Shown: positions 1-32,410 of the stretch, one piece after another | Layout: each line of letters begins with the position of its first letter | Numbering within the stretch: position 1 is the first letter of the stretch | Made by a program: the position numbers and the translations under genes | Notes under the pieces: model-generated | The model's input: only the letters and a program-made list of their open reading frames with translations | The model's database searches: none | Told to the model about the DNA's origin: nothing | Assembly (NCBI GenBank): GCA_000495735.1 | Contig: AYMD01000011.1 | Coordinates: forward strand, 14,473 to 46,882 | DNA from: an uncultured Acidilobus sp. JCHS | GTDB lineage: Archaea > Thermoproteota > Thermoprotei_A > Sulfolobales > Acidilobaceae | Direction of reading: 5' to 3' | DNA: 32,410 nt

Positions 1-847
1 TGAGGCAGCGTAGAAGGGGGCCCCGAAGTAGTGGTAGGAGCCCCCCACGACCAGCACCTTCCCGTTGCCGCCCTTGTAGGCGTCCCTCGGCCTCCTGGGC
101 ACCCTGGCAGCCACGTCGCCTGGGCCGGGCGAAGGTGACCGCGTCCCTCGGCATGCCCACATCGGCCACCAGGACCTCGCCCACGTACGGCTTTGCCTCC
201 TCCTTCATGAGGCCGGGCTTTAGCGTGTGCATGGTCACGGTCACGTCGGCCCTTGCAGTCCCCTCGACGGCCTGGCCCGTGTCGGGGTCTAGGCCCGTGG
301 GCACGTCTATGGCCACCCTGAGCCCCCTCGAGGCGTTGAATGCCGCCAGGGCGCTGGCTATGGGCTCCCTCAGCCTCCCCCTGACGCCTATGCCCAGGAT
401 TCCGTCAATTAGGGCGTCCGCCTCCTCAGGCCTGTACTCCCTCGGGTCCTCAAGGTGAACGACCTTCACGCTCCTCATCTTAAGCAGGGCCTGTAGGTTG
501 ACCTGAGCGTCCCTGTGCTCGACGAGCTTAGGGTCGTAGAGCAGGTAGACGGTTACGTCAGCCCCCCTGGCGGCCAGGTGCCTGGCCGAGACTATCGCGT
601 CGCCCCCGTTGCCGCCCTTGCCCGCGTAGACCACTACCTTCTTCCCCCTCACGTCGCCAAGGTAGCACTCAACGGCGTCAGCCACTGCCCTCCCGGCGTT
701 CTCCATGAGCAGCAGGAGCGGGACGCCCAGCCACACTGTGTTTACCTCGTAGGCCCTGGTGTCCTCAACCGACCATACCTCGGCCGCCTCGACGAACCCC
801 GGGCACTCCCTGGCCAAGCCCAGCACCGCCCTGGGGGGAGCTGTCAA
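1..847 (-). CDS. nnr: Bifunctional NAD(P)H-hydrate epimerase / ADP-dependent dehydratase, partial and frameshifted
   Basis: Repairs hydrated NAD(P)H in the cytosol. The N-terminal domain (YjeF_N epimerase) is complete: it carries VYAGKGGNGGDA, IDGILGIGVRG and AIDVPTGLDPDTG. It reads in one frame from a TTG at 847 (GTG 826 is an alternative) to about position 130. The C-terminal kinase-like dehydratase domain (GGNGKVLVVGGSYHYFGAP) then continues in another frame to the left edge. Deleting one C from the CCC at 127-129 (minus-strand reading) restores VTFAGPGDVAAR, the join expected for this family. The event is therefore a single-base insertion, either a real mutation or a sequencing error. The gene diverges from rps24e across a shared AT-rich promoter. 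Family assignment is firm; whether the product is functional is unclear. Confidence 0.85.
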   Translation of the reverse strand, partial: MTAPPRAVLGLARECPGFVEAAEVWSVEDTRAYEVNTVWLGVPLLLLMENAGRAVADAVECYLGDVRGKKVVVYAGKGGNGGDAIVSARHLAARGADVTVYLLYDPKLVEHRDAQVNLQALLKMRSVKVVHLEDPREYRPEEADALIDGILGIGVRGRLREPIASALAAFNASRGLRVAIDVPTGLDPDTGQAVEGTARADVTVTMHTLKPGLMKEEAKPYVGEVLVADVGMPRDAVTFARPRRRGCQGAQEAEGRLQGRQREGAGRGGLLPLLRGPLLRCL

Positions 848-892
848 GCTATTATGTTCGCCGTCATGGGGGCAATAGGCGGGGTCCTCAGC

Positions 893-901
893 GCTTAAAT
901 T
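893..901. promoter_or_regulatory. Shared divergent TATA-like element (nnr / rps24e)
   Basis: GCTTAAATT is the only AT-rich stretch between the divergent nnr and rps24e genes and reads as a TATA-like box on both strands. It lies about 35-50 bases from each proposed start. Downstream on the plus strand, GAGGAGGG at 918-925 is a strong Shine-Dalgarno motif that selects ATG 933 for rps24e over the upstream GTG 912. Confidence 0.5.
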
Positions 902-932
902 CCCCGCGCTTGTGATTGAGGAGGGAGACATT

Positions 933-1301
933 ATGCAGGCCGCGAAGAAGGTGGAGCTGGGCGACGGCACCTGGCTCGAGGTGCTGTCTGAGAGGAGGAA
1001 CGAGCTGCTGAAGAGGCTTGAGGTTGAGGCCCTGGCTCACCACGAGCTTAAGTCAACGCCCTCTAGGGCGTCGCTGAGGGAGGCCATAGCCAAGGCCTAC
1101 GGGAAGCCTGCTGACGCCGTTTACGTTAAGAACATATACACGTCCTACGGCGTGGGCCTCTCGAGGGTCCACGTGCACATTTACGACACCCACGAGGACG
1201 CCGTTAAGGTGGAGCCAACTTACGTGCTGGCCAGGCACGGCGAGGCCGAGAAGAAGACCGCAAAGGCTAAGCAGGCCGGCGGGGGAGGGCAGAGGCAGTG
1301 A
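933..1301 (+). CDS. rps24e: 30S ribosomal protein S24e
   Basis: Small-subunit ribosomal protein shared by archaea and eukaryotes. About 122 residues from ATG 933, the usual family length. The N-terminal beta strand and RRNELLKRLEVEALAHH, followed by TPSRASLREAIAKAYGK and the motif YGVGLSRVHVHIYD, are characteristic. The C-terminal tail is Lys/Ala/Gly-rich. ATG 933 is preferred over an in-frame GTG at 912 because a GAGGAGGG Shine-Dalgarno ends seven bases upstream. S27ae follows 11 bases later, the standard archaeal pairing. Confidence 0.95.
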   Translation: MQAAKKVELGDGTWLEVLSERRNELLKRLEVEALAHHELKSTPSRASLREAIAKAYGKPADAVYVKNIYTSYGVGLSRVHVHIYDTHEDAVKVEPTYVLARHGEAEKKTAKAKQAGGGGQRQ

Positions 1302-1312
1302 GGTGATAATAC

Positions 1313-1495
1313 ATGGCGAAGGAGGGCGTTAAGGCCTACGTCAGGCTCCTCTACGAGTACGACTACAGCACCGGCACCATAACCCCTAAGAACAAGAAGT
1401 GCCCCAGGTGCGGCAGGTTCATGGCCCACCACATGAAGCCGGTGGAGAGGTGGCACTGTGGCTACTGCGGCTACACCGAGTACGTCGTCAAGTGA
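1313..1495 (+). CDS. rps27ae: 30S ribosomal protein S27ae
   Basis: Sixty-residue zinc-ribbon protein of the small ribosomal subunit. Two Cys pairs are visible (CPRCG and CGYCG), separated by the basic stretch [14 protein letters not shown], as in archaeal S27ae (the archaeal form lacks the ubiquitin fusion of eukaryotes). It starts at ATG 1313 after AGGTGAT and lies in one operon with rps24e upstream and kae1 downstream. The longest reading of kae1 would overlap its 3' end by 38 bases. Confidence 0.95.
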
Positions 1496-2516
1496 GGTCG
1501 AGGTAACAGTACTGGGCATAGAGTCGACGGCCCACACCTTCGGCGTCGGCCTGGCCAGGCGGGACAGGTCAGGCATTCACCTGCTCAGGGACTCAAGGAG
1601 GACATATGTGCCGAGGAAGGGGGGCATAGTCCCCCGCGAGGTGGCCCAGTTCTTCAGCGAGGTGGCCGCCGAGGTAATAGAGGAGGCCCTCTCGGTCAAC
1701 GGCGTCAGCGTCAGGGAGGTAGGGGCCGTCGCGGTCGCCCTCGGCCCCGGCATGGGCCCCCAGCTGAGGGTGGGGGCCACGGTGGCCAGGGCCATAGCGA
1801 GCCGCTTCAACGTGCCCCTCGTGCCCGTGAACCACGCGGTGGCCCACTTAGAGGTGGGGAGGTACACGACTGGCCTGCTCGACCCAGTGATCCTTTACGT
1901 CTCCGGCGGCAACACGGCGGTGACAACCTTTGTTGAGGGCAGGTACAGGGTCTTCGGTGAGACCCTTGACATAGCCCTCGGCAACCTGCTCGACACCTTC
2001 GCCAGGGAGGTGGGGCTCGGGCCGCCCTACGTGAGGGAGGGGATGCACGTTGTTGACATGTGCGCCGAGGGAGGGGAGTTCATAAGCGGCATACCTTATG
2101 TGGTCAAGGGGCAGGACGTCTCGTTCTCCGGCATACTCACGGCGGCCGTGAGGCTCGCGAGGTCGGGCGCCAGGCTCAGGGACGTGTGCTACACGCTCAG
2201 GGAGGTGGCCTTCTCCAGCGTAACTGAGGTCACAGAGAGGTGCCTGGCCCACACGGGCAAGAGGGACGTCCTCCTTACCGGGGGAGTCGCGGCCAACAGG
2301 CTCCTCACCTCGAAGCTGGAGTCCATGGCCAGGCTCCACGGCGGCAGGTTCATGGCTGTGCCCCCGCAGTACGCTGGCGACAACGGGGCAATGATAGCGC
2401 TCACAGGCCTCCTAGCGCTCCTCAGCGGCGTTACAGTTGAGCCCGAGAGGGCCTACATAAATCAGAGGTGGAGGCTCGACGAGGTTGACGTGCCTTGGTA
2501 TGGGAGGCTCCTCTGA
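1458..2516 (+). CDS. kae1: KEOPS subunit Kae1 (tRNA N6-threonylcarbamoyladenosine transferase)
   Basis: Transfers threonylcarbamoyl to A37 of ANN-decoding tRNAs within the KEOPS complex. ASKHA-fold hallmarks are present: [13 protein letters not shown], the metal-binding [19 protein letters not shown], and [13 protein letters not shown], ending with [14 protein letters not shown]. The start is problematic. Homologues usually begin one to three residues before LGIEST, but the only in-frame ATG/GTG/TTG is GTG 1458, inside rps27ae. CTG at 1512 (334 aa) lies seven bases after a GAGGT motif (1500-1504) and gives a normal length. The coordinates given are the longest reading. The 3' end overlaps bud32 by 22 bases. 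Confidence 0.93.
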
Positions 2517-3184
2517 TACCTCAGTGGGCCAGGGGGCTCAAGCCGGTCAAGCAGGGGGCTGAGTCCGTCATACTCCTTGGCGACTTCCTCGGGCTAAAGG
2601 CGATATACAAGCTGAGGCTCCCAAAGCCCTACATGCACCCCTCGCTCGACCAGTCCCTGAGGTCGCAGAGGACGCTGAAGGAGGCCAAGGTGCTCTCCCA
2701 GGCCGCCAGGGCAGGGGCCAACGTGCCCTCCCTTTACTCCATCTACCCCTCCATGGGGCTAATAGTTATGGAGTACGTTGAGGGGCCCACGCTGAAGGAG
2801 TACGTCTCAGGGGGCCAGCCCTGCTGGAGGGAGGTCGTCAGGGAGGCCGGGGCCCAGCTGGGCATACTTCACAGGGCCGGGGTAGTCCACGGCGACTCAA
2901 CGACCTCAAACATAGTTGTCAGGGAGGGAAGGGCCTACCTCATAGACTTCGGCCTGGCCGAGTTCTCGACGAGGGATGAGGACAGGGCCGTCGACCTTCA
3001 CCTCTTCAGGGAGGCCGTCATAAGCACCCACCCGTCCCTGTCAGAGGAGCTCTTCAACCTCTTCGTGGAGGGCTACAGGTCCTCGGTAGGGGACGACGTT
3101 GCCAGGTCGGTCCTTGAGAGGATGAGGTCAGTGGAGATGAGGGGGAGGTATATAGCGGCCAGGAGGAGCGTGTGGAGGGGATGA
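2495..3184 (+). CDS. bud32: KEOPS subunit Bud32 (atypical kinase/ATPase)
   Basis: Small kinase-fold partner of Kae1; in KEOPS it acts as an ATPase needed for tRNA t6A synthesis. About 229 residues. Visible are the glycine-loop equivalent KQGAESVI, MEYVEGPTLKEYV, the catalytic loop HGDSTTSNIVV and the metal-binding DFGLAEFS, followed by EDRAVDLHLFREAV, all typical of Bud32. Translation starts at TTG 2495, nine bases after a GAGGT motif and within the end of kae1, suggesting coupling. Many euryarchaea fuse the two genes; here they are adjacent and overlapping. Confidence 0.95.
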   Translation: MVWEAPLIPQWARGLKPVKQGAESVILLGDFLGLKAIYKLRLPKPYMHPSLDQSLRSQRTLKEAKVLSQAARAGANVPSLYSIYPSMGLIVMEYVEGPTLKEYVSGGQPCWREVVREAGAQLGILHRAGVVHGDSTTSNIVVREGRAYLIDFGLAEFSTRDEDRAVDLHLFREAVISTHPSLSEELFNLFVEGYRSSVGDDVARSVLERMRSVEMRGRYIAARRSVWRG

Positions 3185-3188
3185 TGAC

Positions 3189-3758
3189 GTGCTTTACATA
3201 GTGACAACCAACGATGGCAAGTTCAGGGAGGCCAGGGAGCTGCTGGCGGCCTACGGGATAGAGCTGGGCCAGATAAAGGACGAGAAGCTGGAGGTCCAGC
3301 ATGACGACATCGAGCTGATAGCGAGGGTGGCGGCTGAGGAGGCCTTCAGGAGGCACAGGGTCCCCCTCATAGTTGACGACACAGGCCTCTACGTTGAGGC
3401 CCTGAACGGCTTCCCAGGGCCCTACAGCAGCTACGTAATCAGTAAGGTGGGCCTCAGGGGCTTCCTGAAGCTCATGGAGGGAGTTGAAAACAGGAGGGCC
3501 TGCTTCAGGACGGCCGTGGCCTTCGCCGACGGGACCGGGGTGTACACGTTCACTGGCGAGACCTGCGGTAGCATAGCAGAGTCCCCGAGGGGCTCAGGCG
3601 GCTTCGGCTACGACCCCGTCTTCGTCCCTGAGGGCCAGACAAGGACGTATGCTGAGATGGGCCTTGAGGAGAAGAACGCTATATCTCACAGGGGCAAGGC
3701 CCTCAGGGCGTTCGCCTCCTGGTACCTTACCAGGTATTATCGGCCCACCCAAGGCTAA
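3189..3758 (+). CDS. XTP/dITP diphosphatase (Ham1/RdgB family)
   Basis: Hydrolyses non-canonical purine triphosphates (ITP, dITP, XTP) to monophosphates, cleaning the nucleotide pool. 189 residues, normal for the family. Motifs: VTTNDGKFREA at the N terminus, VDDTGLYVEALNGFPGPYS, GSGGFGYDPVFVP and NAISHRGKALRAF, which carry the substrate and metal-binding residues. The start is GTG 3189, four bases after the bud32 stop, so it belongs to the kae1-bud32 transcript. Confidence 0.95.
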   Translation: MLYIVTTNDGKFREARELLAAYGIELGQIKDEKLEVQHDDIELIARVAAEEAFRRHRVPLIVDDTGLYVEALNGFPGPYSSYVISKVGLRGFLKLMEGVENRRACFRTAVAFADGTGVYTFTGETCGSIAESPRGSGGFGYDPVFVPEGQTRTYAEMGLEEKNAISHRGKALRAFASWYLTRYYRPTQG

Positions 3759-3792
3759 GGCCTGGCTAGGCCAAGAGGTGTTGGGACCTGGC

Positions 3793-4047
3793 TTGGAGCC
3801 CGTGGAGTCCCACGTTAAGAGGGTGTTGTCCCTGGACATAGCGTACCTCCTGGGCGAGCTGAAGGGGGTGTGCACAAGGCTTGACGAGCTCTCCTCAAGG
3901 TCTGACGATGAGGCCAGGCTCGAGAGCATAGTCCTGAAGGCCTACAGGGCTCACCTCCTGGAGGACCTGGAGTCCCTGGTCTCCTTCAGCGCGGGCACAC
4001 CGGAGGCGAAGGCTGAGGAACAGCTGAAGGGGGCCTTAGCTGCCTAA
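3793..4047 (+). CDS. Small alpha-helical protein of unknown function
   Basis: Not recognised. The frame is open from 3649, but the part upstream of 3758 overlaps the ITPase gene and looks non-coding. TTG 3793 (or GTG 3778) gives an 84-residue protein. It is predicted largely helical, with heptad-like stretches such as LSLDIAYLLGELKGVCTRL and a charged middle, and has no signal peptide or membrane segment. Its codon use (GAG, AGG, CTC) matches the neighbours. It is the last gene of the kae1-bud32-ITPase run and converges with iorB, the two ends overlapping by 12 bases. A KEOPS accessory role is conceivable only from position. Confidence 0.6.
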   Translation: MEPVESHVKRVLSLDIAYLLGELKGVCTRLDELSSRSDDEARLESIVLKAYRAHLLEDLESLVSFSAGTPEAKAEEQLKGALAA

Positions 4048-4653
4048 GCGGCACAGCTTGCTGCACGTCCCGTAGCCTTCGTCAAAGGCCATTAGGTTCT
4101 TGTCAGCCATCGGCATCTCGGCTATCCTCGCCTTAAGCCTCGAAATGTCGACGAACCTGTCCAGGAGGCCCGTTGAGGCCAGGGCCCCGAGCAGGACCAC
4201 GTTCTCGCTCAGGTAGCTCCCCACCTTCTCAGCTATCTCCCTGGCGGGCACGACGAAGTACCTGATGCCAGCCCTCCTGAAGGCCTCCTCTATATCCTTC
4301 CTGCTCGGGCTGACGACGCCAGGTATCGGGGGCCTGAGGAGGACGTCTGAGGTTATCAGTACGCCGCCCTGCCTCAGGTACGGGACCCCCCTCGCGGCCT
4401 CTATGAGCTCGAAGGCCAGGAGGACGTCAGCCCTTCCGCGGGGGACCAGGGGGGCATAGACGTCGCCGAGCCTCACGTGCACCTCCACTGCCCCTCCCCT
4501 CTGGCTCAGGCCGTGGGTCTCGGCCACGAGCGCCTTCGTACCGCTGTCTATGGCCGCGTCAGCGAGCACCTTCGCTGCGGTTATCAGGCCCTGGCCCCCC
4601 ACGCCAACCATGACTACGTTGAGCCTGCCGCTCACTCCCATGCCTCCCACCAC
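4036..4653 (-). CDS. iorB: Indolepyruvate:ferredoxin oxidoreductase, beta subunit
   Basis: Gamma-domain subunit of the oxygen-sensitive enzyme that oxidatively decarboxylates aryl pyruvates from aromatic amino acid catabolism to aryl-acyl-CoA, passing electrons to ferredoxin. About 205 residues. Seen: VGVGGQGLITAAKVLADAA near the N terminus, AETHGLSQRGGAVEVHVRLG and SENVVLLGALASTGLL, all typical of IorB. Possible starts are GTG 4653, GTG 4650 and ATG 4641; each overlaps the end of iorA, so translation is probably coupled. The order iorA-iorB is conserved in archaea. Confidence 0.95.
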   Translation of the reverse strand: MVGGMGVSGRLNVVMVGVGGQGLITAAKVLADAAIDSGTKALVAETHGLSQRGGAVEVHVRLGDVYAPLVPRGRADVLLAFELIEAARGVPYLRQGGVLITSDVLLRPPIPGVVSPSRKDIEEAFRRAGIRYFVVPAREIAEKVGSYLSENVVLLGALASTGLLDRFVDISRLKARIAEMPMADKNLMAFDEGYGTCSKLCRLGS

Positions 4654-6530
4654 CCCTCGCTTTCCTCAACGACCTTCACTATGGCCTTGTAGGGACATAT
4701 CTCAGCGCAGACGCCGCAGCCGACGCAGAGGCTCGGGTCTATCCAGGCCTTCTTGTCGTCGCGTACCATTATGGCAGGGCATGAGAAGGCGTTGTAGCAT
4801 ATGCCGCAGGCGGTGCACTTGTCCTCAATCACCTGGTAGAGAGGCATCTTGACCCTGCGCCTCCTGGCCCTCCTGACCGCCTCCAGGGCGCAGGCCTTCC
4901 TCGCGACGGCCACGGCAGGCTTCCTCTCCTTGACCACGTAGGAGAGGGCCTCCATCAGCTTGTCGGTGGCCTCCTTCAAGTTGAAGGGGTCGAAGGTCAC
5001 GACCTTCTCAACGCCTACCCCCTTGGAGACCTCCTCTATGCTTATGACCTTGGCGGGCTCGCCGAGCGCGTTGAGCCCAGTGCCTGGGTCTGGCTGTTCC
5101 CCGGTCATCGCTGTGACCCTGTTGTCTAGGACCAGCACGAGCATGGGCGACCTGTTGTAGACGGCGTTTATGAGTCCGGGGACCGCTGCGTGGAAGAAGG
5201 TTGAGTCGCCCACAATGGCTATGGCCACCTGGTCGGTCAGCGCGTGGGCGAGGCCGTTGGCGGCGCCGACGCTCCCGCCCATCTCAAGTATTATGTCCTG
5301 CTCCCTGAAGGGCTCGTAGAGGCCGAGGCTGTAGCAGCCTATGTCGCCGCTGTAGACGGGCTTGACCCTCAGGCCGTTGACGGCCCTCCTGAGGGCGTAG
5401 AAGGTGGCCCTGTGTGGGCACCCGGGGCAGAACGTCGGGGGCCTGGGCGGAAGCTGTAGGTCAAGCTTCGTGATAGGGGGCTCCGGCATGGCCGTGCCCG
5501 TGAACTTCGCTACGGCCCCCTCGACGCGCTCGAGCGTCAGCTCGCCTGGGAGGCCCACCAGCTCCTTCCCCACGACCTTCACCTTGAGCCCCTCCTCAGC
5601 TACCAGCTCCTTCAGCTGCCTCTCAACAACGGGCTCCAGCTCCTCTACGACCAGGACCTCGTCTACGTCGGAGAGGGCGTTGAGCGTGAACCTCCTGGGG
5701 AGGGGCACGGGGCTCGAGAGCTTGACCACCTTGACCTTGCCCTCAAGGCCGAGCTCAGAGAGGGCCTCCTTCACGAAGACGTAGGCTACCCCGTCAGCCA
5801 CCACGGCCTTCCTCCCCTCCCCCTCGACCCTGTTGAAGGGCGAGAGGCCGTCAACGTACTTGGTTATGTCCTGCCACTTGGCTATGAGCTTCTCCCTCTG
5901 CTCCCTCGCAACTGCTGGCACCAGGGTCAGCCCCCTCGTCCTCTCGAACCTCCCCTTCGTCCTGGGGGGCCTGAGCTGGCCCAGCGTGACGGGCGCCCTG
6001 GTGTGCGAGACCCTCGTGGTGCTGATCACGAGCACGGGGCTGCTGAAGGCCTCGCTTACGTCAAAGGCCTTCGCTGTCAGGTCCTTGGCCTCCTGGGGGT
6101 CCGAAGGGGTCAGGACGGGCGTGTAGGATATGAGGCCGTAGATCCTGTTGTCCTGCTCGTTCTGGCTGCTCCACATGCTTGGGTCGCCTGCAGAGAAGAT
6201 CACGAGCCCTCCCCTGACGCCAGTGTAGGCTATGCTCATCAGGGCGTCTGAAGCCACGTTCAGTCCCACGTGCTTCATGGTGGCCATGCTCCTGACGCCG
6301 GCGAGCGAGGCGCCGTAGGCTGCCTCAAGGGCCACCTTCTCGTTGACGCTCCACTCCACGTATATGCCGACCTCCTTGGCCACCTCGGCCAGGGACTCTA
6401 TGACCTCGGTTGAAGGAGTTCCGGGGTAGCCTGAGGCGAAGCCACCTTCGGCCTCAAGGAACCCCCTCGCTACCGCCTCGTTCCCCATGAGCAGCTGAAC
6501 GGTCCCAGGGGCCCCAAGCAGCCTATACAA
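4632..6530 (-). CDS. iorA: Indolepyruvate:ferredoxin oxidoreductase, alpha subunit
   Basis: Thiamine-diphosphate and iron-sulfur subunit. In order: a pyrimidine-binding-type domain (MGNEAVARGFLEA, GYPGTPSTEVIESL), a linker, a TPP-binding domain (CPGCPHRATFYALRRA, GDIGCYSLG, VGDSTFFHAAVPGLINAVYN) and a C-terminal ferredoxin domain with two clusters (CTACGICYNAFSCP and CVGCGVCAEICP). The frame opens to TTG 6599, but a TATA-like AAGTTAAT lies inside that extension (about 6565-6572). TTG 6530 (632 aa) or ATG 6489 is therefore more likely. It forms a two-gene operon with iorB. Confidence 0.93.
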   Translation of the reverse strand: MYRLLGAPGTVQLLMGNEAVARGFLEAEGGFASGYPGTPSTEVIESLAEVAKEVGIYVEWSVNEKVALEAAYGASLAGVRSMATMKHVGLNVASDALMSIAYTGVRGGLVIFSAGDPSMWSSQNEQDNRIYGLISYTPVLTPSDPQEAKDLTAKAFDVSEAFSSPVLVISTTRVSHTRAPVTLGQLRPPRTKGRFERTRGLTLVPAVAREQREKLIAKWQDITKYVDGLSPFNRVEGEGRKAVVADGVAYVFVKEALSELGLEGKVKVVKLSSPVPLPRRFTLNALSDVDEVLVVEELEPVVERQLKELVAEEGLKVKVVGKELVGLPGELTLERVEGAVAKFTGTAMPEPPITKLDLQLPPRPPTFCPGCPHRATFYALRRAVNGLRVKPVYSGDIGCYSLGLYEPFREQDIILEMGGSVGAANGLAHALTDQVAIAIVGDSTFFHAAVPGLINAVYNRSPMLVLVLDNRVTAMTGEQPDPGTGLNALGEPAKVISIEEVSKGVGVEKVVTFDPFNLKEATDKLMEALSYVVKERKPAVAVARKACALEAVRRARRRRVKMPLYQVIEDKCTACGICYNAFSCPAIMVRDDKKAWIDPSLCVGCGVCAEICPYKAIVKVVEESEGWWEAWE

Positions 6531-6629
6531 TAGGCGTTTCCCGCGAGAGAATCCCCAGCGGGGATTAACTTTCTTCCTAAGGATGAGCGATGGGCCCAAT
6601 GGCCCTCCAAGGGCCCTGGCCTCAGCTTG

Positions 6630-6665
6630 CCTCCCCTGCCCTTAAGGGCCAGGCCTTCAGTCGTA
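6630..6665 (-). repeat. Solo TnpB-element end-like hairpin (copy 1)
   Basis: Read on the minus strand, this stretch has ACTGAAGG, CCTGGCCCTTAAGGGCAGGG and GAGG in the same order as the right end of the TnpB-only element at 27325-27358 (AGTGAAA, CCTCGCCCTTAAGGGCGGGG, AGG). They differ by a few substitutions and one-base indels. No transposase lies nearby. It sits between the divergent iorA and phosphodiesterase genes, and its central CTTAAG may also serve as promoter DNA. Confidence 0.55.
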
Positions 6666-6692
6666 AAACGGCAGGCCCCACAGGGCCTGAAG

Positions 6693-7211
6693 GTGCCTGG
6701 CTTGCTGGTAGGGGTCGTGAGCGACTCCCATGACGACGTGGCCTCCGTGAGGAAGGTCGCGGAGTTCCTTCACAGGTCAGGGGTCGAGGCCGTGATACAC
6801 CTGGGCGACATCATCGCCCCCTTCACCCTAAGGGAGCTCGCTAAGGGCGTAGGGGTGCCCATAGAGGGGGTCTTCGGCAACAACGACTGCGAGCTTGAGC
6901 TCCTGCTCGAGACCGCAAGGGATGTCAACGCCAGGGTCTCCTCGTGGCCCAGGATCATACAGCTTGGAGGTAGGAGGCTGCTCCTCATGCACGGGAAGGG
7001 CTCAGCCGAGGTGACGGTTGAGGTGGCCCACGCCCTGGCCGAGTCGGGCAGGTTCGACGGGGTCCTCTACGGCCACACCCACAGGGAGGAGCTGAGCTAC
7101 GTGAGGGGCGTCCTCGTACTTAACCCTGGCCCCGTATCCTCAGCTGTCGGGGGCCCCAGGCTGGCCCTGCTCGACACTGAGACCATGGCGGCTAAGCTCG
7201 TGAGACTATGA
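6693..7211 (+). CDS. Metallophosphoesterase, YfcE/MJ0936 family
   Basis: Two-metal phosphodiesterase, soluble; the substrate is uncertain (MJ0936 acts on model phosphodiesters). Motifs in order: VGVVSDSHDD, VIHLGDII, VFGNNDCE, LLLMHGKG and LYGHTHREE, which supply the Asp/His/Asn metal ligands; NPGPVSS near the end is also typical. The frame is open from 6627, but family members begin a few residues before the SDSHDD motif, so GTG 6693 or TTG 6702 is favoured. It overlaps the JAMM gene by four bases (ATGA), indicating one transcript. Confidence 0.9.
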   Translation: MPGLLVGVVSDSHDDVASVRKVAEFLHRSGVEAVIHLGDIIAPFTLRELAKGVGVPIEGVFGNNDCELELLLETARDVNARVSSWPRIIQLGGRRLLLMHGKGSAEVTVEVAHALAESGRFDGVLYGHTHREELSYVRGVLVLNPGPVSSAVGGPRLALLDTETMAAKLVRL

Positions 7212-7606
7212 AGGCCTGCGAGCCCCTGAGGCTCAGCCGGTCCCTCCTTGAGGCCCTTAGCAGGGAGGCCTCGGCCTCGAAGCATGAGGTGGTAGGCTTC
7301 CTGCTCGGGGTCGGCTGCAGGGCCTTGGTGGCGTTCCCCATGGAGAATTTAGCGTCTTCATCCGTGGAGTTCCTGGCCAACCCCCTTGACGTCGTTGCGG
7401 CCCACAACCTGGCGGAGGCTCTGGGCCTTGAGCTGATAGCGCTTTACCACAGCCACCCCTTCGGGCCGGCGGCGCCCAGCTCCAAGGACGTTGAGGGGAT
7501 GAAGTGGTGGCCCATGACCTGGCTGATAGTCTCAGCTCAGGGGGCAAGGGCCTGGAGGCTCGCGGAGGGGAAAGCCGCTGAGGTACCTATCGAGCTAGTG
7601 GCCTGA
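7208..7606 (+). CDS. JAMM/MPN+ metalloprotease-like protein (desampylase type)
   Basis: Family members are zinc isopeptidases that remove ubiquitin-like SAMP/Urm1 proteins or process sulfur carriers. The full JAMM signature is present: Glu27 in KHEVVGFLLG, then His81-x-His83-x7-Ser91-x2-Asp94 in HSHPFGPAAPSSKD, with textbook spacing. 132 residues, a stand-alone MPN domain with no extra domains. It is translationally coupled (ATGA) to the phosphodiesterase gene. The biological substrate cannot be read from the sequence. Confidence 0.88.
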   Translation: MKACEPLRLSRSLLEALSREASASKHEVVGFLLGVGCRALVAFPMENLASSSVEFLANPLDVVAAHNLAEALGLELIALYHSHPFGPAAPSSKDVEGMKWWPMTWLIVSAQGARAWRLAEGKAAEVPIELVA

Positions 7607-7683
7607 GCCCAGGGACCCTTGAGCGCTGCCGGCCGGGCTCAGGCTGCCCGCCCAGGCAAGGCCTCCAAAGCAGCCGTCATCGG

Positions 7684-9351
7684 CTAGAGGAACTTCAGCC
7701 CCAGTGAGTAGCCTCCCTTGGAGACCATGTAGAGGAAGGCGAGGGCCAGGATCATGACCGGCAGGGCGGCCACGAGGGCCATGGCGGCCAGGAGGCCCCA
7801 CCTGATTATTGACTGCTCTATGGCGGTCAGGGCGTAGATGGTCACCGTCTGGGCGCCGACGGGCGGGAAGCTGAAGTTGTAGGGCGTGCTCGCGAATATC
7901 AGGGGGTAGACCAGGAGGTGCCAGGCGAATATCAGGGAGACCAGGAAGACGCTGAGGAGAGCTGGCCTTGACAGGGGCATTATGATCCTCGTCATCTTGC
8001 CCCTTATGTTGAAGAGGTCCGCCAGCTCCTCGTAGGCCTTAGGCATGTCGATGTAGAAGCCGTGCATCGCCCACACAGCGAAGGTGGCGGTGAATATGGG
8101 CGAGGCCAACATGAGGGCCCACCAGGTGTTAAGGAGGTCAACCCTGCTGAACCATATGTAGAGGGGCACCACGTAGGACATGGAGGGCAGCGTGTAGAGG
8201 AATATAGAGAGGGTCAGGAGCCACCTGCCCGCCCTCCCCCTGGCGACCTCATACGCTGCGGGGGCTGAGAACAGGACCGTCAGGAGCCCCACGCCCACGC
8301 TCACGACGACGCTGCTTATCATGTACGGCACGCTCCCCCTGATGGCCTGGTCGAAGTAGGAGGCCGTGAAGGCCACGGGCACCAGCACAGGGGGCCTCCT
8401 GAAGTCGAGAACGTCTGGCCTGAAGGCCACCAGGAACATCCAGTAGACGGGCATCAGGTTTGCGAAGACTAGCAGGGCCCCCAGGAGGGCCGTGAGGGCC
8501 TTGAAGGCCCCGTCAGGCATGTGAAGCCTTACGCTCGGCAGCAGGGGCCTCTGGGCCCTCATGACGGCGAGCAGGAGGAGGGCCGGCGCCAGGGCCAGGG
8601 CTGAGAGGACCGCAGCTATCAGGGCGCCTGCGGGGAAGCTGCCCATCTCGAATATTGCGTTGTAGACCAGTATCGCCAGGTTCGTCGTGGTGAAGCCGGG
8701 CCCTCCCATGGTCATGACGTAGGGTATGTCGAAGTTGCCCAGCCCCAGGGCGAACTGGAGGAGGAACGAGATAACTATGGCCTTGCTCGCCATGGGTATC
8801 GCCACCTCGCCGTAGTACCTAGAGAGGCCGAGGCCGTCCATCAGGGCGTTCTCCTTCACCTCCCTCGGTATGGACCTGAGGGCGGAGTATATCATCAGGA
8901 AGGAGAAGGGCGCGGAGGCCCACACGCTGACCATGGTTATCGTCAGCATCGCCGTGGAGGGCTGGTAGAGCGGGTCAAAGGGTATGTGGAGGAAGTACGT
9001 GAACCAGCCGTAGCCCTCGCCGTACAGGCTTATGACCCACATGAGGGCAGCCGACGTGAAGGGGACCGTGTAGGGGAGCATCAGGAGGAGCGAGAGCGGT
9101 GTCCTCAGCCTCTCGGAGAGCGAGTCGACTATAATGGCCTCTATGAGGCCTATGAGGGTAGCGCCCAGGGCCTGCCCCACGGCCAGGAGGAAGGTGTTGT
9201 AGAACACGAGGCCGAGGTAGGGACGTATGGCGGTGAGCAGCGTGAGGGCCGGCCTCAGGCCGACCCCCATGTAGGCGAAGGTTGCCAGGAACGGCGCTAG
9301 GCCGAAGACCACTATGTAGGCAGCGTATGGAAGCGAGTACCTTGCCCTCAA
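7684..9351 (-). CDS. ABC sugar transporter permease, two membrane domains fused
   Basis: Integral membrane permease of 555 residues in which MalF-like and MalG-like halves are joined in one chain, about twelve hydrophobic segments. Each half has a cytoplasmic EAA loop that contacts the ATPase: ENALMDGLGLSRYYGEVAIP in the first and EELADLFNIRGKMTRIIMP in the second. Usual sugar importers encode the halves separately. It diverges from the substrate-binding protein gene at 9407, whose product is its likely partner. No ATPase gene is in the window, so an ATPase shared with another transporter is probable. Translation starts at TTG 9351. Confidence 0.88.
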   Translation of the reverse strand: MRARYSLPYAAYIVVFGLAPFLATFAYMGVGLRPALTLLTAIRPYLGLVFYNTFLLAVGQALGATLIGLIEAIIVDSLSERLRTPLSLLLMLPYTVPFTSAALMWVISLYGEGYGWFTYFLHIPFDPLYQPSTAMLTITMVSVWASAPFSFLMIYSALRSIPREVKENALMDGLGLSRYYGEVAIPMASKAIVISFLLQFALGLGNFDIPYVMTMGGPGFTTTNLAILVYNAIFEMGSFPAGALIAAVLSALALAPALLLLAVMRAQRPLLPSVRLHMPDGAFKALTALLGALLVFANLMPVYWMFLVAFRPDVLDFRRPPVLVPVAFTASYFDQAIRGSVPYMISSVVVSVGVGLLTVLFSAPAAYEVARGRAGRWLLTLSIFLYTLPSMSYVVPLYIWFSRVDLLNTWWALMLASPIFTATFAVWAMHGFYIDMPKAYEELADLFNIRGKMTRIIMPLSRPALLSVFLVSLIFAWHLLVYPLIFASTPYNFSFPPVGAQTVTIYALTAIEQSIIRWGLLAAMALVAALPVMILALAFLYMVSKGGYSLGLKFL

Positions 9352-9360
9352 GCCTGCCTA

Positions 9361-9375
9361 GGCGCTCTCAGCGCC
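9361..9375. promoter_or_regulatory. Short inverted repeat in permease leader
   Basis: GGCGCT-CTC-AGCGCC has six-base arms and a three-base loop. It lies between the permease start and its TATA-like box, where it could form a small leader hairpin or bind a regulator. It is short, so chance occurrence in GC-rich DNA is possible. Confidence 0.35.
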
Positions 9376-9380
9376 ATTAC

Positions 9381-9390
9381 GTATTAAAGG
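9381..9390. promoter_or_regulatory. Divergent TATA-like box for ABC transporter genes
   Basis: GTATTAAAGG (CCTTTAATAC on the other strand) is the AT-rich core between the divergent permease and binding-protein genes. On the plus strand a start point about 25 bases on would fall at the TTG of the binding-protein gene, suggesting a nearly leaderless mRNA. On the minus strand it would fall a few bases before TTG 9351. Confidence 0.5.
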
Positions 9391-9404
9391 TTACGGCTTC
9401 ATCC

Positions 9405-9420
9405 TGTTGAACGTTCAACA
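9405..9420. promoter_or_regulatory. 16-bp perfect palindrome, candidate operator
   Basis: TGTTGAACGTTCAACA is a perfect 16-base palindrome at the predicted transcription start of the binding-protein gene and includes its TTG start codon. Its place between divergent transporter promoters and its perfect symmetry fit a homodimeric repressor site. The regulator is not in the window. Confidence 0.6.
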
Positions 9421-10849
9421 AGCCGTTAAGGGGTTGGGGAAGAAGAGAGCTAGGCGAGCTGAGTTGAACAGGGGCGTCCTAGTTGCCGTGGTGGTAGTTG
9501 TTGTAGTCGTGGCCGCGGTGGCCGGGTGGCTGGCCTACTACAGGGTATCCGCGGGCCAGAGGCTCGTGGTGGTCACCTATAATGACATAAAGCCCGTGAT
9601 CCAGCTGGCCGCCGAGGAGTTCGAGGCCTCGCACCCGGGCGTCAAGGTGGTAGTGGTCTCCTTCCCCTGGAGCTCCTACATCAATAACGAGCTGACGGTC
9701 CTTGAGGCCAAGAGCCCAGAGTACGACGTAGTGACGTTCACGCCTACCTCGTCTCAGCTCGTGGCCCCCTACCTCGTGCCCCTCGAAATGAGCTACTTCA
9801 ACCAGAGCGACATAATATGGGACCAGGAGGCCTTCGGGGGAGTGTACAGGCTCAGCAACGGCAGCACCGAGGTCATAGGCGTCGCGATCCAGACCTGGGT
9901 GGAGCTGCTGGTCTATAACGCAACGCTCTTCAACAACGCCACCCTTCAGCAGGAGTTCTACAGCGAGTACCACCTCAGCCTCAACCCCTGGACCTGGCAG
10001 AACTGGACTGCCGTGATCGACGCCGACAAGTTCCTCGTGGGCAAGGGGCTTGTCAAGTACGGCTTCCTAGTTGAGGACGAGCCCTCACACGAGCTCATAG
10101 ACACCTACCCGGCCATCTTCGAGTGGTTCTACATGCACAACTCAACCCTTAACTGCGGTAACCCTGCCGGGCTGCCGGGCTACGGCACGATGTTCATGGG
10201 CTGCGTGCCAAGCGGGTGGCGCTATCCGTTCCCTCCGCCCAGCTTCAACAGCACCGCCGGGGTGCAGGCCCTTGAGGTGCTAAGGGAGCTGGTGGCCTAC
10301 GAGCCCTCCCCGTCGGTCATGCCCATAGGTTACACGGCACTTAGCCAACTTATCGAGGGCGGCTCCGTGGCGGGGGCCGTGGCGTGGGCCAACGACATAA
10401 TGGGCCTCAACTCCAGCGTCGCCTCGCAGCTCCTCATGGCCCCCCTGCCGGGCGGCTACGGGGAGCCAGGCTCTACGTTCCTTGGGATAAGCAAGTACTC
10501 CCAGCACAAGAGGCTGGCCCTGGAGTTCCTCCAGTTCGTGATGTCGCCCCAGTTCCAGGAGAAGGCCTTCTACCTAGAGGGCTCCCTTCCCATATCTAAG
10601 GAGGCCTACGCTGAGATAATGTCGAACTCCTCCCTCCCGGCCTACGAGAGGGAGTGGCTGAGGGCCATACTCATAGCTAACGAGAACGCCACGGCGACGC
10701 CGCCGACTGTGCCCCAGACCTACCCCTACCTGATACCGTCGTTCAACGGGCCCGTCTTCTCGTGGCTTCAGAACCCCACGCAGGACCCAGGCCAGCTCCT
10801 CGCCTCTATAGCCGCCCAGTGGGTCAGGTACCTCTCGGAGGGAAGCTAG
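9407..10849 (+). CDS. ABC transporter extracellular solute-binding protein, probably for sugars
   Basis: 480-residue protein with a basic N terminus (KKRARRAELNR), one long hydrophobic anchor rich in valine (about residues 25-45), then an extracellular domain. The start of the mature domain (VVVTYNDIKPVIQLAAEEFE, HPGVKVVVVSFPW) is typical of family 1 carbohydrate-binding proteins. Many N-x-S/T sequons (NQSD, NGST, NATL, NNAT, NSTL) suggest heavy glycosylation, as in acidophilic crenarchaea. It diverges from the fused permease and is the likely ligand receptor for it. TTG 9407 is consistent with a nearly leaderless transcript. Confidence 0.85.
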   Translation: MNVQQAVKGLGKKRARRAELNRGVLVAVVVVVVVVAAVAGWLAYYRVSAGQRLVVVTYNDIKPVIQLAAEEFEASHPGVKVVVVSFPWSSYINNELTVLEAKSPEYDVVTFTPTSSQLVAPYLVPLEMSYFNQSDIIWDQEAFGGVYRLSNGSTEVIGVAIQTWVELLVYNATLFNNATLQQEFYSEYHLSLNPWTWQNWTAVIDADKFLVGKGLVKYGFLVEDEPSHELIDTYPAIFEWFYMHNSTLNCGNPAGLPGYGTMFMGCVPSGWRYPFPPPSFNSTAGVQALEVLRELVAYEPSPSVMPIGYTALSQLIEGGSVAGAVAWANDIMGLNSSVASQLLMAPLPGGYGEPGSTFLGISKYSQHKRLALEFLQFVMSPQFQEKAFYLEGSLPISKEAYAEIMSNSSLPAYEREWLRAILIANENATATPPTVPQTYPYLIPSFNGPVFSWLQNPTQDPGQLLASIAAQWVRYLSEGS

Positions 10850-10850
10850 G

Positions 10851-11594
10851 CTGAACTTAGAGGAGGTTCAGGCAGAGAAGGACAGGGTTAGGAGGGCGGT
10901 CTGGGACCTCCTCGAGAGGAGCGGCGTTGCCGCGCCCCCGAGGCCGGTCCACGGCAGGATACCCAACTTCGTGGGGGCTGAGAGGGCGGCCAGGAGGCTG
11001 GCCGAGGCCAGGGAGTTCAGGGAGGCCAGGGTGATCAAGGTCAACCCTGACTCGCCCCAGAGGCCCCTGAGGGAGCTGGCCCTCAGGCTCGGGAAGGTCG
11101 TCCTGGTGCCGACGCCGAGGCTGAGGGGACAGTTCTATCTCCTCGAGCCAGGCAGGGTTGACCCTGTCGAGGCCTCAAGGATAGCGGGCTTCACCAGGCT
11201 CGGCGAGGTCATCGACGTGGAGTCGGCGCCCCGCATAGACCTGGTCGTGGCCGGCTCGGTGGCCGTCACGCTTGACGGCGCGAGGGTTGGCAAGGGGGAG
11301 GGCTTCAGCGAGCTTGAGTACGCCATGCTCAGGGAGGTCGGCAAGGTCAACGACGACACGCCGATAGCCACTACTGTCCACGACCTCCAGGTGGTCGACA
11401 GGATACCCTCGCTCCCCTTCGACGTGCCGGTCGACATAGTTGCCACGCCCACAAGGCTCCACTACGTTAACCCCAGGAGGCCCCGCCCGCCGGGCCTGCT
11501 GCTGGAGTTCCTGACGAGGGAGAAGGTCGAGAGGACCCCATACCTCAGGAACTACCTGCTGAGGACTGGCAGGTACAACCTGGTCGGGGTTTAG
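10851..11594 (+). CDS. 5-formyltetrahydrofolate cyclo-ligase family protein
   Basis: Converts 5-formyl- to 5,10-methenyl-tetrahydrofolate with ATP, or the equivalent with a modified archaeal folate. The conserved N terminus ([16 protein letters not shown], then [20 protein letters not shown]) lies upstream of the first usable start, GTG 10971. Between the in-frame stop at 10809 and 10971 there is no ATG, GTG or TTG. CTG 10851, eight bases after GGAGGG (10837-10842), gives 247 residues, normal for the family, and is the start chosen here. Other motifs: [38 protein letters not shown] and TTVHDLQVV. The stop overlaps the stop of the convergent tnpB. Confidence 0.85.
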
Positions 11595-12892
11595 GCTTCA
11601 TTGGGCTTGATATAACTTGATATCAAGCCCTCCTCCCTTGGCTTCACAGCCCTCAGGGCCCCTTTCATCGGGGCCCATATCACAGGGCTCCGCCCCCTCA
11701 GGGCAACCCCGACCCACAGCTCCCCCTTCACCCTCTCGGGGTCATAGCTGTGGGGAAATCCCCGCATCCTGAGGTACCTCAGGTATATGTTTACTGCAGC
11801 CACCTTCTGCCTGTCCAGCTCAAGGCCGCACCTTGGGCATCTGAACACCCTGCCCACTCGGGTCTTCACGACGTACCCGCATCGTGGGCAGGTGCGGGAG
11901 GTGTTCTTTGGTGGAACCCTTTCTATAACGGCCCTCTCGGAGGCCTTTCCCTGGATGAGCTCCCAAGGCGTCCTGGCGTTCCTCTTCCTCCTGCCCTTAG
12001 GCTCTCTCCTGCTGACTAAGTTCTCCTTCTCCAAGTCCTCAAAGACGTGGACGCTGTTCGGGAACAGCTTGGTCAGCCCGCTCGCCAGCTTGTTTATGAA
12101 GTCCTTCTCCCTGTTGCGCTCCCTGGCATCGTACTTCTCATAGACGTACTTCAGGCCCTTGCTCTGCGCTATTCTCTTCTTCCTCTCGTACACAATCTTC
12201 ATGCTCTGCAGGGGCCTCAGGTCGACCTTGATGAAGCCTACCCTAGGTGAGAACCCGTCGAGCGACAGCTCGTTGGAGTCCCACCCAATGACGTCCTTCA
12301 CGTCTACGACTTTAGCTGTCTCGAAAGGTATAAGTATCCTGTCGTCCTTCAATATGACCTCCCCAACCCTCCAGCCCTCAACCCTCCTGGTGAACCACCT
12401 GCCGTTCCAGGAGACCTCCACGTACTCCCCTGGCCTAAGCGTGATCCTGATACTCTTCTCGTCATAGTCAACCTTCATCAGCGTTGCCTTGCACCTCGCG
12501 AACCTTCTCTTGACCCTTGGCTTGACCTTCCTGGCTTTCCCCTTGAGGTACCGCTTCCTCCAGGACTCCATCACGGAGTAAGCTGTCCTGATGACAACGT
12601 CTACCCAGTGGGCGGCGTACGGGCGATCCTGAAGGAGGTAGTCGCGGAGCCTCCTCTTAAAGGACCTGTCCTTTGGCAGATATGGGACCTTGAACTTGCT
12701 GGGCACTATTACTCGTCCCCCCTTCTCTACCTTGGGAAACCTGTACTTCCACTCGATGTTGTCCCAGATAACGTCTATTGCCCTCTGTAGGGTCCTCTGG
12801 TACCACGTTATCAGCTCGCTGACCCTTGGGTCGCTTATCGGCACTGAGTACATTTTGACCTGCTCAAGGGTCCTCAAGGAGCTTCCTGACAC
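11591..12892 (-). CDS. tnpB: IS607 TnpB, RNA-guided RuvC-type nuclease
   Basis: TnpB proteins use a right-end-derived guide RNA to cut DNA at the vacated insertion site. 433 residues from GTG 12892, which overlaps tnpA by 29 bases; ATG 12853 is an alternative start. RuvC residues are all visible: Asp in VIGWDSNELSLDG, Glu in HVFEDLEKENL and Asp in LDRQKVAAVNIYLR. The zinc ribbon CPRCG...CPRCG is complete. A basic, Arg/Lys-rich N-terminal half should bind nucleic acid. Codon use is close to that of the host genes, unlike tnpA. It converges on the cyclo-ligase gene and shares its stop region. Confidence 0.92.
   Translation of the reverse strand: MSGSSLRTLEQVKMYSVPISDPRVSELITWYQRTLQRAIDVIWDNIEWKYRFPKVEKGGRVIVPSKFKVPYLPKDRSFKRRLRDYLLQDRPYAAHWVDVVIRTAYSVMESWRKRYLKGKARKVKPRVKRRFARCKATLMKVDYDEKSIRITLRPGEYVEVSWNGRWFTRRVEGWRVGEVILKDDRILIPFETAKVVDVKDVIGWDSNELSLDGFSPRVGFIKVDLRPLQSMKIVYERKKRIAQSKGLKYVYEKYDARERNREKDFINKLASGLTKLFPNSVHVFEDLEKENLVSRREPKGRRKRNARTPWELIQGKASERAVIERVPPKNTSRTCPRCGYVVKTRVGRVFRCPRCGLELDRQKVAAVNIYLRYLRMRGFPHSYDPERVKGELWVGVALRGRSPVIWAPMKGALRAVKPREEGLISSYIKPNEA
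11603..11630 (-). repeat. 11-bp-stem hairpin at the tnpB 3' end
   Basis: GGGCTTGATAT and ATATCAAGCCC are perfect inverted arms around a six-base loop, AACTTG. It lies within the last codons of tnpB. In TnpB systems the guide-RNA scaffold overlaps the tnpB 3' end, so this is a candidate scaffold stem or transcript end. Confidence 0.6.
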
Positions 12893-13496
12893 CCTCTACC
12901 ACCTTCTCATACTTGTGGCTCCTCATACCGTAGAGTTTTCCCGCGAAGTGGGATGTTATTGTGATGAGGTCTTCTACAAGCTCCTCTCTAGGATCCTTGT
13001 CTTCGTGGTTTAAGACAACTATCTCCACTCCAAAGGGTCTCAACAGTTCCTCAATTGTTTTAAAGCCAAATCTCGTTAATCTATCTGGGTACGCTATGAC
13101 GATCTTTGATATCTTCCTCTCAACAGCTAACCTTAGTAACTTCTCGAATCCTCTCCTATCCTCATTTAGTCCGCTTCCAATATCTGTCACTACTTCGTAA
13201 TCAACTATGTTATTTTGCCTAGCCCAGTCCTCCAACACTTTAACCTGTCCCTCTAAGTCATCTCTTTGACTATTAGATGACACCCTGGCATAGAGAATTA
13301 CCCTCCTCTGTTTAACCTCACCAATTAATCTCTCAACGTCCTCCTCTCTAAACCTCCACTTGCCACCTGGAGTCAATACTGGCTTTATGTAGCCTCTTTT
13401 GACATAGTCCCTCAAAGTGGTATAGCTAATACCAAGCCTCTCGCAAACCTCCTTAGGCCTCAGCGCCTTCGCTCCCAAATAAAGAGTCAATATCAA
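12864..13496 (-). CDS. tnpA: IS607 TnpA, serine site-specific recombinase
   Basis: Catalyses IS607 excision and integration through a serine-linked intermediate. An N-terminal MerR-type helix-turn-helix (LRPKEVCERLGISYTTLRDY, then VKRGYIKP) is followed by a resolvase domain with the nucleophile region YARVSSNSQRDDL and the DRLTRFGF motif. About 210 residues, the IS607 norm. The frame starts at TTG 13496, but the TATA-like box at 13500-13507 is too close. TTG 13478 (starting GAKALRPKE) would fit a leaderless mRNA better. Codons are much more AT-rich than in every host gene here, which signals recent acquisition. Confidence 0.93.
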   Translation of the reverse strand: MILTLYLGAKALRPKEVCERLGISYTTLRDYVKRGYIKPVLTPGGKWRFREEDVERLIGEVKQRRVILYARVSSNSQRDDLEGQVKVLEDWARQNNIVDYEVVTDIGSGLNEDRRGFEKLLRLAVERKISKIVIAYPDRLTRFGFKTIEELLRPFGVEIVVLNHEDKDPREELVEDLITITSHFAGKLYGMRSHKYEKVVEGVRKLLEDP

Positions 13497-13499
13497 CCA

Positions 13500-13507
13500 T
13501 TATAAAC
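13500..13507 (-). promoter_or_regulatory. tnpA TATA-like box
   Basis: On the minus strand this reads GTTTATAA, embedded in AAGGTTTATAATGG. It predicts transcription starting near 13478-13482, which favours the internal TTG 13478 as the real tnpA start. Confidence 0.5.
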
Positions 13508-13588
13508 CTTTATGAAAAACAAAGCAGTTTCTCACAGCCTCTGAGGAAAGCCCTTTTTGCCCGCCCTCAGTGGTCCCCAGGGCCTGAG

Positions 13589-13879
13589 ATGCTCAGCCTA
13601 GAGGAGATCCTCTACATGTCGCTCGCCGCGGGCCTCCTCGTAGGCTTAGCGCTCTCAAGGGGGCCAGGCAAGGGCGTGAGGGCCGTTGACTTGATCTCCA
13701 CTGCGTCAATACTTGCCCTCGTGTTCTCCATGGGGCTCGTGGTGGGCTCCGAGCTCATCTCCATCAGGGGCCAGGCCATAACTATAGTGGTCGCCTCTGT
13801 CGCCATAGCAGTGCTCCCCGGCCTGCTGGGGTCCCTCATAGCTGAGGCACTGGTGAGGAGACATGAGGGAGGAGCTTAG
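13589..13879 (+). CDS. LysO-family lysine exporter, N-terminal part
   Basis: 96-residue membrane protein with three hydrophobic segments. It ends 16 bases inside the next gene, which encodes the rest of the family fold. In bacteria LysO (DUF340, YbjE) is one chain of about 300 residues and exports lysine; together these two products approximate that length. The sequence of this half is weakly conserved, so the assignment rests mainly on position and topology. Start ATG 13589. Confidence 0.7.
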   Translation: MLSLEEILYMSLAAGLLVGLALSRGPGKGVRAVDLISTASILALVFSMGLVVGSELISIRGQAITIVVASVAIAVLPGLLGSLIAEALVRRHEGGA

Positions 13880-14468
13880 GGCGGCCCTGAGGACGGTTCT
13901 CGCCTTCTCCCTGGGCATAGTCATAGGGGCCCTGGCCAGGCCTGAGCCCAGCGCTGTGCTGCCCTACGCCTACCTCTTCCTCTACCTCGTGGTGGGCGCG
14001 GCCGGCGTCTACGTGGGCCTCTCCTGGAGGAGGCTGTTGGGGGCTGGGAGGAGGATAGCTGTCAGGGGCCTGGCCTTCACTGCCTCGGCTATAGCAGGCG
14101 ATATAGTTGCTGGCCTCATCATAGCCGTCCCCCTGGGCCTGCCCCTCTGGCTGACCGTCGACGCTGCGCTCGGCTCCGGCTGGTACTCGTTCACCGGCCC
14201 GTTCCTGTCGCTCTTCAGCGCAGCCATGGGCGTCATCGGCTTCGTGGGCAACCAGCTCAGGGAGGACCTAACGCTGGCCCTCTTCCCGCTGCTGAAGGAG
14301 ATCATAGGGGAGGGCTCTGTGGTGATGGGAGGGGCCACCTCAATGGACACCACCCTTGGCGTCATAACGAGGTACGCTGGGCCCGAGGTAGGCCTTGAGG
14401 GGATGGTGCAGGGCGTCCTGCTGACGCTCCTGATACCGGTCCTCCTGCCCGCCGTGGCTCACATGTGA
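13863..14468 (+). CDS. LysO-family lysine exporter, C-terminal part
   Basis: 201-residue integral membrane protein. Conserved LysO signatures are clear: ALGSGWYSFTGPFLS, FVGNQLREDLTLALFPLL, MGGATSMDTTLGVITRYAG and a final hydrophobic helix. The ATG at 13863 lies inside the upstream gene, so the two halves are translated together and probably form one transporter. Lysine or a related cationic amino acid is the expected substrate by family. Confidence 0.85.
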   Translation: MREELRAALRTVLAFSLGIVIGALARPEPSAVLPYAYLFLYLVVGAAGVYVGLSWRRLLGAGRRIAVRGLAFTASAIAGDIVAGLIIAVPLGLPLWLTVDAALGSGWYSFTGPFLSLFSAAMGVIGFVGNQLREDLTLALFPLLKEIIGEGSVVMGGATSMDTTLGVITRYAGPEVGLEGMVQGVLLTLLIPVLLPAVAHM

Positions 14469-14610
14469 GTTTAAGGCGCCTCCTCAGCTGCGCTGATGTT
14501 GACAGGACGCTGGTACATAAGTTATGACATGCCGCTGACGCCCGCCCTGCAGGGCCTCAGGCTGGCCTCCTAGACGGCGTTGGCTGGGCGGCGTCCTCTG
14601 GCATGTCGTC

Positions 14611-14850
14611 ATGCTCCTCATCTACGACCAGCCCTGCTCCCCTGGGGTCGCGGTTTACGCCTAAGGCTTCAACAGGGCCAGGAGGGACGGCACCCTCAGC
14701 GAGCACCGAGCTTTAAATCACCTGAGGGAGCCCCTGAGGTCAGACAACGCTAAGAAGCGCGGGGCATCAGTGCCAGGGGTCGCCGCCTGCTCCCTGCGCC
14801 CTCGCCTCAATCACCTGCTTATTCATAGTCGAGCGCAGGGACTTCCATAG
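14611..14850 (+). pseudogene. Possible decayed short ORF
   Basis: From ATG 14611 the frame reads MLLIYDQPCSPGVAVYA, stops at TAA 14662-14664, and then stays open to TAG 14848-14850 with protein-like sequence (FNRARRDGTLSEHRALNHL, REPLRSDNAKK). This suggests a small gene broken by one stop codon. No family is recognised, and GC-rich DNA often has long open frames by chance. Confidence 0.3.
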
Positions 14851-14887
14851 CCCCAGGGCCCCAGCGGCGCCGTTGGCGTCATGGGCG

Positions 14888-14905
14888 GCCGTTAGACCTA
14901 ACGGC
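14888..14905. repeat. Perfect inverted repeat
   Basis: GCCGTTAG-AC-CTAACGGC has eight-base arms and a two-base centre, flanked by further CGGCGC repeats. It could be an operator or an IS remnant; nothing nearby decides between them. Confidence 0.4.
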
Positions 14906-14978
14906 GCGGGGCCCGCATTTTACGGCGCCTCCCAGGCGTAAGTTTTCATGGCACTTCTGCCTTTGCGGGCTGGGCTGG

Positions 14979-15020
14979 CCTCTCCCGCCCTAAAGGGCGA
15001 GGCTTGCCTTTCACCTTTGT
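14979..15020 (-). repeat. Solo TnpB-element end-like hairpin (copy 2)
   Basis: On the minus strand the block reads CAAAGGTGAAAGG, CAAGCCTCGCCC, TTTAGGGCGGGAGAGG. It parallels the right end of the TnpB-only element (CAAAGTGAAA, CCTCGCCC, TTAAGGGCGGGGAGG), including the stretch before the hairpin. That extended match argues for a true transposon end rather than a chance palindrome. No tnpB is adjacent. Confidence 0.65.
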
Positions 15021-15040
15021 CACTAGGTTCAGGGGCTCGT

Positions 15041-15090
15041 GCAAAAAGTTAAAGAAAAGGGACCTTTAGTAAGGCGCTTGGCGCCCCTTT
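15041..15090 (-). terminator. Candidate terminator of the orphan exported-protein gene
   Basis: Just past the stop at 15096, the minus strand has GGCGC-CAA-GCGCC followed by T-rich DNA (CCCTTTTCTTTAACTTTTTG). Oligo-T tracts are the usual archaeal termination signal; the preceding small stem may help. Confidence 0.5.
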
Positions 15091-15095
15091 AGCCT

Positions 15096-16688
15096 TCAGG
15101 GCGATGAGCTCACGTTTATAAATATCAGCCCTCTGGACGTGGTGAAGCCGTAGCCGCTGGCGTTATAGTACACGGGGGTCAGACCACTGTAGTACATGTT
15201 AACGTAATACCGCGGGTTAACGTAATACCGCGGGATGAGGTTGCTCACCCCAATGACGTAAGATGTCTGGTACTGGAATGGGTTTAAGACACCCGCTATC
15301 AGGTCTGCGAAGGCGATCGCCCCTGGCTGGCCGAAGGCCTTGCTCTCTATTACTGACGCTATGGCTGAGCCCAGGTCGATGCCTGCGCTCATGCGGCGGT
15401 AGAGGGTTCCGTTAACGCTATACGAGAAATCATCGGAGTACGCGCTATACAAGCTGATAGGCCTCACCGTAACGTAATTTGTCAGATCCGTGACGTAGTC
15501 CTTCCATATGACGGGCGCTGGCGTATTTGGCAGAGGGCACGTGGAGTTCATGCCAGTCCCAAAGAAGTAGCTTGGCGACTGCGTGAAGACCTGTTGCTCG
15601 TAGGCCCACTCGCTCAGGTTGACGCACTTGTCGTAGCCCCACCAGCCATAGGTCGCAATGGTCGTGTAGCTCACGGTCTTCGTGAGCTTAAGCTTCGTGA
15701 GCTTAGCCTCCGTCGGCTGGAGGCTGAGGTACCAGGTTACTGGCCTGCCGAAGGCGCTCACCTCAGTCCAGTTGACCAGCGCGCCCTGGCCAACTGTGTA
15801 GAGCTGGGTTATGTCGTTAAGATTCGTTGGGATGTCGGCCTCCATGTCGATGGGCAAGATGATCGTGTAGTTGAGCGCAGGCCCCATTACCGGGGAAAGC
15901 ATCCTGACGGCCTGTAGCAGGTTCCCCGACTCAGCATATCCTAGAGCGGCCTCGAACTCGTTGCCAGGCAACGTGACGGAGTCCACAATAACAGGGAGTC
16001 CTGATAGTTCTATATCCACAGATGCGACGCCTTCGTTAACGGAAGTGACGAGAGGGGTGGGTTGCGCTAAGGCCATGGCGAGGCTTATGGGTGCCATGCC
16101 CGTGTCGTTGGGGTACCAAGCAATTACGTGAGGTACCACGTAGAACGGAGGTGAGAGAGCTGACGCCTTACCTGAGCCCTTTGCGGCCGCCCCGCTGGCC
16201 TTCACGACGGTAATGAAGGGGCGGCCCATCACGGCGTTTATCGTCACGCCCCAAATGCCGCTCAGCGGGAAGCTCAGGTTGAGGAGCCTGTAGAAGGGCT
16301 GAGCCACGAGCTCAACGCTGCCGTTGGGCAGAGGTATGTAGTATGAGACCCATATGATTATCGATGGCTCAAAGACGCCTATGGCAACCTTGCCATAGGC
16401 GCGTATCCAGTCCTCGGCCCACCTGGCTAACCTGCCTGGGCCTATCACTGCCTGGGGCCCCGTCCCGTTGTAGATAGGTATGAATTCGGTCCCGTTGGGG
16501 GTCGGCGCCCAGGCCCACACTGAGAAGGAGGCGTTGGTGAGCCAGACCAACAAGCCGTAGCTTCCTACAGCGTACGCCCTTATTATCACGCTCCTCCAGT
16601 AGAGCACGCCAGGCGAGTAAAGCCAAACGAGCAGTGAGGCCGAGACAATGATGATAAGGGCGAGGGCCAGGGCCCTCTTGGTCCTCAA
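15096..16688 (-). CDS. Orphan exported, probably glycosylated protein of unknown function
   Basis: Not recognised. 530 residues with a typical N-terminal export or anchor signal (RTKRALALALIIIVSASLL) and then an extracellular-looking chain rich in Tyr, Ser, Thr and Trp. It has many N-x-S/T sequons (NASF, NGTE, NGTG, NGSV, NLSF, NDTG, NYTI, NWTE, NLSE, NGTL, NASG, NVSS). No C-terminal membrane helix is clear. Only two cysteines stand out (about residues 358 and 385), possibly a disulfide. Near the C terminus an 18-base tandem duplication gives PRYYVN twice. It has its own promoter and terminator and no functional partners nearby. An S-layer-associated or secreted binding or protease role is possible but not shown. 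Confidence 0.75.
   Translation of the reverse strand: MRTKRALALALIIIVSASLLVWLYSPGVLYWRSVIIRAYAVGSYGLLVWLTNASFSVWAWAPTPNGTEFIPIYNGTGPQAVIGPGRLARWAEDWIRAYGKVAIGVFEPSIIIWVSYYIPLPNGSVELVAQPFYRLLNLSFPLSGIWGVTINAVMGRPFITVVKASGAAAKGSGKASALSPPFYVVPHVIAWYPNDTGMAPISLAMALAQPTPLVTSVNEGVASVDIELSGLPVIVDSVTLPGNEFEAALGYAESGNLLQAVRMLSPVMGPALNYTIILPIDMEADIPTNLNDITQLYTVGQGALVNWTEVSAFGRPVTWYLSLQPTEAKLTKLKLTKTVSYTTIATYGWWGYDKCVNLSEWAYEQQVFTQSPSYFFGTGMNSTCPLPNTPAPVIWKDYVTDLTNYVTVRPISLYSAYSDDFSYSVNGTLYRRMSAGIDLGSAIASVIESKAFGQPGAIAFADLIAGVLNPFQYQTSYVIGVSNLIPRYYVNPRYYVNMYYSGLTPVYYNASGYGFTTSRGLIFINVSSSP
15199..15234. repeat. 18-bp exact tandem duplication
   Basis: TTAACGTAATACCGCGGG occurs twice in direct succession inside the orphan exported-protein gene. 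It is in frame and adds six residues (PRYYVN) twice. The identical DNA copies suggest a recent duplication. Confidence 0.9.
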
Positions 16689-16730
16689 GAGCGCCGCACC
16701 TGGAGCTACTTTGTACTTTATGTATGTTGT

Positions 16731-16738
16731 TTTTAAGT
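16731..16738 (-). promoter_or_regulatory. TATA-like box of the exported-protein gene
   Basis: The minus strand reads ACTTAAAAACAAC within an AT-rich stretch unusual for this window. It predicts a start near 16708, about 20 bases before TTG 16688, with AGGTG as a modest ribosome-binding motif between. The rest of 16739-16800 shows nothing. Confidence 0.55.
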
Positions 16739-16800
16739 AGTTTGCAGCCCTCAGGGCCGCCTGATGACGTTATGACGACCTTTACACATCAGCGCCAACG

Positions 16801-17166
16801 CTTAAGCCCTAGCCAAACGGAGGAGCCCCCAGCGGCGGCAGAGCCCAGGCGCCGCAGGTAAAAGCTGATGCCAACTATTACGGCCGTCCACCTCATGTAC
16901 CCGCCTCTCGTCGAACAGCCCAGCTGAGTAAAATGAGGCCGCCCACACTAGTACGGTTGGCGTGCCATAGCCCAGCTGGAAGGCCAGGCGAGCGCGAGCC
17001 ATGGCTGCTGCGCGTCGTGTAGGAAGCAGTTCAGCGCCGGCATATTTATGAGGCCGACGCCAAAGGCCGCAAAGCTGATGCCACCCCCTACGCCTGCCAC
17101 CAGGGTCTGCGCTGCCGAGGTCCTCTGGAGCCCTGCCTCTATCTCGCCCTCAGGGGCTAAGTTATG
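16801..17166 (-). pseudogene. Decayed multi-pass membrane protein
   Basis: On the minus strand, membrane-like peptides follow one another in different frames. First comes TLVAGVGGGISFAAFGVGLI followed by NMPALNCF, then FQLGYGTPTVLVWAASFYSA followed by GLFDERR, then MRWTAVIVGISFYLRRLG. Each segment looks like part of one transporter-type protein, with frame changes near 16985 and 16895. No intact start-to-stop reading exists. It lies directly downstream of the dUTPase-family gene. The original family is not identifiable by eye; an MFS-like carrier is a guess. Confidence 0.55.
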
Positions 17167-17640
17167 TCATAGGTTCTCGCCCTGGTATGAGCCCCTGTAG
17201 AGGCTGGCCGGGGGCGACTCAAGCCTTATGAAGACAAGCTGGGCCACCCTCGTCCCCTGGGCTATGGCGACGCCGTGGGGGTTCAACACCGTCATCAGCG
17301 ACTCGCCCCTGCCCGAGTAGCCTGGGTCCCAGACGGCGCACGATATGCTGACCCCCATCCTGAGCAGGGTGCTCCTAGGGAAGCACAGGCCTACTGCGTC
17401 AGGGGGGACGCTGACGACGTCCATGAACCTTATCTTGTAGGCGCCTGGCTGGAGCCTGTAGAGGCCGTCAGCTGGCCTCACCGGCCTGACGTCTGGGAGC
17501 CTCCTGGAGTCCTGCGTGAGGAGGCCCTCGTTCAGGAACTCGAAGACCTCGCCCAGCCTCAGGTCAACGCCCGCCGGCTGGACCTGCTCGTCCAGGGACC
17601 CGGCAACGTATGTCCTGGCCACGTGCCCCGGAACTGCCAT
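17167..17640 (-). CDS. dCTP deaminase / dUTPase family protein
   Basis: Trimeric nucleotide-pool enzyme of 157 residues. Family motifs: QPAGVDLRLGEVFEF, PRSTLLRMGV, VWDPGYSGRGESLM, then VLNPHGVAIAQGTRVAQLVF and YRGSYQGE. In dCTP deaminases the strand after DPGWSG carries a catalytic Glu (E. coli E138, in VLEFYN). The aligned site here appears to be Thr (LMTVLN) with a two-residue insertion. That favours dUTP hydrolysis without deamination, though only a proper alignment can settle it. ATG 17640; the upstream CCTTAAGG (about 17672-17679) may be its TATA-like element. Confidence 0.85.
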   Translation of the reverse strand: MAVPGHVARTYVAGSLDEQVQPAGVDLRLGEVFEFLNEGLLTQDSRRLPDVRPVRPADGLYRLQPGAYKIRFMDVVSVPPDAVGLCFPRSTLLRMGVSISCAVWDPGYSGRGESLMTVLNPHGVAIAQGTRVAQLVFIRLESPPASLYRGSYQGENL

Positions 17641-17695
17641 GGTGACCCTTCTCTCAGCTTGCGGGGGAGGCCTTAAGGGGAGGAGGTCACCCGGG

Positions 17696-19855
17696 CTAGT
17701 GATACGTGAAGCTGTACTTGACGGAGGCCGGCAGCCCCTCGAAGCCGCAGGAGCCCCTCCTGCACCTTATCACGGCCCTCACGCCGTCATCGTAGTACGG
17801 GTAGTCAAGGTCGGAGACCCTGTAGGCGTGCACCTCGAGCGGGGTGAAGGGGCCCTCGCTGACGTGGTCTACGTCAACAGCTAACATTGGTATAACCGAG
17901 CCCTCCCTCACCAGCACGGGGAACTTGTCGAGGGAGTCGTAAGTTATGGTTACCCACCTGCCCCCCTCATAGGTGGTCCCCGTGAACATGTCGACCCACC
18001 TGCCCTGGGGCAGGTAGACGGCCCTCCCCGCGGCCCCCTCCTCAACGATAGGCGCCACCAGCAGGCTTGAGCCCAGGTAGAACTCGTCGTCTACCTCATA
18101 GACGTTGGGGTCGTCGGGGTGCTCGAGGGGCAGGGGCCTCACAAGCGGCACCCTCTCCTCTATGGACCTCCAGGCCTCGGAGTAGATGTAGGGCAACAGC
18201 CTGTACCTCAGCCTAAGCGCCGCCAGGGTCTCCCTGGGCGAGTACTTCCACGGCTCCCTGTCAGTCACGCCGTGGGCCCTCACGTGGCTCACCATAATGC
18301 CCGCTTGGAGGAACCTCAGGTAGAGCTCGTCGCTCGGCCTCCCTATGAAGCCGCCCACATCGAAGGAGGCGAAGAAGGCGCCGCTGGCGTGGTACGACAG
18401 CAGCCCCCTTATGGCCTGCCTCAGGCCCTCCCAGCTGGACGGCACGTCGCCTCCCCAGTTGAGCGGGTACTGCCAGACGCCAGTGCTGCCTGACCTGCCC
18501 CACACTATGCCGTAGCCCTTGGCCTCAAGGGTTGCCTCGTAGACGGCCCTCATATAGAGCACGGGGTAGTAGTTGTGGGCCTGCTCGCCGCTCATGCCGT
18601 TCCTGAAGTCAGCCTCCTCGGGCACGGCCTCACCGTAGTCCGCCTTTATGACGTCAGCGTAGGGGAGCACGAGGTCCTTGAGGGCCTGCTTGAAGGCGTT
18701 GAAGCCCTCAGGGTCTGTAAGGTCGACTATGCCTGCCCCCTCCCTCCTCTGGCAGTCCGCCGCCGGGGTCGCCAGGCCCCCAAGCTTCGACTTGACCATG
18801 TACCTCTCAAGCCTTGACCAGAGCCTCGTGCCTGGCTCTATGTACGGGTTTATCCAGAGCGATAGCCTGAAGCCAAGCCTGTGCAGCTCCTCGACCATCC
18901 CCTTGGGGTCAGGGAAGGCGCTTGTGTCCCACTCGAAGTCTACGGTGTCGCACCTGTACTTCCTCCAGTTCCCCTCCCACGGCGGGTCTATGTGGATCAC
19001 GTCAGCCGGGTACCCCCTTGCCCTGAGCTCCCTGGCGACGCTGAGGACCTCGTCCTGGGTGTTGTAGGCGCACTTGCTCTGCCAGAAGCCGAAGCTCCAC
19101 TTGGGCGGGGGCGCCTTGGGGGCGCCCGTGAGCTGGTAAAGGGCCTTCAGGATTTCCTTGGGCGTCCCGAGGATTATGTAGAGGTCAAGGGGCTCCCTGG
19201 TCACTATCAGGAGCCTGTCGTAGGAGGCCTTGCCGAGGTCGAAGTAGACCGGGGAGTAGGTGTTTACCAGGACCCCCCAGCCCCTCGGGGACCATATGAA
19301 CGGCACGGGCACGTAGGTCGCGTAGCTCGGCGTTGAGGGCACGTCGCCTGCCCACGTTATGAACTCCTGCCCCCTCTTGTTAACGTGTCCGAAGTGCTCC
19401 CCTAGGCCGTAGATCGGCTCCCCTGGCCCCAGGGAGACGGCGAAGGAGCTGCAGAGCCTGCCGTCAGAGCACGTCAGCTTGCCCGTAACTATGGTACGGT
19501 AGTTGGTCCAGGGCTCCGTCCTAGGGGGACCTATGAAGAGGGGGTCGACGAAGGGCCTGTTGGCCCCCCACGAGGTCTCCGGCCCTGACGGGTCCCACTC
19601 CTCAAAGACGACCCTGTTGGCCTTCCTCACGGTGACCCTGGGGTACAGGGAGACCCTGTAGTCGCCCAGGCTGAGCTCCTGGGGGAGCCGCCAGCCCGTC
19701 AGGGACTCGGTGACCCTTATCACGTTATCGAGCGGCCTTGAGAAGCACAGCCTTCCCGAGTCCGAGTAGACGCAGCCGTCATGGAAGGCCCTGTTGGAGG
19801 ATGGGGTGAAGCTCAGGGCCCTGAACTTGCTCTCATCAAACCTGAACGTGACCAA
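17696..19855 (-). CDS. GH31 glycosidase, probable alpha-xylosidase (XylS/YicI type)
   Basis: 719 residues, close to Sulfolobus XylS. Order: N-terminal beta-sandwich (GLGEHFGHVNKRG), a (beta/alpha)8 barrel with PPKWSFGFWQSKCAYNTQDE, DVIHIDPPWEG, CDTVDFEWDTSAFPDPKGM and LSLWINPYIEPG, the nucleophile Asp in IKADYGEAVPEEA (about residue 406), the acid/base Asp in WGGDVPSSWEGL (about 469), then DVGGFIGRPSDELYLRF and distal beta domains. The KxDYGE form, rather than W-x-DMNE, is typical of alpha-xylosidases and is why that activity is preferred over alpha-glucosidase. No signal peptide is seen, so it acts in the cytosol. TTG 19855 is the start. It diverges from an MFS carrier that may import its substrate. 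Confidence 0.9.
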   Translation of the reverse strand: MVTFRFDESKFRALSFTPSSNRAFHDGCVYSDSGRLCFSRPLDNVIRVTESLTGWRLPQELSLGDYRVSLYPRVTVRKANRVVFEEWDPSGPETSWGANRPFVDPLFIGPPRTEPWTNYRTIVTGKLTCSDGRLCSSFAVSLGPGEPIYGLGEHFGHVNKRGQEFITWAGDVPSTPSYATYVPVPFIWSPRGWGVLVNTYSPVYFDLGKASYDRLLIVTREPLDLYIILGTPKEILKALYQLTGAPKAPPPKWSFGFWQSKCAYNTQDEVLSVARELRARGYPADVIHIDPPWEGNWRKYRCDTVDFEWDTSAFPDPKGMVEELHRLGFRLSLWINPYIEPGTRLWSRLERYMVKSKLGGLATPAADCQRREGAGIVDLTDPEGFNAFKQALKDLVLPYADVIKADYGEAVPEEADFRNGMSGEQAHNYYPVLYMRAVYEATLEAKGYGIVWGRSGSTGVWQYPLNWGGDVPSSWEGLRQAIRGLLSYHASGAFFASFDVGGFIGRPSDELYLRFLQAGIMVSHVRAHGVTDREPWKYSPRETLAALRLRYRLLPYIYSEAWRSIEERVPLVRPLPLEHPDDPNVYEVDDEFYLGSSLLVAPIVEEGAAGRAVYLPQGRWVDMFTGTTYEGGRWVTITYDSLDKFPVLVREGSVIPMLAVDVDHVSEGPFTPLEVHAYRVSDLDYPYYDDGVRAVIRCRRGSCGFEGLPASVKYSFTYH

Positions 19856-20085
19856 GCGGGTCGCCCACGCCAGGGTGTCAGGAGGTCGTAATTAGGCGTT
19901 AGCCCTGCCACTACCCCTGCATTGACCTCCTGCAGGCCAGCTGGGCCCTTGGAGACCTATTGAAGTGAGCCCGAAGAGGTCTAGGCCCAGCCGAGGTCGC
20001 CGGCCCTCTGCCCACGGGAATCCCTCAGCGCAGCCCTCACAGGGCTTTAGAGAAGGGTTCGGCGCAGTAGGTCGCAGGAGGGAGC

Positions 20086-21339
20086 TTGAACTCTAGGAAC
20101 TGGATGGTGTCGCTGATACCGTTCAACATAGCCATGGGCCCGCTGTCGACGCTCGTGACCCTTCAGATCTACAACCTGAGGGGAGGGGCTGTGGACGTCA
20201 GCTACGCCATGTCGGCCGGCACGGCGGCGTCCATATTGGCATCCATACTATGGGGCTTCGTGCTGGACAGGTATGACAGGAAGAAGGTGCTGCTAGTCGG
20301 CGTCCTGGGCACCTTCCTGTCCATAATGGCCCTCTCCTTCGCGAGCTCGACGGCCCAGGTCACAGCTTACTACGCCGCGGCGGCCCTCTTCTCGTCGGCC
20401 GTGGGCATGGCCGTAAGCATACTGATAATGGACACCATAGAGAAGTCGAGGTGGAGCCAGGCCTACGCCAAGTACAACATGATCTCCTCGGTGGGCTACC
20501 TGTCAGGCGACGTGGGGGCCGCCGCGCTCTCAGGACTCCTCCACATAAATACCATAGATGAGATCATGGCCGCCCTGACAGCTGTCTCAGCGGCCTGGGC
20601 CCTCTGGGCCGTGCCCAGGTCAGTCATCACGTTTGAGAGGGAGTCGCTGCTTCACGTCATTGAGGCCTTCCTGCTCAGGCTCAGGCTGGTGCCCACGCTC
20701 TTCCTGAGGCTGCCCTCGAGAACTACCTTCAAGCCTCTCAGGCTCCTGAAGCTGGGCAGGAGCCCCGCCGCCTACGTGCCCACGCTCTTCCTGGCCATCA
20801 CGATCTTCTACATCTCTTCAGGGATCTTCAACACGGTCTACCCCTACGGGCTCAGGGCGCTCGGGCTCAGCCGCACCGAGGTCTTCATCGTGATTTCAGC
20901 CGGCATGGCAGTCCAGGCGCTGGGCTACGAGCTGACCCCAAGGCTCATGTCCCGCTGGGGGAGCAAGGCCAGGGCGGCCTTCAACGCCCTCGTGCTCAGG
21001 GGGTCCTCATATGTCGGCATAGGGCTGGCCACCAGCCTAGGGGGAACCCAGGCCTACCTCCTCGGCACCGGGCTCACCCTCTACCCCCTGGCCGCTGGCA
21101 TAGCCTTCGCGACCTTCTACACAGCCTCCAACGTGATGGTCTTCGAGGTCCTCAAGAGGACGAGGGAAGGAAGGGGGCTGGGGCTCTACAGCACGCTGAG
21201 CGGCTCAGCCTTCTTCACGGGCTCCCTGGCCTCAGGCTTCATGGCGGAGTCCATAGGCTACGGGTACACCTACGTCGTAGCTGGCCTCCTGCTCGGGGGC
21301 TCGGCCTACATGTTCAGGGAGCTGGAGAGCATGGCTTAG
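20086..21339 (+). CDS. MFS transporter
   Basis: 417-residue membrane protein with about twelve helices. The loop between helices 2 and 3 carries the MFS signature (GFVLDRYDRKKVLLVGVLG), and a central cytoplasmic loop with basic residues (LRLPSRTTFKPLRLLKLGRS) splits the two six-helix halves. The first start is TTG 20086, but the GGAGGGAG motif (20077-20084) is very close; ATG 20104 is possible. The substrate is unknown. Divergence from the GH31 gene hints at sugars. Confidence 0.85.
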   Translation: MNSRNWMVSLIPFNIAMGPLSTLVTLQIYNLRGGAVDVSYAMSAGTAASILASILWGFVLDRYDRKKVLLVGVLGTFLSIMALSFASSTAQVTAYYAAAALFSSAVGMAVSILIMDTIEKSRWSQAYAKYNMISSVGYLSGDVGAAALSGLLHINTIDEIMAALTAVSAAWALWAVPRSVITFERESLLHVIEAFLLRLRLVPTLFLRLPSRTTFKPLRLLKLGRSPAAYVPTLFLAITIFYISSGIFNTVYPYGLRALGLSRTEVFIVISAGMAVQALGYELTPRLMSRWGSKARAAFNALVLRGSSYVGIGLATSLGGTQAYLLGTGLTLYPLAAGIAFATFYTASNVMVFEVLKRTREGRGLGLYSTLSGSAFFTGSLASGFMAESIGYGYTYVVAGLLLGGSAYMFRELESMA

Positions 21340-21448
21340 GGTCAGAGAAGAGCGCTCCGGCCATCGCTCAGCCCGAATGAGACCTTCCTCATCCCCAAGG
21401 CCTCCCTGTGGCAGGTAGCTTAATGCTTTCTCATCACGTGTCGCCCGG

Positions 21449-22117
21449 CTACCTGAGGCCGAGGGCCCTTGCCAAAAGGTAGTAAGTCATGCACTTGGAC
21501 CAGGCCAAGAGGGCCCTCGCGTTAGCCCTCAGGGCGCCTCCGACCCTGGGCTTGGCCCTCCTCGGGGGAGGCTCATAGGTTACCTCGCATACCTTAGCGC
21601 CCCTGAGCTTCATGGCTACCAGCAGCTCGCAGCCGAAGGTCTCGCCGAGCCTCAGGCCGTAGTCCTTGAGCAGGCCCCTCCTGAAGGCCCTGAAGTTGGA
21701 GAAGAGGTCGCTTACGCCCAGCAGCCTTCCAAGGGTCAGGGAGGCCAGGACCTCAGCGGGCCTGGGGAGCCGCCTCCTTGACGCCACAACAACGTCGCAC
21801 CTCATGAGGTCAAGCGACGCAGCGAGGGTCCTCACGAGCTCGGGCGGGTTCTCGAGGTCGGCGTCGATCGTGACCACAATGTCTCCCCTGGCAGCCCTCA
21901 CCCCCTCGAGGAGACAGGCGCTCTGGCTCCCCCTCGGTATCGTTATGACCCTGTCGGCCAGGCGCCTTGCTACCTCAGGGGTGCCATCTGTGCTGCCACC
22001 GTCCGAGACTATTACCTCATGCTCAGCGCTCCTCAGGGAGGCCCTGAGCCTCATGATGAGCTCAGGGACGTTCTCGGCCTCGTTAAGGGTCGCCGTCACT
22101 ACGCTGACTTTTACCAA
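21449..22117 (-). CDS. GT2 family glycosyltransferase, polyprenyl-phosphate sugar synthase type
   Basis: 222 residues with a GT-A fold: VVTATLNEAENVPELI at the N terminus, VSDGGSTDGTPE for nucleotide binding, the DxD metal site in VTIDADLENPPE, and a basic C-terminal region ending in a hydrophobic stretch. It resembles dolichol-phosphate mannosyltransferase-like enzymes, which make lipid-linked sugars for glycosylation. That would suit a cell with heavily glycosylated surface proteins. There are no full C-terminal membrane helices, so it is probably peripheral. Start TTG 22117. Confidence 0.88.
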   Translation of the reverse strand: MVKVSVVTATLNEAENVPELIMRLRASLRSAEHEVIVSDGGSTDGTPEVARRLADRVITIPRGSQSACLLEGVRAARGDIVVTIDADLENPPELVRTLAASLDLMRCDVVVASRRRLPRPAEVLASLTLGRLLGVSDLFSNFRAFRRGLLKDYGLRLGETFGCELLVAMKLRGAKVCEVTYEPPPRRAKPRVGGALRANARALLAWSKCMTYYLLARALGLR

Positions 22118-22221
22118 GCGCTCCCTTACGCGATAGGCTGACAGAGGCTTAAGGGAAGAGGCAGGCCTGCCCCATGGACGCCCAGTGGGAGCGAAGGCGC
22201 CCGAGGCCCAGCACAGCCCTG

Positions 22222-22251
22222 CCCTCCGCTCTTAAAGGTCGCCGCTGCCTT
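22222..22251. repeat. Degenerate TnpB-element end-like sequence (copy 3)
   Basis: CCTCCGCTCTTAAAGGTCGC followed by CGCTGCCTT resembles, with several mismatches, the solo end at 14979-15020 read on the plus strand (CTCCCGCCCTAAAGGGCGAG, GCTTGCCTT). It lies in the 322-base gap (22118-22439) between the glycosyltransferase and nurA, which has no gene of its own. Confidence 0.35.
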
Positions 22252-22324
22252 GGCCTTCGCCTCAGGCCCCGCCGCGGCGTGAGGCCCAGGGCGCAGGGCG
22301 GGCGGGGCCCTTGCGCACGTAGTT

Positions 22325-22397
22325 GGGTAATACTGGGCCCAAGTCCGGCGGCGTAGCTGCCCCTCCGGCCAGGGGACTCTTTTATAAGGTATTACCC
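22325..22397. promoter_or_regulatory. nurA-herA promoter flanked by inverted 9-mers
   Basis: CTTTTATAAGG (22379-22389) is a strong TATA-like box about 50-60 bases before the nurA start. GGGTAATAC (22325-22333) and its exact complement GTATTACCC (22389-22397) bracket it, the second touching the TATA box. That arrangement is compatible with a regulator binding two sites or a loop. Confidence 0.5.
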
Positions 22398-22439
22398 ATG
22401 CTATAACCTTGACGAGAGGGGCTGAAGCCTACGCGCGCA

Positions 22440-23627
22440 GTGTACGACGTGCTGGAGGGGCTAGCGAAGTCGCTAGTCGGCCTCGGCGGCGGGGGGAGGG
22501 CCAGGTACATGGTGCTGAGGCTGACTGACGTCCTCGGGCTCAGCGAGGAGGGGGGAGAGGCGCCCGTTGACCTCTACGAGAGGGCCTCGAGGCCCCTGAT
22601 ACCGAGGTCGGCCCCGTCCAGGGACGCCCTCAGGGGAGTAGTGCACATAGGGGTCGACTCGAGCAGCAGGGCCCTCTCCACGCCGGCCGCTGACGTCGCC
22701 ATAGCAGCCGCTAGCGTCTCAGGCCCCGGGCCCGTGGAGCTCTGCGACTACCCCTCCCTCTACCCACGCCTCTCCTGCGAGGGAGGAGGGGAGCCGCCCT
22801 TCGCCTACGTCATACCCCACGGCCCCCTTGACGTCCTGGAGGCCCCGGGCGTCACGGTTGTCTCAGCAGACCCCTCCCAGCTCTCCGGGGCCTTCGTCAA
22901 CGGCGTCATGGACTACGCAAGGCTCGCCCTTGAGAGGTGGGCCCTCACAGGCCCAGCCCTCCTGTCCTCAAGGGCCTACGGCTCCCTTGGCAGGAGGCCT
23001 GTCGTCCTCCTCGACGGGCCCGTCTTCATAGCCCAGGGGAAGGGGGTGAGCGAGCTCATGGCTGAGAGGTACAAGGCCGTATCAAGGCTGGAGGCCGAGG
23101 GCTTCCCGGTCATAGGAGTCGCCAAGAGGGTCGAGAGGAGCTACCTGCTCTCCGGCTCCCCCCGGTTCGCCTCGCTCGTTGAGGGCTGCGGCGTGAGGGC
23201 CCAGGGGGTCAGTGACACCATGCTCCTCCAGCAGCTCGCCTCCTCAGGCTGCTCGGAGGTCGTGCCAGGGAGGGCCTACGCGACTCCCAAGGTCATCGTC
23301 AGGGCCAACGGCCTGAGCAAGGTCGTCGAGTACGTCCTCATAGTGCCAAGCCCCTGGCAGAGGCCGGGCGTCAGGTCGAGGGTCTACAGGCTCGAGTACT
23401 CAGAGAGGACCCTTGAGATCCTTAGGGAGTGGGGCCTCGACCCGCTCCAGGCCTTCCTGGGAGACAGCGTCTCGAGGCAGAGCCTTGAGCCCGTCACCGT
23501 GGCGGCCAGCGACAGGAGGGCGAAGATGATCACCAACGCCCTAAAAGGGCTGCTCGCCAAGAGCATCCTGGGCCTGGGCGGTCGCCTGGGTTACGAGACT
23601 GAGCTTGAGGAGAGGGGGGCTGAATGA
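22440..23627 (+). CDS. nurA: NurA 5'-3' nuclease
   Basis: Dimeric nuclease that works with the HerA translocase and Mre11-Rad50 to resect DNA ends for recombination. 395 residues. The RNase H-like core shows HIGVDSSSRALSTPAADVAI (first acidic motif) and RPVVLLDGPVFI (second acidic motif), followed by a helical region and a C-terminal stretch KVVEYVLIVPSPW. The start GTG 22440 has no close Shine-Dalgarno motif. It overlaps herA by four bases (ATGA), which supports co-translation. The gene shows no sign of decay. Confidence 0.9.
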   Translation: MYDVLEGLAKSLVGLGGGGRARYMVLRLTDVLGLSEEGGEAPVDLYERASRPLIPRSAPSRDALRGVVHIGVDSSSRALSTPAADVAIAAASVSGPGPVELCDYPSLYPRLSCEGGGEPPFAYVIPHGPLDVLEAPGVTVVSADPSQLSGAFVNGVMDYARLALERWALTGPALLSSRAYGSLGRRPVVLLDGPVFIAQGKGVSELMAERYKAVSRLEAEGFPVIGVAKRVERSYLLSGSPRFASLVEGCGVRAQGVSDTMLLQQLASSGCSEVVPGRAYATPKVIVRANGLSKVVEYVLIVPSPWQRPGVRSRVYRLEYSERTLEILREWGLDPLQAFLGDSVSRQSLEPVTVAASDRRAKMITNALKGLLAKSILGLGGRLGYETELEERGAE

Positions 23628-25804
23628 CCGAGGAGAAGGGGGGCCCTGAGGAGGCCTTCCTCCTGAGGGTCAAGGGCGCTGAGGACCAGGTTGAGAAGCT
23701 TGACAGGATGCTCAGGGAGGCCTACGAAGTAGCTAAGTCCATAGGCAAGGTCGTGGGCAGGGTCTCCCGCTACGGGGAGGTCAAGGTGGGGGAGAACGCC
23801 AGGATACAGCTCAACATAGACCCCACGACATACTATGGCGAGAGCGAGGCGCCCTTCCACAGGGTCGGCGACTACCTTGTGGTAGTAGACCCCAAGGACA
23901 GGAGACAGGTGCTGATAAGGGTCACCTCGATAGGCAGGAGGGACGAGCTTTCCATGATAGGCGTCCAGCCCCCCGTGAGCCCCATAGTTGACGGGCTTGA
24001 GCCGAGGGGCCTGATAACCGACGCCGTGATTGAGGGCGAGCTGGTCCTTGAGCTCAGGCCGGGCGAGGGGAGCCCCAGGCCAGCAGTCAAGAGCATAGAG
24101 CCCCAGGCGCCCGTGGTAGCCCCGAGCCCCGAGACGCTCAGGAGGCTCCTTGACCTGCCCGCTGAAGGCGTCGCCCTGGGCAGCCTGGCGACGCCAGGGG
24201 GCCTCATAGTTGGCGGCAGGATCCCAGTCAGGCTGCCCGTCTCGGCCCTGCTCCACCACGTCCTTGTCATAGGGACCACGGGGAGCGGCAAGACGACGCT
24301 GCTTAAGAACATGTTGGCCAGCGCCTACTCCCAGCTCAATAACCACCACAGGTTCGTGGCGGTAATTATTGACCTGAACGAGGACTTCGTCCAGCTCCCC
24401 CTTCCGCCGATCAAGGAGCCTGAGCCCAGGGCTGTGCGGGAGTCCGCCTTCGCTGGCGTGAGGCCCCCCAAGGGGGTAGCCGTTGTTATCCCGGTCACGG
24501 CCCAACAGCTGTCGGCAGCCCTCAGGAAGGCCTCAAGGGGCGAGGGAGGAGCCCTGGAGTCGGCCCTCAGGGACGTGGCCCTTGACTACTATGAGGAGGT
24601 GCTGGGCCCGCTGACAGGCGTCGAGGCCGTTGAGCTCAGGCGCCACGTGACTGAGGGCGATGGGCTTGGGCACTTCGAGGCCCAGGGCCTCGGCTTCAGG
24701 CTCCTGCTGTTCCCCTACGTTATCGACACCACCCACTCCTCGGTTGAGTCGCTGCTGGCCCTGCTGCCCGGGGCGACAGAGCTCGTCAGGCAGGCGCTGA
24801 CTTCTGTTCTCAACTCCTTCGAGGGGAAGCACGGCGTCAGGCCGCCCCTTGAGGCTGTCATGGCGGCATCGTTCATGCTCTACATGCAGATGAGGGGCAA
24901 GGGCAGGTCAACAGACGAGAGGCTCCAGCTCATGGCCTGGGACCTGATCAGCAAGCACGTCGTGTCGTCGACGGAGTTAGCCCGCACGGGCAATCCTGAG
25001 GAGTCAGCCGCTAACTTCTTCTCTGCTGAGCTCAGGCTAGGCGGCAGCTGGAGCGGCACCTTCGAGGACGCGGTCGAGGAGGTCAAGGACTACCTTGAGT
25101 CCCTCCTGCCCCACAGGGAGACCATGAGGGCCCTGTTCTCCAGGGTCGCCTCGCTCCTCGACTCGGGGTTCGTCGACGTCCTGTATGCGGCCAGGAGGGG
25201 AGGGACGTGGACCGTTGAGGTGCTCCCCGAGACCCCCTGGGGCTCGATAGTGAGCGTGGCCCACGGCGCAGAGGTGCCCGTGGTCCTGGACCTTAGGTGG
25301 GGCATGGAGAGGTCCCAGGGAGGCTTCCAGAGCCTCAGGGTGCTAGCCTACAGGCTCCTCGACATGCTCCTGGCCTGGAGGCACGAGCTCTGGTCAAGGA
25401 GGTCAGCGGACTCGGGCCCCAACGTGGTGGTCTTCATAGACGAGGCCCACCAGTTCTTCCCGAGCGAGGGCAGGACGAAGGAGGAGGCCGAGGAGGTCGG
25501 CAGGATATCCGCCATACTGTCGAGGGCTGCGCGCATAGGCAGGTCGAGGGGCCTCGGGCTCGTGTTCAGCACCCACACGCCAAGGGACCTCAACAACCTG
25601 GTCATACAGCTCACCAACACCAAGGTAATACTGAGGAGCGAGGAGTCCCAGCTTGACGTGCTCTCGATACCGGCCCAGGTGAGGCAGTTCGCCCCGAGGC
25701 TCCAGGACAGGTATATGGCCGTCATAAGCTACGCCTTCAGGGAGGGCTACGTCTTCGCCGTCACCACGACGCCTCTCACCATGCACTTTGACTTGAGCAT
25801 TTAA
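23624..25804 (+). CDS. herA: HerA-type DNA translocase (DUF87 ATPase)
   Basis: Hexameric FtsK-like ATPase that moves DNA into NurA. Domains in order: N-terminal HAS barrel (GKVVGRVSRYGEVKVGE, RVGDYLVVVDP), then a RecA-like core with Walker A in VIGTTGSGKTTLLKNM (about residue 216 on), Walker B in VVVFIDEAHQFFP (about 601), and RAARIGRSRGLGLVFSTHTP with a downstream sensor region. At 726 residues it is longer than the roughly 500-residue Sulfolobus HerA. The extra length lies largely between Walker A and Walker B (about residues 270-560), an expanded helical insertion. Co-translation with nurA supports the assignment. The TnpB element begins a few bases after its stop. Confidence 0.9.
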   Translation: MTEEKGGPEEAFLLRVKGAEDQVEKLDRMLREAYEVAKSIGKVVGRVSRYGEVKVGENARIQLNIDPTTYYGESEAPFHRVGDYLVVVDPKDRRQVLIRVTSIGRRDELSMIGVQPPVSPIVDGLEPRGLITDAVIEGELVLELRPGEGSPRPAVKSIEPQAPVVAPSPETLRRLLDLPAEGVALGSLATPGGLIVGGRIPVRLPVSALLHHVLVIGTTGSGKTTLLKNMLASAYSQLNNHHRFVAVIIDLNEDFVQLPLPPIKEPEPRAVRESAFAGVRPPKGVAVVIPVTAQQLSAALRKASRGEGGALESALRDVALDYYEEVLGPLTGVEAVELRRHVTEGDGLGHFEAQGLGFRLLLFPYVIDTTHSSVESLLALLPGATELVRQALTSVLNSFEGKHGVRPPLEAVMAASFMLYMQMRGKGRSTDERLQLMAWDLISKHVVSSTELARTGNPEESAANFFSAELRLGGSWSGTFEDAVEEVKDYLESLLPHRETMRALFSRVASLLDSGFVDVLYAARRGGTWTVEVLPETPWGSIVSVAHGAEVPVVLDLRWGMERSQGGFQSLRVLAYRLLDMLLAWRHELWSRRSADSGPNVVVFIDEAHQFFPSEGRTKEEAEEVGRISAILSRAARIGRSRGLGLVFSTHTPRDLNNLVIQLTNTKVILRSEESQLDVLSIPAQVRQFAPRLQDRYMAVISYAFREGYVFAVTTTPLTMHFDLSI

Positions 25805-25808
25805 TGAC

Positions 25809-25831
25809 AAGCCTCCTCCTTCAGGACGAGG
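25809..25831 (+). repeat. Left-end hairpin of the TnpB-only element
   Basis: CAAGCCTCCTCCTTCAGGACG with AGG following forms an imperfect stem (CCTC/GAGG and TCC/GGA around TTCA). It matches the solo end at 14979-15020 (CAAGCCTCGCCCTTTAGGGCG) closely. It begins four bases after the herA stop. It is either the element's own left end or another end nested beside it. Confidence 0.5.
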
Positions 25832-25863
25832 TCGCCCCACTACGTGAGGAGGTTCAGCACCAG

Positions 25864-25871
25864 GTTTATAA
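25864..25871 (+). promoter_or_regulatory. tnpB TATA box
   Basis: TTTATAAA within GGTTTATAAAAAAGC. A start about 26 bases later falls at GTG 25895, so this box both predicts a leaderless tnpB mRNA and excludes the longer reading from 25844, which would place the promoter inside the gene. Confidence 0.6.
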
Positions 25872-25894
25872 AAAAGCCTTGCTGGGGACAACTG

Positions 25895-27343
25895 GTGCCT
25901 AGGGTGGTGCCTTTGCCTTCAGATGAGTTGGTGGGTCGATTACCCACTGTTTTCACCACCCCAGGCACTAAGTCTTCCAAATCGAGGGGTAAAGGTAAGC
26001 ATGCTTCGAAGGATGAAAACAAGCGTACGGTTAGGCTTAGGCTTCTGCCAAATGGTGCCCAGGAGAGGAGGCTAAGAAGAATTGCTGATGCCGCTGCTAA
26101 GTTATGGAATGGGTTGAATTACGCCAGGTTGGTTCAGTTTAGGAAGTCGGGTATGGTTGATTTCAAGGGTACGGAGCACGAGTTCTACCACAAGTATAAG
26201 GATAAGCTAGGTGTGAATGCTGGGCAGGTGATTAACCTAAATAATTGGATGTGGAATTCATTCTTTGAGTTGTCTAAGCTGTACAAGCAAGGCAAGCTAC
26301 CGAGGTTTTACAGAAAGCCATCACCACCAGGCTTCTGGAAGGACAGGTTGCTAGGCAAGAGGTTGTTGAGGATCCTAGTTAGGAACGACAGGTACTACCT
26401 TGAGCCTATCAACAACGGCGAGGGCTACCTAGTCCTAAAGGACTGGGGTTTGAGGATAAAGTACGCTGGGAAGATAAAGTGGAGCGGTAAACAAGGCACA
26501 CTCGTAATCAAGTATGAGGATGGCAGGTGGTTTGCCTATGTACCAATCACCGTTGGGGAGAAACCCGCTAAGTCTAATCCAAAGGGCTACGTACACGGTA
26601 TTTACGAGAAAATACAGATTGAAAAAACCAAGGACAGTAACAAGGCTTTCATAGACGTTGGTTTGAACAACCTGTTTGCGGTGGTGTTTAATCACACTGA
26701 CGTTGCTATCCTGATCAAGGGTTCGACAATTAAGTCCGAGCACTATTACTGGAAGAGAGAGGTCAAGACCTACCAATCCGTTAGGGATTGGCTCAAAAAC
26801 CACGGATTCGAATCATGGCATAAATATTATACATACTATCTGCATGCAGTTTACAAGAAGAGGGAGAGGCTTAGGCATTATTATCGCACGGCGATTAGGT
26901 TCATAGCCAAAACGCTCCATGGAATGGGCGTCGATGAAGTGTTCATTGGTTACCCATACCTAGTGAGTCAAGACAATAGTAATGAGTACAACACCAATGT
27001 TTGGTGGTATGCGAAGGTAATCAATTGGCTTGGTGAGGTGTTGCAGGAGTATGGAATCAAACTCAACGTGGTTAATGAGTACGGAACGAGCAAGCAGTGC
27101 TCAATATGCAACATGGAACACGAGAACGGTAGGGTTAAGCGTGGGTTGTACGTGTGCGAATTAACTGGAATAAAGATTAACGCCGACATAAACGCAGCAA
27201 GAAACATAGCAAAGAGGGCGGGTTACAACACACCAATACCAAGGAAGATATTGAGCTATATAATAACAACCAATGGCGTGAAACCATTAACCCCCATAGA
27301 GGGGGTAACTGTCGAGACCCCCAAAGTGAAACCTCGCCCTTAA
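25895..27343 (+). CDS. tnpB: TnpB of the archaeal GYPY clade, RuvC-II glutamate not evident
   Basis: 482 residues from GTG 25895. After a variable N terminus come the helix-rich TnpB N domain (RRLRRIADAAAKLWNGLNYA) and the RuvC-like core. The first Asp is in AFIDVGLNNLFAV. The position of the usual Glu (as in the EDL motif of the IS607 TnpB here) reads FIGYPYLVSQDN, with Gly instead. The last Asp is in INADINAARNIAKRAG. The zinc-ribbon region has CSICNMEH and a single later Cys (GLYVCELTG). The GYPY-SQD-NEYNTN-WWY pattern is, from memory, shared by many archaeal TnpBs, so it may be an alternative active site rather than decay. The 3' end runs into the right-end hairpin. Confidence 0.88.
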   Translation: MPRVVPLPSDELVGRLPTVFTTPGTKSSKSRGKGKHASKDENKRTVRLRLLPNGAQERRLRRIADAAAKLWNGLNYARLVQFRKSGMVDFKGTEHEFYHKYKDKLGVNAGQVINLNNWMWNSFFELSKLYKQGKLPRFYRKPSPPGFWKDRLLGKRLLRILVRNDRYYLEPINNGEGYLVLKDWGLRIKYAGKIKWSGKQGTLVIKYEDGRWFAYVPITVGEKPAKSNPKGYVHGIYEKIQIEKTKDSNKAFIDVGLNNLFAVVFNHTDVAILIKGSTIKSEHYYWKREVKTYQSVRDWLKNHGFESWHKYYTYYLHAVYKKRERLRHYYRTAIRFIAKTLHGMGVDEVFIGYPYLVSQDNSNEYNTNVWWYAKVINWLGEVLQEYGIKLNVVNEYGTSKQCSICNMEHENGRVKRGLYVCELTGIKINADINAARNIAKRAGYNTPIPRKILSYIITTNGVKPLTPIEGVTVETPKVKPRP

Positions 27344-27358
27344 GGGCGGGGAGGGGGT
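27325..27358 (+). repeat. Right-end hairpin of the TnpB-only element / candidate guide-RNA 3' end
   Basis: AGTGAAACCTCGCCC-TTAA-GGGCGGGG gives a stable stem at the tnpB stop, bordered by complementary GACCCCC and GGGGGTC runs (27316-27322 and 27353-27359). In IS605-group systems the guide-RNA scaffold ends here and the guide is copied from the DNA just outside, which would be from about 27360. Confidence 0.65.
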
Positions 27359-27377
27359 CATCTCAGCGCGGCTCAGC

Positions 27378-27385
27378 CTTAATAC
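27378..27385 (+). promoter_or_regulatory. TATA-like box for the cobalamin adenosyltransferase operon
   Basis: CTTAATAC lies about 35 bases before TTG 27416, just outside the TnpB element. The predicted start is near 27407-27411, so the mRNA would be almost leaderless. Confidence 0.5.
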
Positions 27386-27415
27386 CCTAAGGCCTACAGG
27401 CTACGAGGGCCCTGG

Positions 27416-27937
27416 TTGGCGCACATATTCACCAGGACAGGCGACGACGGGACGACCTTCTGCGCTGCCCTCAAGAGGAGGGTGGGCAAGGACCACCCCC
27501 TGATTGAGCTGGTAGGGCAGCTCGACGAGGCCAACAGCTTCGTGGGCCTCGCGAGGAGCCTCCTGCCCAAGGAGCTGGAGGAGGTCAACGGCGACCTTCA
27601 GTACGTCCAGAGGCTCCTGTTCAGGGTGGGCTTCACCGTCTCGGGCAAACAATCGCTGTCAGAGGACGACGTTAGGAGGCTTGAGGACATGGCCGACAGG
27701 TACTACGGCAGGGCGCCGCTCAAGAGCTTCATACTCCCCTCAGGGCCTTCGCCCGCGGCAGCCCTCCACGTGGCCAGGACCGTGACCAGGAGGGCCGAGA
27801 GGGCCATGGTGAGGGCGGCCAAGGAGCACCCCATAGACCCCCTGGCGCTCAGGGTCATGAACAGGCTCAGCAGCGCCCTCTTCGCTATGGCCGTGTACGT
27901 CTCAAGGGCCATGGGCTACCCGGAGGAGCCCGTGTGA
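27416..27937 (+). CDS. Cob(I)alamin adenosyltransferase, PduO type
   Basis: Transfers the adenosyl group of ATP to cob(I)alamin to make coenzyme B12. 173 residues forming a helical bundle; motifs include the ATP-binding FTRTGDDGTT, then KDHPLIELVGQLDEANSFVG, FILPSGPSPAAALHVARTV, RRAERAM and MNRLSSALFAMAVYVSR, all family hallmarks. Start TTG 27416. The aldehyde dehydrogenase-like gene begins nine bases after its stop, so the two are co-transcribed. B12-dependent enzymes of the cell (ribonucleotide reductase or methylmalonyl-CoA mutase) would be users; none is in view. Confidence 0.93.
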   Translation: MAHIFTRTGDDGTTFCAALKRRVGKDHPLIELVGQLDEANSFVGLARSLLPKELEEVNGDLQYVQRLLFRVGFTVSGKQSLSEDDVRRLEDMADRYYGRAPLKSFILPSGPSPAAALHVARTVTRRAERAMVRAAKEHPIDPLALRVMNRLSSALFAMAVYVSRAMGYPEEPV

Positions 27938-27946
27938 GGTGGTACC

Positions 27947-29371
27947 ATGTCCAGCGCTGACGTTCTGTCCGTCCTGATGTCGATAGACGAGAGCGCCCTC
28001 ACCGAGGACGGCCAGGGGCTCAGGCACCTACAGGCCGGGAGGGCCAGGCAGGAGGGCCTGAGGCTGTGGGTCGAGACGCCTCTTGGGTCGGCCTACTACT
28101 ACGTGGTGCCCAAGTCCCTTGAGTCCCTGGCCTCTGACCTGAGGCCAGACGCCCTCTCCATGGTCCCCCTGAGGGACCGTCTTGAGGCTCTGGCGGAGGC
28201 GGCTGACGTAGTTGATGAAATGAGGGACCAGGTGGCCAGGCTGATCTCAGCTGAGACGGGCAAGGAGCTCAGCGCCTCAAGCGAGGAGGTGGAGGCGGCC
28301 GTCGACTTCCTGAGGAGGGTAGGCAACCTCTTCCAGGGCAGGCCCTCGTCGGCCAGGGGGCTCCTGCTGACCCCCAGCTCGCCCGACCTGTGGAGCTCCG
28401 TGTCCATAATGTCAGCCAGGGGCATAGCCCTCGTGCTGCCCCCCTTCACGGCCCCCTTCTTCGGGGCCATGGCGGGGGCCGGCGTCGCGATAGCGGCCGG
28501 CCTGCCCGTCATGATCAAGGCGCCGTGGCAGTCAGCGGCATCATCAATTGCCGCGGCCCTGGCGCTCAGGGGCACCGACGTGGGTGAGCACGTCTCGGCC
28601 GCCCCCTTCAGGGGGCCCCCGCTGGCCTCAGGGGTCTCAGCGGTCGTCCTCTTCGGCAGGCCCGAGACCTCAACGGCTGTCTGGAGGGAGACCGGGATCA
28701 GGCCGTCAGCCAACTGCAGCGGGAGGTCAGCGCTGGTCCTGTGCTCGGAGCCCAGCGATATCGAGTCCCTCGCCAAGTCCGTAGTTGAGCTCTCCTTCTC
28801 GCACGCGGGCCAGGCCTGCGGGAGCGTCAGGTGGGTGCTGGCCAGGAGGGACCTGGCCCGAGGCCTTGTGGACTCGATGGTTGACATCGCTGAGCAGCTG
28901 AGCGTGGGCAGCCCCCTTGAGGGCAAGAACGTGGGGCCCCTCAGGTCAAGGGGCCTCGTCGAGAGGGCCCACAGGCTGGTCAACGACGCTGTGGCCAAGG
29001 GCGCCACGCAGGAGGTGGAGCTGAGGTCAAGCGGCAACTACGCCTCGCCGGCCATCCTCAGCGGCGTCCCGAGGGGCGCTGACATACTGTGGACGGACCT
29101 CCAGGCCCCCGTGGTGGCGGTCTCGGAGTTCGACAGCTGCTCAGAGGCGGTTGAGACGGCGGCCATGATGAGGGGGGCCACCCACGCGCTTGTCTACGGC
29201 TCCCTCTCGCTGGCCGAGTCCCTGGCCTCATCAAGGCAGGGCCTCATAGTGGTTAGCCTGAAGGGGGAGAGCGCGGCCCCTTCAAGGGGGCCCTGTTATG
29301 TGGTGGGGGACCCTGTCAAGGCCCTCTCAGGGGGGTCTGAGCTCTGGGGCGAGTCGCTACTCCTCTTCTGA
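27947..29371 (+). CDS. Divergent aldehyde dehydrogenase-superfamily protein
   Basis: 474 residues with the ALDH fold. The cysteine nucleophile motif is present: SHAGQACGSVRW, Cys291. Two other hallmarks are altered. The site of the LELGG general-base Glu reads SANCSGRSALVL (about residues 254-265), and the oxyanion Asn of the P-W-N-x-P motif reads PPFTAP (165-170). The K of VMIKAPWQ, used in cofactor binding, is kept. Loss of the base Glu is seen in CoA-acylating and phosphorylating members, so an acyl-CoA-forming reaction is possible, as is loss of activity. It is co-transcribed with the adenosyltransferase. Its 3' end overlaps the PCNA gene on the other strand by 15 bases. Confidence 0.8.
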   Translation: MSSADVLSVLMSIDESALTEDGQGLRHLQAGRARQEGLRLWVETPLGSAYYYVVPKSLESLASDLRPDALSMVPLRDRLEALAEAADVVDEMRDQVARLISAETGKELSASSEEVEAAVDFLRRVGNLFQGRPSSARGLLLTPSSPDLWSSVSIMSARGIALVLPPFTAPFFGAMAGAGVAIAAGLPVMIKAPWQSAASSIAAALALRGTDVGEHVSAAPFRGPPLASGVSAVVLFGRPETSTAVWRETGIRPSANCSGRSALVLCSEPSDIESLAKSVVELSFSHAGQACGSVRWVLARRDLARGLVDSMVDIAEQLSVGSPLEGKNVGPLRSRGLVERAHRLVNDAVAKGATQEVELRSSGNYASPAILSGVPRGADILWTDLQAPVVAVSEFDSCSEAVETAAMMRGATHALVYGSLSLAESLASSRQGLIVVSLKGESAAPSRGPCYVVGDPVKALSGGSELWGESLLLF

Positions 29372-30238
29372 GCCCCCTTCCTCTTCCTCGGCCTCTGCTT
29401 CCTCCCCTTCGGACTCCTCTTCCTCCTCCCTGGTGGCCTCGGCCTTCTCCTCGGCAGCGGGGGCTGCGCCGGCGGCCGCCGGCGCCAGGATGTACCTTAC
29501 TGACATGCCTCCTGGGGACTCGAACTTCAGCTCCAGAGGCCTATCGGTGCTGAACTGAATGTCCACGACGTCGGCGACCTTGGCCATAGCGAGGACCTTG
29601 TCAAGGTAGTTGAAGTCGTACCTGCTCGTGGTCCTCTCATTTACCTCAATGGCTACCAGGCTGGCCGAGCCCGAGAGGAACTTGGCCTCGACCCTCTTCT
29701 CGCTGGCCGCCCTCACGGCGAACATGTTCTCGGTAGCCTCAACCTCGACCACGTCGCCGAACTCGCCGGCGTCGCTGAGGGCCCTCTTGAAGGGGTCAGA
29801 CAGTATCTTCACGTGGGCGGTGTGCTCAAGCTTTATCTCAGGGACCTCGGAGGAGACCTCGAGGTTGGGCAGCAGGTACTCCCTGATGGGCTGGCCCTCG
29901 ACCCTGACGAGCAGGTTGGAGAGGGAGACCTCAAGGGTCACTACGTCAGTCTTCTTGACCCTTGAGAGGGCCCTCGAGAGGGCCGAGAGGTTAGCGCCAA
30001 GGTTGACGCCCTCCTCGGGGACCTCGTACTCGAGGAAGTTGGCGTATGGTATGGTGACCTCTATGTAGGCCACCTTGGCGGGATCCATGCCGACAGCCTT
30101 AACGCCCTCCTTCGTTATCGTGAAGGAGGCCTCCTCAAGCAGCTCGCTCAGGGACTCAACGAGCGTGGCCAGCGTGGTCGCGCTCGGGTACTTGAGCTTA
30201 GCCTTGACCTCCCCAAGCTGCGACTCAAACTCGCTCAA
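29357..30238 (-). CDS. pcn: DNA polymerase sliding clamp PCNA with acidic tail
   Basis: Ring clamp that tethers polymerase, FEN1 and ligase to DNA. The PCNA core is complete: KAKLKYPSATTLATLVESL, VGMDPAKVAYIEVTIP, the inter-domain connector SSEVPEIKLEHTAHVKI, YDFNYLDKVLAMAK and the C-terminal MSVRYILAP. The usual clamp ends there, near residue 250. Here some 40 residues follow: an Ala/Gly/Pro hinge (AAAGAAPAAEEKAEA) and then an almost pure Glu run. About ten extra residues also precede the conserved N terminus. Start TTG 30238 after GGGAGGGG. Crenarchaea often have several PCNA paralogues forming heterotrimers; only one is in this window. Confidence 0.93.
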   Translation of the reverse strand: MSEFESQLGEVKAKLKYPSATTLATLVESLSELLEEASFTITKEGVKAVGMDPAKVAYIEVTIPYANFLEYEVPEEGVNLGANLSALSRALSRVKKTDVVTLEVSLSNLLVRVEGQPIREYLLPNLEVSSEVPEIKLEHTAHVKILSDPFKRALSDAGEFGDVVEVEATENMFAVRAASEKRVEAKFLSGSASLVAIEVNERTTSRYDFNYLDKVLAMAKVADVVDIQFSTDRPLELKFESPGGMSVRYILAPAAAGAAPAAEEKAEATREEEEESEGEEAEAEEEEGGSEEE

Positions 30239-30269
30239 GCCTCAGCCCCTCCCTACCTTGTCAACGATA

Positions 30270-30279
30270 GCTTAAAAGC
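30270..30279. promoter_or_regulatory. Bidirectional TATA-like box (PCNA / prenyltransferase)
   Basis: GCTTAAAAGC, nearly palindromic, lies midway between the divergent starts (30238 minus, 30307 plus). Distances of about 30 bases to each start suit archaeal TBP-directed initiation on both strands. It is the only AT-rich site in the gap. Confidence 0.6.
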
Positions 30280-30306
30280 CGAAGATCCTCATTAGGTCGG
30301 GGAGCG

Positions 30307-31161
30307 TTGCCTAGGGCCACAGCTTACGTGAGGCTCCTGAGGCCTGAGAACGACGTGATGATGGGCGTAATCGTTATCGTGGGGGCGCTGGTCGCGGGCA
30401 ATGGCTCCCTTCCGGCCTCCTCGTCGCTTCTGATAGGCTTCCTGGTCGGCTTCGCCCTCGCGGCCTCGGCCATGGTGCTTAACGACATAGCAGACATCAA
30501 CATAGACAGGCTCAACGACCCATCAAGGCCTATCCCCTCAGGGCAGGTAAGCCTCAGGTCGGCCTGGGCCCTCTTCGGCCTCCTCTCAGCCGCGGGGCTT
30601 GCCCTGGCGGCCCTTCAGGGGGTCCCTGAGCTTGCCCTGGCGGCCATATCATACGCTGTGGCCGTGAGCTACGACCTGAGGGGGAAGAGGACGGGCCTTC
30701 CAGGCAACATGATGGTCGCCTTCACAGGCGTGTCTCCAGTGCTCTACGGGGCGCTGCTCTCAAGGGGGATCAACCTCACGATCGCCCTCGAAGCCCTCAT
30801 GATATTCCTCGCCATGGTGGGCAGGGAGATAGTGAAGGGGGTCGCTGACGTGGAGGGGGACAGGGCCAACGGCATAAGGACGCTGGCTGTCGTCGTTGGG
30901 CCCCGCAGGGCCGCCCTGGCCTCGCTCGGCTTCTTCGTAGCCGCGGTCTCCCTGAGCCCCCTGCCGCCAGCGCTAGGCCTCGTGAACCCCGTCGCCTACT
31001 CCGTGCCCGTAGCGCTGGCGGACGTAGGCTTCCTCCTGTCCTCGATATCTGTGGTGAGGGACCCCTCGAGGCCCACGGCCCTGAGGGCCAAGGAGCTTCA
31101 GCTAGCGATGTACTCGGTGGCCCTGGTGGGGTTCGCCCTCGGCGCGCTTAGATACATATAA
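30307..31161 (+). CDS. UbiA-family prenyltransferase, probable DGGGP synthase
   Basis: Adds the second geranylgeranyl chain to geranylgeranylglyceryl phosphate in archaeal membrane lipid synthesis. 284 residues, about eight or nine membrane helices. Both Asp-rich motifs are clear: NDIADINIDRLNDPSRPIPSG and, in the second loop, KGVADVEGDRANGIRTLAV. The N-terminal YVRLLRPENDVMMG is also typical of the archaeal DGGGP synthase. Start TTG 30307, close behind the bidirectional TATA box. The MTHFR-like gene follows 38 bases later. Confidence 0.92.
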   Translation: MPRATAYVRLLRPENDVMMGVIVIVGALVAGNGSLPASSSLLIGFLVGFALAASAMVLNDIADINIDRLNDPSRPIPSGQVSLRSAWALFGLLSAAGLALAALQGVPELALAAISYAVAVSYDLRGKRTGLPGNMMVAFTGVSPVLYGALLSRGINLTIALEALMIFLAMVGREIVKGVADVEGDRANGIRTLAVVVGPRRAALASLGFFVAAVSLSPLPPALGLVNPVAYSVPVALADVGFLLSSISVVRDPSRPTALRAKELQLAMYSVALVGFALGALRYI

Positions 31162-31199
31162 GGTAAGGTACCTAGACAGCGGCCTGAGGGCGCGCGCTG

Positions 31200-31919
31200 T
31201 TGGAGCTGCTGGCAGAGCTCCCGCCGCAGAGGTCCGCCGAGAGGTTGCTTGGCCTTGCCAGCGAGCTATCAAGGCTTGCGGACGCCATTGACGTCCCTGA
31301 CGCCCCCTTGGGCCTCCCAGCCCCCTCGTCCGCCCTGGCCTCGGCCATCATAAGGTCCCGCCTCTCGCCTCCCCCTGAGGTGGTGGCCCACCTGAGGCTC
31401 CTTGACGTGAGCGGGCTCGGCGCCCTCAACATAGCCAAGGGGCTTGAGCTGGCCGGGGTCTCGAGGCTCCTCCTGCTCAGGGGGGACGCGCCTGCCGTGG
31501 GGGACCCCTGCAACAACGAGCCTGAGTTCGTGATGAACACGCTCAGGTCCTCAGGAGTCAAGCTTAAGCTCGGCCTCCTCCTGAGCCTCGCGAAGCCCCT
31601 CGAAGAGGTTATGAGGAGGGTCAGGGCCAGGGCCGACTTCTACTTCGTCACAAGGCCCTGGTGGTCCCCGGCCCTCGGAGACGTCCGCAGGGAGGCCGGC
31701 GCCCTGGGCTCAAGGGTTTACGTGTACCTGGTGGTTGAGACCCCCCGCAACGCCCATGTACTCGCAGGCTTGCCGGCCGAGGAGAAGGTAAGGGAGGGCC
31801 AGGTAGCCCAGGCCGCGCTTCGGCTCTCAGAGGCCGTCGACGGCGTGATAATATCGTCGCCAGGGGACAGGGAGGCCCTGCTCAGGTCCCTCAGGGAGGT
31901 CAGGGAGGCCCTGGGCTAG
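31200..31919 (+). CDS. Methylenetetrahydrofolate reductase-like protein, short archaeal form
   Basis: 239 residues resembling a shortened MetF TIM barrel. Seen are ELPPQRS at the N terminus (the Glu that activates the substrate in MetF lies in such a motif), AIDVPDAPLGLP, VVAHLRLLDVSG, LLLLRGDAPAVGDP on the flavin side, and DFYFVTRPWWSPAL. It would reduce methylene-tetrahydrofolate (or a pterin analogue) to the methyl form. The electron donor is not evident and the chain is shorter than the roughly 290 residues of MetF. Start TTG 31200. A folate cyclo-ligase is also in this window. It converges with an MFS gene, the stops overlapping. Confidence 0.78.
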   Translation: MELLAELPPQRSAERLLGLASELSRLADAIDVPDAPLGLPAPSSALASAIIRSRLSPPPEVVAHLRLLDVSGLGALNIAKGLELAGVSRLLLLRGDAPAVGDPCNNEPEFVMNTLRSSGVKLKLGLLLSLAKPLEEVMRRVRARADFYFVTRPWWSPALGDVRREAGALGSRVYVYLVVETPRNAHVLAGLPAEEKVREGQVAQAALRLSEAVDGVIISSPGDREALLRSLREVREALG

Positions 31920-32410
31920 AGCGTCAGGAAGAGGCTGGCCGCGGCCGCCCTGGCTATAGCCACGTAGAGGAACATGGGCCTCAGGACGCCGACCCCGTAG
32001 GCGCGCTCCAGGACCTCATAGGTTATGCCGCCAGCCTCGCCGCCTATCAGGGCCCCAACGCCCATCAGGACGCTGTAGGTCCCTATGGCGGCCCTCCTGT
32101 CCTCAGCTGTGTCAACAAGGTATGAGAAGTAGGCGACGTTATTGATGGAGTTCGCGAGCCCCGCCAGGAGCTGGGAGACGTATATGCCGTACACGTTAGG
32201 GGAGAGGGCGTAAGCTAGGGCGAAGAAAGTGTTCATGAGCCTCCCTATGAACATGGAGAGCTTGAGCCTCCTGGCTATGAAGCCCCCTATGAACCTCTGA
32301 ACCACAACTGTTGACGAGGTAGCTATCACGTTAATTACCGCCCCCTGGGCCGTCGTCATCTTGAATATGTAGATCTGCGCCAGGGGGAAGAGGGGCCAGG
32401 CGAACGACCG
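31916..32410 (-). CDS. MFS transporter, C-terminal part (cut by window edge)
   Basis: The frame stays open to the right edge (AWPLFPLAQIYIFKMTTAQG), so the start lies outside and the ATG at 32359 is internal. About 164 residues are visible, covering the last five or six helices; VVVQRFIGGFIARRLKLSMF is the loop that mirrors the MFS signature in the second half, and LVDTAEDRRAAIGTYSVLMG is the usual late motif. The substrate cannot be told. The stop codon overlaps that of the MTHFR-like gene (CTAG). Confidence 0.85.
   Translation of the reverse strand, partial: RSFAWPLFPLAQIYIFKMTTAQGAVINVIATSSTVVVQRFIGGFIARRLKLSMFIGRLMNTFFALAYALSPNVYGIYVSQLLAGLANSINNVAYFSYLVDTAEDRRAAIGTYSVLMGVGALIGGEAGGITYEVLERAYGVGVLRPMFLYVAIARAAAASLFLTL

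Follow-up and report, generated by a model that had tools for sequence, protein, structure and literature searches.

What might a sliding clamp gain from a long, strongly acidic tail? Eukaryotic PCNA has a short acidic C-terminal end that reaches a few residues past the clamp core, but in one genus of hot-spring archaea, probably Acidilobus, a PCNA protein continues past the core for 40-51 residues, which are likewise rich in acidic residues. We encountered this extension in a 32,410-nucleotide stretch of DNA from an uncultured Acidilobus sp. (hereafter, the window), where a first-pass annotation had noticed that the PCNA frame runs on beyond the normal clamp end through an Ala/Gly/Pro hinge into a Glu-rich run, and had compared this tail with that of the archaeal ribosomal stalk protein P1/L12. 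Here, we describe the anatomy and distribution of the tail, weigh several explanations of its origin and function, and tentatively favor one in which it acts as a brake carried by the clamp itself.

The gene lies on the reverse strand (29357..30238), starts with TTG and encodes a 293-residue PCNA3-type protein resembling Aeropyrum pernix PCNA1, as indicated by Pfam, matches to PDB sequences and an AlphaFold model. Both halves of the clamp are recognized by Pfam, PCNA_N (PF00705) at residues 16-103 with 42.7 bits against a curated cut-off of 20.3, and PCNA_C (PF02747) at residues 137-253 with 30.7 bits against a cut-off of 23. The AlphaFold model adopts the clamp fold, with 6aig as its best match (E 1.6e-26, TM 0.89 by target length) and pLDDT values of 71-93 per ten-residue block over residues 1-250. 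The core (residues 1-253; 29480..30238, reverse strand) ends in SVRYILAP, and its last residues, Leu251-Ala252-Pro253, form invariant columns across all 12 aligned rows. Apart from the tail, this protein is an ordinary clamp. It is flanked by a convergent aldehyde dehydrogenase gene on the forward strand (27947..29371; Pfam Aldedh, E 6.4e-43) and a divergent UbiA prenyltransferase gene, also on the forward strand (30307..31161; Pfam UbiA). A UbiA-like ORF, judged by eye, is also found beside PCNA at three further loci, L037-L039.

Immediately after the core, 40 residues follow in frame (29360..29479, reverse strand; AAAGAAPAAEEKAEATREEEEESEGEEAEAEEEEGGSEEE), among which 19 are Asp or Glu and two are Lys or Arg, for a net charge of -17. 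The tail consists of the hinge AAAGAAPAA (residues 254-262; 29453..29479), a linker, EEKAEATR (residues 263-270; 29429..29452), and an acidic run of 23 residues with a net charge of -16 (29360..29428), all on the reverse strand, so that the annotated succession of hinge and Glu-rich run is real. In the AlphaFold model, the blocks that begin at residue 251 and beyond have pLDDT values of about 39-51, and no secondary structure is assigned after that residue; the tail is probably disordered. At least two further ORFs of the same genome have acidic tail ends, L114 (258 residues) and L088 (119 residues). The latter was considered as a candidate for PBP2 and rejected, given that it has no similarity to PBP2 of Sulfolobus acidocaldarius. 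A loose GAG-run pattern was uninformative about acidic tails in this genome, with 391 matches compared with 331 in a reversed control.

The distribution of the tail is narrow. We searched 60 related genomes, all of which yielded a PCNA match, and read the C-termini of the best 30, one per genome. All four genomes sampled from the genus encode in-frame tails (40, 46, 51 and 43 residues), whereas all 26 relatives outside it stop 2-6 residues past the core, including three, judged by eye, in which the core terminates in IAP, VAP or TAP rather than LAP. The expectation that clamps normally stop at the core, which made the tail appear unusual in the first place, thus holds among these relatives. 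The tail is also confined to one type of clamp: the annotation had proposed a comparison of paralogues, and in the three genus genomes G000 (that of the window), G002 and G003, two further PCNA proteins end without a tail, whereas in G001, which is 84% complete, the tailed copy alone was found. A broader sample of the phylum comprised 398 genomes, 389 of them with a match, and held three genus members, G000, G002 and G003; among the best-scoring matches, which are those listed, only these three extend into the tail without an internal stop. Within a set of named relatives, in which 14 loci were found and one (L263) was left out, the tail is present on the PCNA of Acidilobaceae archaeon UBA162 and missing from the other twelve read, which comprise one Caldisphaera, two Hestiella and further archaea. 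Among the sequences read, then, the tail is restricted to a single genus. In a tree of 30 PCNA cores, which was midpoint-rooted for drawing only and carries a long-branch warning for the tailed row L004 and for L028, the four tailed clamps form one clade (support 100/99), next to four tail-less clamps of genus g5 (100/99 for all eight together). The simplest reading of these sequences is a single gain of the tail on the stem of the genus. In searches of the open-licence PMC literature, none of the listed titles and abstract openings describes such a PCNA tail.

How could such a tail have arisen? The PCNA stop codon (29359-29357) and the last four codons of the gene overlap the end of the aldehyde dehydrogenase gene by 15 nucleotides (29357..29371, both strands), and the same 15-nucleotide overlap is present in three of the four genus genomes, G001 and G003 included. 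In G002, the overlap is absent and the tail is kept, so that retention of the tail, which the annotation had suggested checking against the overlap, extends to all four genomes. A frameshift, which the annotation had named as an origin that would speak against a genuine tail, and antisense read-through of the aldehyde dehydrogenase gene were both rejected, since all four genomes have an open frame here and one of them lacks the overlap.

A different origin, neutral growth of low-complexity sequence once the old stop codon was lost, appears very improbable. Glu-rich low-complexity DNA can expand by slippage, and the strong divergence of the tails between species would suit such growth. Nevertheless, the frame has stayed open in all four genomes of the genus, although the whole proteins of the tailed relatives are only 52-58% identical to the window PCNA, and the net charge of the four tails has been held between -9 and -17. 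Codon usage points the same way. Of the 75 tail Glu codons, 17 are GAA (6/19, 3/14, 4/24 and 4/18), compared with 7 of the 100 core Glu codons (0/30, 4/23, 0/24 and 3/23), and within the Ser/Glu runs of these four diverged species different synonymous codons for Ser and for Glu occur side by side. Such usage speaks against slippage of the DNA in recent times and in favor of either selection at the protein level or avoidance of GAG repeats. Taken as a comparison of sequences, these observations argue for maintenance of the tail at the protein level.

What appears to be maintained is an arrangement rather than a sequence. In three of the four tails, the stretch up to the last basic residue is an Arg/Lys patch with a net charge of +3 to +4, followed by a Ser/Glu-rich acidic run of 22-30 residues with a net charge of -13 to -20. 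The window tail has no such patch, its linker carrying a net charge of -1 at the corresponding site, but the acidic run is present. Across the four tails, the sequence is poorly conserved, and length, order and charge are retained. This pattern, together with the presence of L114 and L088 in the same genome, is what would be expected if the tail were a generic charged bristle that aids solubility, folding or behavior under crowding and has no specific partner. We regard such a bristle as rather unlikely, considering that the tail is found on one of three clamp paralogues and in one genus among the sequences read, and that the acidic run remains steady at 22-30 residues in proteins with little more than half of their positions in common. 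Nor are charged ends a general property of the neighborhood: among 30 window ORFs of at least 120 residues (overlapping ones removed, the longest kept), PCNA has the most acidic last 40 residues, and the runner-up reaches just -3.

The likeness to the ribosomal stalk does not extend beyond the window's own protein. An Ala/Pro hinge leading into a Glu-rich stretch is common to the archaeal P1/L12 tail and this one PCNA copy, but in G000, G002 and G003 the L12 protein finishes with an alternation of Lys and Glu and then GLFGM (in G001, the family search for L12 gave no match). Such an alternation after an Ala-rich hinge is absent from the window tail, with its two basic against 19 acidic residues, and the tails of the relatives have a separate Arg-rich patch and Ser/Glu runs instead. 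The terminal hydrophobic motif, which the first-pass annotation had correctly described as missing, is found in none of the four PCNA tails and in all three L12 proteins. After reading these L12 proteins we rejected an origin of the PCNA tail from the stalk and, as far as the sequences indicate, the resemblance is superficial.

The identity of the tailed subunit bears directly on its possible partners. Among PDB sequences, the window PCNA scores highest against A. pernix PCNA1 (24ku/6aig; 181 bits); of the Sulfolobus solfataricus subunits, PCNA3 (SSO0405) scores 124.5 bits and PCNA2 94 bits, and PCNA1 does not appear among the 60 matches listed of 95. The best S. solfataricus counterpart of the paralogue L031 is PCNA2 (121.4 bits), and that of L032 is PCNA1 (79.6 bits, chain 7rpo_A). 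By sequence similarity, then, the tail belongs to the PCNA3-type subunit and all three types are present in the genome of the window; we infer that the three paralogues assemble into a heterotrimeric ring. The tailed protein shares core sequence and fold with the crenarchaeal PCNA3 type, represented by S. solfataricus PCNA3 and A. pernix PCNA1, and like them is one of three paralogues, but the genus adds the acidic tail. In S. solfataricus, Fen1 is bound by PCNA1, PolB1 by PCNA2 and DNA ligase 1 by PCNA3 (PMC3950489).

The point at which the tail leaves the clamp is suggestive as well. According to PMC3504372, the extreme C-terminus of PCNA frequently pairs with residues that precede the PIP-box glutamine of its partners; the tail would therefore start beside the docking site. 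The suggestion of the first-pass annotation that the tail could recruit or repel partners, or tune clamp loading, would fit this position. One consequence could be control of loading or ring assembly, the tail competing with RFC or with the PIP boxes of partners, or shielding the positive pore from non-target DNA. The location of the clamp C-terminus at the PIP-box binding site (PMC3504372) and the basic-then-acidic order of the tails in three relatives, which would suit a self-binding switch, are compatible with this possibility, but inspection of the four tails by eye revealed no PIP-like motif, and we consider such control quite improbable.

The closest tested precedent for an acidic tail in an archaeal replisome is PBP1. 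This protein is a small subunit of the crenarchaeal PolB1 holoenzyme; in S. solfataricus, 12 of its final 19 residues are Glu, and PMC5418573 reports that its acidic tail largely suppresses strand displacement, accelerates post-burst synthesis 25- to 30-fold and, with PCNA, Fen1 and ligase present, essentially abolishes full-length displacement products. The authors also pointed out acidic modules elsewhere, in the PolB1 of Thermoproteales and in Pol delta (PMC5418573). The acidic N-terminal extension of the former and the acidic p12 domain of the latter are borne by the polymerase (PMC5418573), in contrast to the clamp-borne module of the genus. PBP1 resembles the tailed PCNA in having a short Glu-rich C-terminus on a replication protein, but it is a different protein with a different fold: it binds PolB1 directly, and its C2H2 zinc-finger domain is absent from the tailed PCNA, which has the clamp core in its place and in whose genome a PBP1-like protein is encoded by a separate gene. 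The likeness between the two tails would be one of functional analogy only.

We therefore favor, as the most closely precedented possibility (acidic PBP1 tails being mostly absent from the proteins read in the family, as detailed below), a lineage-specific clamp tail with a role in braking and hand-over like that of the PBP1 tail, although we hold this reading tentatively and at less than even confidence. Under this reading, the PCNA3-type subunit would have gained the acidic tail in the common ancestor of the genus, in the simplest case through a single event. Emerging directly behind the last strand of the clamp, which flanks the PIP-box pocket, the tail would act as a tethered polyanion that mimics DNA next to the docked polymerase, flap nuclease and ligase, and could compete weakly for the DNA-binding surfaces of these partners. 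Strand-displacement synthesis would thereby be limited, and release and hand-over of partners at the ends of Okazaki fragments would be sped up, in an action analogous to that of the PBP1 acidic tail in Sulfolobus. Both the position of the tail relative to the partners in the ring and its braking function are inferred. A point against this reading is that the tail is on the PCNA3 type, which binds ligase in S. solfataricus, where PolB1 is on PCNA2; the tail would not necessarily face the polymerase.

If the clamp tail brakes as the PBP1 tail does, the state of PBP1 in the same organisms becomes relevant. The Acidilobales possess PBP1 according to PMC5418573 and PMC7923795, and the similarity of A. 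pernix PBP1 and PBP2 to the S. solfataricus counterparts is termed not obvious in PMC5911459. Among 214 genomes representing the order, a primer given in PMC7923795 matched two, G203 and G204, which belong to the same genus; this led to the PBP1 of S. acidocaldarius or of a near sister. Its zinc-finger part matched 163 of the 214 genomes at E <=1, but in the window's family the single-sequence search gave a best E of 0.029 and no convincing match, and a search for PBP1 beside a ribokinase-type kinase in the genus did not find one. A 72-position zinc-finger profile was built from 17 stretches, two rows of which were weak matches from the window's family. With this profile, 42 of the 48 family genomes matched at E <=1, 39 of them at E <1e-4; two g13 genomes that consist of a single contig, G015 and G023, reached no better than E 0.8 and 0.26, respectively. 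In the genome of the window, the full profile matches L186 (G000:C9:158054-158221) with an E of 1.9e-11. HMMs built without the two family rows, and also without a third row (from f8), chose the same ORF in 30 of 30 loci, and the family-free profile recovered the four proteins of the genus, L186 (E 2.3e-9), L184 (2.5e-10), L190 (9.8e-9) and L191 (7.2e-9) in a test over 665 ORFs with Z = 20000, the loci having first been found with the full profile. Orthology of PBP1 in the family depends on this short zinc-finger profile, a caveat that carries over to the brake reading.

Defining a strongly acidic PBP1 end as a net charge no higher than -6 in the final 16 residues, we found such ends in two of the 30 best PBP1-like proteins read from the window's family, both from genus g6; the other 28 lack them, and many of their ends are basic. 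Within the genus, the net charges over these residues are 0, +2 (the window's genome), -3 and -3, and three of the four proteins close with a short Ser/Glu stretch. Of the 59 PBP1-like proteins read from outside the family, 43 are strongly acidic at this end, in a sample that was chosen by the analyst and half of which comes from f11, the family of S. acidocaldarius-like genomes. The larger clamp tail would perhaps stand in for the acidic tail that is mostly missing from the PBP1 of the family. The fuller version of this idea, in which a lagging-strand brake borne by PBP1 moved onto the clamp in this genus, where it would travel with the ring and act on each of polymerase, flap nuclease and ligase, we consider rather doubtful. 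Strongly acidic ends are uneven outside the family too, being universal among the proteins read from f11 (30/30), f3 (4/4), f5 (3/3) and f4 (1/1), partial in f2 (3/6) and f7 (2/4), and absent from f6 (0/2), f8 (0/1) and f9 (0/8), an unevenness that counts against the brake reading. Furthermore, six other genera (g5, g8, g9, g12, g13 and g14), in each of which PBP1, this PCNA and PolB1 were read, have neither a strongly acidic PBP1 end nor a tail on this PCNA nor an acidic run in PolB1. Compensation for a missing PBP1 tail is thus not obligatory, and these genera, by their sequences, count against simple compensation. A further point against the brake reading is that chromatin proteins alone are already able to restrain PolB1 in Sulfolobus (PMC3783171). 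Given a single gain, a statistical linkage between the PCNA tail and the absence of the PBP1 tail cannot be tested.

The polymerase itself does not carry the module. N-terminal extensions of PolB1, delimited by the putative first in-frame start codon, were read in 30 of the 41 family genomes with a match; they are 48-186 residues long and charge-mixed or basic, the lowest 20-residue window having a net charge of -6, and no acidic module was found on PolB1 in these 30 genomes. In the genus, the extensions have net charges of +1, -3, -5 and -5, with a lowest 20-residue window of -4 and no acidic run; that of G000 contains 21 acidic and 22 basic residues. These extensions bear on yet another function of the tail, electrostatic recruitment or chaperoning, in which it would bind basic proteins and clear or gather them at the clamp; its targets would be either Cren7, Alba and other chromatin proteins in front of the fork or the basic regions of replication enzymes. 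Removal of chromatin proteins would matter, since DNA-bound Cren7 and Sso7d restrict strand displacement by PolB1 in Sulfolobus (PMC3783171), and basic targets exist in the family in the form of the Lys/Arg-rich PolB1 extensions of g8, g12 and g14. However, the PolB1 extensions of the genus that has the tail are balanced to slightly acidic, and three of the four tails have a basic patch of their own, which might bend back onto the acidic stretch. We consider this function unlikely.

The clamp-borne brake, if confirmed, would bear on more than this one protein. Clamps are among the most uniform of replication proteins, and a charged, disordered appendage at the docking site makes for a natural test of how polymerases are kept from displacing the next Okazaki fragment. 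The tail likewise tests the idea, raised for PBP1, PolB1 and Pol delta in PMC5418573, that acidic modules can move between the subunits of the replisome. In combination with the scarcity of acidic PBP1 ends in the family, it offers a concrete comparison of the genus with tail-less relatives such as Caldisphaera and with Sulfolobus. If the proposed role is true, the acidic module would be a portable part of the replisome.

The Glu codons of the acidic 40-aa tail of the PCNA gene (window 29360-29479) depart from those of the rest of the gene, with GAA accounting for 6 of 19 in the tail vs none of 30 in the clamp core. Over 25 ORFs of the window, with the tail excluded, GAA makes up 29 of 556 Glu codons. 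The PCNA tails of relatives display the same trend, but more weakly. The raised GAA share in the tail may reflect avoidance of GAG repeats.

Two genes separate the clamp gene (window 29357-30238, minus strand) from a gene for a TnpB/IS605 OrfB-type protein with a Cas12f1-like TNB domain (25844-27343, plus strand; 499 aa from the first possible start). The neighborhood also includes a 239-aa ORF (31200-31919, plus strand), for which no Pfam match was detected at E-values up to 1; by visual inspection, each of the three remaining genomes of the genus has a similar ORF close to its clamp gene, with one of these loci, L039, partly masked.

Acidic C-terminal tails were also observed on two further ORFs of the window's own genome. 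The first (locus L114, 413-1189, plus strand) encodes a 258-aa protein, the N-terminus of which has a NikA-like match under the Pfam cut-off, and the second (locus L088, 1219-1578, plus strand) encodes a 119-aa protein with no match in Pfam or NCBIfam at E-values up to 0.01.

In the window's family, f1, the end of the PBP1-like polymerase subunit (loci L180-L209) is in most cases basic or neutral, in contrast to the acidic tail found at the same place in Sulfolobus. With net -6 as the cut-off for an acidic end, such ends within the family occur in two genomes of another genus, g6; like most of those in f1, the PBP1-like proteins that were read from families f6 and f9, outside f1, fall short of this value.

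PolB1 itself carries a long N-terminal extension in this family (loci L220-L249; for example, upstream of 147841 on contig C1 of the window's genome), in which two short motifs recur, one LDEFL-like near the start and the other SILDFM/TLLDYM-like further along. Each is present in 21 of the 30 extensions, whereas 200 shuffles gave means of 0.2 and 0.1, respectively; this test is not independent because the patterns were set by eye after the sequences had been read. The two motifs may serve for docking, to PCNA or to another partner.
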